Shown here in pieces: positions 1 through 40,533 of a DNA stretch of 40,533 bases (positions are counted from its first letter, which is position 1; each line of letters starts with the position of its first letter). The notes beneath the pieces are model-generated. The model was not told the DNA's origin. It searched no databases and saw only the letters and a program-made list of their open reading frames with translations. This stretch comes from Bacteroidota bacterium (lineage in GTDB: Bacteria; Bacteroidota; Ignavibacteria; UBA10030; BY39): the NCBI GenBank assembly GCA_030682385.1, contig JAUXOG010000094.1, positions 1 to 40,533 on the forward strand, in the 5' to 3' direction. The position numbers and the translations under genes are program-made.

Positions 1-24
1 TCTAAAAACTATTATTTATTAATT

Positions 25-116
25 GGGCTAAAGCCCTTGATGCACGCGGCTTTTCAATAACCCCACGCTTAAGCGTGGGGTTACAAAAACATACTAATCT
101 CTGCGGACTTTAGTCC
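25..116. repeat. cluster of three short palindromes (REP/BIME-like)
   Basis: Three hairpin-forming palindromes are visible. GGGCT-AA-AGCCC lies at 25-36, a perfect 20-bp palindrome (CCCCACGCTT/AAGCGTGGGG) at 61-80 with one more AA/TT pair on each side, and GGACT-TT-AGTCC at 105-116. The outer two are near-inverted copies of each other (GGGCTAAAGCCC against GGACTAAAGTCC on the other strand), so the unit is symmetric about the central palindrome. This is the layout of bacterial interspersed mosaic elements. No run of T follows, so it is not a standard terminator. No tnpA-REP gene is in the window. Confidence 0.6.
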
Positions 117-259
117 TTAATTCAAGTTTTTAGAGATGCCCATATGTTGAGTAACGATCGTCAATTTATTGAAGGAAACATTATTAAAAATACTTTACCT
201 ATTTCTCTAATTCCTGTTTAATTAACAATTAATTCATAACTAAACAAAATGAGGTAAAT

Positions 260-697
260 ATGAAAAGGACAGCATTAATTCTCGTCGTATTGTTTTCTTC
301 AATTATGTTTTCGTTGCCACTAATTGGCGATGATAACAAAAACGAAAAAAGTTCTGAGCTTGGAGAGCAGCTCGTTTTAATGGTTACATCAATCTTGCAG
401 GGTAAAGATTATGCCGAATTCAAAGAGAATATTTCCCCCGAAGCCTACCTGATCTACAACAATACTTACGAAAGTATATTTGAAGTATTGGAAAATTCTT
501 CAAAAAAAGAAATATTCATCGATGGCAAAAAAGCTGAAGTTGGATATGTTCATTTATGGATGCCCGACGATCAAAAAACTGCCTATCTGGTTTTAGGGAC
601 GAAAAATTCAGATAACGGAAAAACAAGCTGGCATTCAATCTTATTTAAGATTGGTGAAAATCAGAAATGGCAAATTTTAAACTGGCATAAAAGCTAA
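260..697 (+). CDS. small secreted protein of unknown function
   Basis: A 145-residue product starting at ATG 260, with GAGG 6 bases upstream (251-254). Residues 1-23 form a signal peptide (Lys-Arg, then a hydrophobic core ending before GDDNKNEK), so the mature chain is probably periplasmic. The remaining ~120 residues begin with an amphipathic helix (GEQLVLMVTSILQGKDY), then strands, and end in a Trp-rich strand (KWQILNWHKS). That helix-then-sheet order, with a short Trp-containing last strand, resembles NTF2-like/DUF4440-type folds, but I cannot assign a family. The stop lies 4 bases before the AtuA-like gene, so they may be co-transcribed although their products have no evident link. Confidence 0.75.
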   Translation: MKRTALILVVLFSSIMFSLPLIGDDNKNEKSSELGEQLVLMVTSILQGKDYAEFKENISPEAYLIYNNTYESIFEVLENSSKKEIFIDGKKAEVGYVHLWMPDDQKTAYLVLGTKNSDNGKTSWHSILFKIGENQKWQILNWHKS

Positions 698-701
698 ATA
701 A

Positions 702-2066
702 ATGAAAAACAAAATTAGAATTGCATCCGGTCAAGGTTTCTGGGGCGACTTACAAACCGCACCGATGGATCAAGTAACTAAAGGTCCGATAGATTACATC
801 ATGATGGACTTCTTAGCTGAAGTTACTATGTCCATAATGCAAAAGCAGAAAAAGCGCAACCCTGAACTCGGTTACGCTAAAGACCTTGTACATATCGTCG
901 AACAAATACTCCCTACCTGCATAGAAAAAAATATAAAGATTATTACTAACGGCGGTGGTGTAAATCCTTCCGGTTGCAGCGATGCTATACTGAAATGTGC
1001 AAAGAAAAAGGGGTTTAAATTAAAAATCGGGATTGTTCACGGCGACGATATACTCGATAAGTTAGATGAGTTCGAAAAGCGAGGTGTCAAATTCAATAAT
1101 ATGGAAACGGGCGAATCAATCGAGAGCGTACGGCAAAAAATTTCGGCGGCAAATGTTTACTTCGGCGCCGCTTCGATTGCCGAAGCGCTCCGCCAAGGCG
1201 CCGACATTGTAATTACAGGCAGGACGACAGATACGGGACTGACACTTGCACCGATGATTTACGAATTCGGCTGGAATGAAAACGACTGGGATAAACTTGC
1301 AAGCGGTACGGTTGCCGGACATATACTCGAATGCGGCGGACAAGCGAGCGGTGGAAATTTCAGCGGCGATTGGCGCGCAGTTCCCGACCTCGCACACATC
1401 GGCTTCCCGATTGCCGAAGCTTATCCAACCGGTGAAGTCATTATTACCAAGCACGAAAACACAGGCGGTATGGTTACGGTTGAGACTGTAAAAGAACAAC
1501 TGCTTTACGAAATTGGAAATCCTTCGAGCTACATAACTCCCGATGTTGTGGCTGATTTTACTTCGATACAGCTTGAGCAGGTTGGCAAAGACCGTGTGCG
1601 TATGTTCGATGTCAAGGGTAAACCAGCTACCGACACTTACAAAGTTTCTATGGCTTACCTCGATGGTTATACAGCAATTGGTACGCTCACGTATGCTTAT
1701 CCCGATGCACTTGAGAAAGCACAAAAAGCCGACGAAATACTTCGCACTCGGCTTAACGATTTAGGTTTGAAGTTTGATGAGATTCGAACCGAGTATTTAG
1801 GATTAAACTCCTGCCACGGACCCATTGCTGAGATGCCGGATGTGATTAACGAAGTTGTGCTACGCATCGGAGTAAGAAGTCATAGTCATTCAGCGGTCGA
1901 AAGGTTTGGCAAAGAGCTAGCACCTTTGATACTAACAGGACCTCCCGGCGTTACAGGTTTTGCCGGCGGCAGGCCAAAACCAAATGAGGTAATAGCATAC
2001 TGGCCCGCGTTGATTGCAAAGAGTGAGATAAAGCCAAAAGTATCAATGAAAAGAATTCATTCTTGA
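702..2066 (+). CDS. AtuA-like (DUF1446) acyclic terpene utilization family protein, large domain only
   Basis: A 454-residue protein matching the DUF1446/AtuA family (PF07287). It has the N-terminal IRIASGQGFWGD, the NGGGVNPSG segment near residue 87, FGAASIAEALRQGADIVITGR near 150-170, CGGQASGGNFSGDW near 210-222, and GPPGVTGFAGGRP close to the C-terminus. In characterised members AtuA acts in citronellol/geraniol catabolism, but the family is widespread and the reaction is unproven. Many members carry an extra ~100-residue C-terminal domain. Here the protein stops without it, and that domain is a separate gene at 15181-15510. The start has no clear Shine-Dalgarno; ATG 702 follows the previous stop by 4 bases. 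No decarboxylase or acyl-CoA genes are adjacent. Confidence 0.85.
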   Translation: MKNKIRIASGQGFWGDLQTAPMDQVTKGPIDYIMMDFLAEVTMSIMQKQKKRNPELGYAKDLVHIVEQILPTCIEKNIKIITNGGGVNPSGCSDAILKCAKKKGFKLKIGIVHGDDILDKLDEFEKRGVKFNNMETGESIESVRQKISAANVYFGAASIAEALRQGADIVITGRTTDTGLTLAPMIYEFGWNENDWDKLASGTVAGHILECGGQASGGNFSGDWRAVPDLAHIGFPIAEAYPTGEVIITKHENTGGMVTVETVKEQLLYEIGNPSSYITPDVVADFTSIQLEQVGKDRVRMFDVKGKPATDTYKVSMAYLDGYTAIGTLTYAYPDALEKAQKADEILRTRLNDLGLKFDEIRTEYLGLNSCHGPIAEMPDVINEVVLRIGVRSHSHSAVERFGKELAPLILTGPPGVTGFAGGRPKPNEVIAYWPALIAKSEIKPKVSMKRIHS

Positions 2067-2102
2067 AAATTTTGGAGAGCATTGTTTTTAATTTTTATTA
2101 GA

Positions 2103-2122
2103 TGTACATTTGTACTGTACAA
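2103..2122 (+). promoter_or_regulatory. YefM-type operator: two TGTACA cores
   Basis: Upstream of the antitoxin gene are two TGTACA hexamers, at 2103-2108 and 2116-2121 (13 bp start to start). The second sits in a longer symmetric site, TTGTAC-T-GTACAA (2110-2122). In Escherichia coli the yefM-yoeB operator consists of adjacent long and short palindromes with TGTACA cores, bound by YefM and the YefM-YoeB complex. The same core in the same place here supports autoregulation of this pair. AAGGA at 2128-2132 is the ribosome binding site. Confidence 0.75.
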
Positions 2123-2138
2123 TGAATAAGGATGAAAC

Positions 2139-2420
2139 ATGTCTATAAATTTAACATATACACAGGCGAGAGCAAACCTGGCGAAATTGCTGGATGAGGT
2201 TTCTTTAAATAAAGAAGTAGTTATAATAAGTCGTCAAAAAGCAGAAAATGTTGCTTTAATTTCCGAAAGCGAGTTGATGGGCTTACTCGAAACGGCACAT
2301 TTGCTCCGTTCACCCAAAAATGCACAGCGACTGCTTTCCACACTCCTAAAAGCATTCAGAAAAGTTGGGAAACCCCAATCATTCGAATCGCTCAAGAAAG
2401 AATTCGGGATTGAAGAGTAA
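2139..2420 (+). CDS. yefM: antitoxin of Phd/YefM family
   Basis: A 93-residue protein starting with the Phd/YefM DNA-binding fold (LTYTQARANLAKLLDEV, then VVIISRQKAENVALISESEL). It has an acidic C-terminal tail after residue ~60 that would wrap the toxin. Family members neutralise a partner toxin and repress their own promoter; the TGTACA operator just upstream fits that. The middle segment ETAHLLRSPKNAQRLL is the usual YefM linker. The toxin gene overlaps the last codons, which suggests translational coupling. AAGGA lies six bases before the ATG. Confidence 0.92.
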   Translation: MSINLTYTQARANLAKLLDEVSLNKEVVIISRQKAENVALISESELMGLLETAHLLRSPKNAQRLLSTLLKAFRKVGKPQSFESLKKEFGIEE

Positions 2421-2688
2421 AAAGATTCAAAAACGCGACACTGTTTTTCAATCTGAATTTCGAGAGGATTTGGCATATTGGGTGAAAACCGACAGGAAAA
2501 CAGCCATCAAAGTTTTTGAAATCGTTGAAGCGATTATTCGAAATCCATTTGAAGGAATCGGTAAACCGGAACCGTTAAAATATCTAGGAACTGGAGTTTG
2601 GTCGCGCCGCTTGACTCAAGAACATAGAATCGTGTATGTAGTTAGTGAAAATCGGATCGATTTTATTCAATGCAGATATCATTATTAA
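2410..2688 (+). CDS. yoeB: Txe/YoeB family mRNA interferase toxin
   Basis: A ribosome-dependent mRNA endonuclease. From a TTG start at 2410 the product is 92 residues, the family's usual size. The frame is open back to a TTG at 2365, but that would add 15 residues unlike the family, so I chose 2410, which overlaps the antitoxin stop by 11 bases with AAGAAAG upstream. Matches to E. coli YoeB are strong: NPFEGIGKPEPLK, WSRRLTQEHRIVY and the C-terminal CRYHY. Catalytic positions equivalent to Glu46, Arg65, His83 and Tyr84 appear as Glu48, Arg67, His91 and Tyr92, so the toxin looks active. Only the N-terminal ten residues differ from the usual pattern. Confidence 0.88.
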   Translation: MKSKKIQKRDTVFQSEFREDLAYWVKTDRKTAIKVFEIVEAIIRNPFEGIGKPEPLKYLGTGVWSRRLTQEHRIVYVVSENRIDFIQCRYHY

Positions 2689-2841
2689 CGGGTAAATATA
2701 CTAAAACCGATTTGACTTCGTGACTTCAAAGCGTTATATTTTTAAAGAAATTCGGATGGAAATAATTTAAGGAATAAATATCGATAGCTTTGTACCATCT
2801 CTCTAAATAACTAATGTTAAATTAACTAAACGAGGTGCGTT

Positions 2842-3372
2842 ATGTTTACTAAAATATTTTTCTCTACTTTCCGATTCTCCTTAATTATTTTACTCACGGT
2901 TTCCTTCCTTAATTCCTACTCACAATCCCAAACTGCAAATCTTCCGAAAGTTAATGTTACTATGATTGCTGAAAGCAATACTCAATCCGATTTGGATAGG
3001 ACAGTCATCAATAGTTTTAAACAGGCATTAAGTGAAAAAGGGATGCTTGCTTCGGAGAGTTCCGATTTCAGTTTTGAGATTCTTGTCGATACAAAAATGT
3101 TTAACGATAAGATAGTAATATCAGTTACTACATTTGGGGTAATACCCCCCGAAGTCGTTTCTTTAGGTGGAAAAGCTGAAATATTCTATGTTACCATAAA
3201 AGATAAACAAAAAGAGAATCTGACTGAAGAAGGTAAATCAATCAGGGAATATATGAGCACAGAATATATGAGGCAGTTCAGAATGATAAATGATAATTAT
3301 TTGGACGTGATTGATAAAAGCGATCTTGAAGAGTATTGCAGAAAGATAGTATCTTTAATTTATTCAGAATAA
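2842..3372 (+). CDS. secreted protein of unknown function
   Basis: 176 residues from ATG 2842, with GAGG at 2831-2834. Residues 1-28 form a signal peptide ending near NSYSQSQ, typical of exported proteins in this phylum. The mature part opens with a strand and then a helix (LDRTVINSFKQALSEKG), followed by strands (FSFEILVDTK, IVISVTTFGVIPPEVV). This resembles small periplasmic proteins that compute a string or number-like alpha/beta domain, but I recognise no family. There are no cysteines in a lipobox. It sits between a TA pair and a lipoprotein gene on the same strand, with no functional hint from context. Confidence 0.75.
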   Translation: MFTKIFFSTFRFSLIILLTVSFLNSYSQSQTANLPKVNVTMIAESNTQSDLDRTVINSFKQALSEKGMLASESSDFSFEILVDTKMFNDKIVISVTTFGVIPPEVVSLGGKAEIFYVTIKDKQKENLTEEGKSIREYMSTEYMRQFRMINDNYLDVIDKSDLEEYCRKIVSLIYSE

Positions 3373-3393
3373 AAATAATCTAAATAAAATGAA

Positions 3394-3795
3394 ATGAAAG
3401 CAAGTACGTTAGCATTAAATCTTATATTTGCATTTTTGGTGCTTATAATATCATCGTGCGGCGAAGCGCCCATAGGTATGACTCCCGTGGTTGATATTTA
3501 TGGTGTATGGGTGGAAGCAAATCAAATTTCCGATCTTACCATATTTAATAAGACTTCAGGATTAGATTCGAATAAATTGGGATTGATATTTTATGAAGGA
3601 TTTGAACTTCTTGAACGGAATAATGCAGGATGGTGTGAAACTTCGCCAATATCATATCAAAATTATAATGGGAATTGGAAGTTGGAAAGAGATAGCATCG
3701 TTAATATTACAGTGGGTTATTGGGGTGGGATAAGAAATTATTCCTTCCGGATAATATCATTGAATGCAACGGAGATGAAAATTAAATATCAGTAA
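3394..3795 (+). CDS. small lipoprotein of unknown function
   Basis: 133 residues with a lipoprotein signal peptide: Lys2, a hydrophobic core, then the lipobox I-S-S-C at residues 19-22, so the mature protein begins at Cys22. After the cysteine come GVW and, later, GNWKLERDSIVNITVGYWGG and a final strand EMKIKYQ. The pattern 'GxW...W...l..d.i...' is like short lipocalin-like beta domains of Bacteroidota, a weak resemblance only. The product would be sorted by the LolCDE machinery encoded at 17.3-20.4 kb. No good ribosome binding site is visible; the gene follows its neighbour by 21 bases. Confidence 0.75.
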   Translation: MKASTLALNLIFAFLVLIISSCGEAPIGMTPVVDIYGVWVEANQISDLTIFNKTSGLDSNKLGLIFYEGFELLERNNAGWCETSPISYQNYNGNWKLERDSIVNITVGYWGGIRNYSFRIISLNATEMKIKYQ

Positions 3796-3819
3796 AATTA
3801 ATAGAAAGGATAAACAAAA

Positions 3820-5262
3820 ATGAAAGATAAAAATAAATTAACCACAACAGCCGGAATACCTGTCGACGATAATCAGACCTCTCTGACTGCCGGAGAGCGT
3901 GGTCCGACACTTATGCAGGACCATTATCTTCTTGAAAAACTTGCACATTTTAATCGCGAGCGAATACCTGAGCGTGTTGTCCATGCTAAAGCCGCCGGTG
4001 CTCACGGTATCTTTACGGTAACACACGATATCACCAAATACACAAAAGCTAAAATCTTTTCGAAAGTCGGAAAGAAAACAGAAATGTTCGGACGCTTTTC
4101 TACAGTCGCCGGTGAAAAAGGTTCCGCCGATACTGTCAGGGACGTCAGGGGTTTTGCACTGAAATTCTATACTGAAGAAGGAAATTGGGATATGGTAGGA
4201 AATAATACACCAACTTTCTTCATCCGCGATGCAATAAAATTTCCCGATTTCATACATACACAGAAACGTGAGCCGCAAACCAACTTGCGATCTCACACTA
4301 TGTGGTGGGATTTCTGGTCGCAGGTTCCTGAATCATTGCATCAGGTTACAATACTTTTTTCAGACCGCGGCATACCAAAGGGAATACCATATATGAACGG
4401 TTACGGAAGTCATACTTACAGTTTCATCAACGCAGCCAATGAAAGATTCTGGGTTAAGTTTCACTTCAAAACTCAGCAGGGTATCAAGAATATGATGCAG
4501 GCAGAAGCAGACCGTATTGTGGGTGAAGATGCGGACTACCATACACGTCAGTTATTCGAAGCTATCGAGAAAAAAGAATTCCCGAAGTGGAAACTTTATG
4601 TGCAGGTTATGCCGGAAGTAGAAGCCGAAACATACAAATGGAATCCATTTGATTTAACTAAGGTATGGCCTCATAAGGATTATCCGTTGATTGAGGTTGG
4701 TGTGATGGAATTAAACCGTAACCCACAAAACTATTTTGCCGAAGTCGAGCAATCGGCTTTTTCACCTGCGAATGTTGTCCCGGGTATTTCCTTCTCGCCT
4801 TGCAAAATGCTTCAAGCCCGCATTTTCGCATACGCTGATGCTCACAGATACCGTTTAGGTGTAAACTTTGAGAGGTTACCGATAAACACTCCGCGTGCAG
4901 CAAGTGTGAATAATTATCAACGCGACGGACACATGAGGTTCGATGATAACGGCGGACCTTCTGTGAATTATGAGCCGAATAGTTTCGGAGGACCCGTTGC
5001 CGACCCTGCATTCAAAGAACCGCCTCTAAAAATTTCAGGTGATGCAGACAGGTACGAACAGAAGCGGGGTGTTGATGATGATTACGTTCAACCGGGAAAT
5101 CTTTTCAGACTTATGCAGGCTGATGAACAGAAACGCCTGATTGAAAACATTGTAGGAAGTCTGTCAAAAGTTTCGAAAGATATACAAATAAAGATGGTTG
5201 AGCATTTTACGAAAGTAGATAAATCCTACGGCGGAGGTATCGCGAAGGGATTAGGACTGTAG
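3820..5262 (+). CDS. katA: heme catalase (KatA type, small-subunit clade)
   Basis: 480 residues, the normal size for small-subunit monofunctional catalases that convert hydrogen peroxide to water and oxygen. The catalytic His55 is in [12 protein letters not shown], the catalytic Asn128 in [13 protein letters not shown], and the proximal heme ligand Tyr338 in [14 protein letters not shown]. All family blocks are present through to the C-terminal [16 protein letters not shown]. No signal peptide, so cytoplasmic. AAAGGA precedes the start. No OxyR/PerR gene or obvious operator is next to it. A strong hairpin follows the stop, so it probably ends its transcript. Its presence implies at least transient oxygen exposure, in contrast to the oxygen-sensitive korDABC further on. 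Confidence 0.97.
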
Positions 5263-5289
5263 TAACAGAATTAATCCGAAGTACAAGCT

Positions 5290-5334
5290 GAGGGAGTCAG
5301 AGAAAATTTTACCTCTTTTGACTCCCTCGTTGTT
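5290..5334 (+). terminator. hairpin terminator after catalase gene
   Basis: A perfect 10-bp stem (GAGGGAGTCA at 5290-5299, TGACTCCCTC at 5319-5328) with a 19-base loop, followed by the T-rich GTTGTTTTCC. It begins 28 bases after the catalase stop. The long loop and interrupted T tract make it a moderate rather than ideal intrinsic terminator. Confidence 0.65.
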
Positions 5335-5447
5335 TTCCGAAGGGATCCCAATAATTTCATTTTCGGATATTTCAAAATATTTATTTATAATAAGAACAAA
5401 AAACCAATACAAATAAATCCTGAGTCTTCTACTGTACGGGAATAAAT

Positions 5448-6131
5448 ATGAACATAAAAGTAATAAGCTTTGACGCAGACGATACGCTCTGGGTGAATGA
5501 ACCCTATTTTCAGGAAGTAGAAAAGAAATTTTGCTCACTGATATCGGACTATTTACCAAATGATGAAGTTTCAAAAGAGCTTTTTAAAACTGAAATGGCT
5601 AACCTCCGGCTGTACGGGTACGGCGGAAAGAGCTTTGTCCTCTCAATGATAGAAACTGCGATCAAAGTTTCCGATTCGAAAGTCCAGCCGGAAACCATCA
5701 ATAATATAATTCAACTCGGAAAAGAATTGTTGGATCATCCGGTGAATTTATTGGATGGGGTCGAACATGTTTTGGAAACATTGAAAAAGAAATACAAGCT
5801 CATCATCGCAACGAAAGGAGATTTACTGGATCAGGAACGGAAATTAATTAAATCGGGTTTGAGCAGTTATTTCCACCACATCGAAATAATGAGTGATAAG
5901 AAAGAAGAAAACTATTCCGAACTGATTAATCATCTTGAAATTAAACCGGATGAATTTTTGATGGTAGGGAATTCACTAAAATCGGACATTATTCCGGTTT
6001 TAAATATCGGCGGTAACGGGATACATATTCCATTTCATACAACCTGGCTGCATGAAGTGGCTGATGTAAAAGAAATAACCGGAAAATACAATACCAGCGA
6101 AAAAATTTCTGATATGTTGAATATCTTATGA
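5448..6131 (+). CDS. HAD-superfamily phosphatase
   Basis: 227 residues. Motif I is SFDADDTLW, with Asp9 as nucleophile and Asp11 as acid/base. Motif II is ATKGD (Thr122), and motif IV lies in MVGNSLKSD (Asp180) after a lysine-rich segment (DKKEEN). Between motifs I and II is a helical cap of about 80 residues (C1-type), so a small phosphorylated metabolite is the likely substrate; the sequence does not say which. The stop overlaps the next ATG by 4 bases (ATGA), so the two genes are translationally coupled and probably one operon. Confidence 0.88.
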   Translation: MNIKVISFDADDTLWVNEPYFQEVEKKFCSLISDYLPNDEVSKELFKTEMANLRLYGYGGKSFVLSMIETAIKVSDSKVQPETINNIIQLGKELLDHPVNLLDGVEHVLETLKKKYKLIIATKGDLLDQERKLIKSGLSSYFHHIEIMSDKKEENYSELINHLEIKPDEFLMVGNSLKSDIIPVLNIGGNGIHIPFHTTWLHEVADVKEITGKYNTSEKISDMLNIL

Positions 6132-6748
6132 AAAGAAAAATTGACATTGAGAACTGGGTGCGAAAAGAACACTACTTGTTTTTTAAAACCTACGATGAAC
6201 CCTTCTGGGGCATAACCACAAACGTAGATTGCACAAATGCTTACAAGAAATCGAAAGAACTCAATATCCCTTTTTTTATTTATTATCTCTATCTCTCCTT
6301 AAAATCTGTTAATCATATTGAGGAATTTAAATATCGGATTGAGGGAGAGGAAGTTTTTTGTTATGAAGTTATCCACGCAGCGGCGACTGTTTTAAGAGAT
6401 AACGAAACTTTTGGTTTTTCTTTTATCAAATATAATGAAGACCTTCAGGTATTCACAGAAAATGCGAAGCAGGAAATTGAGAGAGTAAAAAACGATAACC
6501 GGTTGATGCCTTCAGGTTCGGGTGAAAATGTAATTCACTACACTACCATTCCGTGGATAAGTTTTAACGGAGTATCGCATGCCCGTCGCTTCTCGCTGAA
6601 AGATTCCGTCCCTAAAATTGCTTTCGGGAAAATCCACATTGAGAACGGTCAAAAATTATTACCAATCGCTATTCACGCCCACCATGCACTTGTCGATGGT
6701 TTGCATGCGGGGAAATATTTAGAATTATTCCAACAATTGTTAATGTAA
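6128..6748 (+). CDS. CatA-like acetyltransferase (chloramphenicol acetyltransferase fold)
   Basis: 206 residues, slightly short of classical CAT enzymes (~215). The active-site motif HHxxxDG is present as HHALVDG at 185-191; His186 is the expected catalytic base and Asp190 the structural partner. Upstream is PWISFNGVSHARR, the counterpart of the CAT 'SFTSF' region with its hydroxyl residue. N-terminal FFKTYDEPFWGITTNVD also matches the family. CatA-fold proteins acetylate chloramphenicol or other, often unknown, substrates, and many genomic copies are not resistance genes. Coupling to the HAD phosphatase by a 4-base overlap argues for a metabolic role. Confident in family, not in substrate. 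Confidence 0.88.
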   Translation: MKRKIDIENWVRKEHYLFFKTYDEPFWGITTNVDCTNAYKKSKELNIPFFIYYLYLSLKSVNHIEEFKYRIEGEEVFCYEVIHAAATVLRDNETFGFSFIKYNEDLQVFTENAKQEIERVKNDNRLMPSGSGENVIHYTTIPWISFNGVSHARRFSLKDSVPKIAFGKIHIENGQKLLPIAIHAHHALVDGLHAGKYLELFQQLLM

Positions 6749-6774
6749 ATTAAAAAAACCTAAGGAAAAAAAAC

Positions 6775-6900
6775 ATGAGTAAAGGTCAGAACAGTAAGAA
6801 GACATCTAAAAAGGAACCGGCAAAGAGTATGAAAGAAAAAAAAGCTGCGAAGAAGGATAAGAAGGAAGAAATGAAAAAGTCCGGCTACCAAAAGTTTTAA
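6775..6900 (+). CDS. 41-residue Lys-rich basic micro-protein
   Basis: An ORF of 41 codons plus TAA, with ATG 6775 preceded by TAAGGAAA (6761-6768). It begins MSKGQNSKKT and ends KKSGYQKF; 16 of 41 residues are Lys and there are no hydrophobic segments, so it should be cytosolic, extended and nucleic-acid or ribosome binding at best. Similar short MSKG-plus-Lys-run proteins occur in many bacteria and remain uncharacterised. The start signal, the position 26 bases after the acetyltransferase stop and the non-random composition support a real gene. Confidence 0.65.
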   Translation: MSKGQNSKKTSKKEPAKSMKEKKAAKKDKKEEMKKSGYQKF

Positions 6901-6944
6901 CAAGACACGCACGAGAGTATGCAGTGGAGCCGGCTCTGAACACA

Positions 6945-7020
6945 GTCGAAGAACTTGTCCTTAGCTTTACCTGTTCTATGGGACTTGTCGAAGGACTTGT
7001 CCTGAGCTTGTCGAAGGACT
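6945..7020. repeat. interspersed repeat GTCGAAGGACTTGTCCTGAGC
   Basis: Three imperfect copies of a unit starting GTCGAAG: 6945-6965 (GTCGAAGAACTTGTCCTTAGC), 6987-7007 and a truncated one at 7010-7020. The core AGGAC-TT-GTCCT is a hairpin (6992-7003). Dispersed 'CTTGTCGAAGGACTTGTCCTGAGC' elements of this kind are common intergenic repeats in many bacterial genomes. The surrounding 6901-7089 holds no gene; AGGAGA at 7074-7079 belongs to the next gene. Confidence 0.6.
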
Positions 7021-7089
7021 ATTTACCGTGGCGAAGCAACGCTGTTAGACTATCTTCGTTAAATAAAAAAACATAGGAGAATTTTAGCA

Positions 7090-8082
7090 ATGATAATAAA
7101 AATTTGTGTTTTAATCATCTCGATTATATTCTTTCAATCTCCATTTTACGCACAGACATCAGCAGATTATGGGATTGCTACTTTCTCGATAGTTGCACGG
7201 GATTCTGTAAACGGAGAATTAGGTGTTGCAGTAGCTTCACGCTTTTTTGCTGTGGGAGCGGTTGTGCCTTGGGCAAAAGCGGGTGTGGGTGCTGTGGCAA
7301 CACAATCATTTGCAAATACAACTTTCGGCTGGCGTGGATTGGAACTGTTAGACAAAGGCGCTTCACCCGAACAGGTTGTCGAAATTTTAACAAGGAATGA
7401 CGATAACCCAAAGCGAAGACAATTCGGTATTGTATCGGCTGATGGGAAATCGGCGACTTACACTGGCACAGACTGTCTTCCCTGGGCAGGCGGCAGAAAC
7501 GGTAAAAATTATGCTATTCAAGGAAATATTTTGACCGGCGAAAACGTGGTTACTGCAATGGAGGAAACTTTCTTGAAAACCAAAGGGACTTTGGCAGACA
7601 GGTTGTACGCCGCGCTTGTGGAAGGCGATAAACAGGGCGGTGATGCGAGAGGAAAACAGTCGGCAGCATTGTTGGTTGTAAAAGAAAATGCAGGTTATGG
7701 TGGTTATAGTGATCGAGCTATAGATATTCGAGTTGACGACCACGCCGAGCCGTTCGTGGAGTTGGGACGTTTACTGAACTTTGCACAAATGAATTATTCC
7801 TGGAATGAAGCCTGGACACTTTTTACACAAAAGAAATTTAAAGAAGCCCTCCCTTTTATGGAGCATGCGGAAAAAATAGCTCCTGAGAATCCTGAAGTTT
7901 TATATGATCTGGCTGTTATCAGGTTGGCTGCCGGTAAAAAAGAGGATGCACTGAAAGCTCTTGAGAAAGCGCTCACATTAAATCCAAAACTCAAGAAGCA
8001 GGCATCCGGTGATAACGACTTGAAGGACTTGTATAAAGAAACGAAGTTTAAGAGGTTGATAGAAGAAGATATCAACAAATAG
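7090..8082 (+). CDS. secreted DUF1028 family protein with C-terminal TPR
   Basis: 330 residues. Signal peptide 1-22 (ends FYAQ). Residues ~25-225 are DUF1028 (PF06267), an Ntn-hydrolase-like domain: YGIATFSIVARD, GELGVAVASRFFAVGAVVPWAKAGVGAVATQS and DCLPWAGGR are hallmarks. About residues 235-315 form tetratricopeptide repeats (KEALPFMEHAEKIAPENPEVLYDL, DALKALEKALTLNPK). DUF1028 with a TPR or peptidoglycan-binding tail is a known arrangement; the enzyme activity is undefined, though amidohydrolase activity is suspected from the fold. AGGAGA lies 10 bases before ATG. It stands just outside the AT-rich restriction-modification module. Confidence 0.9.
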   Translation: MIIKICVLIISIIFFQSPFYAQTSADYGIATFSIVARDSVNGELGVAVASRFFAVGAVVPWAKAGVGAVATQSFANTTFGWRGLELLDKGASPEQVVEILTRNDDNPKRRQFGIVSADGKSATYTGTDCLPWAGGRNGKNYAIQGNILTGENVVTAMEETFLKTKGTLADRLYAALVEGDKQGGDARGKQSAALLVVKENAGYGGYSDRAIDIRVDDHAEPFVELGRLLNFAQMNYSWNEAWTLFTQKKFKEALPFMEHAEKIAPENPEVLYDLAVIRLAAGKKEDALKALEKALTLNPKLKKQASGDNDLKDLYKETKFKRLIEEDINK

Positions 8083-8114
8083 TTATAAAACTTACTCACA
8101 AAATCTGGAAAAAT

Positions 8115-9092
8115 ATGGCAAGAAGAAAGACTAAAAACATAACTGGAATATCTAGAGTTGAAGGATTACCAGTTCACGATTCGTATGTAGCGTTTATTTG
8201 CATTAATTGTAAAGAATTGAATACTATTCATATTGGCAATAATCTAATTGAACAAAAAGAAGCATATGAGAATGCTCTTTGGAAGTGTGAGAATTGTGAT
8301 TTTATCCATTCTAAAAATACAGCCATACCATTTACTAATTGGAAGAAGAACTTTAGGAATGCACATTCATTACAAGCAGAAAGATTTTGGCGTTCATTCT
8401 TTTTAACAAGCACAGAAAATCCTGAAGCCTTTTGGAAAAGGTGCGGAGCATGTGATAGGATCTTAGCTTTTCATTCATTTAGTAAGCATATTGGTTGGGG
8501 TCCATTAGAACGTCAAATGGAATGTAGAGCGTGTAAGGGTGCAATAAATGCCGAATTAAATCCCAAGCGAACTAAACAACAACTTCATGAATCATCTGTG
8601 AGGCGTAGAATCGCTGATATTTTGGTAGCTGAAGAAAATGAGAAAATAGATTTTAAAGAGTTATTTAAACGATTTGATAATAAATGCTTCAAGACAAAGA
8701 AACCTTTAGATATTAACAAACGAAAAACTTGGGCAATTGACCATATATTACCATCGAAGTATCTGTATCCATTGACTGTTTCCAATGCAGCATTATTATC
8801 GAAAGAGGCAAATGATAATAAAAGAGATCAATTGCCAAGTAAATTTTATACAAATAATGAATTAATTGAATTAGCTAAAATTACTGGCGCAGATTTAACT
8901 CTTTTAGTCAGTGAACAACCTATTATTAATTCTAACGTAGATGTTAATAAATGTATATCAAGATTTTTAACTGTTCGTGAAAAATCTAACTTGAAAAAAC
9001 GAATAACTGAATTAAAAAAATTGATAGTTTCTTATGACTTAATCGATAAGTTATCACCAGGAAACAAAAAATTGCTTGGTATCAAAGAGTAG
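8115..9092 (+). CDS. HNH-family nuclease with two zinc ribbons, probable restriction endonuclease
   Basis: 325 residues. Two zinc-ribbon pairs come first: Cys29/Cys32 with Cys58/Cys61, and Cys110/Cys113 with Cys137/Cys140. Then comes an HNH-type beta-beta-alpha-metal fold at about 188-240: the core is WAIDHILP (Asp209, His210), Asn224 in SNAALLS, and Asn233-Asn235-Lys236, so it is an HNN variant of HNH. The gene ends one base from the stop of the convergent DNA methyltransferase, and both are visibly more AT-rich than the flanking genes. That arrangement points to a type II restriction enzyme with its cognate methylase. The recognition site cannot be read from sequence. A homing or phage HNH enzyme is less likely given the neighbour. 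Confidence 0.78.
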   Translation: MARRKTKNITGISRVEGLPVHDSYVAFICINCKELNTIHIGNNLIEQKEAYENALWKCENCDFIHSKNTAIPFTNWKKNFRNAHSLQAERFWRSFFLTSTENPEAFWKRCGACDRILAFHSFSKHIGWGPLERQMECRACKGAINAELNPKRTKQQLHESSVRRRIADILVAEENEKIDFKELFKRFDNKCFKTKKPLDINKRKTWAIDHILPSKYLYPLTVSNAALLSKEANDNKRDQLPSKFYTNNELIELAKITGADLTLLVSEQPIINSNVDVNKCISRFLTVREKSNLKKRITELKKLIVSYDLIDKLSPGNKKLLGIKE

Positions 9093-9093
9093 C

Positions 9094-11154
9094 TTATTGT
9101 TTTTTTAAAAATAGGTACTGATGCACCTTAACAGCTCCCTGATCTTTAATTCCGAATTTTTCATTATCGGTCACATTTTCATTAAAATATCCGATAACAT
9201 TAAAATATTTTTCCGCCATTGGAATCAATAGTTCAGCCATGTTCGCTTTTTTTGAAAAGCCTAAATGCAAAATCATATCACTATTTTCTTTTAACAATTC
9301 AGTCATTGTTTGAAAAAATGAATTATATACTTGAATATTTTGTAATTGTTTTGTCTCTAGGTAGGATTCTTTCTTTATTTGAAAGTCATCTTTGTCCCAC
9401 CCTGAGAACCACATCCTTATCCAATTTGCCATATAAAACCTCGTTGAATCATAGAATGGAGGCGAAGTTATAACTAGATCAATCGATTCTTTCTTGATTT
9501 TTTTGATTAAATCGGTAAAATCTCCCTGAAATATCTCATAATTATTATTACTACAATTATGTTTGTCAATAATTGCTCGGTTAATCTTTCCCTTTAATTT
9601 CTCAATAAGATTTTTATATAAAAATTCACCTTTTGGGGCAAATGGAGTAATCGGATGAGAAGTGCGCGAAAGTGCATAAGGTCTGTTACCATGCAATATA
9701 TGGAGCAAACTTGAAAAAACAAAAGCATAATTCTCATTTTTTATCCCTCTTTGAATAAAATATTTTCTCGCTGAGAGAATTTCTTTGAACGTATCCTCGT
9801 GGTAATACTCTTGAAGTTTTTTATTAAAACCAAAATTACTTTTTTCAAACTCTAAATTAGAAATAACATCATTACCTATAAATTCTCTTAAGGAATCAAT
9901 TATTTTTGAGCATTCCTTGTTATTTACAATTCCTACTTTAGCTAGTGTATTTGCGTAAGCGATTAAACTAAGATCATTCGCATAAACCTTCCTATTTTGT
10001 AAACTTGCTTCAAGAGGAATTGTACCAACGCCAGACAATGGATCAAGTATAATTGAATTTTCATTCGAAAAATATTTTACTAAAAAATGAGCAATTGCGG
10101 GTTTAAGCTTTCCTTGATAAGAGCATAATGAATGCAAATTATTTCCCCAGTTTCTTTTTGCAAATGGATGCTTTCTATAAGGAATTTCATCTCTAAATTT
10201 TTGCCAATTTTTGATTACAAGGTCACCTTCTTTAATATTTCCAATGATATTATTATTATAATTTTGTGAGTGATATTTTGTACCATTCTTTTTAGTAAAC
10301 TGTATTAACCATTGTCCTAATTGCGCGCCATTTTTTGAAAATCTATTTCTAATTTTGGTTTTATTGACCAAATTAAAGCCTTCTTTTTTTGCTATTTCTT
10401 CAAACAAAATATCCGTTGGTACATGAATGTTATTAAAGATTGAATCACCAATATCAAAATAAAAATTACCACCCTCTTCAAGCATAAAATAGAGATTTTT
10501 TAAAACAATCCTCATATCGTAAAAATAATGCTCTATTAATCTTGGAATTCTTTTATCATAATTATTTTTTTCGTGTTGTTCAATTATAGCATTTAGTTGT
10601 TCGAACTCTGTTTTATTTAGTTTTTTCTTTTGACTAACGTTGTTGATCCCAGAGGTTATTGCTTCTTCTCTTAATCTTTTCATTTCCTTTTCTTGATTCA
10701 CCAAATCAAGGAATAAGAGTTCAAGTTTTGTATTTCTAAAATAATTTGTCCCATTTACATAGGGTGGTGATGTAATAATAGTGTCAAAAGTATTATTGTA
10801 TTTATTTTCGAGTCTCTTTGCGTCGTTTGATACAAGATTTGTTTTTCCTATTTTATTTACATCTAAATTCTCCAAATCTTTTAAAGCTGCTCTTGTTTTT
10901 ATCCTGAATAGTTCAAAAACATTTTCATCGATTTCTTGAAATTCAGCATCTCTTTTATATCTTAAGTCGGCTCTGCGTATCATATTTGATTCTTTTACAA
11001 TTATTGAACTGAGTAAAAGCAGTAGCATATTTTTAATATCGCCGCTAAAATTAGATTTTAAAATATTTCTCTTAATAAAAGCAAGTTTATTAAGTATATC
11101 TGGTTTAAAGAATCCCCTCTCTATCATCAAAATTTCATTTTTAGTTAAAGACAC
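9094..11154 (-). CDS. DNA methyltransferase, downstream part of an interrupted two-domain enzyme
   Basis: 686 residues from GTG 11154. It carries TSPPY at 128-132 (catalytic motif IV of the first domain). A second complete domain follows: motif I DPLSGVGT at 371-378, then TSPPF at 563-567. TSPPY/F is typical of amino-methylating enzymes (N4-cytosine, sometimes N6-adenine). The motif I for the first domain is missing here and is found in the gene just upstream (11233-11805). Reading upstream from GTG 11154, the same frame stays open for 26 codons until the TAA that ends that gene. The two ORFs are therefore one frame separated by a single stop. A double methylase would suit an asymmetric recognition site, one domain per strand. 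The start codon is uncertain and has no good ribosome site. Confidence 0.8.
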   Translation of the reverse strand: MSLTKNEILMIERGFFKPDILNKLAFIKRNILKSNFSGDIKNMLLLLLSSIIVKESNMIRRADLRYKRDAEFQEIDENVFELFRIKTRAALKDLENLDVNKIGKTNLVSNDAKRLENKYNNTFDTIITSPPYVNGTNYFRNTKLELLFLDLVNQEKEMKRLREEAITSGINNVSQKKKLNKTEFEQLNAIIEQHEKNNYDKRIPRLIEHYFYDMRIVLKNLYFMLEEGGNFYFDIGDSIFNNIHVPTDILFEEIAKKEGFNLVNKTKIRNRFSKNGAQLGQWLIQFTKKNGTKYHSQNYNNNIIGNIKEGDLVIKNWQKFRDEIPYRKHPFAKRNWGNNLHSLCSYQGKLKPAIAHFLVKYFSNENSIILDPLSGVGTIPLEASLQNRKVYANDLSLIAYANTLAKVGIVNNKECSKIIDSLREFIGNDVISNLEFEKSNFGFNKKLQEYYHEDTFKEILSARKYFIQRGIKNENYAFVFSSLLHILHGNRPYALSRTSHPITPFAPKGEFLYKNLIEKLKGKINRAIIDKHNCSNNNYEIFQGDFTDLIKKIKKESIDLVITSPPFYDSTRFYMANWIRMWFSGWDKDDFQIKKESYLETKQLQNIQVYNSFFQTMTELLKENSDMILHLGFSKKANMAELLIPMAEKYFNVIGYFNENVTDNEKFGIKDQGAVKVHQYLFLKKQ

Positions 11155-11232
11155 TTTACCGTTGTATCCAATAGCATTTGTTTCATTGAAATCTTCTATA
11201 TTTTTTCTATTCTTTGTTATAATTCGCTCTCT

Positions 11233-11805
11233 TTAATTTATAACATCAATTTTGGCTTTAATAATGAATCTCATCAGTGGATTTATTTCAGAATAACCAG
11301 CATTGATTTTATTGATTATGCTCACTAATATAGTTGTCCCTGTCCCAGCAAAAGGATCATATACTGCTTTTGGGTGCAGAACATTATGTTCAAATATTCT
11401 TTCAACAAAATCGTATGAGAAACCTTCTACATAAGGATACCAATTAAAAATACCCTTATCTTTATTATTTCTAAATGTCCCGGAATTTGGACTAATATCA
11501 AAATTATCAGTACTAGAAAGAAAAAGATCAAGCTGATCACGGTTACTGATATTATATTTTGCGAGCTTTTCTCTAATTAAAAATATGCATGTATTACTTA
11601 AAGACCTTTGTTCTTTACGTGAAATCTTCTCGAGATCATCAAATGATCGATTTTCTAACAACATACGCAATTGGGAAGAACTCAAATCCTTAATTATATC
11701 GATAAGTTCATTTTCCTTTTTATTTAATGCAAGTCGTATTAATTTTGTTTCTTTATTGTTATTATATATTTTGGGGTATGATATTGATTTGTAATATTGG
11801 GTCAT
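11233..11805 (-). CDS. DNA methyltransferase, N-terminal part (motif I) cut off by in-frame TAA
   Basis: 190 residues. After a ~115-residue helical N-terminus come FNWYPYVEGFS (a probable motif X-like region, 120-130) and the SAM-binding motif I YDPFAGTGTT at 149-158, then GYSEINPLMRF (motif II, 170-180). The protein stops 10 residues later, before any catalytic motif. The TSPPY that would complete it lies in the next ORF in the same frame, 26 codons past the stop. Alone it cannot methylate. The stop is TAA followed by A, a poor context for readthrough. It may be a nonsense mutation, a sequencing error, or a naturally split enzyme that reassembles. Confidence 0.75.
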   Translation of the reverse strand: MTQYYKSISYPKIYNNNKETKLIRLALNKKENELIDIIKDLSSSQLRMLLENRSFDDLEKISRKEQRSLSNTCIFLIREKLAKYNISNRDQLDLFLSSTDNFDISPNSGTFRNNKDKGIFNWYPYVEGFSYDFVERIFEHNVLHPKAVYDPFAGTGTTILVSIINKINAGYSEINPLMRFIIKAKIDVIN

Positions 11806-11968
11806 CGTATACTCGTATTAAATTACTATACAATGGTAATGAACTTCTTACTAAAAATCAAGTCCCTTTATTACCAGCCAGGCCTCAATAAAATACATCG
11901 GGACAGGCAAACGGACGCCCCCGCAGAGCTGGATAATTCGCTTATCGGCAAAGTCGTTATAAGGATTA

Positions 11969-12121
11969 ATGATAGATCCAGTTGATGATGTCCAGAAAGA
12001 GTATGAAAGAATAGAAAAATTAGGTGTGAAATTTACTATGAAGCCAACCCAAATGGGGACTGCAACTGTTGCTATATTCGATAACACCTGCGGCAACCTG
12101 ATACAGATTGCTCAGATGTGA
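11969..12121 (+). pseudogene. C-terminal stump of a VOC/glyoxalase-family gene
   Basis: A 50-codon open stretch whose translation is the last third of a vicinal-oxygen-chelate domain: VDDVQKEYERIEKLGVKFT, then MGTATVAIFDNTCGN and a final LIQIAQM. The family pattern 'D-xGN-xIxL' with its metal-side strand is clear, but the N-terminal ~80 residues are absent. An in-frame TAA lies at 11960-11962, and the sequence further upstream (about 11880-11960) is a GC-richer stretch with no VOC homology that I can see. The methylase gene starts 164 bases away. The stump therefore looks like the scar left when the restriction-modification module arrived. Confidence 0.7.
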
Positions 12122-12158
12122 GTTGGTGCTTATCCATCGAACTTAAAATAATAAAAAT

Positions 12159-12392
12159 ATGAACACAATTAGTGTTAGATTGCCGGAGTCGTTACATAAG
12201 AAGGCGCGAGACCTGGCAAAAAAAGAAAATATGTCAATAAACCAATTGTTATCATCTGCATTGGCAGAAAAAATATCCGCCTTGATGACAGAAGAATATA
12301 TAGAGCTACGAGCTGAGCGGGCAAGCAAAAATAAATTTAAAAAAGCTTTGAGTAAAGTTGCTAATATTGAACCGGAAGAATACGATAAATAA
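12159..12392 (+). CDS. ribbon-helix-helix antitoxin-like protein (HicB/CopG type), solo
   Basis: 77 residues. ISVRLPESLHKKARDLAKKENMSINQLLSSALAEKIS is a textbook ribbon-helix-helix DNA-binding domain (residues 4-40). It is followed by a helix, ELRAERASKNKFKKALSKV, and the acidic end EPEEYDK. Such proteins are usually called HicB-like or CopG-like antitoxins. No toxin gene of the HicA or PIN type is adjacent; the next genes are a separate MazEF pair. Immediately after the stop, the same frame continues open for 19 codons, ending with a segment that recurs after mazF. Confidence 0.82.
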   Translation: MNTISVRLPESLHKKARDLAKKENMSINQLLSSALAEKISALMTEEYIELRAERASKNKFKKALSKVANIEPEEYDK

Positions 12393-12410
12393 GCTCAAAA
12401 AGAGTCAAGA

Positions 12411-12452
12411 ATAATCGGAGAGCCGGAAGTATTGTTACTGAATGAAATCTGA
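12411..12452 (+). repeat. coding-like tail repeat, copy 1
   Basis: A 42-base segment that in the frame of the preceding RHH gene reads IIGEPEVLLLNEI and a TGA. It matches 31 of 42 bases with copy 2 at 13037-13078, which in the frame of mazF reads NIGEAEIIFLDEV and TAA. The amino-acid changes are conservative (Pro/Ala, Val/Ile, Leu/Ile, Leu/Phe, Asn/Asp, Ile/Val). The two copies flank the mazEF pair as a direct repeat. Identity of the ancestral gene is unknown. Confidence 0.5.
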
Positions 12453-12508
12453 GGTCAAAACTGACAGGCGTTTTGTTTTTAAAAACGGAAATATTTAAAT
12501 TAAAACAA

Positions 12509-12760
12509 ATGAAAACAAAGGTTATAAAAATAGGAAGCTCGCGAGGTATCAAAATTCCCTCCACTATTCTCGATAGATGCGGTTTGAGAAACGAAGTAGA
12601 GTTTGAAATTATAGAAGATAAAATTATCATTCAATCTGCTCATAAAATAAGAGAGAATTGGGAAATCGCTTTTCAGAAAATGGCGAAAAATCAAGATGAC
12701 GTTCTCTTTGATAAACATATTAACCAAACCACTTGGGACGAAGAAGAGTGGGAATGGTAA
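12509..12760 (+). CDS. mazE: MazE-like antitoxin (AbrB/SpoVT swapped-hairpin fold)
   Basis: 83 residues from ATG 12509. The frame is open further upstream to 12473, but KTKVIKIGSSRGIKIP is the standard MazE/AbrB N-terminus, so the later start is right. The DNA-binding swapped-hairpin barrel covers residues 1-45 (GSSRGIKIPSTILDRCGL, then VEFEIIEDKIIIQ). The acidic Trp-rich tail (TTWDEEEWEW) is the toxin-neutralising segment. It ends exactly where the mazF ATG begins (TAA-ATG), so the pair is translationally coupled. Expected to repress its own promoter, although I see no distinct operator. Confidence 0.9.
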   Translation: MKTKVIKIGSSRGIKIPSTILDRCGLRNEVEFEIIEDKIIIQSAHKIRENWEIAFQKMAKNQDDVLFDKHINQTTWDEEEWEW

Positions 12761-13033
12761 ATGGAATACTCAAGGTTCGAAGTATATCTTGTGAATTTAG
12801 ACCCAACAATTGGGAGTGAGATCAAAAAGACACGTCCGTGTGTCATTATATCTCCTGATGAAATTAATAAGCATATCGCAACAGTAATTATTGCTCCACT
12901 AACGACTAAGCTTAGAAATTATCCAACAAGAGTTTCATGTAGAGTCGAAGGAAAACAAGGGCAAATAGTGTTAGATCAAATTCGACCTGTTGATAAAGTA
13001 TTATCGGTATTGAGTGAGATGTTTGCTCCTTAA
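12761..13033 (+). CDS. mazF: MazF/PemK-family endoribonuclease toxin with apparent internal deletion
   Basis: 90 residues; related MazF proteins of this subgroup have about 105-110. The N-terminus (EVYLVNLDPTIGSEIKKTRPCVIISPDE), the core (IIAPLTTKLRNYPTRV) and GQIVLDQIRPVDK are intact, including the conserved Arg of KTRPCV and the Thr of PLTT. After VDK the usual segment resembling '(R)LVKxLGxLDxxT' is absent, and the chain jumps to VLSVLSEMFAP, the normal C-terminus. An in-frame loss of roughly 15-18 residues is the simplest reading. It removes a strand and turn at the dimer/RNA face, so activity is doubtful. The antitoxin looks complete. Confidence 0.85.
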   Translation: MEYSRFEVYLVNLDPTIGSEIKKTRPCVIISPDEINKHIATVIIAPLTTKLRNYPTRVSCRVEGKQGQIVLDQIRPVDKVLSVLSEMFAP

Positions 13034-13036
13034 ATT

Positions 13037-13078
13037 AATATCGGAGAGGCGGAAATAATATTCCTGGATGAAGTATAA
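13037..13078 (+). repeat. coding-like tail repeat, copy 2
   Basis: Second copy of the 42-base element described at 12411-12452, starting one codon after the mazF stop and in the mazF frame. It overlaps the proposed ATG of the PAP2-like gene at 13068, which lies in another frame. Confidence 0.5.
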
Positions 13079-13892
13079 AATGATAAAATACTTATTGCTA
13101 TTTTTTATTTTTCCCGTTTCTTTAATATCTCAAAACGAAGAAAAACAATATTCACCGGTTCCCTTCTCTAATATTTTTTATAATATCGACAAACATTTGC
13201 TGGGATCATTTACTTATAATTATGGAATCAATCATTTGTTTGCGGCAGCGGGTAGTTACGGAATTGTTTCGAGCGGTATCGATTGGAATATTTATCAATT
13301 TTCTAAAGACAACATGGGAGTTGCTTATACCGGCTTTTCATCGGTTATTATTGGTGGTTTGACGCCATTACTCGTTCCGCTTGGGATGTATTACTACGGT
13401 AAATATGAAGATATCGAAGAATTACAAATTACATCTTTGGCTTTGGGGCAAGCCGCGATAATAAGTCTTGCAGTTTCTTCAGGGTACAAATTAATAACAG
13501 GAAGAAAACCGCCGGAGATTTTCGACGATGAAGCGAACGTAAAAGATTACAGCAAGGATTTTAGATTTGGTTTTTTAAATCGCGGTGTTTTCGACGGTTG
13601 GCCCAGCGGACATACAATGGCGGCTTTTGCTATGGCAACAACTTTAAGTGAACTCTATCCTGAAAACACAACCGTTAAGTTTTGTGCTTTCGTTTATGCT
13701 TCGATTATCGGATTGGGAGTTTCAACGAATATCCACTGGTTCTCCGATGCGTTTGCGGGTGCGCTGATAGGTTATTCAATCGGAAAAAGTGTCGGGACAG
13801 GTTTTGCGAACTTGAAAAATCGGAACAATAAAAATCAGTCGTTCAAATTTCAATTTATTCCGGGAGGAATAAGTTTTTCTTATCATTTTTAA
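13068..13892 (+). CDS. PAP2-superfamily membrane phosphatase-like protein with altered motifs
   Basis: 274 residues (or 270 from ATG 13080). A signal sequence (ends LISQ) and several hydrophobic helices suggest an inner-membrane or envelope protein. The central PAP2 motif PSGH is intact at 179-182, and His223/Asp227 of motif 3 are present in NIHWFSD. However, motif 1, normally Lys-x6-Arg-Pro, reads KLITGRKPP, placing Pro148 at the Arg position. The Arg of motif 3 (Ser-Arg-x5-His) is replaced by Leu216-Gly217. Both missing arginines bind phosphate in known members, so activity may be lost or the substrate changed. The C-terminal FKFQFIPGGISFSYHF looks like a terminal outer-membrane-type strand. 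Confidence 0.82.
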   Translation: MKYKMIKYLLLFFIFPVSLISQNEEKQYSPVPFSNIFYNIDKHLLGSFTYNYGINHLFAAAGSYGIVSSGIDWNIYQFSKDNMGVAYTGFSSVIIGGLTPLLVPLGMYYYGKYEDIEELQITSLALGQAAIISLAVSSGYKLITGRKPPEIFDDEANVKDYSKDFRFGFLNRGVFDGWPSGHTMAAFAMATTLSELYPENTTVKFCAFVYASIIGLGVSTNIHWFSDAFAGALIGYSIGKSVGTGFANLKNRNNKNQSFKFQFIPGGISFSYHF

Positions 13893-13905
13893 ATACAAAA
13901 TCTTA

Positions 13906-14259
13906 ATGAGTAAAATAAAAACAATAGTCATTAAAGAAGGTATGCCTTCGATTGACGAGGCAAGGAAAAAACTAATCAGTGAAATCGAAATCGCACGTAA
14001 TGCGGGGGTACGCATACTCAAAATTGTCCACGGTTATGGTTCAAGCGGTGTCGGGGGCGCCCTCAGATTGGCAATCCGTAAATCTCTCAACTATCGGAAA
14101 AAGGATGGACAGGTTGAAATTATCATTTATGGTGAGCGTTTCAACAGAAATAATGAGGATATCAAACCTACTATGAAGCGTTACCCGTCATTAAATACCG
14201 ATTCAGATTATAATCGTAATAACGAGGGGGTTACTATTGCGATACTAAAATCCAAATAG
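13906..14259 (+). CDS. Smr-domain-like protein
   Basis: 117 residues. Residues 6-61 resemble the small MutS-related (Smr) domain: a helix (SIDEARKKLISEIEIARNAG), then VRILKIVHGYGSSGVGGALRLAIRKSL, where HGxGxxGxGG..LR is the signature loop. Smr domains bind or nick nucleic acids in MutS2 and stand-alone proteins. Here there is no MutS2 context. The tail (residues 80-117) contains YGERFNRNNEDI and ends in a strand, GVTIAILKSK. ATG 13906 is 14 bases after the PAP2-like stop; no clear ribosome binding site is seen. Confidence 0.75.
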   Translation: MSKIKTIVIKEGMPSIDEARKKLISEIEIARNAGVRILKIVHGYGSSGVGGALRLAIRKSLNYRKKDGQVEIIIYGERFNRNNEDIKPTMKRYPSLNTDSDYNRNNEGVTIAILKSK

Positions 14260-14564
14260 TTTTTGGTTATTATGGTTCGCTTTCGCTCACCACAAGGTTT
14301 TAAGTTGTAGTTTATTAGTTGATGGTTTGTGATGCTTTTTAATGCGGTTAAGTTCAAGGAAAGGTATATTTACCCCACTAGAATTATCCTAATAGTAATG
14401 GAGTGAACTAAAACAAACAACCCAAAACTAAAAACTAAATCCATTAATCCAATAATCCACCACTCCATCCGCCACAGTCGGAATCCATTCTTCCTATTCC
14501 TTCATTTTGTTTTTAGTGCTATTATTCTTAATTTTGAATGTAAAGCAAGCATAGAAGGAACATT
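14260..14564. other. gene-free stretch with period-8 TCCA run
   Basis: I find no ORF or RNA gene here. It contains a short AT-rich imperfect palindromic patch around 14374-14404 (CCCCACTAGAATTATCC, then TAATAGTAATGGAG). It also has four TCCA tetramers exactly eight bases apart, at 14440, 14448, 14456 and 14464, within C-rich text unlike the flanking genes. AGAAGGAA at 14553-14560 serves the DUF433 remnant that follows. Confidence 0.4.
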
Positions 14565-14728
14565 ATGAATCATAAAGAAAGAATCGTTTGCGACCCGAAT
14601 GTAATGTTGGGTAAACCGATCGTTAAAAGCACACGAATTACAGTGGAAGTAATATTACGAAAGACGATATTTTTGCTGCTATCGATTATGCCGCTTCTGT
14701 ATTAGAGAAATATGAATATTCTAGATGA
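14565..14728 (+). pseudogene. DUF433-family antitoxin gene, internally deleted and frameshifted
   Basis: From ATG 14565 (AGAAGGAA upstream) the first 32 codons are a good DUF433 N-terminus: ERIVCDPNVMLGKPIVKSTRITVEVILR. The frame then runs into unrelated residues and stops at 14703-14705. Another frame, from 14660, gives KDDIFAAIDYAASVLEKYEYSR and TGA at 14726-14728, which is the normal DUF433 C-terminus. About 20 residues of the middle are missing and the frame is shifted at the junction (~14660). The stop of the second piece overlaps the next ATG as ATGA, a leftover of operon coupling. DUF433 proteins are usually antitoxins of PIN/DUF5615-type toxins. Confidence 0.8.
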
Positions 14729-15135
14729 AGTTCAAAAAACAAGAAATAACTAAGAAGTTAACAAATTTATTCTCGCACAAACCGGAAATTATTCTGGCAT
14801 ATCTTTTCGGGTCGGTCGCAGAAAATAAAACTCACAAGTTCAGTGATATTGATGTCGGTGTGTATTTCAAAAAAGCACCTTCGTTAAAAAGGCATCTTGA
14901 ATTGATAAATGATATTTGTTCTACGTTAGAGACCGATGATGTAGATGTAGTGATAATGAACTCGTCATCCCCTTTAATCACACATGATATTTTATCATAC
15001 GGGAAATTACTTGTCTGTCGTAACGACGAATTTTATATGGACTTGCGTATAAAAACTTTGAGAAAGTATGACGATATGATGCATATACTGAAAATACAAA
15101 GTAAATATATTTTTGAAGATGCTATGAATGGTTAA
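14725..15135 (+). CDS. MNT-type minimal nucleotidyltransferase, probable antitoxin without partner
   Basis: 136 residues with the polymerase-beta-like nucleotidyltransferase signature: Gly29-Ser30 in LAYLFGSVAENK and Asp41-x-Asp43 in FSDIDVGVYF. A probable third Asp is at 74 (DDVDVVIMN). In HEPN-MNT modules the MNT enzyme blocks the HEPN ribonuclease by adding nucleotides to it. No intact HEPN gene follows: a short frame overlapping the last 8 bases of this gene begins MVKQEYILQIRKYC and stops after 16 codons. The start overlaps the DUF433 remnant by 4 bases. The enzyme itself appears complete, so it could still be active or be drifting. Confidence 0.85.
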   Translation: MKFKKQEITKKLTNLFSHKPEIILAYLFGSVAENKTHKFSDIDVGVYFKKAPSLKRHLELINDICSTLETDDVDVVIMNSSSPLITHDILSYGKLLVCRNDEFYMDLRIKTLRKYDDMMHILKIQSKYIFEDAMNG

Positions 15136-15178
15136 GCAGGAATACATATTACAAATACGAAAATATTGTAAATTATAA
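15128..15178 (+). pseudogene. possible N-terminal stub of a HEPN (DUF86) toxin gene
   Basis: ATG 15128 overlaps the MNT stop by 8 bases, exactly where a HEPN partner gene would begin. Its 16 codons read MVKQEYILQIRKYCKL and then TAA. MV-x-x-E/Y followed by a basic helix is how many DUF86 HEPN proteins start. The match is too short to be secure; position is the main argument. Confidence 0.3.
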
Positions 15179-15180
15179 AA

Positions 15181-15510
15181 ATGCGAATTCTATTATCACA
15201 AATATGCCACGCCCGTTCCGGCGACAAAGGCGACACAGCTAATGTCGGACTTATAGCACGAAAGCCTGAATATTACACGATAATTCAAAGATACGTAACC
15301 GCTGAGAAAGTGAAGGAACATTTTGAAGGAATATGTTTGGGTAAAGTTGAACGGTTTGAACTTCCAAATTTGGGCGCATTAAATTTCATGCTCTATGAAT
15401 CACTTGGCGGCGGTGGCACGAAGTCATTAAAGAATGATGCACAAGGTAAAACATTGGGCTCAGCTTTGTTGAGACTGGAAATTGAAATAGAAGAAAGAAT
15501 TGAATTATAA
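15181..15510 (+). CDS. AtuA-like small (C-terminal ferredoxin-fold) domain protein
   Basis: 109 residues matching the C-terminal domain that accompanies DUF1446/AtuA proteins. It has ICHARSGDKGDTANVGLIARKP at 7-28, NLGALNFMLYESLGGGGTKSL at 62-82 and a last helix GKTLGSALLRLEIEI. In many genomes it is fused to the large domain or encoded right after it. Here the large domain is at 702-2066, same strand, with restriction and TA genes between. The role is presumably as the second part of that enzyme. The gene starts a compact block with prfB three bases after its stop. Confidence 0.85.
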   Translation: MRILLSQICHARSGDKGDTANVGLIARKPEYYTIIQRYVTAEKVKEHFEGICLGKVERFELPNLGALNFMLYESLGGGGTKSLKNDAQGKTLGSALLRLEIEIEERIEL

Positions 15511-15512
15511 CT

Positions 15513-16617
15513 ATGTTTGAAAATCAAAAAGAAAAAATAAAACAATTGACTGAAAGAGTATCCAACCTCAGGGGGTATCTTTGACCTCGATACGAAAGAA
15601 CAAAAAGTTTCTGAATTAGAAAACAAAAGTCACTCACCCGATTTTTGGAACGATAACATCGCTGCACAAAAAGTAATGCAGCAGATAAGCGGGCTTAAAG
15701 AGTGGACTGAAGGATGGCATAAGATTAACAACAAGATTGGCGATATGAATACACTTGTAGAGCTTGCCGAGGAAGCAGCCGATGAATCGTATGAAAAAGA
15801 AATAGATTCTGAAATCTATCTCGTCGAAAACCTTACATCCGATTTGGAGTTCCGCAATATGCTCAGCGGCGAAGATGATAACAAGAATGCCATTCTCACA
15901 ATACATTCAGGTGCCGGTGGAACCGAAGCTCAGGACTGGGCTGAGATGCTTCTTCGGATGTATCTGCGCTGGAGTGAAAAGCGAGGTTTTAAAACTTTTC
16001 TTTTAGATGAACTTGAAGGTGATGGCGCCGGAATCAAAAGTGCTACCATAGAAGTTCAAGGTTCATTTGCTTACGGGCATCTCAAAGCCGAAAGTGGTGT
16101 TCACCGTTTAGTGCGAATCTCTCCGTTCGATTCTAATGCACGCCGGCATACCTCTTTCGCTTCGGTATTTGTGTATCCCGAAATTGAAGATGACGTTGAG
16201 ATTGAGATCAATCCCGCCGACCTTGAGTTCGACACTTACCGGGCTGGCGGCAAAGGGGGACAAAATGTAAATAAAGTAGAAACGGCTGTTAGAATCAGGC
16301 ATCTTCCTAGCGGAGTCGTGGTTGCGTGTCAGCAGGAGCGATCGCAATTCCAAAACAAAGAACGCGCGATGAAGATGTTGAAGTCCCGACTATATCAATT
16401 AAGAAAAGAAGAAGAAGAAGCCCGCTTGAGTGCAATTGAAAGCACTAAGAAGAAAATCGAGTGGGGAAGTCAGATTCGCTCTTATGTCTTCCACCCTTAC
16501 AATATGGTAAAAGATCATCGCACAGATGTAGAAACAAGTAACGTTCAATCTGTAATGGACGGCGACATCGATGAGTTTATAAAAAGTTATTTGATGGAGT
16601 TCGGACAAACAAAATAA
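15513..16617 (+). CDS. prfB: peptide chain release factor 2, expressed by programmed +1 frameshift
   Basis: RF2 reads UGA and UAA stop codons and triggers peptide release. The first 23 codons run from ATG 15513 to an in-frame TGA at 15582. Translation continues in the +1 frame from GAC at 15583, giving 367 residues in all, close to E. coli RF2 (365). The anticodon-like tripeptide SPF occurs in [14 protein letters not shown], and the peptidyl-transferase motif GGQ is at residues 248-250 in [15 protein letters not shown]. Expression is autoregulated: scarce RF2 lets the ribosome pause at UGA and slip. The first 23 residues in frame 0 ([20 protein letters not shown]...) match the family N-terminal helix. 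Confidence 0.97.
15570..15585 (+). promoter_or_regulatory. prfB: prfB programmed +1 frameshift site
   Basis: AGGGGG-TAT-CTT-TGA-C: an internal Shine-Dalgarno-like AGGGGG at 15570-15575, one codon, the slippery CTT (15579-15581) and the in-frame UGA followed by C. This is identical to the core site known from E. coli prfB. Confidence 0.97.
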
Positions 16618-16648
16618 ATCATAAATCTAAAATAATTATAAGTATTTT

Positions 16649-17278
16649 ATGGCAGACTCATTCTCAGCATTAATCATATCGACAATCACCATCGGAATAG
16701 TGCACGCATTCGCACCCGACCACTGGCTTCCTTTCGTAATGATTGGCAAAGCACAAAAATGGACTAAACCGCGCCTCTCGTTTGTAGCTTTTGTGGCGGG
16801 ACTTGGACATGTGGGCTCATCAATTTTATTAGGTGCAATCGGAATTCTAGCTGGAGTTGCTTCAATCCATCTTGAAGGTATTGAATCAACCCGCGGTGAA
16901 ATCGGTGTTTATTTACTCATCGGTTTCGGTGTCGCCTATGCTTTGTGGGGATTGAAAAACGCAAGGCATCACCATTCACACATGCCCGATTTATCAAAAA
17001 AGAAAGTCGTAACTGTTTGGACTTTATTTGCAGTATTCGTTCTCGGTCCTTGCGAACCTCTAATCCCGCTTATGTTTTTAGCAACTGCTTACGGTTGGGC
17101 GGGCATAGCAACAGTAGCCGGTGTTTTCGGAGCAGTTACACTCGTAATGATGGTCGGACAAAGTCTGTTAGGTTATTCGGGTTTTCAATTAATTAAACAT
17201 AGCTTTGCCGAAAAGTTTTCGCACGCAATGGCAGGCGGGACAATTGCACTAACCGGCTTGTTCTTGTATTTTATTTGA
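16649..17278 (+). CDS. NicO/TauE-SafE-like membrane transporter
   Basis: 209 residues with five or six membrane segments. Conserved polar motifs sit inside them: HAFAPDHWLPF (HxxxxDH, residues 19-29) in helix 1, GLGHVGSSILLG in helix 2, and GPCEPLIPLMFLA. A cytoplasmic or periplasmic loop contains NARHHHSHMPD. The HxxxxDH motif and His-rich loop are typical of the nickel/cobalt NicO family and its UreH-like relatives, so a divalent metal is the likely substrate. Sulfite-exporter-like annotation is also common for this group. There is no urease or hydrogenase gene nearby to fix the substrate. Confidence 0.75.
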   Translation: MADSFSALIISTITIGIVHAFAPDHWLPFVMIGKAQKWTKPRLSFVAFVAGLGHVGSSILLGAIGILAGVASIHLEGIESTRGEIGVYLLIGFGVAYALWGLKNARHHHSHMPDLSKKKVVTVWTLFAVFVLGPCEPLIPLMFLATAYGWAGIATVAGVFGAVTLVMMVGQSLLGYSGFQLIKHSFAEKFSHAMAGGTIALTGLFLYFI

Positions 17279-17312
17279 GACGTGAGCAATCTAAAATCCA
17301 AAATCATTCCTA

Positions 17313-18527
17313 ATGTCTTATAAATGGTTCATAGCTAAACGATACATCGCATCCAGCCGTAAATCGAGGTTCATCTCGTTTATTACCGGCTTCTCAATTA
17401 TCGGTGTTACGCTGGGAACCGCTGCTCTCATCATCACACTTTCGATATTGGGAGGTTTTGAAAAAGAAATTAAAGAAAAAGTTTTCGGATTTATGACGCA
17501 CATCCAAGTGCAAGGATTTCAAGGGCAACCTCTCTTCAATTATCAGCAATCAATCGCTTTAGTGAAAGAGAAAGTTCCGGATGTTCGAAGCATCTCGCCC
17601 TTCGTTGCAAAAGAAGCAATGATCCGTGCCGGTGATAATGTTGATGGGATTTTTTTGAAGGGTATCGAAGTAGAAACCGACCCATCGAAAATTAAATCGT
17701 TCATCAAAGAAGGAAAATATCTCTCGAAAAATAAATCCGACAAATCGGAAATTGTTATCGGGAAAAAGCTCGCACGTAAGTTGGATGTTGGTGTTGGCGA
17801 TAAAGTAATTGTGTTCGGTTTACCATCGGGGCAGGTTAGCTATCAACCGCGTGCGTCCGTGTTTTTTGTAGCCGGGATTTTCGAATCAGGGATGGCTGAG
17901 TACGACGACTTGTATGCGTTTACACATCTTACCGATGCTCAGCGACTCTTCGGACTTGGAGAAAGTTTTCTCGGTTATGATGTCGTTGTGGATAGTATTC
18001 CTAAAGCAACAACAATCGCAAATCAGATTCAGGAAGTTTTAGGGTATCCGCATTATGTGCGGACCGCCGCTCAACTTTATCGGAACCTTTTTGCCTGGAT
18101 TGAATTGCAAAAAAAACCGGCGCCCATACTTTTAGGTTTAATTGTAATCGTAGCAATTGTAAACATCATCGGCACTCTGTTGATGATGGTTTTAGAGCGG
18201 ACACAAGATATCGGGATACTGAAATCGTTGGGTTCAAGTGCCTCTGATATTCAAAAAATATTTTTAATTCAGGGTATGTTTATTGCCGGTATTGGTGTTG
18301 CAATGGGTAATCTATTAGCTTTCGCTCTATGTTATTTACAGCTTGAGCTACAATTTTTCTCGCTTCCATCCGATATTTATTTTATGAGCACCGTCCCAAT
18401 TTTATTGAAATGGGAAAATTTTGTAATAGTAAGTGCAATAGTATTATTGCTTTGCTTCGTTTCATCATTACTTCCCTCAAAAGCTGCTGCAAAGTTAGAT
18501 GCCGTAACAACTTTGAGGTTTCGTTGA
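17313..18527 (+). CDS. lolC: LolC/LolE-type lipoprotein-releasing ABC transporter permease
   Basis: 404 residues of the FtsX/MacB permease type with the LolC/E N-terminus (FIAKRYIASSRKSRFISFITGFSIIGVTLGTAALIITLSI). One membrane helix comes first, a ~220-residue periplasmic domain follows, then three helices at ~275-395 (ILLGLIVIVAIVNIIGTLLMMVLERTQDIGILKSLG is the coupling region). Lol permeases extract outer-membrane lipoproteins from the inner membrane. The stop TGA overlaps the ATG of the second permease by one base, and lolD follows, so this is a complete exporter operon with two different permeases. LolC and LolE labels are by order only. Confidence 0.9.
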   Translation: MSYKWFIAKRYIASSRKSRFISFITGFSIIGVTLGTAALIITLSILGGFEKEIKEKVFGFMTHIQVQGFQGQPLFNYQQSIALVKEKVPDVRSISPFVAKEAMIRAGDNVDGIFLKGIEVETDPSKIKSFIKEGKYLSKNKSDKSEIVIGKKLARKLDVGVGDKVIVFGLPSGQVSYQPRASVFFVAGIFESGMAEYDDLYAFTHLTDAQRLFGLGESFLGYDVVVDSIPKATTIANQIQEVLGYPHYVRTAAQLYRNLFAWIELQKKPAPILLGLIVIVAIVNIIGTLLMMVLERTQDIGILKSLGSSASDIQKIFLIQGMFIAGIGVAMGNLLAFALCYLQLELQFFSLPSDIYFMSTVPILLKWENFVIVSAIVLLLCFVSSLLPSKAAAKLDAVTTLRFR

Positions 18528-19756
18528 TGCGATTCGAAAATTTTATAGCGCGAAGATATCTCGCTTCGAAACGAAAAATTCAATTCATTACAATCATCAG
18601 TTTTATTTCTATAATCGGAATTACTGTGGGAGTTGCAGCTTTACTGATTGTGATGTCGGTTTTCAACGGCTTTACCGGAATTGTTACATCTATTTTAATC
18701 GGCTTCGATCCTCACATCCGAATTGAACAAAGAGGCGGTATTGATTTGCAGAATTACAACCGTGTGTCGGATGTTTTAAAAAACGAAAAACTTGTTTCGG
18801 GATATTCACCATTTATTTCCGGGAAAGCTATGATTATTTCAAATGCTTTTAATAAAGTCGTATTTATCAGAGGAGTAGATGAGGGAAAGATTGCCGCTGT
18901 TTCGGGTGTAAAAGATAAAATTGTTTTAGGTGATTTTAATTTGAGAGATACGAAAGAATACAGTTCAATCGTTTTAGGTTTGACACTTTCAGATAGGTTG
19001 GGGGCGGTTGTAGGCGATTCTGTGGATATGGTTAGTCCGTATGCATTCTCTGCAACGTTAACACCTTTCAGCACACCTGCGGTTAAAAAATTCAAAGTTA
19101 CAGGTATCTACGAGTCGAATAACAAGGAGTACGATTCTCAATTTGCGTATATCTCACTTGAATCGGCGCAGACATTATTCGAGATGAGTGGACGATATTC
19201 CGGAGTGGAAGCCCGGCTGAATGATCTCGATAAATCGGAATCCTTCAAATCAAATCTCCTAAAAAAACTACCATCGGGTATTGAAATATCATCTTGGTAC
19301 GATTTGCATTCCGATTTATATTCGATGATGAAAATCGAAAGGTACATTGCTTACATTTTATTGAGTTTGATAATACTTGTAGCAAGTTTTAATTTGTTGG
19401 GTTCGTTGTATATGACTGTAATAGAAAAGCGGCGCGACATCGGAGTGTTGCAATCAATGGGTGCATCGCAAAAGAGCATAATCAGAATTTTTATGTATGA
19501 AGGAATACTGATCGGGCTGATTGGAAATGCGTTGGGAATTATTCTCGGATTGGTTTTGATATTCTTACAACAACAATATCATTTATTCCCACTCGACCAG
19601 ACAGTTTATATTATTCCGGCAATTCCGGTGGAGGTGCACCTAATCGATTTTGTTACAGTAACAGCCGCCTGTATGATACTGACTCTTCTAGCATCATATT
19701 TCCCAGCGCGGCGGGCATCAAAAATAATTCCGATTGAATCAATAAGATGGGAGTGA
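18527..19756 (+). CDS. lolE: second LolC/LolE-type permease
   Basis: 409 residues from ATG 18527 (TGATG overlap with the previous stop). The frame is open to 18410, but the segment before 18527 is only the other permease read out of frame. The N-terminus FIARRYLASKRKIQFITIISFISIIGITVGVAALLIVMSVFNGF is typical. A periplasmic domain spans ~45-265, and the last three helices carry VIEKRRDIGVLQSMGASQKSIIRIFMYEG, the cytoplasmic coupling helix contacting the ATPase. It ends one base before the lolD start. The two permeases are clearly paralogous but diverged, consistent with a heterodimer. Confidence 0.92.
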   Translation: MRFENFIARRYLASKRKIQFITIISFISIIGITVGVAALLIVMSVFNGFTGIVTSILIGFDPHIRIEQRGGIDLQNYNRVSDVLKNEKLVSGYSPFISGKAMIISNAFNKVVFIRGVDEGKIAAVSGVKDKIVLGDFNLRDTKEYSSIVLGLTLSDRLGAVVGDSVDMVSPYAFSATLTPFSTPAVKKFKVTGIYESNNKEYDSQFAYISLESAQTLFEMSGRYSGVEARLNDLDKSESFKSNLLKKLPSGIEISSWYDLHSDLYSMMKIERYIAYILLSLIILVASFNLLGSLYMTVIEKRRDIGVLQSMGASQKSIIRIFMYEGILIGLIGNALGIILGLVLIFLQQQYHLFPLDQTVYIIPAIPVEVHLIDFVTVTAACMILTLLASYFPARRASKIIPIESIRWE

Positions 19757-19757
19757 T

Positions 19758-20450
19758 ATGGAAAAACAAATAATTATTCGCTGTTCAAACATTCGGAAGA
19801 AATTTATTACCGACAAAAAGTCAAATAGTTTTCTTCAAGTTCTTAGAGGTATTGATTTAGAAATTTATGAGGGTGAAATTGTTTCGATTGTTGGTTCATC
19901 GGGTGCCGGTAAAAGTACACTTCTGCACATACTCGGCGGATTAGATAAACCGTCCGAAGGAGAAGTTTATTGGGGAGAGAAAAATATTTCCGAACTCAAC
20001 GATGAATCTCTAGCGAGACTGCGGACTAAGGAAGTAGGTTTTGTTTTTCAATTTCATCATCTGTTGCCTGAGTTCACTGCGCTTGAAAATGTAGCAATGC
20101 CGCAAATGATTCTCGGAAAAACTTTGACGGCTGCCCAAGATAGCGCCAAGTCGGTTTTACCCCTTGTTGGTTTAGCCGAGCGGTCAAACCATAAGCCGAG
20201 CGAATTATCCGGTGGCGAGCAACAGCGTATCGCAATTGCCAGAGCAATCGTTAATAAACCAAAAGTTGTTTTAGCTGATGAGCCGACGGGTAATTTAGAT
20301 TCTGCTACTTCGGAAGAGTTATTCTCACTTATTCAGAGATTAAATAAAGAGAACAAGCAAACATTCATAATAGCCACTCATAACGAAAATTTAGCCCACC
20401 GTTCGCATCGTGTTTTGCGAATTGAGGATGGAAAACTTTTTCAACTATAA
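19758..20450 (+). CDS. lolD: LolD-type ABC transporter ATPase
   Basis: 230 residues with all ATPase motifs. Walker A is GSSGAGKST (46-54), the Q-loop Gln98 in FVFQFHHLLPEF, the signature LSGGEQQR (150-157), Walker B VVLADEPTG (170-178) and the switch His208. FQFHHLLPEFTALENVAMP is the diagnostic LolD/MacB-type segment. It powers release of lipoproteins from the inner membrane with the two permeases just upstream; the operon spacing is one base. The substrate supply includes the lipoprotein encoded at 3394. Confidence 0.95.
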   Translation: MEKQIIIRCSNIRKKFITDKKSNSFLQVLRGIDLEIYEGEIVSIVGSSGAGKSTLLHILGGLDKPSEGEVYWGEKNISELNDESLARLRTKEVGFVFQFHHLLPEFTALENVAMPQMILGKTLTAAQDSAKSVLPLVGLAERSNHKPSELSGGEQQRIAIARAIVNKPKVVLADEPTGNLDSATSEELFSLIQRLNKENKQTFIIATHNENLAHRSHRVLRIEDGKLFQL

Positions 20451-20504
20451 TTGATTTTTAACCTAATATTTTTTAAATTAACACAGAAAAATTAAGGAAA
20501 TAAA

Positions 20505-20777
20505 ATGGCAAAAGTAATAAAATCGAAAGTTCACAAAAAAACAGAATTAATTTTTCCATTAGAGAAGATAAATTATATCATCTTAGGAATCGGACTTCTT
20601 GTTATTATAGTCGGATATATAGCCTTATCCGTCCCAACGGTGGAAGGATTTAGCCCGTTAGTTTTGGCTCCGATTTTACTTATCTTTGGGTACTGTGTAA
20701 TTATTCCATTAGGAATTTTATACAAGAGGAAGGAAAAATCGCCAAAAACGCCTGTTCATAGGACGGCGAAGGGTTAA
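20505..20777 (+). CDS. DUF3098-like small membrane protein
   Basis: 90 residues: a basic N-terminus (AKVIKSKVHKK), then LIFPLEKINYIILGIGLLVIIVGYIAL and SPLVLAPILLIFGYCVIIPLGILY as two membrane helices, ending in a basic tail. The FPLEK-NYIIL-G pattern matches DUF3098, a small inner-membrane protein often found beside ftsX or undecaprenyl-phosphate genes in Bacteroidota. Here it follows the Lol exporter. AAGGAAA precedes the start. Function unknown. Confidence 0.75.
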   Translation: MAKVIKSKVHKKTELIFPLEKINYIILGIGLLVIIVGYIALSVPTVEGFSPLVLAPILLIFGYCVIIPLGILYKRKEKSPKTPVHRTAKG

Positions 20778-20799
20778 TAATTAGCTTTTCTTTATTTAA

Positions 20800-20877
20800 A
20801 CAGCTAAAAGTGTTGATTTTGCTGTAGATGAAATTGTTGATTATCTCTCAAGATTTTTGAATGAAATCGGCTATTAG
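20800..20877 (+). pseudogene. short C-terminal gene fragment of unknown family
   Basis: A 25-codon open stretch between in-frame TAA at 20797 and TAG at 20875 with no start codon, reading TAKSVDFAVDEIVDYLSRF and then LNEIGY. It looks like the amphipathic C-terminal helix of a lost protein rather than random sequence, but no family can be named. It sits in the 190-base gap before the tRNA genes. Confidence 0.3.
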
Positions 20878-20947
20878 CGAGCAGAGCTTTTATCAGCTAC
20901 AAAAAAAACCCTTGTAATTTATATAAATATTCATTATATTTTCACGC

Positions 20948-20963
20948 CCCCGACTTGTCGGGG
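20948..20963. repeat. GC-rich hairpin before tRNA-Lys
   Basis: CCCCGAC-TT-GTCGGGG, a perfect 7-bp stem in an AT-rich setting, five bases upstream of tRNA-Lys. The arms can extend imperfectly through TTCAC and GTGAA. There is no T tract, so it is more likely a palindromic repeat like that at 61-80 than a terminator. Confidence 0.45.
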
Positions 20964-20968
20964 TGAAT

Positions 20969-21040
20969 GAGCCTGTAGCTCAGGGGTAGAGCATCTGCCT
21001 TTTAAGCAGAGGGCCGGTGGTTCGAGCCCACCCAGGCTCA
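20969..21040 (+). tRNA. tRNA-Lys (anticodon TTT)
   Basis: 72 nt cloverleaf: acceptor GAGCCTG/CAGGCTC with discriminator A, D arm around TAGCTCAGGGGTAGAGC, anticodon stem TCTGC/GCAGA with loop CTTTTAA (anticodon TTT), T arm GGTGGTTCGAGCCCACC. CCA is not encoded. Confidence 0.95.
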
Positions 21041-21130
21041 CAAATTCAAGTCAAATGTAAAAATTAAAAAGTCAAAAAGCTGAAAACACAGTTATTTTGG
21101 CTTTTTACTTTCGATTTTTGAAATGGTTTA

Positions 21131-21214
21131 GCGCGAGTGGTGGAACTGGCAGACACACCATCTTGAGGGGGTGGCGCCCGAAAGGGCATGCGAGTTCAAG
21201 TCTCGCCTCGCGCA
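21131..21214 (+). tRNA. tRNA-Leu (anticodon GAG)
   Basis: 84 nt class II tRNA: acceptor GCGCGAG/CTCGCGC with discriminator A, anticodon stem CCATC/GGTGG with loop TTGAGGG (anticodon GAG), a long variable arm GCGCCCGAAAGGGCAT, and T arm GCGAGTTCAAGTCTCGC. CCA is not encoded. Confidence 0.95.
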
Positions 21215-21280
21215 CTGAAATAAAAACTTGACTTTATCCAAACTTAAATTTATCTTGTTAGTGAGTTTTACTTAAAATAT

Positions 21281-21682
21281 ATGAAAAAATCGTTCACCAT
21301 ATTACTTCTCTCTCTAACATTTTTTGTTGCCACCATAAGTCAGGTTACTAATGATAATGTAAGAGCTTCAAGCGACGGATCGGTCATTAAGGTAACTTGG
21401 AAAGTTGCTAGCGAAATCAATGTTGAAAAATATGCGATCGAACGAAGGGCTGGAATTAGTGGAGCTTTTATACGAATCAGCACCAAATTTCCAGAAGGCA
21501 AGTCTGAATACACATTTGAAGATCAATCTGCTTTTAAAACGTCTGCTAACATTTACGAATATCAAGTTCGGATAATTTTTAATAATGGAAATCCTGAGCA
21601 TATACTAGGGCCAATTTCAGTTTCCCACTCTGTTAATAGCGTCAAACGAACTTGGGGCAGCATCAAAGCAATGTTCAGATAG
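21281..21682 (+). CDS. small secreted fibronectin type III-like protein
   Basis: 133 residues. Signal peptide 1-20 (LLLSLTFFVATIS). The mature part has a single Fn3-like beta domain: VIKVTWKVASEINVEKYAIERR is the standard 'W.......V..Y.IERS' strand pair seen in many Bacteroidota exported proteins, followed by SEYTFEDQSA and YEYQVRIIFNNG. The C-terminus ends VKRTWGSIKAMFR, a short basic tail. It probably binds other cell-surface material, but nothing more can be said. No ribosome site is obvious. The gene is followed by an intrinsic terminator. Confidence 0.75.
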   Translation: MKKSFTILLLSLTFFVATISQVTNDNVRASSDGSVIKVTWKVASEINVEKYAIERRAGISGAFIRISTKFPEGKSEYTFEDQSAFKTSANIYEYQVRIIFNNGNPEHILGPISVSHSVNSVKRTWGSIKAMFR

Positions 21683-21713
21683 AAAAAATTGTAAAGTTTA
21701 AATTGAAACACAG

Positions 21714-21744
21714 AAAGCGACATCTTATTAGTCGCTTTTTTTTT
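21714..21744 (+). terminator. intrinsic terminator between Fn3-like gene and maf
   Basis: An 8-bp stem AAAGCGAC (21714-21721) / GTCGCTTT (21731-21738) with a 9-base loop and a T run extending to 21744. It lies 32 bases after the Fn3-like stop and only 7 bases before the maf start. Confidence 0.85.
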
Positions 21745-21751
21745 GTTAATT

Positions 21752-22339
21752 ATGAAAGTAAAAAAGAAAATAATATTAGCATCGGCATCGCCGCGACGGC
21801 AAATTTTGTTGCAGCAGATTGGGTTTGATTTTGAAATTCGACACAGTTCAGTTGAAGAGGTGTTCGATAAAACTAAAACACCGGAAGAAAACGTAATCCG
21901 GCTTGCGGAAGCAAAAGCTCTCGATATAGCGAAAGACATCGAACATGCATTTATCATCGGGGCTGATACAATTGTTGTGATGAATGGCGAAATGATGGGT
22001 AAACCCGCTGATGATGGAGACGCTTTTCGAATGCTCAAAAAATTAAGCGGACGCGAACATAAAGTTTTTACGGGATTTGCTATCGTGGATAAACCAAGTA
22101 ATAAAATTGTTTCTAACGTTGAAATTACATCGGTTAAATTTCGAGATTTAGAAGATGAAGAAATACTTGAGTATGTAAAATCGAAATCGCCCACCGATAA
22201 AGCGGGTGCTTATGGAATTCAGGATGATTACGGTGCTGTTTTTGTTGAACGGATAAACGGCTGCTTTTATAACGTGGTTGGATTTCCGCTCACAAAATTT
22301 TATATTACTCTACAAAAATTCCAAAAAGAAATTGCATAA
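21752..22339 (+). CDS. maf: Maf family nucleoside-triphosphate pyrophosphatase
   Basis: 195 residues from ATG 21752; a TTG in frame at 21743 would start inside the preceding terminator, so it is rejected. Motifs are SASPRR at 11-16, GADTIVV and MGKPADD in the middle, and GAYGIQDDYGAVFVERINGCFYNVVGFP near the end, which together define Maf. These enzymes hydrolyse dTTP/UTP and modified nucleotides to prevent their incorporation. The mRNA leader between terminator and ATG is very short, so transcription must start within or just upstream of it, or the gene depends on readthrough of the terminator. A B12-binding protein gene follows after 9 bases. Confidence 0.93.
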   Translation: MKVKKKIILASASPRRQILLQQIGFDFEIRHSSVEEVFDKTKTPEENVIRLAEAKALDIAKDIEHAFIIGADTIVVMNGEMMGKPADDGDAFRMLKKLSGREHKVFTGFAIVDKPSNKIVSNVEITSVKFRDLEDEEILEYVKSKSPTDKAGAYGIQDDYGAVFVERINGCFYNVVGFPLTKFYITLQKFQKEIA

Positions 22340-22348
22340 GGTATAATA

Positions 22349-22753
22349 ATGGAAAGAAAAATTCGAGTTATAGTTGCAAAAGCAGGTTTGGATGGACACG
22401 ACCGCGGCGCCAAAGTAATTGCTGCTGCTTTGCGTGATGCCGGTATGGAAGTAATTTACACAGGTTTGCGTAAAACTCCCGAAATGATTGTCGAAGCAGC
22501 TTTGCAGGAAGACGTTGATGCGATAGGTGTTAGCATTTTAAGCGGGGCGCACATGACTATTTTCCCGCGCATCATAAAACTTATGAAGGAAAAGTCGGTG
22601 GAGAATGTGTTAATTTTTGGGGGCGGAATTATTCCCGAACAAGACATACAAGAATTGAACAAAATAGGTGTGGGTAAGATATTTACTCCGGGTGCCACGA
22701 CTGTCGAGATTGTAAATTATGTTCGTGAATGGGTGTTGAAGAATAGGGAGTAG
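22349..22753 (+). CDS. stand-alone B12-binding domain (methylmalonyl-CoA mutase C-terminal/small subunit type)
   Basis: 134 residues, all of it the flavodoxin-like cobalamin-binding domain. [12 protein letters not shown] carries the DxHxxG motif (Asp15, His17, Gly20) that supplies the lower axial His ligand. [10 protein letters not shown] and [13 protein letters not shown] bind the nucleotide tail, and [16 protein letters not shown] is the C-terminal helix. This matches the small subunit of split acyl-CoA mutases (McmA2 type), which works with a separate catalytic large subunit for methylmalonyl-CoA or related substrates. No large subunit, MeaB or epimerase is in the window. It may pair with a mutase elsewhere, or act as a B12 sensor. 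Confidence 0.9.
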
Positions 22754-22781
22754 CTAGTAGTAAATAGTAGGTAGTAGGTAG

Positions 22782-25133
22782 TTACTCTGTGGCAAGCCAA
22801 ATCCCACCGTCTTCTGGAGTTGTATCTTTTTGGATTTCACCATCCTCTTGTTCCTTTTCTTCACTAACTTCAATTATTTTAGATTTAACTATATCGTTCA
22901 GGTCTTCAAGTGATTCTTCGAGTGAGAATATTAAATTAAAATCGTGTTCATCAAAAAATGGTTTGAATTTTTTCGTCTGCTCTTCCAATCGTTTCAAATA
23001 ATAAGATGTATTTTCATCGGGAAAATTCGGGTCCCATTTATCAGCAACTTTGCAGTTCTCATACGATGTTACGTTGGTGTCGGTGCCGGTTATGTAGTAT
23101 GCAATCCTATCGCCAATTTTATATTTACTTCCCGATTTAAGGGCTAATTCATAAACGGCGCTTCGGTTTCTTTTCTCTGCTTCGACTTCTTTTTTGTAGC
23201 GTGATAACGATTCTTTCAAAGTTTCAATCCTCATAAAATCCTGAACCTGCCACCGGTGGTTGGCAATATCCTGGAAAAGATTTACATAAAAAATATGCAA
23301 CCCGGTGAAGTCGTCGTTCAATATACGTTCGATGCATTGCTGGATTAAATTTTTTCCAAATCGTTCAATGTTTTTTGAAATCAATGCCGAACCTTTTATC
23401 TGAATTTTATTCTCATAATCTAAAGTTGCATAATTTTTCTTTTTGTAGCTCAACATTTTTTTATATCTGCTATCAAGGATCAAATTGTATTCCTGTGGAA
23501 TATCATTCTTCATCCTTTGGAAAAATTTTTCTTCACCTATTTCGTCTGTAACGTGTTCGGGAGGAATAAAATAAATCCCGTCGGTATCAACTTCGATAAT
23601 TTTTCCGCCTCTTGATTGAATTATCTCAATTACATTTTTTAAAATTTCTTTCCCTGTTTCAGAAATTTTATCCGCCATATCGTAGTCATTAAATAGACCG
23701 CGGTGATAGGCAAGATAACCGTAATACGAATTGATGAGTTGTTTAAAATCCCTCTGAATATGATAATGCGACTGATTGTTTTTATCCTCTTGAAATTTAT
23801 TTTTATACTCTAATCGTATTTTAGTCAATTCTTGTAAAGTTGTGTTGAAGACATTTAAAATATCTGAAGCCGGCGCAATATTTTGTTTGATAATTATTGT
23901 GGGATACATCGACTCGACGTCGGCATATAGAACCGGTCCTATTACTCCGCGCAAGAAGATATCTGTATGACCGCCGGAAATTTGTTTCTGGCTCTGTGGT
24001 TTTGGGATCGAGTATTTATTATGAACATATTCCCGTATCAGCAGCAGTTCAATTTTTGCCGCTGACCCTGTATCAATCAAATTATCTAACTTATACGGAA
24101 AAATTTGTGCTTGTTTAAAATAATTCGGCAGCAACGATCCGGTTAGATAACGAATTCGTTTTGCATTCTCTAAACATTCGGCGACGGGATCAGCAGCTTC
24201 TGCATCTGATATCGCTTCATCTGGTTGGTTCGTTTTGGAAGGATAGCCAAAGAAATCGCTCACATATTTAAGATTATAACTGTGCAAAATTTTTCCTGAC
24301 GCATCAAAATTATGTAACAAACTTAAACTATCTACAAAATTCCGTCCGTTAATTTCATATTTTTTTGAATCCTGTTGGAAGTCCTGTTGATAAAATAGAT
24401 TTTCACAAACTGTTGGCGATTTTTCGTCGCGCCCGATGTTGAATTCGCACTCCATAAGTTCGCAGCGTTTCAAAATATATGGAAGTATGTGGTTGTGCAG
24501 ATAGTGTCCTTCGATTACATCCGGGTTGCGGTCTCTTATAATTTCAATTAGCTGAGCAATTACTTCCTTTTCCGATTTCTCTTTCTTGCCGATTATTTTT
24601 TCCCAACCTTTATTGTCAGTCAGTGCGATGTATAAAATTCTATCGTCAGAACGATTCGCATTGCTTAGCCTTGTTCCCGGCTTTTTATAAGTTTCGATAC
24701 TGATTTGCAATCTGTGAACATCTTCAAAGTCCATTTCTTTAAAAAATGTCCTGCCCGATTGAATTAGGAATTGAGTAATCTGATCAGGTATCAAATGAAG
24801 AAATGGAAGGTCAGTAAAGGAGGAAAGATTTTTACCTGTTTGCTGATTATGAGTGTTCAGTAAATTATGTATGTAATCCCACATATCGAACCATCTGGAG
24901 AAGGCAACGATGTGTTCGAAATAGTTCTCGCCCTCAAGCCGTTTTACCCAATGCCTGCGATGAAAATTGGTTAACAGATAATTTTCTGAAATGAAAAAGA
25001 AAGGGAAGAAATCGAAGTCTTCAAACGAAACTTGTTTTTTATCACGAACATAAACCCGCATTTTATTATCTTCAGTCGGATGGACTGCGACAATGTTAGG
25101 ATGCGGGTTATGTCCGTAAAGAATATCAGTCAC
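22782..25133 (-). CDS. family B DNA polymerase with degenerate exonuclease motifs
   Basis: 783 residues, the size of DNA polymerase II. Polymerase motifs are intact: motif A YADVESMYPTIII (Asp405), motif B KQLINSYYGYL (Lys464, Asn468-Tyr471) and motif C VDTDGIYF (Asp516, Asp518). The proofreading site is not. Exo I, normally Asp-Ile-Glu, reads ISIET with Ser145 for Asp. Exo II, normally ending Phe-Asp-Leu-Pro-Tyr, reads GHYLHNHILPYI with His215 for Asp. The enzyme should polymerise without 3'-5' proofreading. Comparable exo-defective PolBs are reported in several bacterial and archaeal lineages and may serve translesion repair. No uvr, lexA or dinB gene adjoins, and I see no SOS box. Confidence 0.85.
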   Translation of the reverse strand: MTDILYGHNPHPNIVAVHPTEDNKMRVYVRDKKQVSFEDFDFFPFFFISENYLLTNFHRRHWVKRLEGENYFEHIVAFSRWFDMWDYIHNLLNTHNQQTGKNLSSFTDLPFLHLIPDQITQFLIQSGRTFFKEMDFEDVHRLQISIETYKKPGTRLSNANRSDDRILYIALTDNKGWEKIIGKKEKSEKEVIAQLIEIIRDRNPDVIEGHYLHNHILPYILKRCELMECEFNIGRDEKSPTVCENLFYQQDFQQDSKKYEINGRNFVDSLSLLHNFDASGKILHSYNLKYVSDFFGYPSKTNQPDEAISDAEAADPVAECLENAKRIRYLTGSLLPNYFKQAQIFPYKLDNLIDTGSAAKIELLLIREYVHNKYSIPKPQSQKQISGGHTDIFLRGVIGPVLYADVESMYPTIIIKQNIAPASDILNVFNTTLQELTKIRLEYKNKFQEDKNNQSHYHIQRDFKQLINSYYGYLAYHRGLFNDYDMADKISETGKEILKNVIEIIQSRGGKIIEVDTDGIYFIPPEHVTDEIGEEKFFQRMKNDIPQEYNLILDSRYKKMLSYKKKNYATLDYENKIQIKGSALISKNIERFGKNLIQQCIERILNDDFTGLHIFYVNLFQDIANHRWQVQDFMRIETLKESLSRYKKEVEAEKRNRSAVYELALKSGSKYKIGDRIAYYITGTDTNVTSYENCKVADKWDPNFPDENTSYYLKRLEEQTKKFKPFFDEHDFNLIFSLEESLEDLNDIVKSKIIEVSEEKEQEDGEIQKDTTPEDGGIWLATE

Positions 25134-25140
25134 AAATCAA

Positions 25141-25899
25141 TTACTTCTTTTCCTTTTGTAAAAAATTTGAAATAATATCAATCGGAACGGGAAAGATGAT
25201 GGTCGAGTTCTTCTCTGAAGCGATTTCTGTCAGGGTTTGCAAGAAACGAAGCTGTAAAGCTGCCGGATTTACGCTTATTATCTGCGCTGCGTCGGATAAC
25301 CGTTGACTTGCCTGGAATTCGCCTTCAGCGTGTATAACTTTTGCCCTTCGTTCTCTCTCGGCTTCGGCTTGTTTTGCCATTGCACGCTGCATCTCCTGTG
25401 GCAAATCTATATGCTTTACTTCCACATTCGATACTTTAATTCCCCACGGCTCAGTTTGATTATCAATTATTTTTGCCAGCTCGCGATTGATTTTATCGCG
25501 CTGTGAAAGTAACTCATCCAATTCCGATTGCCCCAATATACTGCGCAGTGTCGTTTGCGATAATTGCGAAGTGGCGAAAAGAAAATTCTCAACTTCGACG
25601 ATTGCTTTGTCCGGTTGAATTACACGAAAATATACAACCGCATTAACTTTTATTGATACATTATCTTTAGTTATTACGTCTTGTGAAGGAACATCCATCA
25701 CAACTGTTCTTAAACTTACTTTTACCATCCTGTCGATAAGTGGGATTAGTAAGATCAAGCCAGGTCCTTTAACCGCAATCAATCTTCCTAACCGGAAAAT
25801 TACGCCGCGTTCATACTCGCGTAATATTCGAATCGAATTTGCTAAAATAATTAACAGGAAAACAATTCCCATCATTATTAATGTCTGAAATATTTGCAT
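25141..25899 (-). CDS. slipin (stomatin-like SPFH membrane protein)
   Basis: 252 residues. An N-terminal membrane hairpin at 5-25, then the SPFH domain: [76 protein letters not shown] coiled coil of [21 protein letters not shown] follows, and the C-terminus is short. Slipins form large ring oligomers in the inner membrane. The gene lies 17 bases downstream of an NfeD-type protease gene, the standard operon pair, in which the protease cleaves the slipin C-terminus. Confidence 0.95.
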
Positions 25900-25916
25900 T
25901 TCAAAATCCTTTCTGT

Positions 25917-27239
25917 TTAGTTTTGTAATTTACGCACTTTTATTGTGAGATTTTTTATTTGAATAACTTTTACTTTTGTGCCTTTGACAATTAGTCCATC
26001 CAAACTTTCGGCATTCCAATACTCACCGTGAACAAGAACTTGTCCTTCAGGATTTAAATCGCTTAATGCTTCACCTGTTTCATCCACAAGTCCTTCGACT
26101 CCTGTAGTTGGTTTTCGCATTTGGGCTTTGATGCCGAAACTTATTGCAAACACAAAAAATGCTGTAGTCAGTATTACAGCTACTAATATTACTTGCCAGG
26201 ATATTTCTATTACTTCCAATGTTGACTCCGTATCTATTAACATTATTGAACCAAGGACTAAAGAGATTACACCACCGATTGTTAAAAGTCCGTGGCTGAG
26301 TATTTTTATTTCTAAAATAAATAAAATGATTGCAAAAATTATTAACGCTAAACCCGCATAATTGATTGGCAAAGTGTGTAACGAGTAAAAAGCCAATACC
26401 AAGCATATCACACCAACAACTCCGGGAAAAATTGAGCCGGGATTATAAAGCTCGAACATTATTCCATACATCCCAATCATCAAAAGTATGTAAGCGATGT
26501 TAGGGTCGCTCAATAAATTTAGAAATTCTTGCTGAAAATTCATTTCGACGGTTACAATTTCAGCATTTTTAGTATTGAGTATTTTTTTGCTGCCTTGAAC
26601 ATCAACTTCTTTACCGTTTACTTGTTCGAGCAATTCGTTTATAGTCGTCGCTATCGTATCGATTACTTTTAGATTGAGAGCTTCGGTTTCGGTGATCGAT
26701 AAACTTTTACGGACCGCATCTTCAGCCCATTGAATATTACGCGCCCGTTTTTCGCTGATTGTTCTGATGAAAGCAGCCGCATCATTCGTAGCTTTCTCGT
26801 TCATAATAGAATCCTGCTGCCCTTGAAGTGCAACCGGATGTGCGGCGCCGATGTTCGTTCCGGGTGCCATCACCGCAATATGTGCAGCAAGTGTTACAAA
26901 TACTCCTGCCGAAGCAGCTTGAGAACCCGAAGGCGATACATACACAATTACCGGAACGGGAGAGTTCAGGATATCGGTAACAATAATTCGCGTCGATTTT
27001 AAAAGTCCGCCGGGTGTGTTTAGCTTGATGATTAAGCATTCAGCATTTTTTTCTTTTGCTTTCTTAATGCCCGAATTGATGTACTCGGCGCTGGAAGGAT
27101 TGATTGAACCATCAACAGTTATCACAAATACACGGTTCTCGGATTGCGGATTTTCGGTGCGAATTTGTGTAATAAAAAAGCCCGATAAAAAAAACATAAC
27201 ACCAAAGATAACAACGGATTTTTTAATATTATTCTCCAT
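25917..27239 (-). CDS. long-form NfeD: membrane-bound ClpP-class serine protease
   Basis: 440 residues. Signal/anchor 9-25. The ClpP-class protease domain spans 37-230, with Ser110 in [11 protein letters not shown] as nucleophile and Lys149 in [13 protein letters not shown] as general base, matching the Ser-Lys dyad of PH1510-type STOPP proteases. Four or five membrane helices at 245-370 follow. The C-terminal OB-fold NfeD domain is at 385-440 ([28 protein letters not shown]). Partner of the slipin downstream, with membrane quality control the likely job. It is transcribed divergently from korDABC across a 189-base gap. Confidence 0.95.
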
Positions 27240-27326
27240 AAATCTTTCTTCTTTATTCTATTCAATTATAAGTAAAAATTTAACGGATTCCAAAAATCAG
27301 AATTGTGTAAGAAAATATTTCTGACC

Positions 27327-27359
27327 TTGCGGAATTTAAAAAATATTTTAGTATATTTG
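27327..27359 (+). promoter_or_regulatory. candidate Bacteroidota-type promoter for korDABC
   Basis: TATATTTG at 27352-27359 matches the Bacteroidota -7 element TAnnTTTG, with TTG at 27327-27329, 22 bases upstream (usual spacing 19-21). It lies 69 bases before the korD start. No other clear element is visible in the 27240-27428 gap, which must also hold the divergent nfeD promoter. Confidence 0.4.
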
Positions 27360-27428
27360 TAGCACTTTTTACTGAATCGTTTAATAAAATGTTTCCCATT
27401 ATTTTTGAAAATATTAAAAGGATAAAAA

Positions 27429-27674
27429 ATGACTACAACGGCTGAAAAGAAAGCTCAAGGCAATGTTGTAATTACAGTCGAACGCTGTAAGGGCTGCGGA
27501 TTTTGTGTCGAATTCTGTCCGACTCATGCATTGAAACTTTCCGACCAATATAACTCGAAAGGGTATCATCCACCCGTTCTGATTTCAAAGGATTTATGCA
27601 ACGGATGCGATATGTGCGGGCTTTTATGTCCCGATTTTTCAATTTACGGATTTAGAATAAAGAAAAATAAATAA
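27429..27674 (+). CDS. korD: 2-oxoglutarate:ferredoxin oxidoreductase delta subunit (2[4Fe-4S] ferredoxin)
   Basis: 81 residues binding two [4Fe-4S] clusters. Cys20, 23, 26 and 30 (CKGCGFCVEFCP) form one motif, and Cys57, 60, 63 and 67 (CNGCDMCGLLCP) the other. It carries electrons from the catalytic subunits to soluble ferredoxin. It is the first of four genes in the order D-A-B-C, the same as oorDABC of Helicobacter and Campylobacter. AAAAGGA precedes the ATG. Eleven bases separate it from korA. Confidence 0.93.
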   Translation: MTTTAEKKAQGNVVITVERCKGCGFCVEFCPTHALKLSDQYNSKGYHPPVLISKDLCNGCDMCGLLCPDFSIYGFRIKKNK

Positions 27675-27685
27675 AGGAGATTTTT

Positions 27686-28849
27686 GTGAAAGCAGATCCA
27701 AAAGGAGTTTTAACAGGCGCTCACTTTCTTGATGGCGACCATGCTTGCAGCGAGGGGGCTATTTCAGCCGGCTGCCGCTTCGTTGCCGGATATCCGATTA
27801 CTCCATCGACTGAAGTTGTCGAGCGAATTGCAGAACGTTTTCCGTTGGTCGGTGGTGTATTCATCCAGATGGAAGACGAGATAGCTTCGTCGATTGCAAT
27901 TTTAGGCGGAGCGTGGGGTGGAAAGAAAGTTATGACTGTAACATCGGGTCCCGGTTTTTCGCTGATGATGGAACACATCGGCTTGGCAGCGATGACTGAA
28001 ACACCCTGCGTATTTGTTGATGTTCAACGTGCCGGTCCATCAACCGGATTACCGACTCAACCTGCTCAAGGCGATATGATGCAAGCACGATGGGGTTCGC
28101 ACGGCGATTACGCAATCATTGCTCTCTGTCCGAATTCACCTCAGGAATGTTACGACTTGACGATAAAGGCATTTAATCTTGCAGAACAATATCGCGTTCC
28201 CGTTTTATTAATGATGGATGAATGTGTCGGACACATGACCGAACGGGTAATTATTCCTCCCGCCGAAGAAATTGAGATAACCCCCCGAAGATTTTATGAC
28301 GGTCCCAAAGAAGATTTTCTTTTATTTAAACCTGATGCCGATTTAGTTCCGCCGATGGTTAAAGCTGGCGATGGGTATAGAATTCACGTTACAGGTTTAA
28401 CTCACGACGAAAAAGGATATCCGCACATGTCGCCGACCGCACAAGCCAAGTTGATACCCCGGCTCGTTAATAAAATTAAATTGAACGCTGATAAAATTAT
28501 TGAATACAAAGAAGACCAGGTTGAAGGTGCCGATGTTGTAGTGGTTTCGTATGGCATTACTTCGCGGGTTGCTCTTCCTGCAATAGAACAAGCACGCAAG
28601 GAAGGAATAAAAGTAGGACACCTGCGGTTAATTGTTGCTTGGCCCTTCCCTGAAAAGAGAATCCAAGAGTTAGCTGCAAAAGGAAAAGCTTTAGTTGTGC
28701 CCGAACTTAATTTAGGTCAGATATTTTACGAAGTCGAGCGTAATGCTTATGGTAAAGTGCCTGTTACACTTGTTCCGCATCCCGGTGGAACAGTTCATAA
28801 TCCCAAAGAAATTTATAACGCAATCAAAAGTATCCGCCACGGCGGATGA
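27686..28849 (+). CDS. korA: 2-oxoglutarate:ferredoxin oxidoreductase alpha subunit
   Basis: 387 residues starting at GTG 27686, fixed by a strong AAAGGAGA (27673-27680). ACSEGAISAGCRFVAGYPITPSTEVVERIAERFP is the pyruvate/2-oxoacid oxidoreductase N-terminal (PYR) domain, and SGPGFSLMMEHIGLAAMTETPCVFVDVQRAGPSTG its core. The second domain begins ~275 (GADVVVVSYGITSRVALPAI). With KorB it binds thiamine diphosphate and oxidises 2-oxoglutarate to succinyl-CoA, or carboxylates succinyl-CoA in the reverse direction. Its stop overlaps the korB start by 4 bases. Confidence 0.93.
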   Translation: MKADPKGVLTGAHFLDGDHACSEGAISAGCRFVAGYPITPSTEVVERIAERFPLVGGVFIQMEDEIASSIAILGGAWGGKKVMTVTSGPGFSLMMEHIGLAAMTETPCVFVDVQRAGPSTGLPTQPAQGDMMQARWGSHGDYAIIALCPNSPQECYDLTIKAFNLAEQYRVPVLLMMDECVGHMTERVIIPPAEEIEITPRRFYDGPKEDFLLFKPDADLVPPMVKAGDGYRIHVTGLTHDEKGYPHMSPTAQAKLIPRLVNKIKLNADKIIEYKEDQVEGADVVVVSYGITSRVALPAIEQARKEGIKVGHLRLIVAWPFPEKRIQELAAKGKALVVPELNLGQIFYEVERNAYGKVPVTLVPHPGGTVHNPKEIYNAIKSIRHGG

Positions 28850-29736
28850 AAGGTGTAGAGATGGAAGACCAGATGTATGAAATAGAAGAAACCATGCCGC
28901 TTAATCCGGTTGAATCGTTTTTAAGGATGGATCGGATGCCACATATTTGGTGCCCGAGTTGTGGAATAGGAACCACTGTAAATTGTTTTGGACGTGCATT
29001 AGAGACCAGCGGTTTGGATATGGATAAAGTTGCAATCGTTTCGGGCATCGGATGCACCGGAAGGGTTGCCGGATATCTGAATTTAGATTCTTTCCACACA
29101 ACTCACGGCAGGCCCATTCCATTTGCTACCGGATTGAAATTAGCAAATCCAGAATTGAAAGTTGTAGTTTACAGCGGTGACGGTGATCTTTTCGCTATTG
29201 GCGGGAATCACTTTATACATGCAGCACGGCGCAATCTGGATATGACAGTAATCTGTGTGAACAATTTTATTTATGGAATGACAGGCGGTCAGGTTGCACC
29301 CACAACGCCAATTTCTGCTACTGCTACAACAGCTCCTCACGGAAATTTTGAACAGCCTTTTAATTTACCATACCTTGCTGAATCGTGCGGCGCTGTGTAT
29401 GTCGCACGTTGGACTGCTTATCACGTTCGTTATTTAACAAAGGCGATAAAAGAAGCATTAGCTAAAAAGGGTTTCTCGTTCATCGAAGTTTTAGCCCCTT
29501 GCCCAACACTTTACAGTCGCAGAAATAAATTAGGCGACGGGTTAGACCAGATGGTGTTTTATAAAGAGCACAGCGAAATTCAGCACAATATAGATACGAA
29601 GACTGCTACTTTAGATTTCCAAGGTAAGATCATCGTTGGTAAATTTGTGGACAAAGAGCGTCCCGATTATCTTACATTAATGAACGAACATTATCAAAAA
29701 AAGTTCGGCGATAAATATACACCATACAAAGGTTGA
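28846..29736 (+). CDS. korB: 2-oxoglutarate:ferredoxin oxidoreductase beta subunit (thiamine diphosphate binding)
   Basis: 296 residues from the overlapping ATG 28846; ATG 28861 is an alternative start with GGTG upstream and would give 291. Thiamine diphosphate/magnesium motif: GDGD at 111-114 with Asn139-Asn140 about 25 residues later. Cys36, Cys39 (WCPSCGIG) and Cys70 (GIGCTGR) are cluster ligands of the beta subunit. QVAPTTPISATATTAPHGNFEQPF and APCPTLYSRRNKLGDG are typical of KorB rather than the pyruvate enzyme. The enzyme is oxygen-sensitive and serves an anaerobic or reductive TCA step. Direction cannot be decided here. Confidence 0.94.
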   Translation: MKGVEMEDQMYEIEETMPLNPVESFLRMDRMPHIWCPSCGIGTTVNCFGRALETSGLDMDKVAIVSGIGCTGRVAGYLNLDSFHTTHGRPIPFATGLKLANPELKVVVYSGDGDLFAIGGNHFIHAARRNLDMTVICVNNFIYGMTGGQVAPTTPISATATTAPHGNFEQPFNLPYLAESCGAVYVARWTAYHVRYLTKAIKEALAKKGFSFIEVLAPCPTLYSRRNKLGDGLDQMVFYKEHSEIQHNIDTKTATLDFQGKIIVGKFVDKERPDYLTLMNEHYQKKFGDKYTPYKG

Positions 29737-29747
29737 AGGAGAATATT

Positions 29748-30302
29748 ATGAGAACAGAAATTAAAATTGGTGGTTTCGGCGGTCAAGGTGTAATTCTTAG
29801 CGGTTATATAATCGGACGGGCTGCTGCTATTTACGACAATAAATATTCTACTATGATTCAGGCATTCGGACCTGAGGCTCGCGGAAGTGCTTGCAGCGCT
29901 CAAGTAATCGTAGATCTTGAAGCAATCGCATATCCTTATATTACAACACCGCAAATATTAGTCGTGATGTCTCAGGAAGCTTACACAAAGTTTTCTCCTG
30001 AATTAGTAGCGGGTGGAATTTTGGTTACTGAAGAAGAATTAGTAGTACCACATAGTTTAAGGAAGGATGTAATACATTATTCGATTCCGGCAATGCGATT
30101 TGCTGAAGACCTTGGGAAAAAATTAGTAATTAATATTGTGATGATGGGATTTATGACCGCAGTTACAAAGTTGATTGATCCCGAGGCAATGCGTAAAGCA
30201 GTTATTGCATCAGTCCCAAAGGGAACTGAAGAATTGAATTTAAAAGCTTTTGATAAAGGTTACGAATACGGATTAGAAATGTTGAAGAATAAAAGCAACT
30301 GA
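29748..30302 (+). CDS. korC: 2-oxoglutarate:ferredoxin oxidoreductase gamma subunit
   Basis: 184 residues from ATG 29748, chosen because AAGGAG (29736-29741) lies at proper distance; an ATG-like frame start at 29733 overlaps korB but lacks a site. KIGGFGGQGVILSGYIIGRAA and MIQAFGPEARGSACSAQVIVD are the gamma-domain signatures. It completes the four-subunit enzyme. A hairpin terminator 26 bases later closes the operon. Confidence 0.93.
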   Translation: MRTEIKIGGFGGQGVILSGYIIGRAAAIYDNKYSTMIQAFGPEARGSACSAQVIVDLEAIAYPYITTPQILVVMSQEAYTKFSPELVAGGILVTEEELVVPHSLRKDVIHYSIPAMRFAEDLGKKLVINIVMMGFMTAVTKLIDPEAMRKAVIASVPKGTEELNLKAFDKGYEYGLEMLKNKSN

Positions 30303-30327
30303 TGAAATGATGAAATTGTTTTGAGAG

Positions 30328-30361
30328 AAAAAAGCCCGGTTGATTATATCGGGCTTTTTTA
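30328..30361 (+). terminator. intrinsic terminator of korDABC
   Basis: An 11-bp perfect stem, AAAAAAGCCCG (30328-30338) / CGGGCTTTTTT (30350-30360), with an 11-base loop and T run. Its symmetric A and T tracts allow it to work in both directions. Confidence 0.93.
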
Positions 30362-30376
30362 TTTTGGAGAAACTAA

Positions 30377-30550
30377 GTCGAGCCTGCTCGCCGAAGCTAC
30401 ACTACACTAAGGTTTCGTGTAGTAAACTGTAATCGTAGTCGAGCCTGCTCGCCGAAGCTACACTACACTAAAGTTTCGTGTAGTAAACTGTAATCATAGT
30501 CGAGCCTGCTCGCCGAAGCTACACTACACTAAAGTTTCGTGTAGTAAACT
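30377..30550. repeat. 61-bp tandem repeat array, about 2.9 copies, next to tRNA-Ser
   Basis: Units start at GTCGAGCC at 30377, 30438 and 30499, an exact 61-base period. The copies differ at only a few positions (for example AAGG/AAAG and ATCG/ATCA), and the third is cut at ~30550. Each unit has two hairpins: CGAGC-CT-GCTCG, and ACTACAC / GTGTAGT around TAAAGTTTC. There are no spacers. The array lies between the korC terminator and the 3' end of tRNA-Ser on the opposite strand. Confidence 0.9.
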
Positions 30551-30565
30551 TTTAGCGTAGGCGAG

Positions 30566-30652
30566 CGGAAAGGGAGAGATTCGAACTCTCGGTACCCTTT
30601 CAGGTACACACGCTTTCCAGGCGTGCCAGTTAAGCCACTCTTGCACCTTTCC
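30566..30652 (-). tRNA. tRNA-Ser (anticodon GGA)
   Basis: 87 nt on the minus strand: acceptor GGAAAGG/CCTTTCC with discriminator G, anticodon stem CACGC/GCGTG with loop CTGGAAA (anticodon GGA), a long variable arm GTACCTGAAAGGGTACC, and T arm GAGAGTTCGAATCTCTC. CCA is not encoded. Its 3' end faces the 61-bp array 16 bases away. Confidence 0.95.
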
Positions 30653-30748
30653 GTGTAAATTCTTAAAATTTGCACACTGAATATACCTCAAATTTCTGAA
30701 ATTTCAAAGAACTTTTCAGCATTCAATGAAATTTTGTATATTCAACCA

Positions 30749-30895
30749 ATGACTAAACTTAAACGCATAGCATCAGGTTTTTTCTGGAATCAGATCGGAC
30801 GTTCACTCGAATCCGTTCTGATTTTCCTTTTCTCTGCTTTGATTGCCCGAAAGTTAGGGGCTGAAATTAACGGCATCTACGCTATGGTTTTATAA
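30749..30895 (+). pseudogene. N-terminal fragment of a second Wzx-type flippase gene
   Basis: ATG 30749 opens a 48-codon frame ending TAA at 30893-30895. It reads as the start of a polysaccharide flippase: GFFWNQIGRSLESVLIFL, then ALIARKLGAEINGIYAMVL. It aligns position by position with residues 13-52 of the intact flippase that follows (GYAWNHAARVLEYVLIYF...VARSLGPHGNGLYASIV) but is clearly diverged, so it is a paralog, not a recent duplicate. The remaining ~430 codons are gone. It could be expressed as a one-helix peptide, but decay is more likely. Confidence 0.7.
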
Positions 30896-30919
30896 ATATA
30901 ATTTTAAATATTCCAGCAT

Positions 30920-32392
30920 GTGATTAACAATAAACAAAAATTATCTTTTCTTCAGGGTTATGCATGGAATCACGCGGCAAGGGTTTTAGAGTATGTGCTA
31001 ATCTATTTCTTTTCGATCTTTGTCGCGAGGTCGCTCGGTCCTCACGGAAATGGATTATACGCAAGTATTGTTTCTATTTCACAACTATTAATTGCCATAT
31101 CCTCAGCCGGGATTGATCTCGCTTTAAATAGGTTCTTACCTCAATATCTTGAATCAAGAGCACACCCTAAAATCAATTACATTACACAAAGTTTAATCCT
31201 AATTAAAATTTTCATTCTGTCGGCATTAGGGTCATTATTAACGCTTGGTTGGGCAGATGTTCAAACATTATTCCATTTGGATTCACCATCGAAACAATTT
31301 CTATTTTTCATCATCGCATATGCAAGTTTAAGGTCAATTCAGTCTGCAATCTTATCTGTTTGGGTTTCACAGCTAAGGACAAAACCAATTTTTATAATAA
31401 ACACTGTTACACTTTCTGTTCAAATAATTTTTATTATTATATTTTCATCTAATGGTTTGTTGTTGAATGAAGCATTACAGGTTATTCTTCTTTGCTCTAC
31501 TCTATCCTTGACAGCCCATCTGATTGTTGTTAGAAGATATATATTCCTTGATAGTGAAAGAGTAAATCTACGACCGATTTTTATATTCAGCGGTTGGCTA
31601 TGGCTAAATACTTTGATGGAATATTTTTTAGGTAAACAAGGGGATATTGCGGTTTTAGGAATTTTTGGGATTAGCAAATCAGAAATTGGTTATTATGACA
31701 TTGCACACGCACTCGCACAAATTCCCGCATTCGCATTCGGAGCGGGGTTCGCTGGAATAACAATTTCAATGTTTGCAAAATTAGCCTCCGGACAAAAAGA
31801 TAAAATAAAAGGATTTTGGATAAAACTTACCTCGCTTGTATCTCAAATTAGCATTCCGCTTTATTGTTTTTCAATAATATACGCTGAAGAAATAATAGCA
31901 TTATTATATTCTAAAGAATTCATCCCAGCGGTTTCTCTTTTTCAGTTATTATTAGCATCCCGCTTAGTAGCTCGTATCTTCGGCGGCGGCGAAAATGCGG
32001 AAGCTCTGTTATCGCTACGAGCAGAAAAATCAATTTTCCTTTTAAGTCTTTATGGGGCATTGTTAAATATAATTCTAAATATCTTACTAATTTCAAAATT
32101 CGGTGTGTTGGGTGTGGCAATTGCAACCGGTGCGGTTATCATCCTCGTTAATTTTGGTTCGTGGTTATTGCTATACAATCGTATACGAATACCTCTTCAA
32201 ATCACGAACTGGCTGTTTACCACGATTATCGGATTTTCACCTACGATAGTTTGCAAGATGATTTTTATTTCCCCAACAATGAACCAATTGATTCTGATAA
32301 TAATCTTTTGTATAATCTTTTGGGTTTTTGGTATCTGGATGATTAGACGACTATTATTTCGCAACACAAACTTATTTAACTTAACTGATTAA
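30920..32392 (+). CDS. polysaccharide/O-antigen flippase (Wzx, MATE-like)
   Basis: 490 residues from GTG 30920, with a poor ribosome site. About 12-14 hydrophobic segments span the whole length. The N-terminal WNHAARVLEYVLIYFFSIFVARSLGPHGNGLYASI and the mid-protein GDIAVLGIFGISKSEIGYYDIAHALAQIP are typical of the polysaccharide biosynthesis/flippase family. It would carry lipid-linked sugar units across the inner membrane. It heads a cluster of glycosyltransferases and methyltransferases on the same strand. A diverged N-terminal fragment of a second flippase precedes it. Confidence 0.9.
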   Translation: MINNKQKLSFLQGYAWNHAARVLEYVLIYFFSIFVARSLGPHGNGLYASIVSISQLLIAISSAGIDLALNRFLPQYLESRAHPKINYITQSLILIKIFILSALGSLLTLGWADVQTLFHLDSPSKQFLFFIIAYASLRSIQSAILSVWVSQLRTKPIFIINTVTLSVQIIFIIIFSSNGLLLNEALQVILLCSTLSLTAHLIVVRRYIFLDSERVNLRPIFIFSGWLWLNTLMEYFLGKQGDIAVLGIFGISKSEIGYYDIAHALAQIPAFAFGAGFAGITISMFAKLASGQKDKIKGFWIKLTSLVSQISIPLYCFSIIYAEEIIALLYSKEFIPAVSLFQLLLASRLVARIFGGGENAEALLSLRAEKSIFLLSLYGALLNIILNILLISKFGVLGVAIATGAVIILVNFGSWLLLYNRIRIPLQITNWLFTTIIGFSPTIVCKMIFISPTMNQLILIIIFCIIFWVFGIWMIRRLLFRNTNLFNLTD

Positions 32393-32397
32393 TACGA

Positions 32398-33507
32398 ATG
32401 AAAATCGCAACAGTTGTAATAGACTTTAATAAACAAGGTGGAATTGAACGAGCTGCGTATGAATTGACGAGGAATTTCATTCATAGTGGAGAAGATGTAA
32501 CTGTTTTTTCTTCATCTTTTCAGAACTTAGATTACCAGATCGCGAAGGTAAGGGTTCCTGCGTGGGCTTTTAAAACATCAACAAAACTTTTAAGTTTCAG
32601 GTATAATTTTCAGAGATATATAAAAAATAATAAATTTGATATTATTCATTCGCATGCCGCAAACATAAAAAAATGCGACGTATTGACTGTGCAAAGTTGT
32701 CATAAAGCGGGAATGGAAATTCGTCAACAACTTTCTAAACACTTTTTATCAAATAAGAATCTCCATATTGCAGATACGATTAGGTTACATGTAGAAAAAT
32801 TATCGTTTACAAAAGGTAACTATAAAAAAATTATTGCAGTCTCGAATGGCTTAAAGAAGGAGATATGTGAATACTATAATGTTCCTCCAGAAGATATAGT
32901 CGTAATTCCTAATGGAGTAAATTTACAGGAATTTCAGTCAATAACTGAAGAAGAAAAAATCCTGAAGAGAAAAGAACTTGGATTCTCCAAGGATGATTTT
33001 GTTCTTCTTTTTGTTGGGAACGAATTTGATAGGAAAGGGCTTGAGCTTGTTATTAAAGCTATGGATTTGATAAAACATAAAAACGTAAATCTTCTTGTAG
33101 TTGGTAAAGATAATCCAAAGCCCTATTATGAATTAAGCACCAAATTAAATTTGGGAAACCGTATTTTTTTTAAAGGATTACAGAGTCCACTAACTCAATA
33201 TTACAACGCAAGCGATATTTTTGTTTTGCCTACTTATCACGAATCGTTTTTGATTGCAGGAATGGAAGCGGCTGCGTGTGGATTGCCACTACTTATTACT
33301 AAAGTTCCCGGAGTGGAAGATTATTTGAAAGATGGCAGTAATGGTTATTTCATTAATAGAGATGCAGATGATATTGCCAATAAAATTGTCAAATTAATTG
33401 ATAGTAATAGTTTGCGGAAACAATTTAGCTATGATGCAATCAATTCAGCTAAAAATTATTCGTGGGAAAATATATCTGAAAAAACCTTATCTTTGTATAA
33501 TGAGTGA
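32398..33507 (+). CDS. GT4-family glycosyltransferase
   Basis: 369 residues, GT-B fold. The N-terminal domain begins KIATVVIDFNKQGGIERAAYEL, with the glycine-rich acceptor loop and FDIIHSHAA. The C-terminal nucleotide-sugar domain has LLFVGNEFDRKGLELVIKA and the EX7E motif Glu282-Glu290 (ESFLIAGME) followed by AAACGLPLLITKVPGVEDYL. Retaining enzyme; sugar and linkage unknown. It is six bases after the flippase stop, and its end overlaps the next gene by 8 bases. Confidence 0.92.
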   Translation: MKIATVVIDFNKQGGIERAAYELTRNFIHSGEDVTVFSSSFQNLDYQIAKVRVPAWAFKTSTKLLSFRYNFQRYIKNNKFDIIHSHAANIKKCDVLTVQSCHKAGMEIRQQLSKHFLSNKNLHIADTIRLHVEKLSFTKGNYKKIIAVSNGLKKEICEYYNVPPEDIVVIPNGVNLQEFQSITEEEKILKRKELGFSKDDFVLLFVGNEFDRKGLELVIKAMDLIKHKNVNLLVVGKDNPKPYYELSTKLNLGNRIFFKGLQSPLTQYYNASDIFVLPTYHESFLIAGMEAAACGLPLLITKVPGVEDYLKDGSNGYFINRDADDIANKIVKLIDSNSLRKQFSYDAINSAKNYSWENISEKTLSLYNE

Positions 33508-34153
33508 ACGAAAAGAAAAATTATTTACCAATCATAAGTGGGCTTTCGCGTGGCTCCCACAAACACAATACATAGTGGATATCGGTTGTTCAAACCGTCC
33601 GCTGATAAAGTTATTGCAATTAAAAAGTGAAAATGTTATTGGAGTTGATACAGATATTGATGCGTTAAAAGCATTAGATAATCATAATCCAAATATCACT
33701 TTAATACTGGCAAAAGCTGATAATTTACCATTGCAATCGAACTTTGCCGATGCTGTTTTGCTGCTGGATGTTTTGGAGCATACACAAGATGATAAAATGG
33801 TAATTAGCGAAGCGTGGCGGATATTAAAACCAAGTGGTTTGTTAATACTTTCGATACCATACAAAGGGTTATTCCGCTTCCTTGCCCCTGAAAATTTATC
33901 CCAGAAAATAAAATCCAAAACCTATTATTCGTTTACCGATTTGCGAAGATTATTTTTTAGGTTGTTTAAAATAGAACACAAACATTATGGCGAACTTTTT
34001 CTTTTTCCGATTACTTTTGGGATAAAACATTTTTGCTTAAAACATTTTAAGTTGGATTTGAGTAAGTTCTTGGATAAAGTAGACGACATAGATTACGACA
34101 TTTCGTGGGGCAGGATGAGTTACTATTTGATAATTAAAGCAAGAAAAATTTGA
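33500..34153 (+). CDS. class I SAM-dependent methyltransferase in glycan cluster
   Basis: 217 residues from ATG 33500. The frame is open to 33398, but that part is the preceding glycosyltransferase read out of frame. Motif I is YIVDIGCSNRPLIKLL, motif II the acidic loop VIGVDTDIDAL, and motif IV/post I FADAVLLLDVLEHTQDD. The last 70 residues are basic and hydrophobic (RLFKIEHKHYGELFLFPITFGIKHF). It probably methylates a sugar or lipid intermediate of the surface polymer. It overlaps both neighbours, so it is part of one operon. Confidence 0.88.
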   Translation: MSERKEKLFTNHKWAFAWLPQTQYIVDIGCSNRPLIKLLQLKSENVIGVDTDIDALKALDNHNPNITLILAKADNLPLQSNFADAVLLLDVLEHTQDDKMVISEAWRILKPSGLLILSIPYKGLFRFLAPENLSQKIKSKTYYSFTDLRRLFFRLFKIEHKHYGELFLFPITFGIKHFCLKHFKLDLSKFLDKVDDIDYDISWGRMSYYLIIKARKI

Positions 34154-35274
34154 TGAGAATATTGATAATAGACAATCTCGCCGTCGCATCAAGTCGCAGG
34201 GATCTGTACAGATTGTTAGCTAAACAAATCGGAGAACCGATACATTTACTCGTTCCTGAGAGTTGGAGAGAACAGGGAATTATCACGTACTGTGAAGAAG
34301 AAAAGGATTATAATCTGAAAATATATGAAAGTCCTTTTATCTTTGGTTATCGACATCAGCGAATAGTTTATCTTAAATTAAAAAAAATAATTGGCACTGT
34401 AAAGCCGGATATAATTTTTATTAACAGTGAGCCGGAAAATTTTAACACATTCCATCTTGTTTTGACGGTCAGTAAATATTTTCCCAAAATAAGACTTGCT
34501 TGTGCAACATGGAGAAACATTGATTATCGGAATAACCCATATCCATATAAGTTCGGATGGATAAACCGGCTGATTGAATCTTACACAAAAAAGAGAATAG
34601 ATATATGTGTTGTTTATTCGCATACCGCTGAATATATGATGAAAGAATTGGCGGGCTGGAGTGTAGTGTACATACCGCCATCTTTAAACATTGAAGATTT
34701 TCAATTCGCACCCAAACAAACAAGCCAGAAGACTGATTCTTTTGTAGTTGGATATCTTGGCCGACTTTCGTATGAAAAAGGAGTTGACATATTGGTAAAA
34801 GCTATCAGTCTGACTGACAAAGATATTCATGGTTTGATTGTTGGTGATGGTCCGGAAAAAGAAAACCTAAAAATGTTAGCCCAAAATCTTGGTATTAGCC
34901 ACAGGATCAAATGGAACGATGCTGTCGGATATAGAGATATTCCTTCTGTCCTGACAAATTTTGATGTGCTTGTTTTACCGTCCCGCAACACAAAGTTTTG
35001 GAAAGAGCAATTCGGACGTGTTCTCATCGAAGCAATGGCGTTAGGGGTACCAGTTATCGGATCAAATTCTGGAGATATACCAAACGTAATAGGCGAATGC
35101 GGGCTAATCTTCAAAGAGAATGATTATGAGGAATTAGCGAATTCGATAAAACGATTGACTGACGATAGCGATTTGCTAAAAACTTTGTTAAACAGGGGAA
35201 GAGAAAAAGTTGAGAAAGAGTATTCCATTGGAATGGCATCACAGCAAATGATAGACATATTTCATAAATTTTAA
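34153..35274 (+). CDS. GT4-family glycosyltransferase
   Basis: 373 residues from ATG 34153, sharing its first base with the previous stop (TGATG); a TTG one codon earlier is unlikely. N-terminal domain with VKPDIIFINSEPEN, then the C-terminal domain VVGYLGRLSYEKGVDILVKAI, GLIVGDGPEKENL and the EX7E motif Glu285-Glu293 (EQFGRVLIE) with AMALGVPVIGSNSGDIPNVIG. Distinct from the other two glycosyltransferases. The 104-base AT-only stretch after it (35275-35378) holds no gene and may contain a secondary promoter. Confidence 0.92.
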   Translation: MRILIIDNLAVASSRRDLYRLLAKQIGEPIHLLVPESWREQGIITYCEEEKDYNLKIYESPFIFGYRHQRIVYLKLKKIIGTVKPDIIFINSEPENFNTFHLVLTVSKYFPKIRLACATWRNIDYRNNPYPYKFGWINRLIESYTKKRIDICVVYSHTAEYMMKELAGWSVVYIPPSLNIEDFQFAPKQTSQKTDSFVVGYLGRLSYEKGVDILVKAISLTDKDIHGLIVGDGPEKENLKMLAQNLGISHRIKWNDAVGYRDIPSVLTNFDVLVLPSRNTKFWKEQFGRVLIEAMALGVPVIGSNSGDIPNVIGECGLIFKENDYEELANSIKRLTDDSDLLKTLLNRGREKVEKEYSIGMASQQMIDIFHKF

Positions 35275-35378
35275 AAGATGAAAATAAAATATAAAAAAAT
35301 AATTTTGATACTTTTGTAATTTGTTCTTTAAAAGACTCAGATTATTTGGTTATTTATCAAAAATTAATTTAATACTTT

Positions 35379-35966
35379 ATGAAGAGTAAATTACATTTAG
35401 GATGCGGTCATATAATTCTTGACGGTTATGTTAACCAAGATATAATTGGATTGAAAGGTGTAGATGTGGTACACGATCTATCCGTTTTCCCTTGGCCATT
35501 CGAAGATCATTATTTTGAAGAAGTTCTTATGATAGATGTGCTAGAACACCTAGAATATATACCAAAAACTTTGGAAGAGATTTATAGAATAACAAAGCCC
35601 GATGCGCGTATCATTATCCAAGTTCCCTATTATAATTCGTGGGATGCTTCAGCTGATCCGACACACGTTCATTTTTTAAACGAAAATTCTTTAGACATTT
35701 TTGATCCTAACAAAAATTTTGGACAACAACGGTCTTATTATTCCAATGCAAAATTTAAAATCTATTGTGTTGGATTTGTGATATACCCATTTAAAAGCCC
35801 ACGACTTTTATTAGAGCAATCTGTTGATATAAAATATATTGTTTTACCTCCGTGTTATGAAAAAATAATCATACAGTCAACCTTATTTAAAAAGATTCTC
35901 ACTCATTCTGCACATCGACTAGGAAATATAATAAGATCGCTTCATTTTGAATTAATCAGAATATAG
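35379..35966 (+). CDS. SAM-dependent methyltransferase, short type
   Basis: 195 residues. It begins directly with motif I, KLHLGCGHIILDGYVNQDI, then VVHDLSVFPWPFEDHYFEEVLMIDVLEHLEYIPKTLEEIYRITKPD, the classic order of class I methyltransferases of glycan clusters, where the first strand is at the very N-terminus. ADPTHVHFLNENSLDIF is a conserved substrate-side segment. The C-terminal 60 residues are helical and basic. It is separated by one base from the next glycosyltransferase. Confidence 0.85.
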   Translation: MKSKLHLGCGHIILDGYVNQDIIGLKGVDVVHDLSVFPWPFEDHYFEEVLMIDVLEHLEYIPKTLEEIYRITKPDARIIIQVPYYNSWDASADPTHVHFLNENSLDIFDPNKNFGQQRSYYSNAKFKIYCVGFVIYPFKSPRLLLEQSVDIKYIVLPPCYEKIIIQSTLFKKILTHSAHRLGNIIRSLHFELIRI

Positions 35967-35967
35967 T

Positions 35968-37107
35968 ATGAAAATCGCATTTGATATAAGCTACATCCAG
36001 CAAAAGAAAGCCGGCATTGGTAGAGCTGCATTGAACCTTTTGAAAGGTTTGATGAATATTGATCAAATCAACGAATATATTTTACACGGTTGGTCATATT
36101 CATTGGATATTGAGACTATCAAAATTTTTAAAAAACACAATGTCCAGCTCAGTTTGTTAAAAATTCCCGGAAATATAAAACGGTTTTATTGGAATCAATT
36201 TCGAACACCGAACATCGAATATTTTCTTAAAAGTATCAATATCTTCCACAGTTCCGACCCATTCCTACCACCTCTCCACACCGCAAAAGGTATTATTACA
36301 ATCCACGACCTTGCCTATAAAAAATATCCCCACCTTTTACAAAAACAAGTTATAAAATGGGATACATATATTTTTAAATCTATACAGAGAGCTAATGCAA
36401 TAATAACCCCATCTAATCAATCTCGAAACGACATAATTGAATTCTTTCCATCCACTGCCGATAAGATCAGGGTTGTGCATTTCCCTATCGAGCCAATATT
36501 TACAAATATCCCTGAACCTAATTATGACAGCTTAATTAAATCAAAGTACAATTTAGATATTCCTTTTATTTTATTCGTCGGAACAATTGAGCCAAGAAAA
36601 AATCTTGTCAACCTCATCAAAGCATTTGAAATGTTTCAACATAAACATAAGTTTCCTCTTCAATTAGTAATTTGCGGTAAACCGGGCTGGCTGTACAGAG
36701 ATATTTTCGAGGCGATTAAGCAATCCTCGAGAGTGAAAAATATACGTTATCTCAATTATCTACCTGAAAAAGAACTTGCGTCACTATATCGACTTGCTCA
36801 CTATTTTGTTTACCCATCGCTGTATGAAGGTTACGGATTTCCTGTCCTCGAAGCTATGGCTTCTGGTACACCGGTAATAACTTCTAGCACGTCATCGTTA
36901 AAAGAAATCGCCGAAGGAGCGGCAATCTTAGTCGACCCGACTAACATCGATGAATTAGCTGATTCCATGATAAAACTTTCTGAAAATGATTCACGGCTCG
37001 ATGAACTCTCTAGAAAGGGGTTAGAAAGGATCAAACTTTTTAATTCTGCAACTGCTGCTAAACAGGTACTAAATATCTACAAACAACTGATGGATAAAAA
37101 CAAATAA
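35968..37107 (+). CDS. GT4-family glycosyltransferase (mannosyltransferase-like)
   Basis: 379 residues. N-terminus MKIAFDISYIQQKKAGIGRAALNLLKGL with the 'GIGR' acceptor loop, INIFHSSDPFLPP and GIITIHDLAYKKYP, a combination common in GT4 mannosyl- or rhamnosyltransferases of the WbaZ/MtfB kind. C-terminal FILFVGTIEPRKNLVNLIKAF, LVICGKPGWLY, and EX7E Glu287-Glu295 (EGYGFPVLE) with AMASGTPVITSSTSSLKEIAEGAA. Last gene of the glycan cluster; the esterase gene follows after 6 bases. Confidence 0.92.
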   Translation: MKIAFDISYIQQKKAGIGRAALNLLKGLMNIDQINEYILHGWSYSLDIETIKIFKKHNVQLSLLKIPGNIKRFYWNQFRTPNIEYFLKSINIFHSSDPFLPPLHTAKGIITIHDLAYKKYPHLLQKQVIKWDTYIFKSIQRANAIITPSNQSRNDIIEFFPSTADKIRVVHFPIEPIFTNIPEPNYDSLIKSKYNLDIPFILFVGTIEPRKNLVNLIKAFEMFQHKHKFPLQLVICGKPGWLYRDIFEAIKQSSRVKNIRYLNYLPEKELASLYRLAHYFVYPSLYEGYGFPVLEAMASGTPVITSSTSSLKEIAEGAAILVDPTNIDELADSMIKLSENDSRLDELSRKGLERIKLFNSATAAKQVLNIYKQLMDKNK

Positions 37108-37113
37108 GTTACA

Positions 37114-37782
37114 ATGCAAATACAAACGATTAAAAGCACTTTAATTCATAAAATTATTCCACCGCGAGTAGAAAAGAATGAGAAACATCCATGCCTTATC
37201 CTGCTTCACGGCAGAGGGGCTGATGAGAACGACTTACTTGGACTGGCGGAATACTTAGACCCGCGTTTGTTGATAATCAGCGTTCGGGCTCCCTTTCCAT
37301 TCGACTATGGTTTTGGTTACACTTGGTTTGAGATGTTAGAAAATTTTCAACCCGAATTATCATCTCTAAAAGAAAGCCACCAGAAATTAACTCGATTCTT
37401 GGATGATGTTGTTGAACAATATCCTGTCGATACTTCTAAGATTTTCGTTTTGGGCTTTAGTATGGGAACGGTTATGGGATATCTCCTCTTATTAACCAAA
37501 CCGGAATCTATACACGGGCTTGTTGCCAACAGCGGGTATTTCTCAGAAAAATTCAAACTTCCCGTGGAGTTGAAATCTTTAAACAAGCATTCAATTTTTA
37601 TTATACACGGCACATACGATTCGGTCATCCCAATTCATATCGGCAGACAAGCAAAAGAGTTTTTATCGAAACAGAATGTTGAACTTACTTACAAAGAATA
37701 TCCTATGGCTCACGAAATCAGCGAGGAAAGTCTAAACGATTTTTCAAGATGGCTAACTCAACAAATAGATAAAATCAAATGA
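37114..37782 (+). CDS. phospholipase/carboxylesterase family hydrolase
   Basis: 222 residues, alpha/beta hydrolase of the PF02230 type. LLHGRGADENDLLGLA forms the oxyanion region; the catalytic triad is Ser117 (GFSMG), Asp169 (HGTYDSVIP) and His200 (PMAHEIS). No signal peptide, so a cytosolic esterase of broad specificity. Its stop overlaps the rhomboid gene by 4 bases. It could be the last gene of the glycan operon or the start of a separate pair. Confidence 0.92.
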   Translation: MQIQTIKSTLIHKIIPPRVEKNEKHPCLILLHGRGADENDLLGLAEYLDPRLLIISVRAPFPFDYGFGYTWFEMLENFQPELSSLKESHQKLTRFLDDVVEQYPVDTSKIFVLGFSMGTVMGYLLLLTKPESIHGLVANSGYFSEKFKLPVELKSLNKHSIFIIHGTYDSVIPIHIGRQAKEFLSKQNVELTYKEYPMAHEISEESLNDFSRWLTQQIDKIK

Positions 37783-38447
37783 TACCGCTACGCGATATTA
37801 ACCCACATCGAACATTTCCGATAGTAAATTATGTACTCATCGGTGTAAATGTAATAATTTTTCTGTTGCAGATTTCGCTCGGCAAATCTTATGAAGCAGC
37901 TATTTATCAATTTGGATTAGTGCCTGTTCGATTGATGAACGATGTGCAGATGTTCGATTTTGGTTTGATGACTGTTCTTCCTGTCTTTAGCTCAATGTTT
38001 ATGCATGGTGGATGGATGCACCTGATTGGGAATATGCTCTTCCTTCACGTTTTCGGAGATAATATAGAAGATAGGTTGGGGCACATCAGATATATTTTCT
38101 TTTATCTGCTCGCCGGAGTCGGTGGAGCTGCCGGGCAAATCATTATTAACCCGATATCCGCAATTCCGATGGTTGGTGCAAGCGGTGCGATTGCCGGTGT
38201 GTTGGGCGCTTACATACTGATGTTCCCGCGTGCAAAAATTTTAACACTCATCCCAATATTTTTCTTCATTCAATTTGTAGAGTTACCAGCATTTTTATTT
38301 TTAGGTATCTGGTTTTTGATGCAGCTTTTAAGCGGAACGTTATCGCTTGGAATTGGCGGCGATGCCGGCGGAGTTGCCTGGTGGGCACATATCGGCGGGT
38401 TTGTTGCGGGGGCAACGCTATTATTCGTTTTTAGGAAAAGAAAATAA
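37779..38447 (+). CDS. rhomboid family intramembrane serine protease
   Basis: 222 residues, six membrane helices. Catalytic Ser135 in GASGAIAGVLGAY and His204 in WWAHIGGFVAG; HGGWMHLIGNMLFLHVFG (His81, Asn85) carries the oxyanion residues. IEDRLGHIRYIFFYLLAG is the usual L1/TM region. It cleaves transmembrane substrates in the inner membrane. Coupled by ATGA overlap to the esterase. Confidence 0.95.
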   Translation: MIPLRDINPHRTFPIVNYVLIGVNVIIFLLQISLGKSYEAAIYQFGLVPVRLMNDVQMFDFGLMTVLPVFSSMFMHGGWMHLIGNMLFLHVFGDNIEDRLGHIRYIFFYLLAGVGGAAGQIIINPISAIPMVGASGAIAGVLGAYILMFPRAKILTLIPIFFFIQFVELPAFLFLGIWFLMQLLSGTLSLGIGGDAGGVAWWAHIGGFVAGATLLFVFRKRK

Positions 38448-38523
38448 TTTTGAACTAATTAAAAATAAAGCTAAATTTTCATTAACTTAAATTGATATTT
38501 ATAAATAAACGATTGGGATTTTT

Positions 38524-38745
38524 ATGCCTGCAAACACATTGTTGAATATAACAAAAGAAGAATTGAGCCAACTAATTTCATCAGCAATTGAACAGAAATT
38601 ACTTGAAATTCTTGGAGATCCAGAAGAACATTTATTATTTCGTGAGGAGATACAAAAAAGATTGGTTCAACAAAAGGCTTTAGTAGCTAAAGGGAAACGA
38701 GGAAAAAAGTTAGGAGAAGTTGAAAAACGGTTGGAGCTAAAGTAA
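38524..38745 (+). CDS. antitoxin-like protein of RelE/ParE pair
   Basis: 73 residues, all helical: NITKEELSQLISSAIEQKLLEILGD is an N-terminal helix that may bind DNA or dimerise, followed by EEIQKRLVQQKALVAKGKRGKKLGEVEKRLELK. Not a typical RHH or HTH fold. It belongs to short helical antitoxins often found directly upstream of RelE-type toxins. It ends exactly where the toxin ATG begins. The assignment rests on context. Confidence 0.75.
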   Translation: MPANTLLNITKEELSQLISSAIEQKLLEILGDPEEHLLFREEIQKRLVQQKALVAKGKRGKKLGEVEKRLELK

Positions 38746-39009
38746 ATGCTGCCTTATAGTGTAGAGTTTTTAGATGCTGCAATTGTCGATATGGAGCGTT
38801 TGGATAAAAAAATAGCGCATCGAATAATTGGACGGATAAAATGGCTATCTGAAAATTTCGATGTAATAAAACCAATATCGTTGAAAGGGAAACTAACAGG
38901 ACTTTTTAAATTGAGAGTTGGAGATTACCGCATTATCTATCAAATAATTCGGGGAGAAAAACTTATAATGATTCACGCAATTGGTCATCGGAAAGATATT
39001 TATTTATAG
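38746..39009 (+). CDS. RelE/ParE-family toxin
   Basis: 87 residues. SVEFLDAAIVDMERLDKKIAHRIIGRIKWLSEN is the N-terminal helical hairpin. LKGKLTGLFKLRVGDYRIIYQII and IHAIGHRKDIY form the sheet with the conserved Arg57, Arg62 and C-terminal GHRKDIY, the standard RelE/ParE pattern. RelE-type proteins cut mRNA in the ribosome, ParE-type poison gyrase; the GHR-x-x-Y ending favours the RelE side. Start immediately follows the antitoxin stop (TAA-ATG). thiI begins one base after its stop. Confidence 0.9.
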   Translation: MLPYSVEFLDAAIVDMERLDKKIAHRIIGRIKWLSENFDVIKPISLKGKLTGLFKLRVGDYRIIYQIIRGEKLIMIHAIGHRKDIYL

Positions 39010-39010
39010 T

Positions 39011-40192
39011 ATGAAACCAATCATTGTAGTTCATCATCACGAAATCGGTCTGAAAGGAAAAAACCGCGGCTACTTCGAGAAACATCTTCTTCGAAATGTC
39101 CGGCTCACCCTAAAGGGATTGCTTCCGCAAAATGCTGTTACAGGCGGCTTCGGCAGATTTATTATTTATATAGATCCAAACCAAGAAGTAACTAACGAGG
39201 TAATCGGGAGGTTGAAAAAAGTCTTCGGACTTTCTAATATTTGTTTTGGATTCGAAACAGGACAATCAATAGAAGAATTCAACTCGATTGCGGAATCTCT
39301 CTTAATCGAAAAATCATTCTCGACGATATGTGTAAAAACATCCCGTGCTAACAAAGCATACCCTAAAACATCGGTTGAGGTTAACAAGGAAGTCGGTGCG
39401 TTTCTCTGCTCACGCTTCAACGTTCGGGCAAATTTATCACAACCCGACGAAACAATTTATATCGAGATTGTAGATAAGTTGGCTTATGTTTATCTATCAA
39501 AAATTCCGGGTGCTGGTGGGTTACCGGCGGGTGTCAGCGGACGGGTTGTTTCTTTAATTTCAGCAGGATTCGATTCGCCCGTTGCGTCTTACAAAATTAT
39601 GAAGCGTGGGGCTTACGTAGTATATGTTCACTTTCACAGCTATCCTTTTGTGTCGCACAACTCAATTGATCAGGTTAAGAAAATATTAGAATTGCTAACG
39701 CAGTATCAATATTTTTCAAAATTGTATCTTGTCCCTTTCGCCGAATGTCAGCAGGATATCGTATTAAAAACGCCGCAGCCGCTCCGTGTTATTTTGTACC
39801 GGCGTATGATGGTTCGGGTTGCCGAACGAATTGCAACCAACGAAAAAGCAAACGCACTGGTAACCGGCGAAAGTTTAGGGCAGGTTGCATCACAAACTCT
39901 TCGCAACATCCGTGTCATCAATAATGCAGCAAAGCTTCCGATACTGCGTCCACTTGTTGGCAGCGATAAAGAAGAAATAATAGATGTTGCACGTAAAATA
40001 GAAACTTACGATATCTGCAAAGAGCCATACGACGACTGCTGCTCGTTTCTAACTCCGCGTAATCCTGAAACTTGGGCTGACCCGGCAGAAATTGCAGAAG
40101 CTGAAGCACAATTCGATGTGAACGATTGGATTGAAAAACTCTTAGTGAAAACAGAAAAAGTAGAATTCAAATTTCCATCCTCATATACTTAA
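39011..40192 (+). CDS. thiI: tRNA 4-thiouridine synthase ThiI, without rhodanese domain
   Basis: 393 residues from ATG 39011; the frame is open to 38981, but that start would lie inside the toxin gene. N-terminal ferredoxin-like domain with HHHEIGLKGKNRGYFEKHLLRN (8-29), then the THUMP domain to ~165. The PP-loop adenylation motif SAGFDSPVA is at 184-192, followed by CCSFLTPRNPETWA. It activates U8 of tRNAs for thiolation. The C-terminal rhodanese extension of E. coli ThiI (482 residues), with its sulfur-carrying Cys, is absent, as in most other bacteria and archaea, so sulfur must come from another protein. Confidence 0.93.
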   Translation: MKPIIVVHHHEIGLKGKNRGYFEKHLLRNVRLTLKGLLPQNAVTGGFGRFIIYIDPNQEVTNEVIGRLKKVFGLSNICFGFETGQSIEEFNSIAESLLIEKSFSTICVKTSRANKAYPKTSVEVNKEVGAFLCSRFNVRANLSQPDETIYIEIVDKLAYVYLSKIPGAGGLPAGVSGRVVSLISAGFDSPVASYKIMKRGAYVVYVHFHSYPFVSHNSIDQVKKILELLTQYQYFSKLYLVPFAECQQDIVLKTPQPLRVILYRRMMVRVAERIATNEKANALVTGESLGQVASQTLRNIRVINNAAKLPILRPLVGSDKEEIIDVARKIETYDICKEPYDDCCSFLTPRNPETWADPAEIAEAEAQFDVNDWIEKLLVKTEKVEFKFPSSYT

Positions 40193-40197
40193 TAATA

Positions 40198-40264
40198 TTG
40201 TCTCCGTAGGAGACAAATGTTTATAGTTAGGTGAAAATAATAATATCGACTCCAGAGGAGTCGA
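40198..40264. repeat. two REP-like hairpins with common CTCC/GGAG core
   Basis: TTGTCTCC-GTA-GGAGACAA at 40198-40216 and TCGACTCC-AGA-GGAGTCGA at 40246-40264: two perfect 8-bp stems with 3-base loops and the same inner CTCC/GGAG pairs. They lie 29 bases apart. Neither has a T tract. They fill the gap between thiI and the last gene. Confidence 0.7.
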
Positions 40265-40317
40265 ATGAAAAAGAGAGAAAAAATAGATCTCAAAATATTA
40301 AACAAAAGGAGGTTACT

Positions 40318-40533
40318 ATGAACAGACGTTCATTCAGTAAATATTTAGGAGTGGTTACACTCATTCCAACCGTGTTAAAACCAACGGAAGCTATTGCGAG
40401 TTTTCAAAATGTGCAAGAAGATATTTTCCAATCGAATACTTTAGTTCCAGATGTCATTGCTGGCAGAAAACTCTCGGAAGAAGAAAAATTGTGGATGGCT
40501 GAATTCTTCAAAAACTTTGATAAATCGATGACG
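40318..40533 (+). CDS. Tat-exported protein, N-terminal part only (runs off window)
   Basis: 72 codons are visible, with the frame still open at the window end. AAAGGAGG (40306-40313) is the best ribosome site of the window and fixes ATG 40318. Residues 1-27 are a twin-arginine signal: NRRSFSK followed by a short hydrophobic stretch LGVVTLIPTV. The following segment, ISASFQ-like to LVPDVIAGRKLSEEEKLWMAEFFKNFDKSMT, is helical and not assigned to a family. Tat export suggests a protein folded in the cytoplasm, often with a cofactor. Confidence 0.7.
   Translation, partial: MNRRSFSKYLGVVTLIPTVLKPTEAIASFQNVQEDIFQSNTLVPDVIAGRKLSEEEKLWMAEFFKNFDKSMT

What the first reader, a model, noticed from the sequence alone, without database searches (positions are those of the whole stretch)
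9094..11805. Two-domain DNA methyltransferase cut by one in-frame TAA, paired with a zinc-ribbon HNH nuclease
The two minus-strand ORFs at 11233-11805 and 9094-11154 lie in the same frame. Between them are one TAA (11233-11235) and 26 sense codons before the GTG taken as the second start. Motif I of the first methylase domain (DPFAGTGTT) is before the stop and its catalytic TSPPY is after it; the second domain (DPLSGVGT, TSPPF) is complete. Without the stop the product would be about 903 residues, fitting a double methylase for an asymmetric site. The HNH gene at 8115-9092 ends one base away. If the stop is real, either the enzyme is a natural two-subunit methylase or protection of one strand is lost, which would be dangerous with an active nuclease.
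Basis: partly seen in the sequence, partly recalled or inferred. Interest (0 to 1): 0.75.

Follow-up and report, generated by a model that had tools for sequence, protein, structure and literature searches.

The report
Restriction methylase cut by private stop
This is an ordinary bacterial DNA-methylating and DNA-cutting gene pair in which one of the two methylase domains is cut by a stop codon that no sampled relative has, so it looks like a recent mutation or a sequence error and not a natural two-part enzyme.

Summary
A TAA at 11233-11235 (minus strand) interrupts an otherwise open frame of 903 codons, between motif I and the TSPPY of the first methylase domain. The second domain and the convergent HNH gene are intact. 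The module is a widespread, presumed Type II restriction-modification pair. Of 93 related loci (a few fetched twice), 64 encode one fused polypeptide and 29 two. In 28 of the 29 the break lies between the domains; the other is a frameshifted viral copy. An HNH gene is near 87 of the 93, convergent in 84. All 93 aligned relatives that cover the TAA site have a sense codon there, so the stop is private and this is not a conserved two-subunit methylase. The window copy shows no other decay: conserved residues are kept on both sides of the stop, and its substitution rate in this domain is not raised against the nearest intact relative. The likeliest reading is a very recent nonsense mutation that disables the first domain while the second may still methylate one strand. 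An assembly error is the main rival. A working split enzyme is not excluded, since the stop falls between two predicted helices, but nothing supports it.

The parts
8115..9092 (+). HNH endonuclease gene, 325 aa, convergent with the methylase; presumed restriction enzyme
   Evidence: Pfam HNH_4 E 9.5e-4, just under its cut-off; nearest solved relatives by sequence and fold are Cas9 HNH domains, weakly; found near the methylase in 87 of 93 relatives
8199..8297 (+). first Cys4 zinc ribbon (C29, C32, C58, C61)
   Evidence: C32, C58, C61 invariant and C29 nearly invariant in 36 homologues
8442..8534 (+). second Cys4 zinc ribbon (C110, C113, C137, C140)
   Evidence: all four invariant in 36 homologues
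8739..8813 (+). HNH catalytic core (D209, H210, N224, N233)
   Evidence: all invariant in 36 homologues
9094..11232 (-). open frame after the stop: second half of methylase domain M1 fused to the complete domain M2 (712 codons plus stop)
11233..11235 (-). private in-frame TAA, codon 191 of 903
   Evidence: sense codon in all 93 aligned relatives that cover the site
11236..11805 (-). first 190 codons: N-terminal region and SAM-binding half of M1
11332..11358 (-). motif I of M1, DPFAGTGTT
   Evidence: sequence; P151, F152, G154, G156 invariant
10759..10773 (-). motif IV of M1, TSPPY
   Evidence: invariant in 45 sequences
10021..10044 (-). motif I of M2, DPLSGVGT
   Evidence: sequence; D588, G592, G594, T595 invariant
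9454..9468 (-). motif IV of M2, TSPPF
   Evidence: invariant in 45 sequences

Best explanation
The locus is a presumed Type II restriction-modification cassette: a fused double amino-methyltransferase (M1-M2, presumably one domain per strand of an asymmetric site) and a convergent zinc-ribbon HNH endonuclease. In this genome M1 has been cut by a very recent nonsense mutation at codon 191. Translation gives a 190-residue M1 stump with the SAM-binding motif but no catalytic motif and, if ribosomes restart, a C-terminal piece with an intact M2. M1 is then inactive, while M2, if translated, methylates only its own strand, which could still shield the host if one-strand methylation blocks the HNH enzyme. 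Shown: the anatomy, the privacy of the stop, the intactness of the rest. Inferred: that the base is real, the restart that makes M2, the asymmetric site, the partial protection, and that the HNH protein is the cognate nuclease.
For: No relative has the stop. Relatives are fused (64) or split between the domains (28), never here. The nearest intact copy, in a genome of the same class, has an open frame across the site. No other decay: conserved residues kept and no rate excess in M1, 12 vs 13 changes before the stop and 20 vs 21 after it. Premature stops are rare in this assembly, 1 of 114 comparable genes, so a random error exactly here is not favoured. No good restart site lies directly after the stop.
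Against: Raw reads were not available, so the base itself is unverified. A host with an intact nuclease gene and a half-lost methylase should be under strain, which makes an error or a still-working methylase more likely than for an ordinary gene. Absence of decay fits error or retained function equally well.
Confidence: 0.58

Rival explanations
1. The stop is a consensus error or a minor-strain base in the assembly; the real gene is an intact fused double methylase.
For: No decay anywhere else in M1, M2 or HNH; private to this one sequence; fragmented assembly of 140 contigs.
Against: It would have to be a substitution, since the frame is kept. In-frame stops are rare in the sampled part of the assembly: 1 of 114 comparable own genes.
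Confidence: 0.27
2. M1 works as a split enzyme: the 190-residue piece and a restarted C piece (second half of M1 plus M2) assemble into an active methylase.
For: The stop falls exactly between predicted helices 176-190 and 192-198. Residues on both sides are still conserved. Fragment complementation is documented for m5C methylases such as M.SssI, and M.AquI and M.EcoHK31I are naturally two-part (PMC3404938).
Against: No relative has this split. No convincing start or ribosome site after the stop. The documented cases are m5C enzymes split elsewhere.
Confidence: 0.1
3. The stop is read through, or recoded, at some rate, so some full-length protein is made.
For: The frame continues open for 712 codons with conserved content.
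Against: TAA is an ordinary stop here: the same gene ends in TAA at 9094-9096. Known bacterial recoding uses mostly TGA or TAG (general knowledge). No relative has the codon; the alternative frames are closed.
Confidence: 0.03

Closest known systems
Psychrobacter plasmid pA39BP3 methylase pair with convergent HNH gene (L005; annotated 'hypothetical protein' / 'DNA methyltransferase')
   Same: Same two methylase domains (about 32% M1 and 48% M2 identity) in the same order, and an HNH gene convergent with them
   Different: M1 and M2 are two genes overlapping by 4 bases, broken between the domains; M1 has no internal stop; the HNH protein is longer (471 aa) and only 34% identical over its core
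Type IIA/IIS systems with two methylases for an asymmetric site and an HNH nuclease (MnlI, HpyAV, MboII, as reviewed in PMC4081073)
   Same: HNH nuclease with Cys4 zinc elements; one or two methylases, each for one strand
MhoVII of Mycoplasma hominis, two methylases fused in one protein (PMC12898733)
   Same: Fused M1-M2 that methylates the two strands of a non-palindromic site
   Different: Its domains belong to the YhdJ and D12 branches according to its abstract; no sequence comparison was made here
M.AquI and M.EcoHK31I, naturally two-part methylases (PMC3404938)
   Same: One methylase made of two polypeptides, which is what the split reading would require
   Different: m5C enzymes split in or after the variable region, not between the SAM-binding and catalytic motifs of an amino-methylase; here the split is not conserved

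Membership tests
Type II restriction-modification system with double amino-methyltransferase | two methyltransferase domains, each with a SAM-binding motif I and a catalytic (S/D)PP(Y/F) motif | tested here: met
   motifs present and conserved in 45 sequences; in the window the M1 motifs are separated by the stop
Type II restriction-modification system with double amino-methyltransferase | a nuclease gene next to the methylase gene, conserved across relatives | tested here: met
   HNH gene near 87 of 93 relatives; in the phylum the same five genomes carry both
Type II restriction-modification system with double amino-methyltransferase | nuclease cuts unmethylated sites and methylation blocks it | not testable with these tools
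   needs purified proteins
Type II restriction-modification system with double amino-methyltransferase | asymmetric recognition site, one domain per strand | not testable with these tools
   needs a methylome or cleavage assay
alpha-order amino-methyltransferases | motif I precedes motif IV with a long insert between them | tested here: met
   I at 150-158 and IV at 345-349 in M1; 588-595 and 780-784 in M2; helical insert in the model
Naturally split (two-subunit) methyltransferases | the split is conserved among relatives, with a proper start for the second part | tested here: not met
   no stop in 93 relatives covering the site; no convincing start after the stop
Cas9 | large RNA-guided protein with RuvC and HNH domains | tested here: not met
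   325 aa, only the HNH stretch matches; 28.4 bits against a cut-off of 100 for TIGR01865

The most novel reading that the evidence does not exclude
A newly arisen functional split: M1 reassembles from an N piece (up to the helix after motif II) and a C piece that is the rest of M1 fused to all of M2, an amino-methylase divided between its SAM-binding and catalytic halves.
Probability: 0.08. Interest if true: 0.45.

Novelty: new member of a known kind. Interest (0 to 1): 0.2.

Why it matters
As it stands it is a useful correction: the split is not a conserved two-subunit design. If the stop is real, this genome is a natural case of a restriction system that has just lost one strand's methylase beside an intact nuclease gene, a state that selfish-gene models of restriction systems predict to be dangerous, and its methylome would show whether one-strand methylation suffices. 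The wider family (fused or paired methylases with a convergent, Cas9-like HNH nuclease, in many phyla) could not be matched here to any characterised enzyme.

Tried and rejected
Conserved split: rejected, no relative has it. Frameshift bypass: other frames closed. Ongoing decay of M1 or HNH: no significant excess of changes. Plasmid and phage collections gave only one close relative. Single-sequence queries of genome contigs and viral contigs found nothing; the two-row M2 alignment then gave 80 kept loci and 7 loci. Solved structures: no close relative of either protein, and the fold search with the 903-residue model gave only generic methyltransferase matches. Flanking repeats around the cassette: nothing convincing. 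Literature searches found no paper on this exact family.

Full report
Observation. On the minus strand a frame runs from ATG 11805 to TAA 9094-9096 and is interrupted once, by TAA 11233-11235. There are 190 codons before the stop and 712 after it. Upstream lie DPFAGTGTT and the helix after motif II; downstream lie TSPPY and the complete second domain (DPLSGVGT, TSPPF). The HNH gene 8115-9092 is on the plus strand, so the genes converge with one base between their stop codons.

One enzyme, not two. PADLOC methylase model PDLC03389 (445 positions) is matched at 46-123 by the upstream piece and at 168-444 by the downstream piece, so the stop lies inside one domain. An alignment with the Psychrobacter plasmid pair runs straight across the stop.

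Relatives. The M2 alignment A3 brought in 80 loci from genome contigs (114 matched), 7 from viral contigs and several whole-genome hits. Record titles span Bacteroidota, Ignavibacteria, Nitrospirae, Gamma- and Alphaproteobacteria, Actinobacteria, Cyanobacteria, candidate phyla and a euryarchaeote. Of 93 loci with both domains, 64 are one frame (usually 870-930 codons) and 29 are two. In 28 of the 29 the break comes after residue 482, mostly at 500-510, which is the domain boundary; the other, viral contig L014, is frameshifted near residue 380. A few of the 93 are the same locus fetched through two collections. HNH genes lie near 87 of the 93, convergent in 84 and on the same strand in 3.

The site itself. 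In an alignment of 96 relatives three do not reach the site, and all 93 others have a sense codon there (this set includes three more distant single methylases). The residue varies widely (L, S, A, M, E, T and others), so the position tolerates substitution. No relative has a stop or a gene break at this point.

Age of the stop. At M1 columns conserved in 90% of relatives the window never deviates before the stop; after the stop it deviates at nine columns, the same nine as its nearest intact relative in genome G176. With an outgroup, M1 changed 12 times in the window against 13 in G176 before the stop, and 20 against 21 after it. M2 changed less in the window, and HNH slightly but not significantly more. 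The stop is therefore very recent, an error, or compatible with function; sequence alone cannot choose. As a check on assembly quality, 617 kb of the window's genome was compared with 1.2 Mb of a same-genus genome: 1 of 114 comparable genes carries an in-frame stop in the window's genome. False stops are not common, but one cannot be excluded.

Structure. An AlphaFold2 model of the read-through frame (mean pLDDT 85) places residue 191 between helices 176-190 and 192-198, just ahead of a helical insert that separates the SAM-binding half from the catalytic half. A break there need not destroy either piece, so fragment complementation, known for m5C methylases (PMC3404938), cannot be excluded. 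Against it stand the lack of any relative with this split and the lack of a good start near the stop: neither GTG 11154 nor ATG 11127 has a convincing ribosome site, although this group of bacteria may depend little on such sites.

Nuclease. The HNH protein has two Cys4 zinc ribbons and a D-H...N...N core, invariant or nearly so in 36 relatives. By sequence and fold its nearest solved relatives are Cas9 HNH domains, weakly. That it is the restriction enzyme is inferred from genomic association only. In 395 genomes of the phylum the M2 and HNH searches picked the same five genomes strongly; a sixth, weak M2 hit lacks the HNH gene.

Location. The cassette sits in a variable spot. After the same DUF1028 gene, the same-genus genome G001 has an unrelated methyltransferase gene before the shared tail of a probable VOC-like gene, and no cassette. 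HNH identity to G176, a genome of another order (86%), exceeds that of release factor 2 (68%), which fits horizontal movement of the cassette, although strong constraint on the HNH protein is an alternative.

Conclusion. This is an ordinary, widespread, presumed Type II restriction-modification module with a private nonsense codon in its first methylase domain. Most likely it is a recent loss of M1 with M2 intact; next an assembly error; and with low probability a new functional split.

Noticed in passing
window 12159-13033 (+): A HicB-like ORF (12159-12392) and a PemK/MazF-like toxin gene (12761-13033, Pfam 81.6 bits) with a small upstream partner (12473-12760) lie beside the restriction cassette.
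   Followed up: partly
window about 11972-12119 (+): The tail of a probable VOC/glyoxalase-like gene (named from memory, not by a profile) lies just beyond the methylase start; the same tail, 79% identical in DNA, is at the matching place in the same-genus genome G001, where a different methyltransferase gene stands instead of the cassette.
   Followed up: partly
window 11866-11924: A 59-base stretch is repeated at 86% identity near an end of contig C36 of the same genome.
   Followed up: no
L014 4607-5807: A viral-contig copy of the methylase has a frameshift in M1 near residue 380, an independent break at another place.
   Followed up: no
G000 contig C14 5279-7074 (L002, L003): The same genome carries two further, distantly related methylase frames (482 and 491 codons) side by side, probably another modification system.
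   Followed up: no
window 8115-11805 versus L103: In the same cassette the HNH protein is 86% identical to its G176 relative but the methylase only 65-74%, with similar third-position divergence: the nuclease is under stronger constraint than the methylase, and is more alike than release factor 2 (68%).
   Followed up: partly
window 6128-6748 (+): A gene of the chloramphenicol-acetyltransferase family (Pfam CAT, E 2.9e-31) lies upstream of the DUF1028 gene.
   Followed up: no
L027 7017-9381, L029 7370-9787: Acinetobacter and Alkanindiges relatives carry two HNH-like stretches beyond the methylase pair.
   Followed up: no
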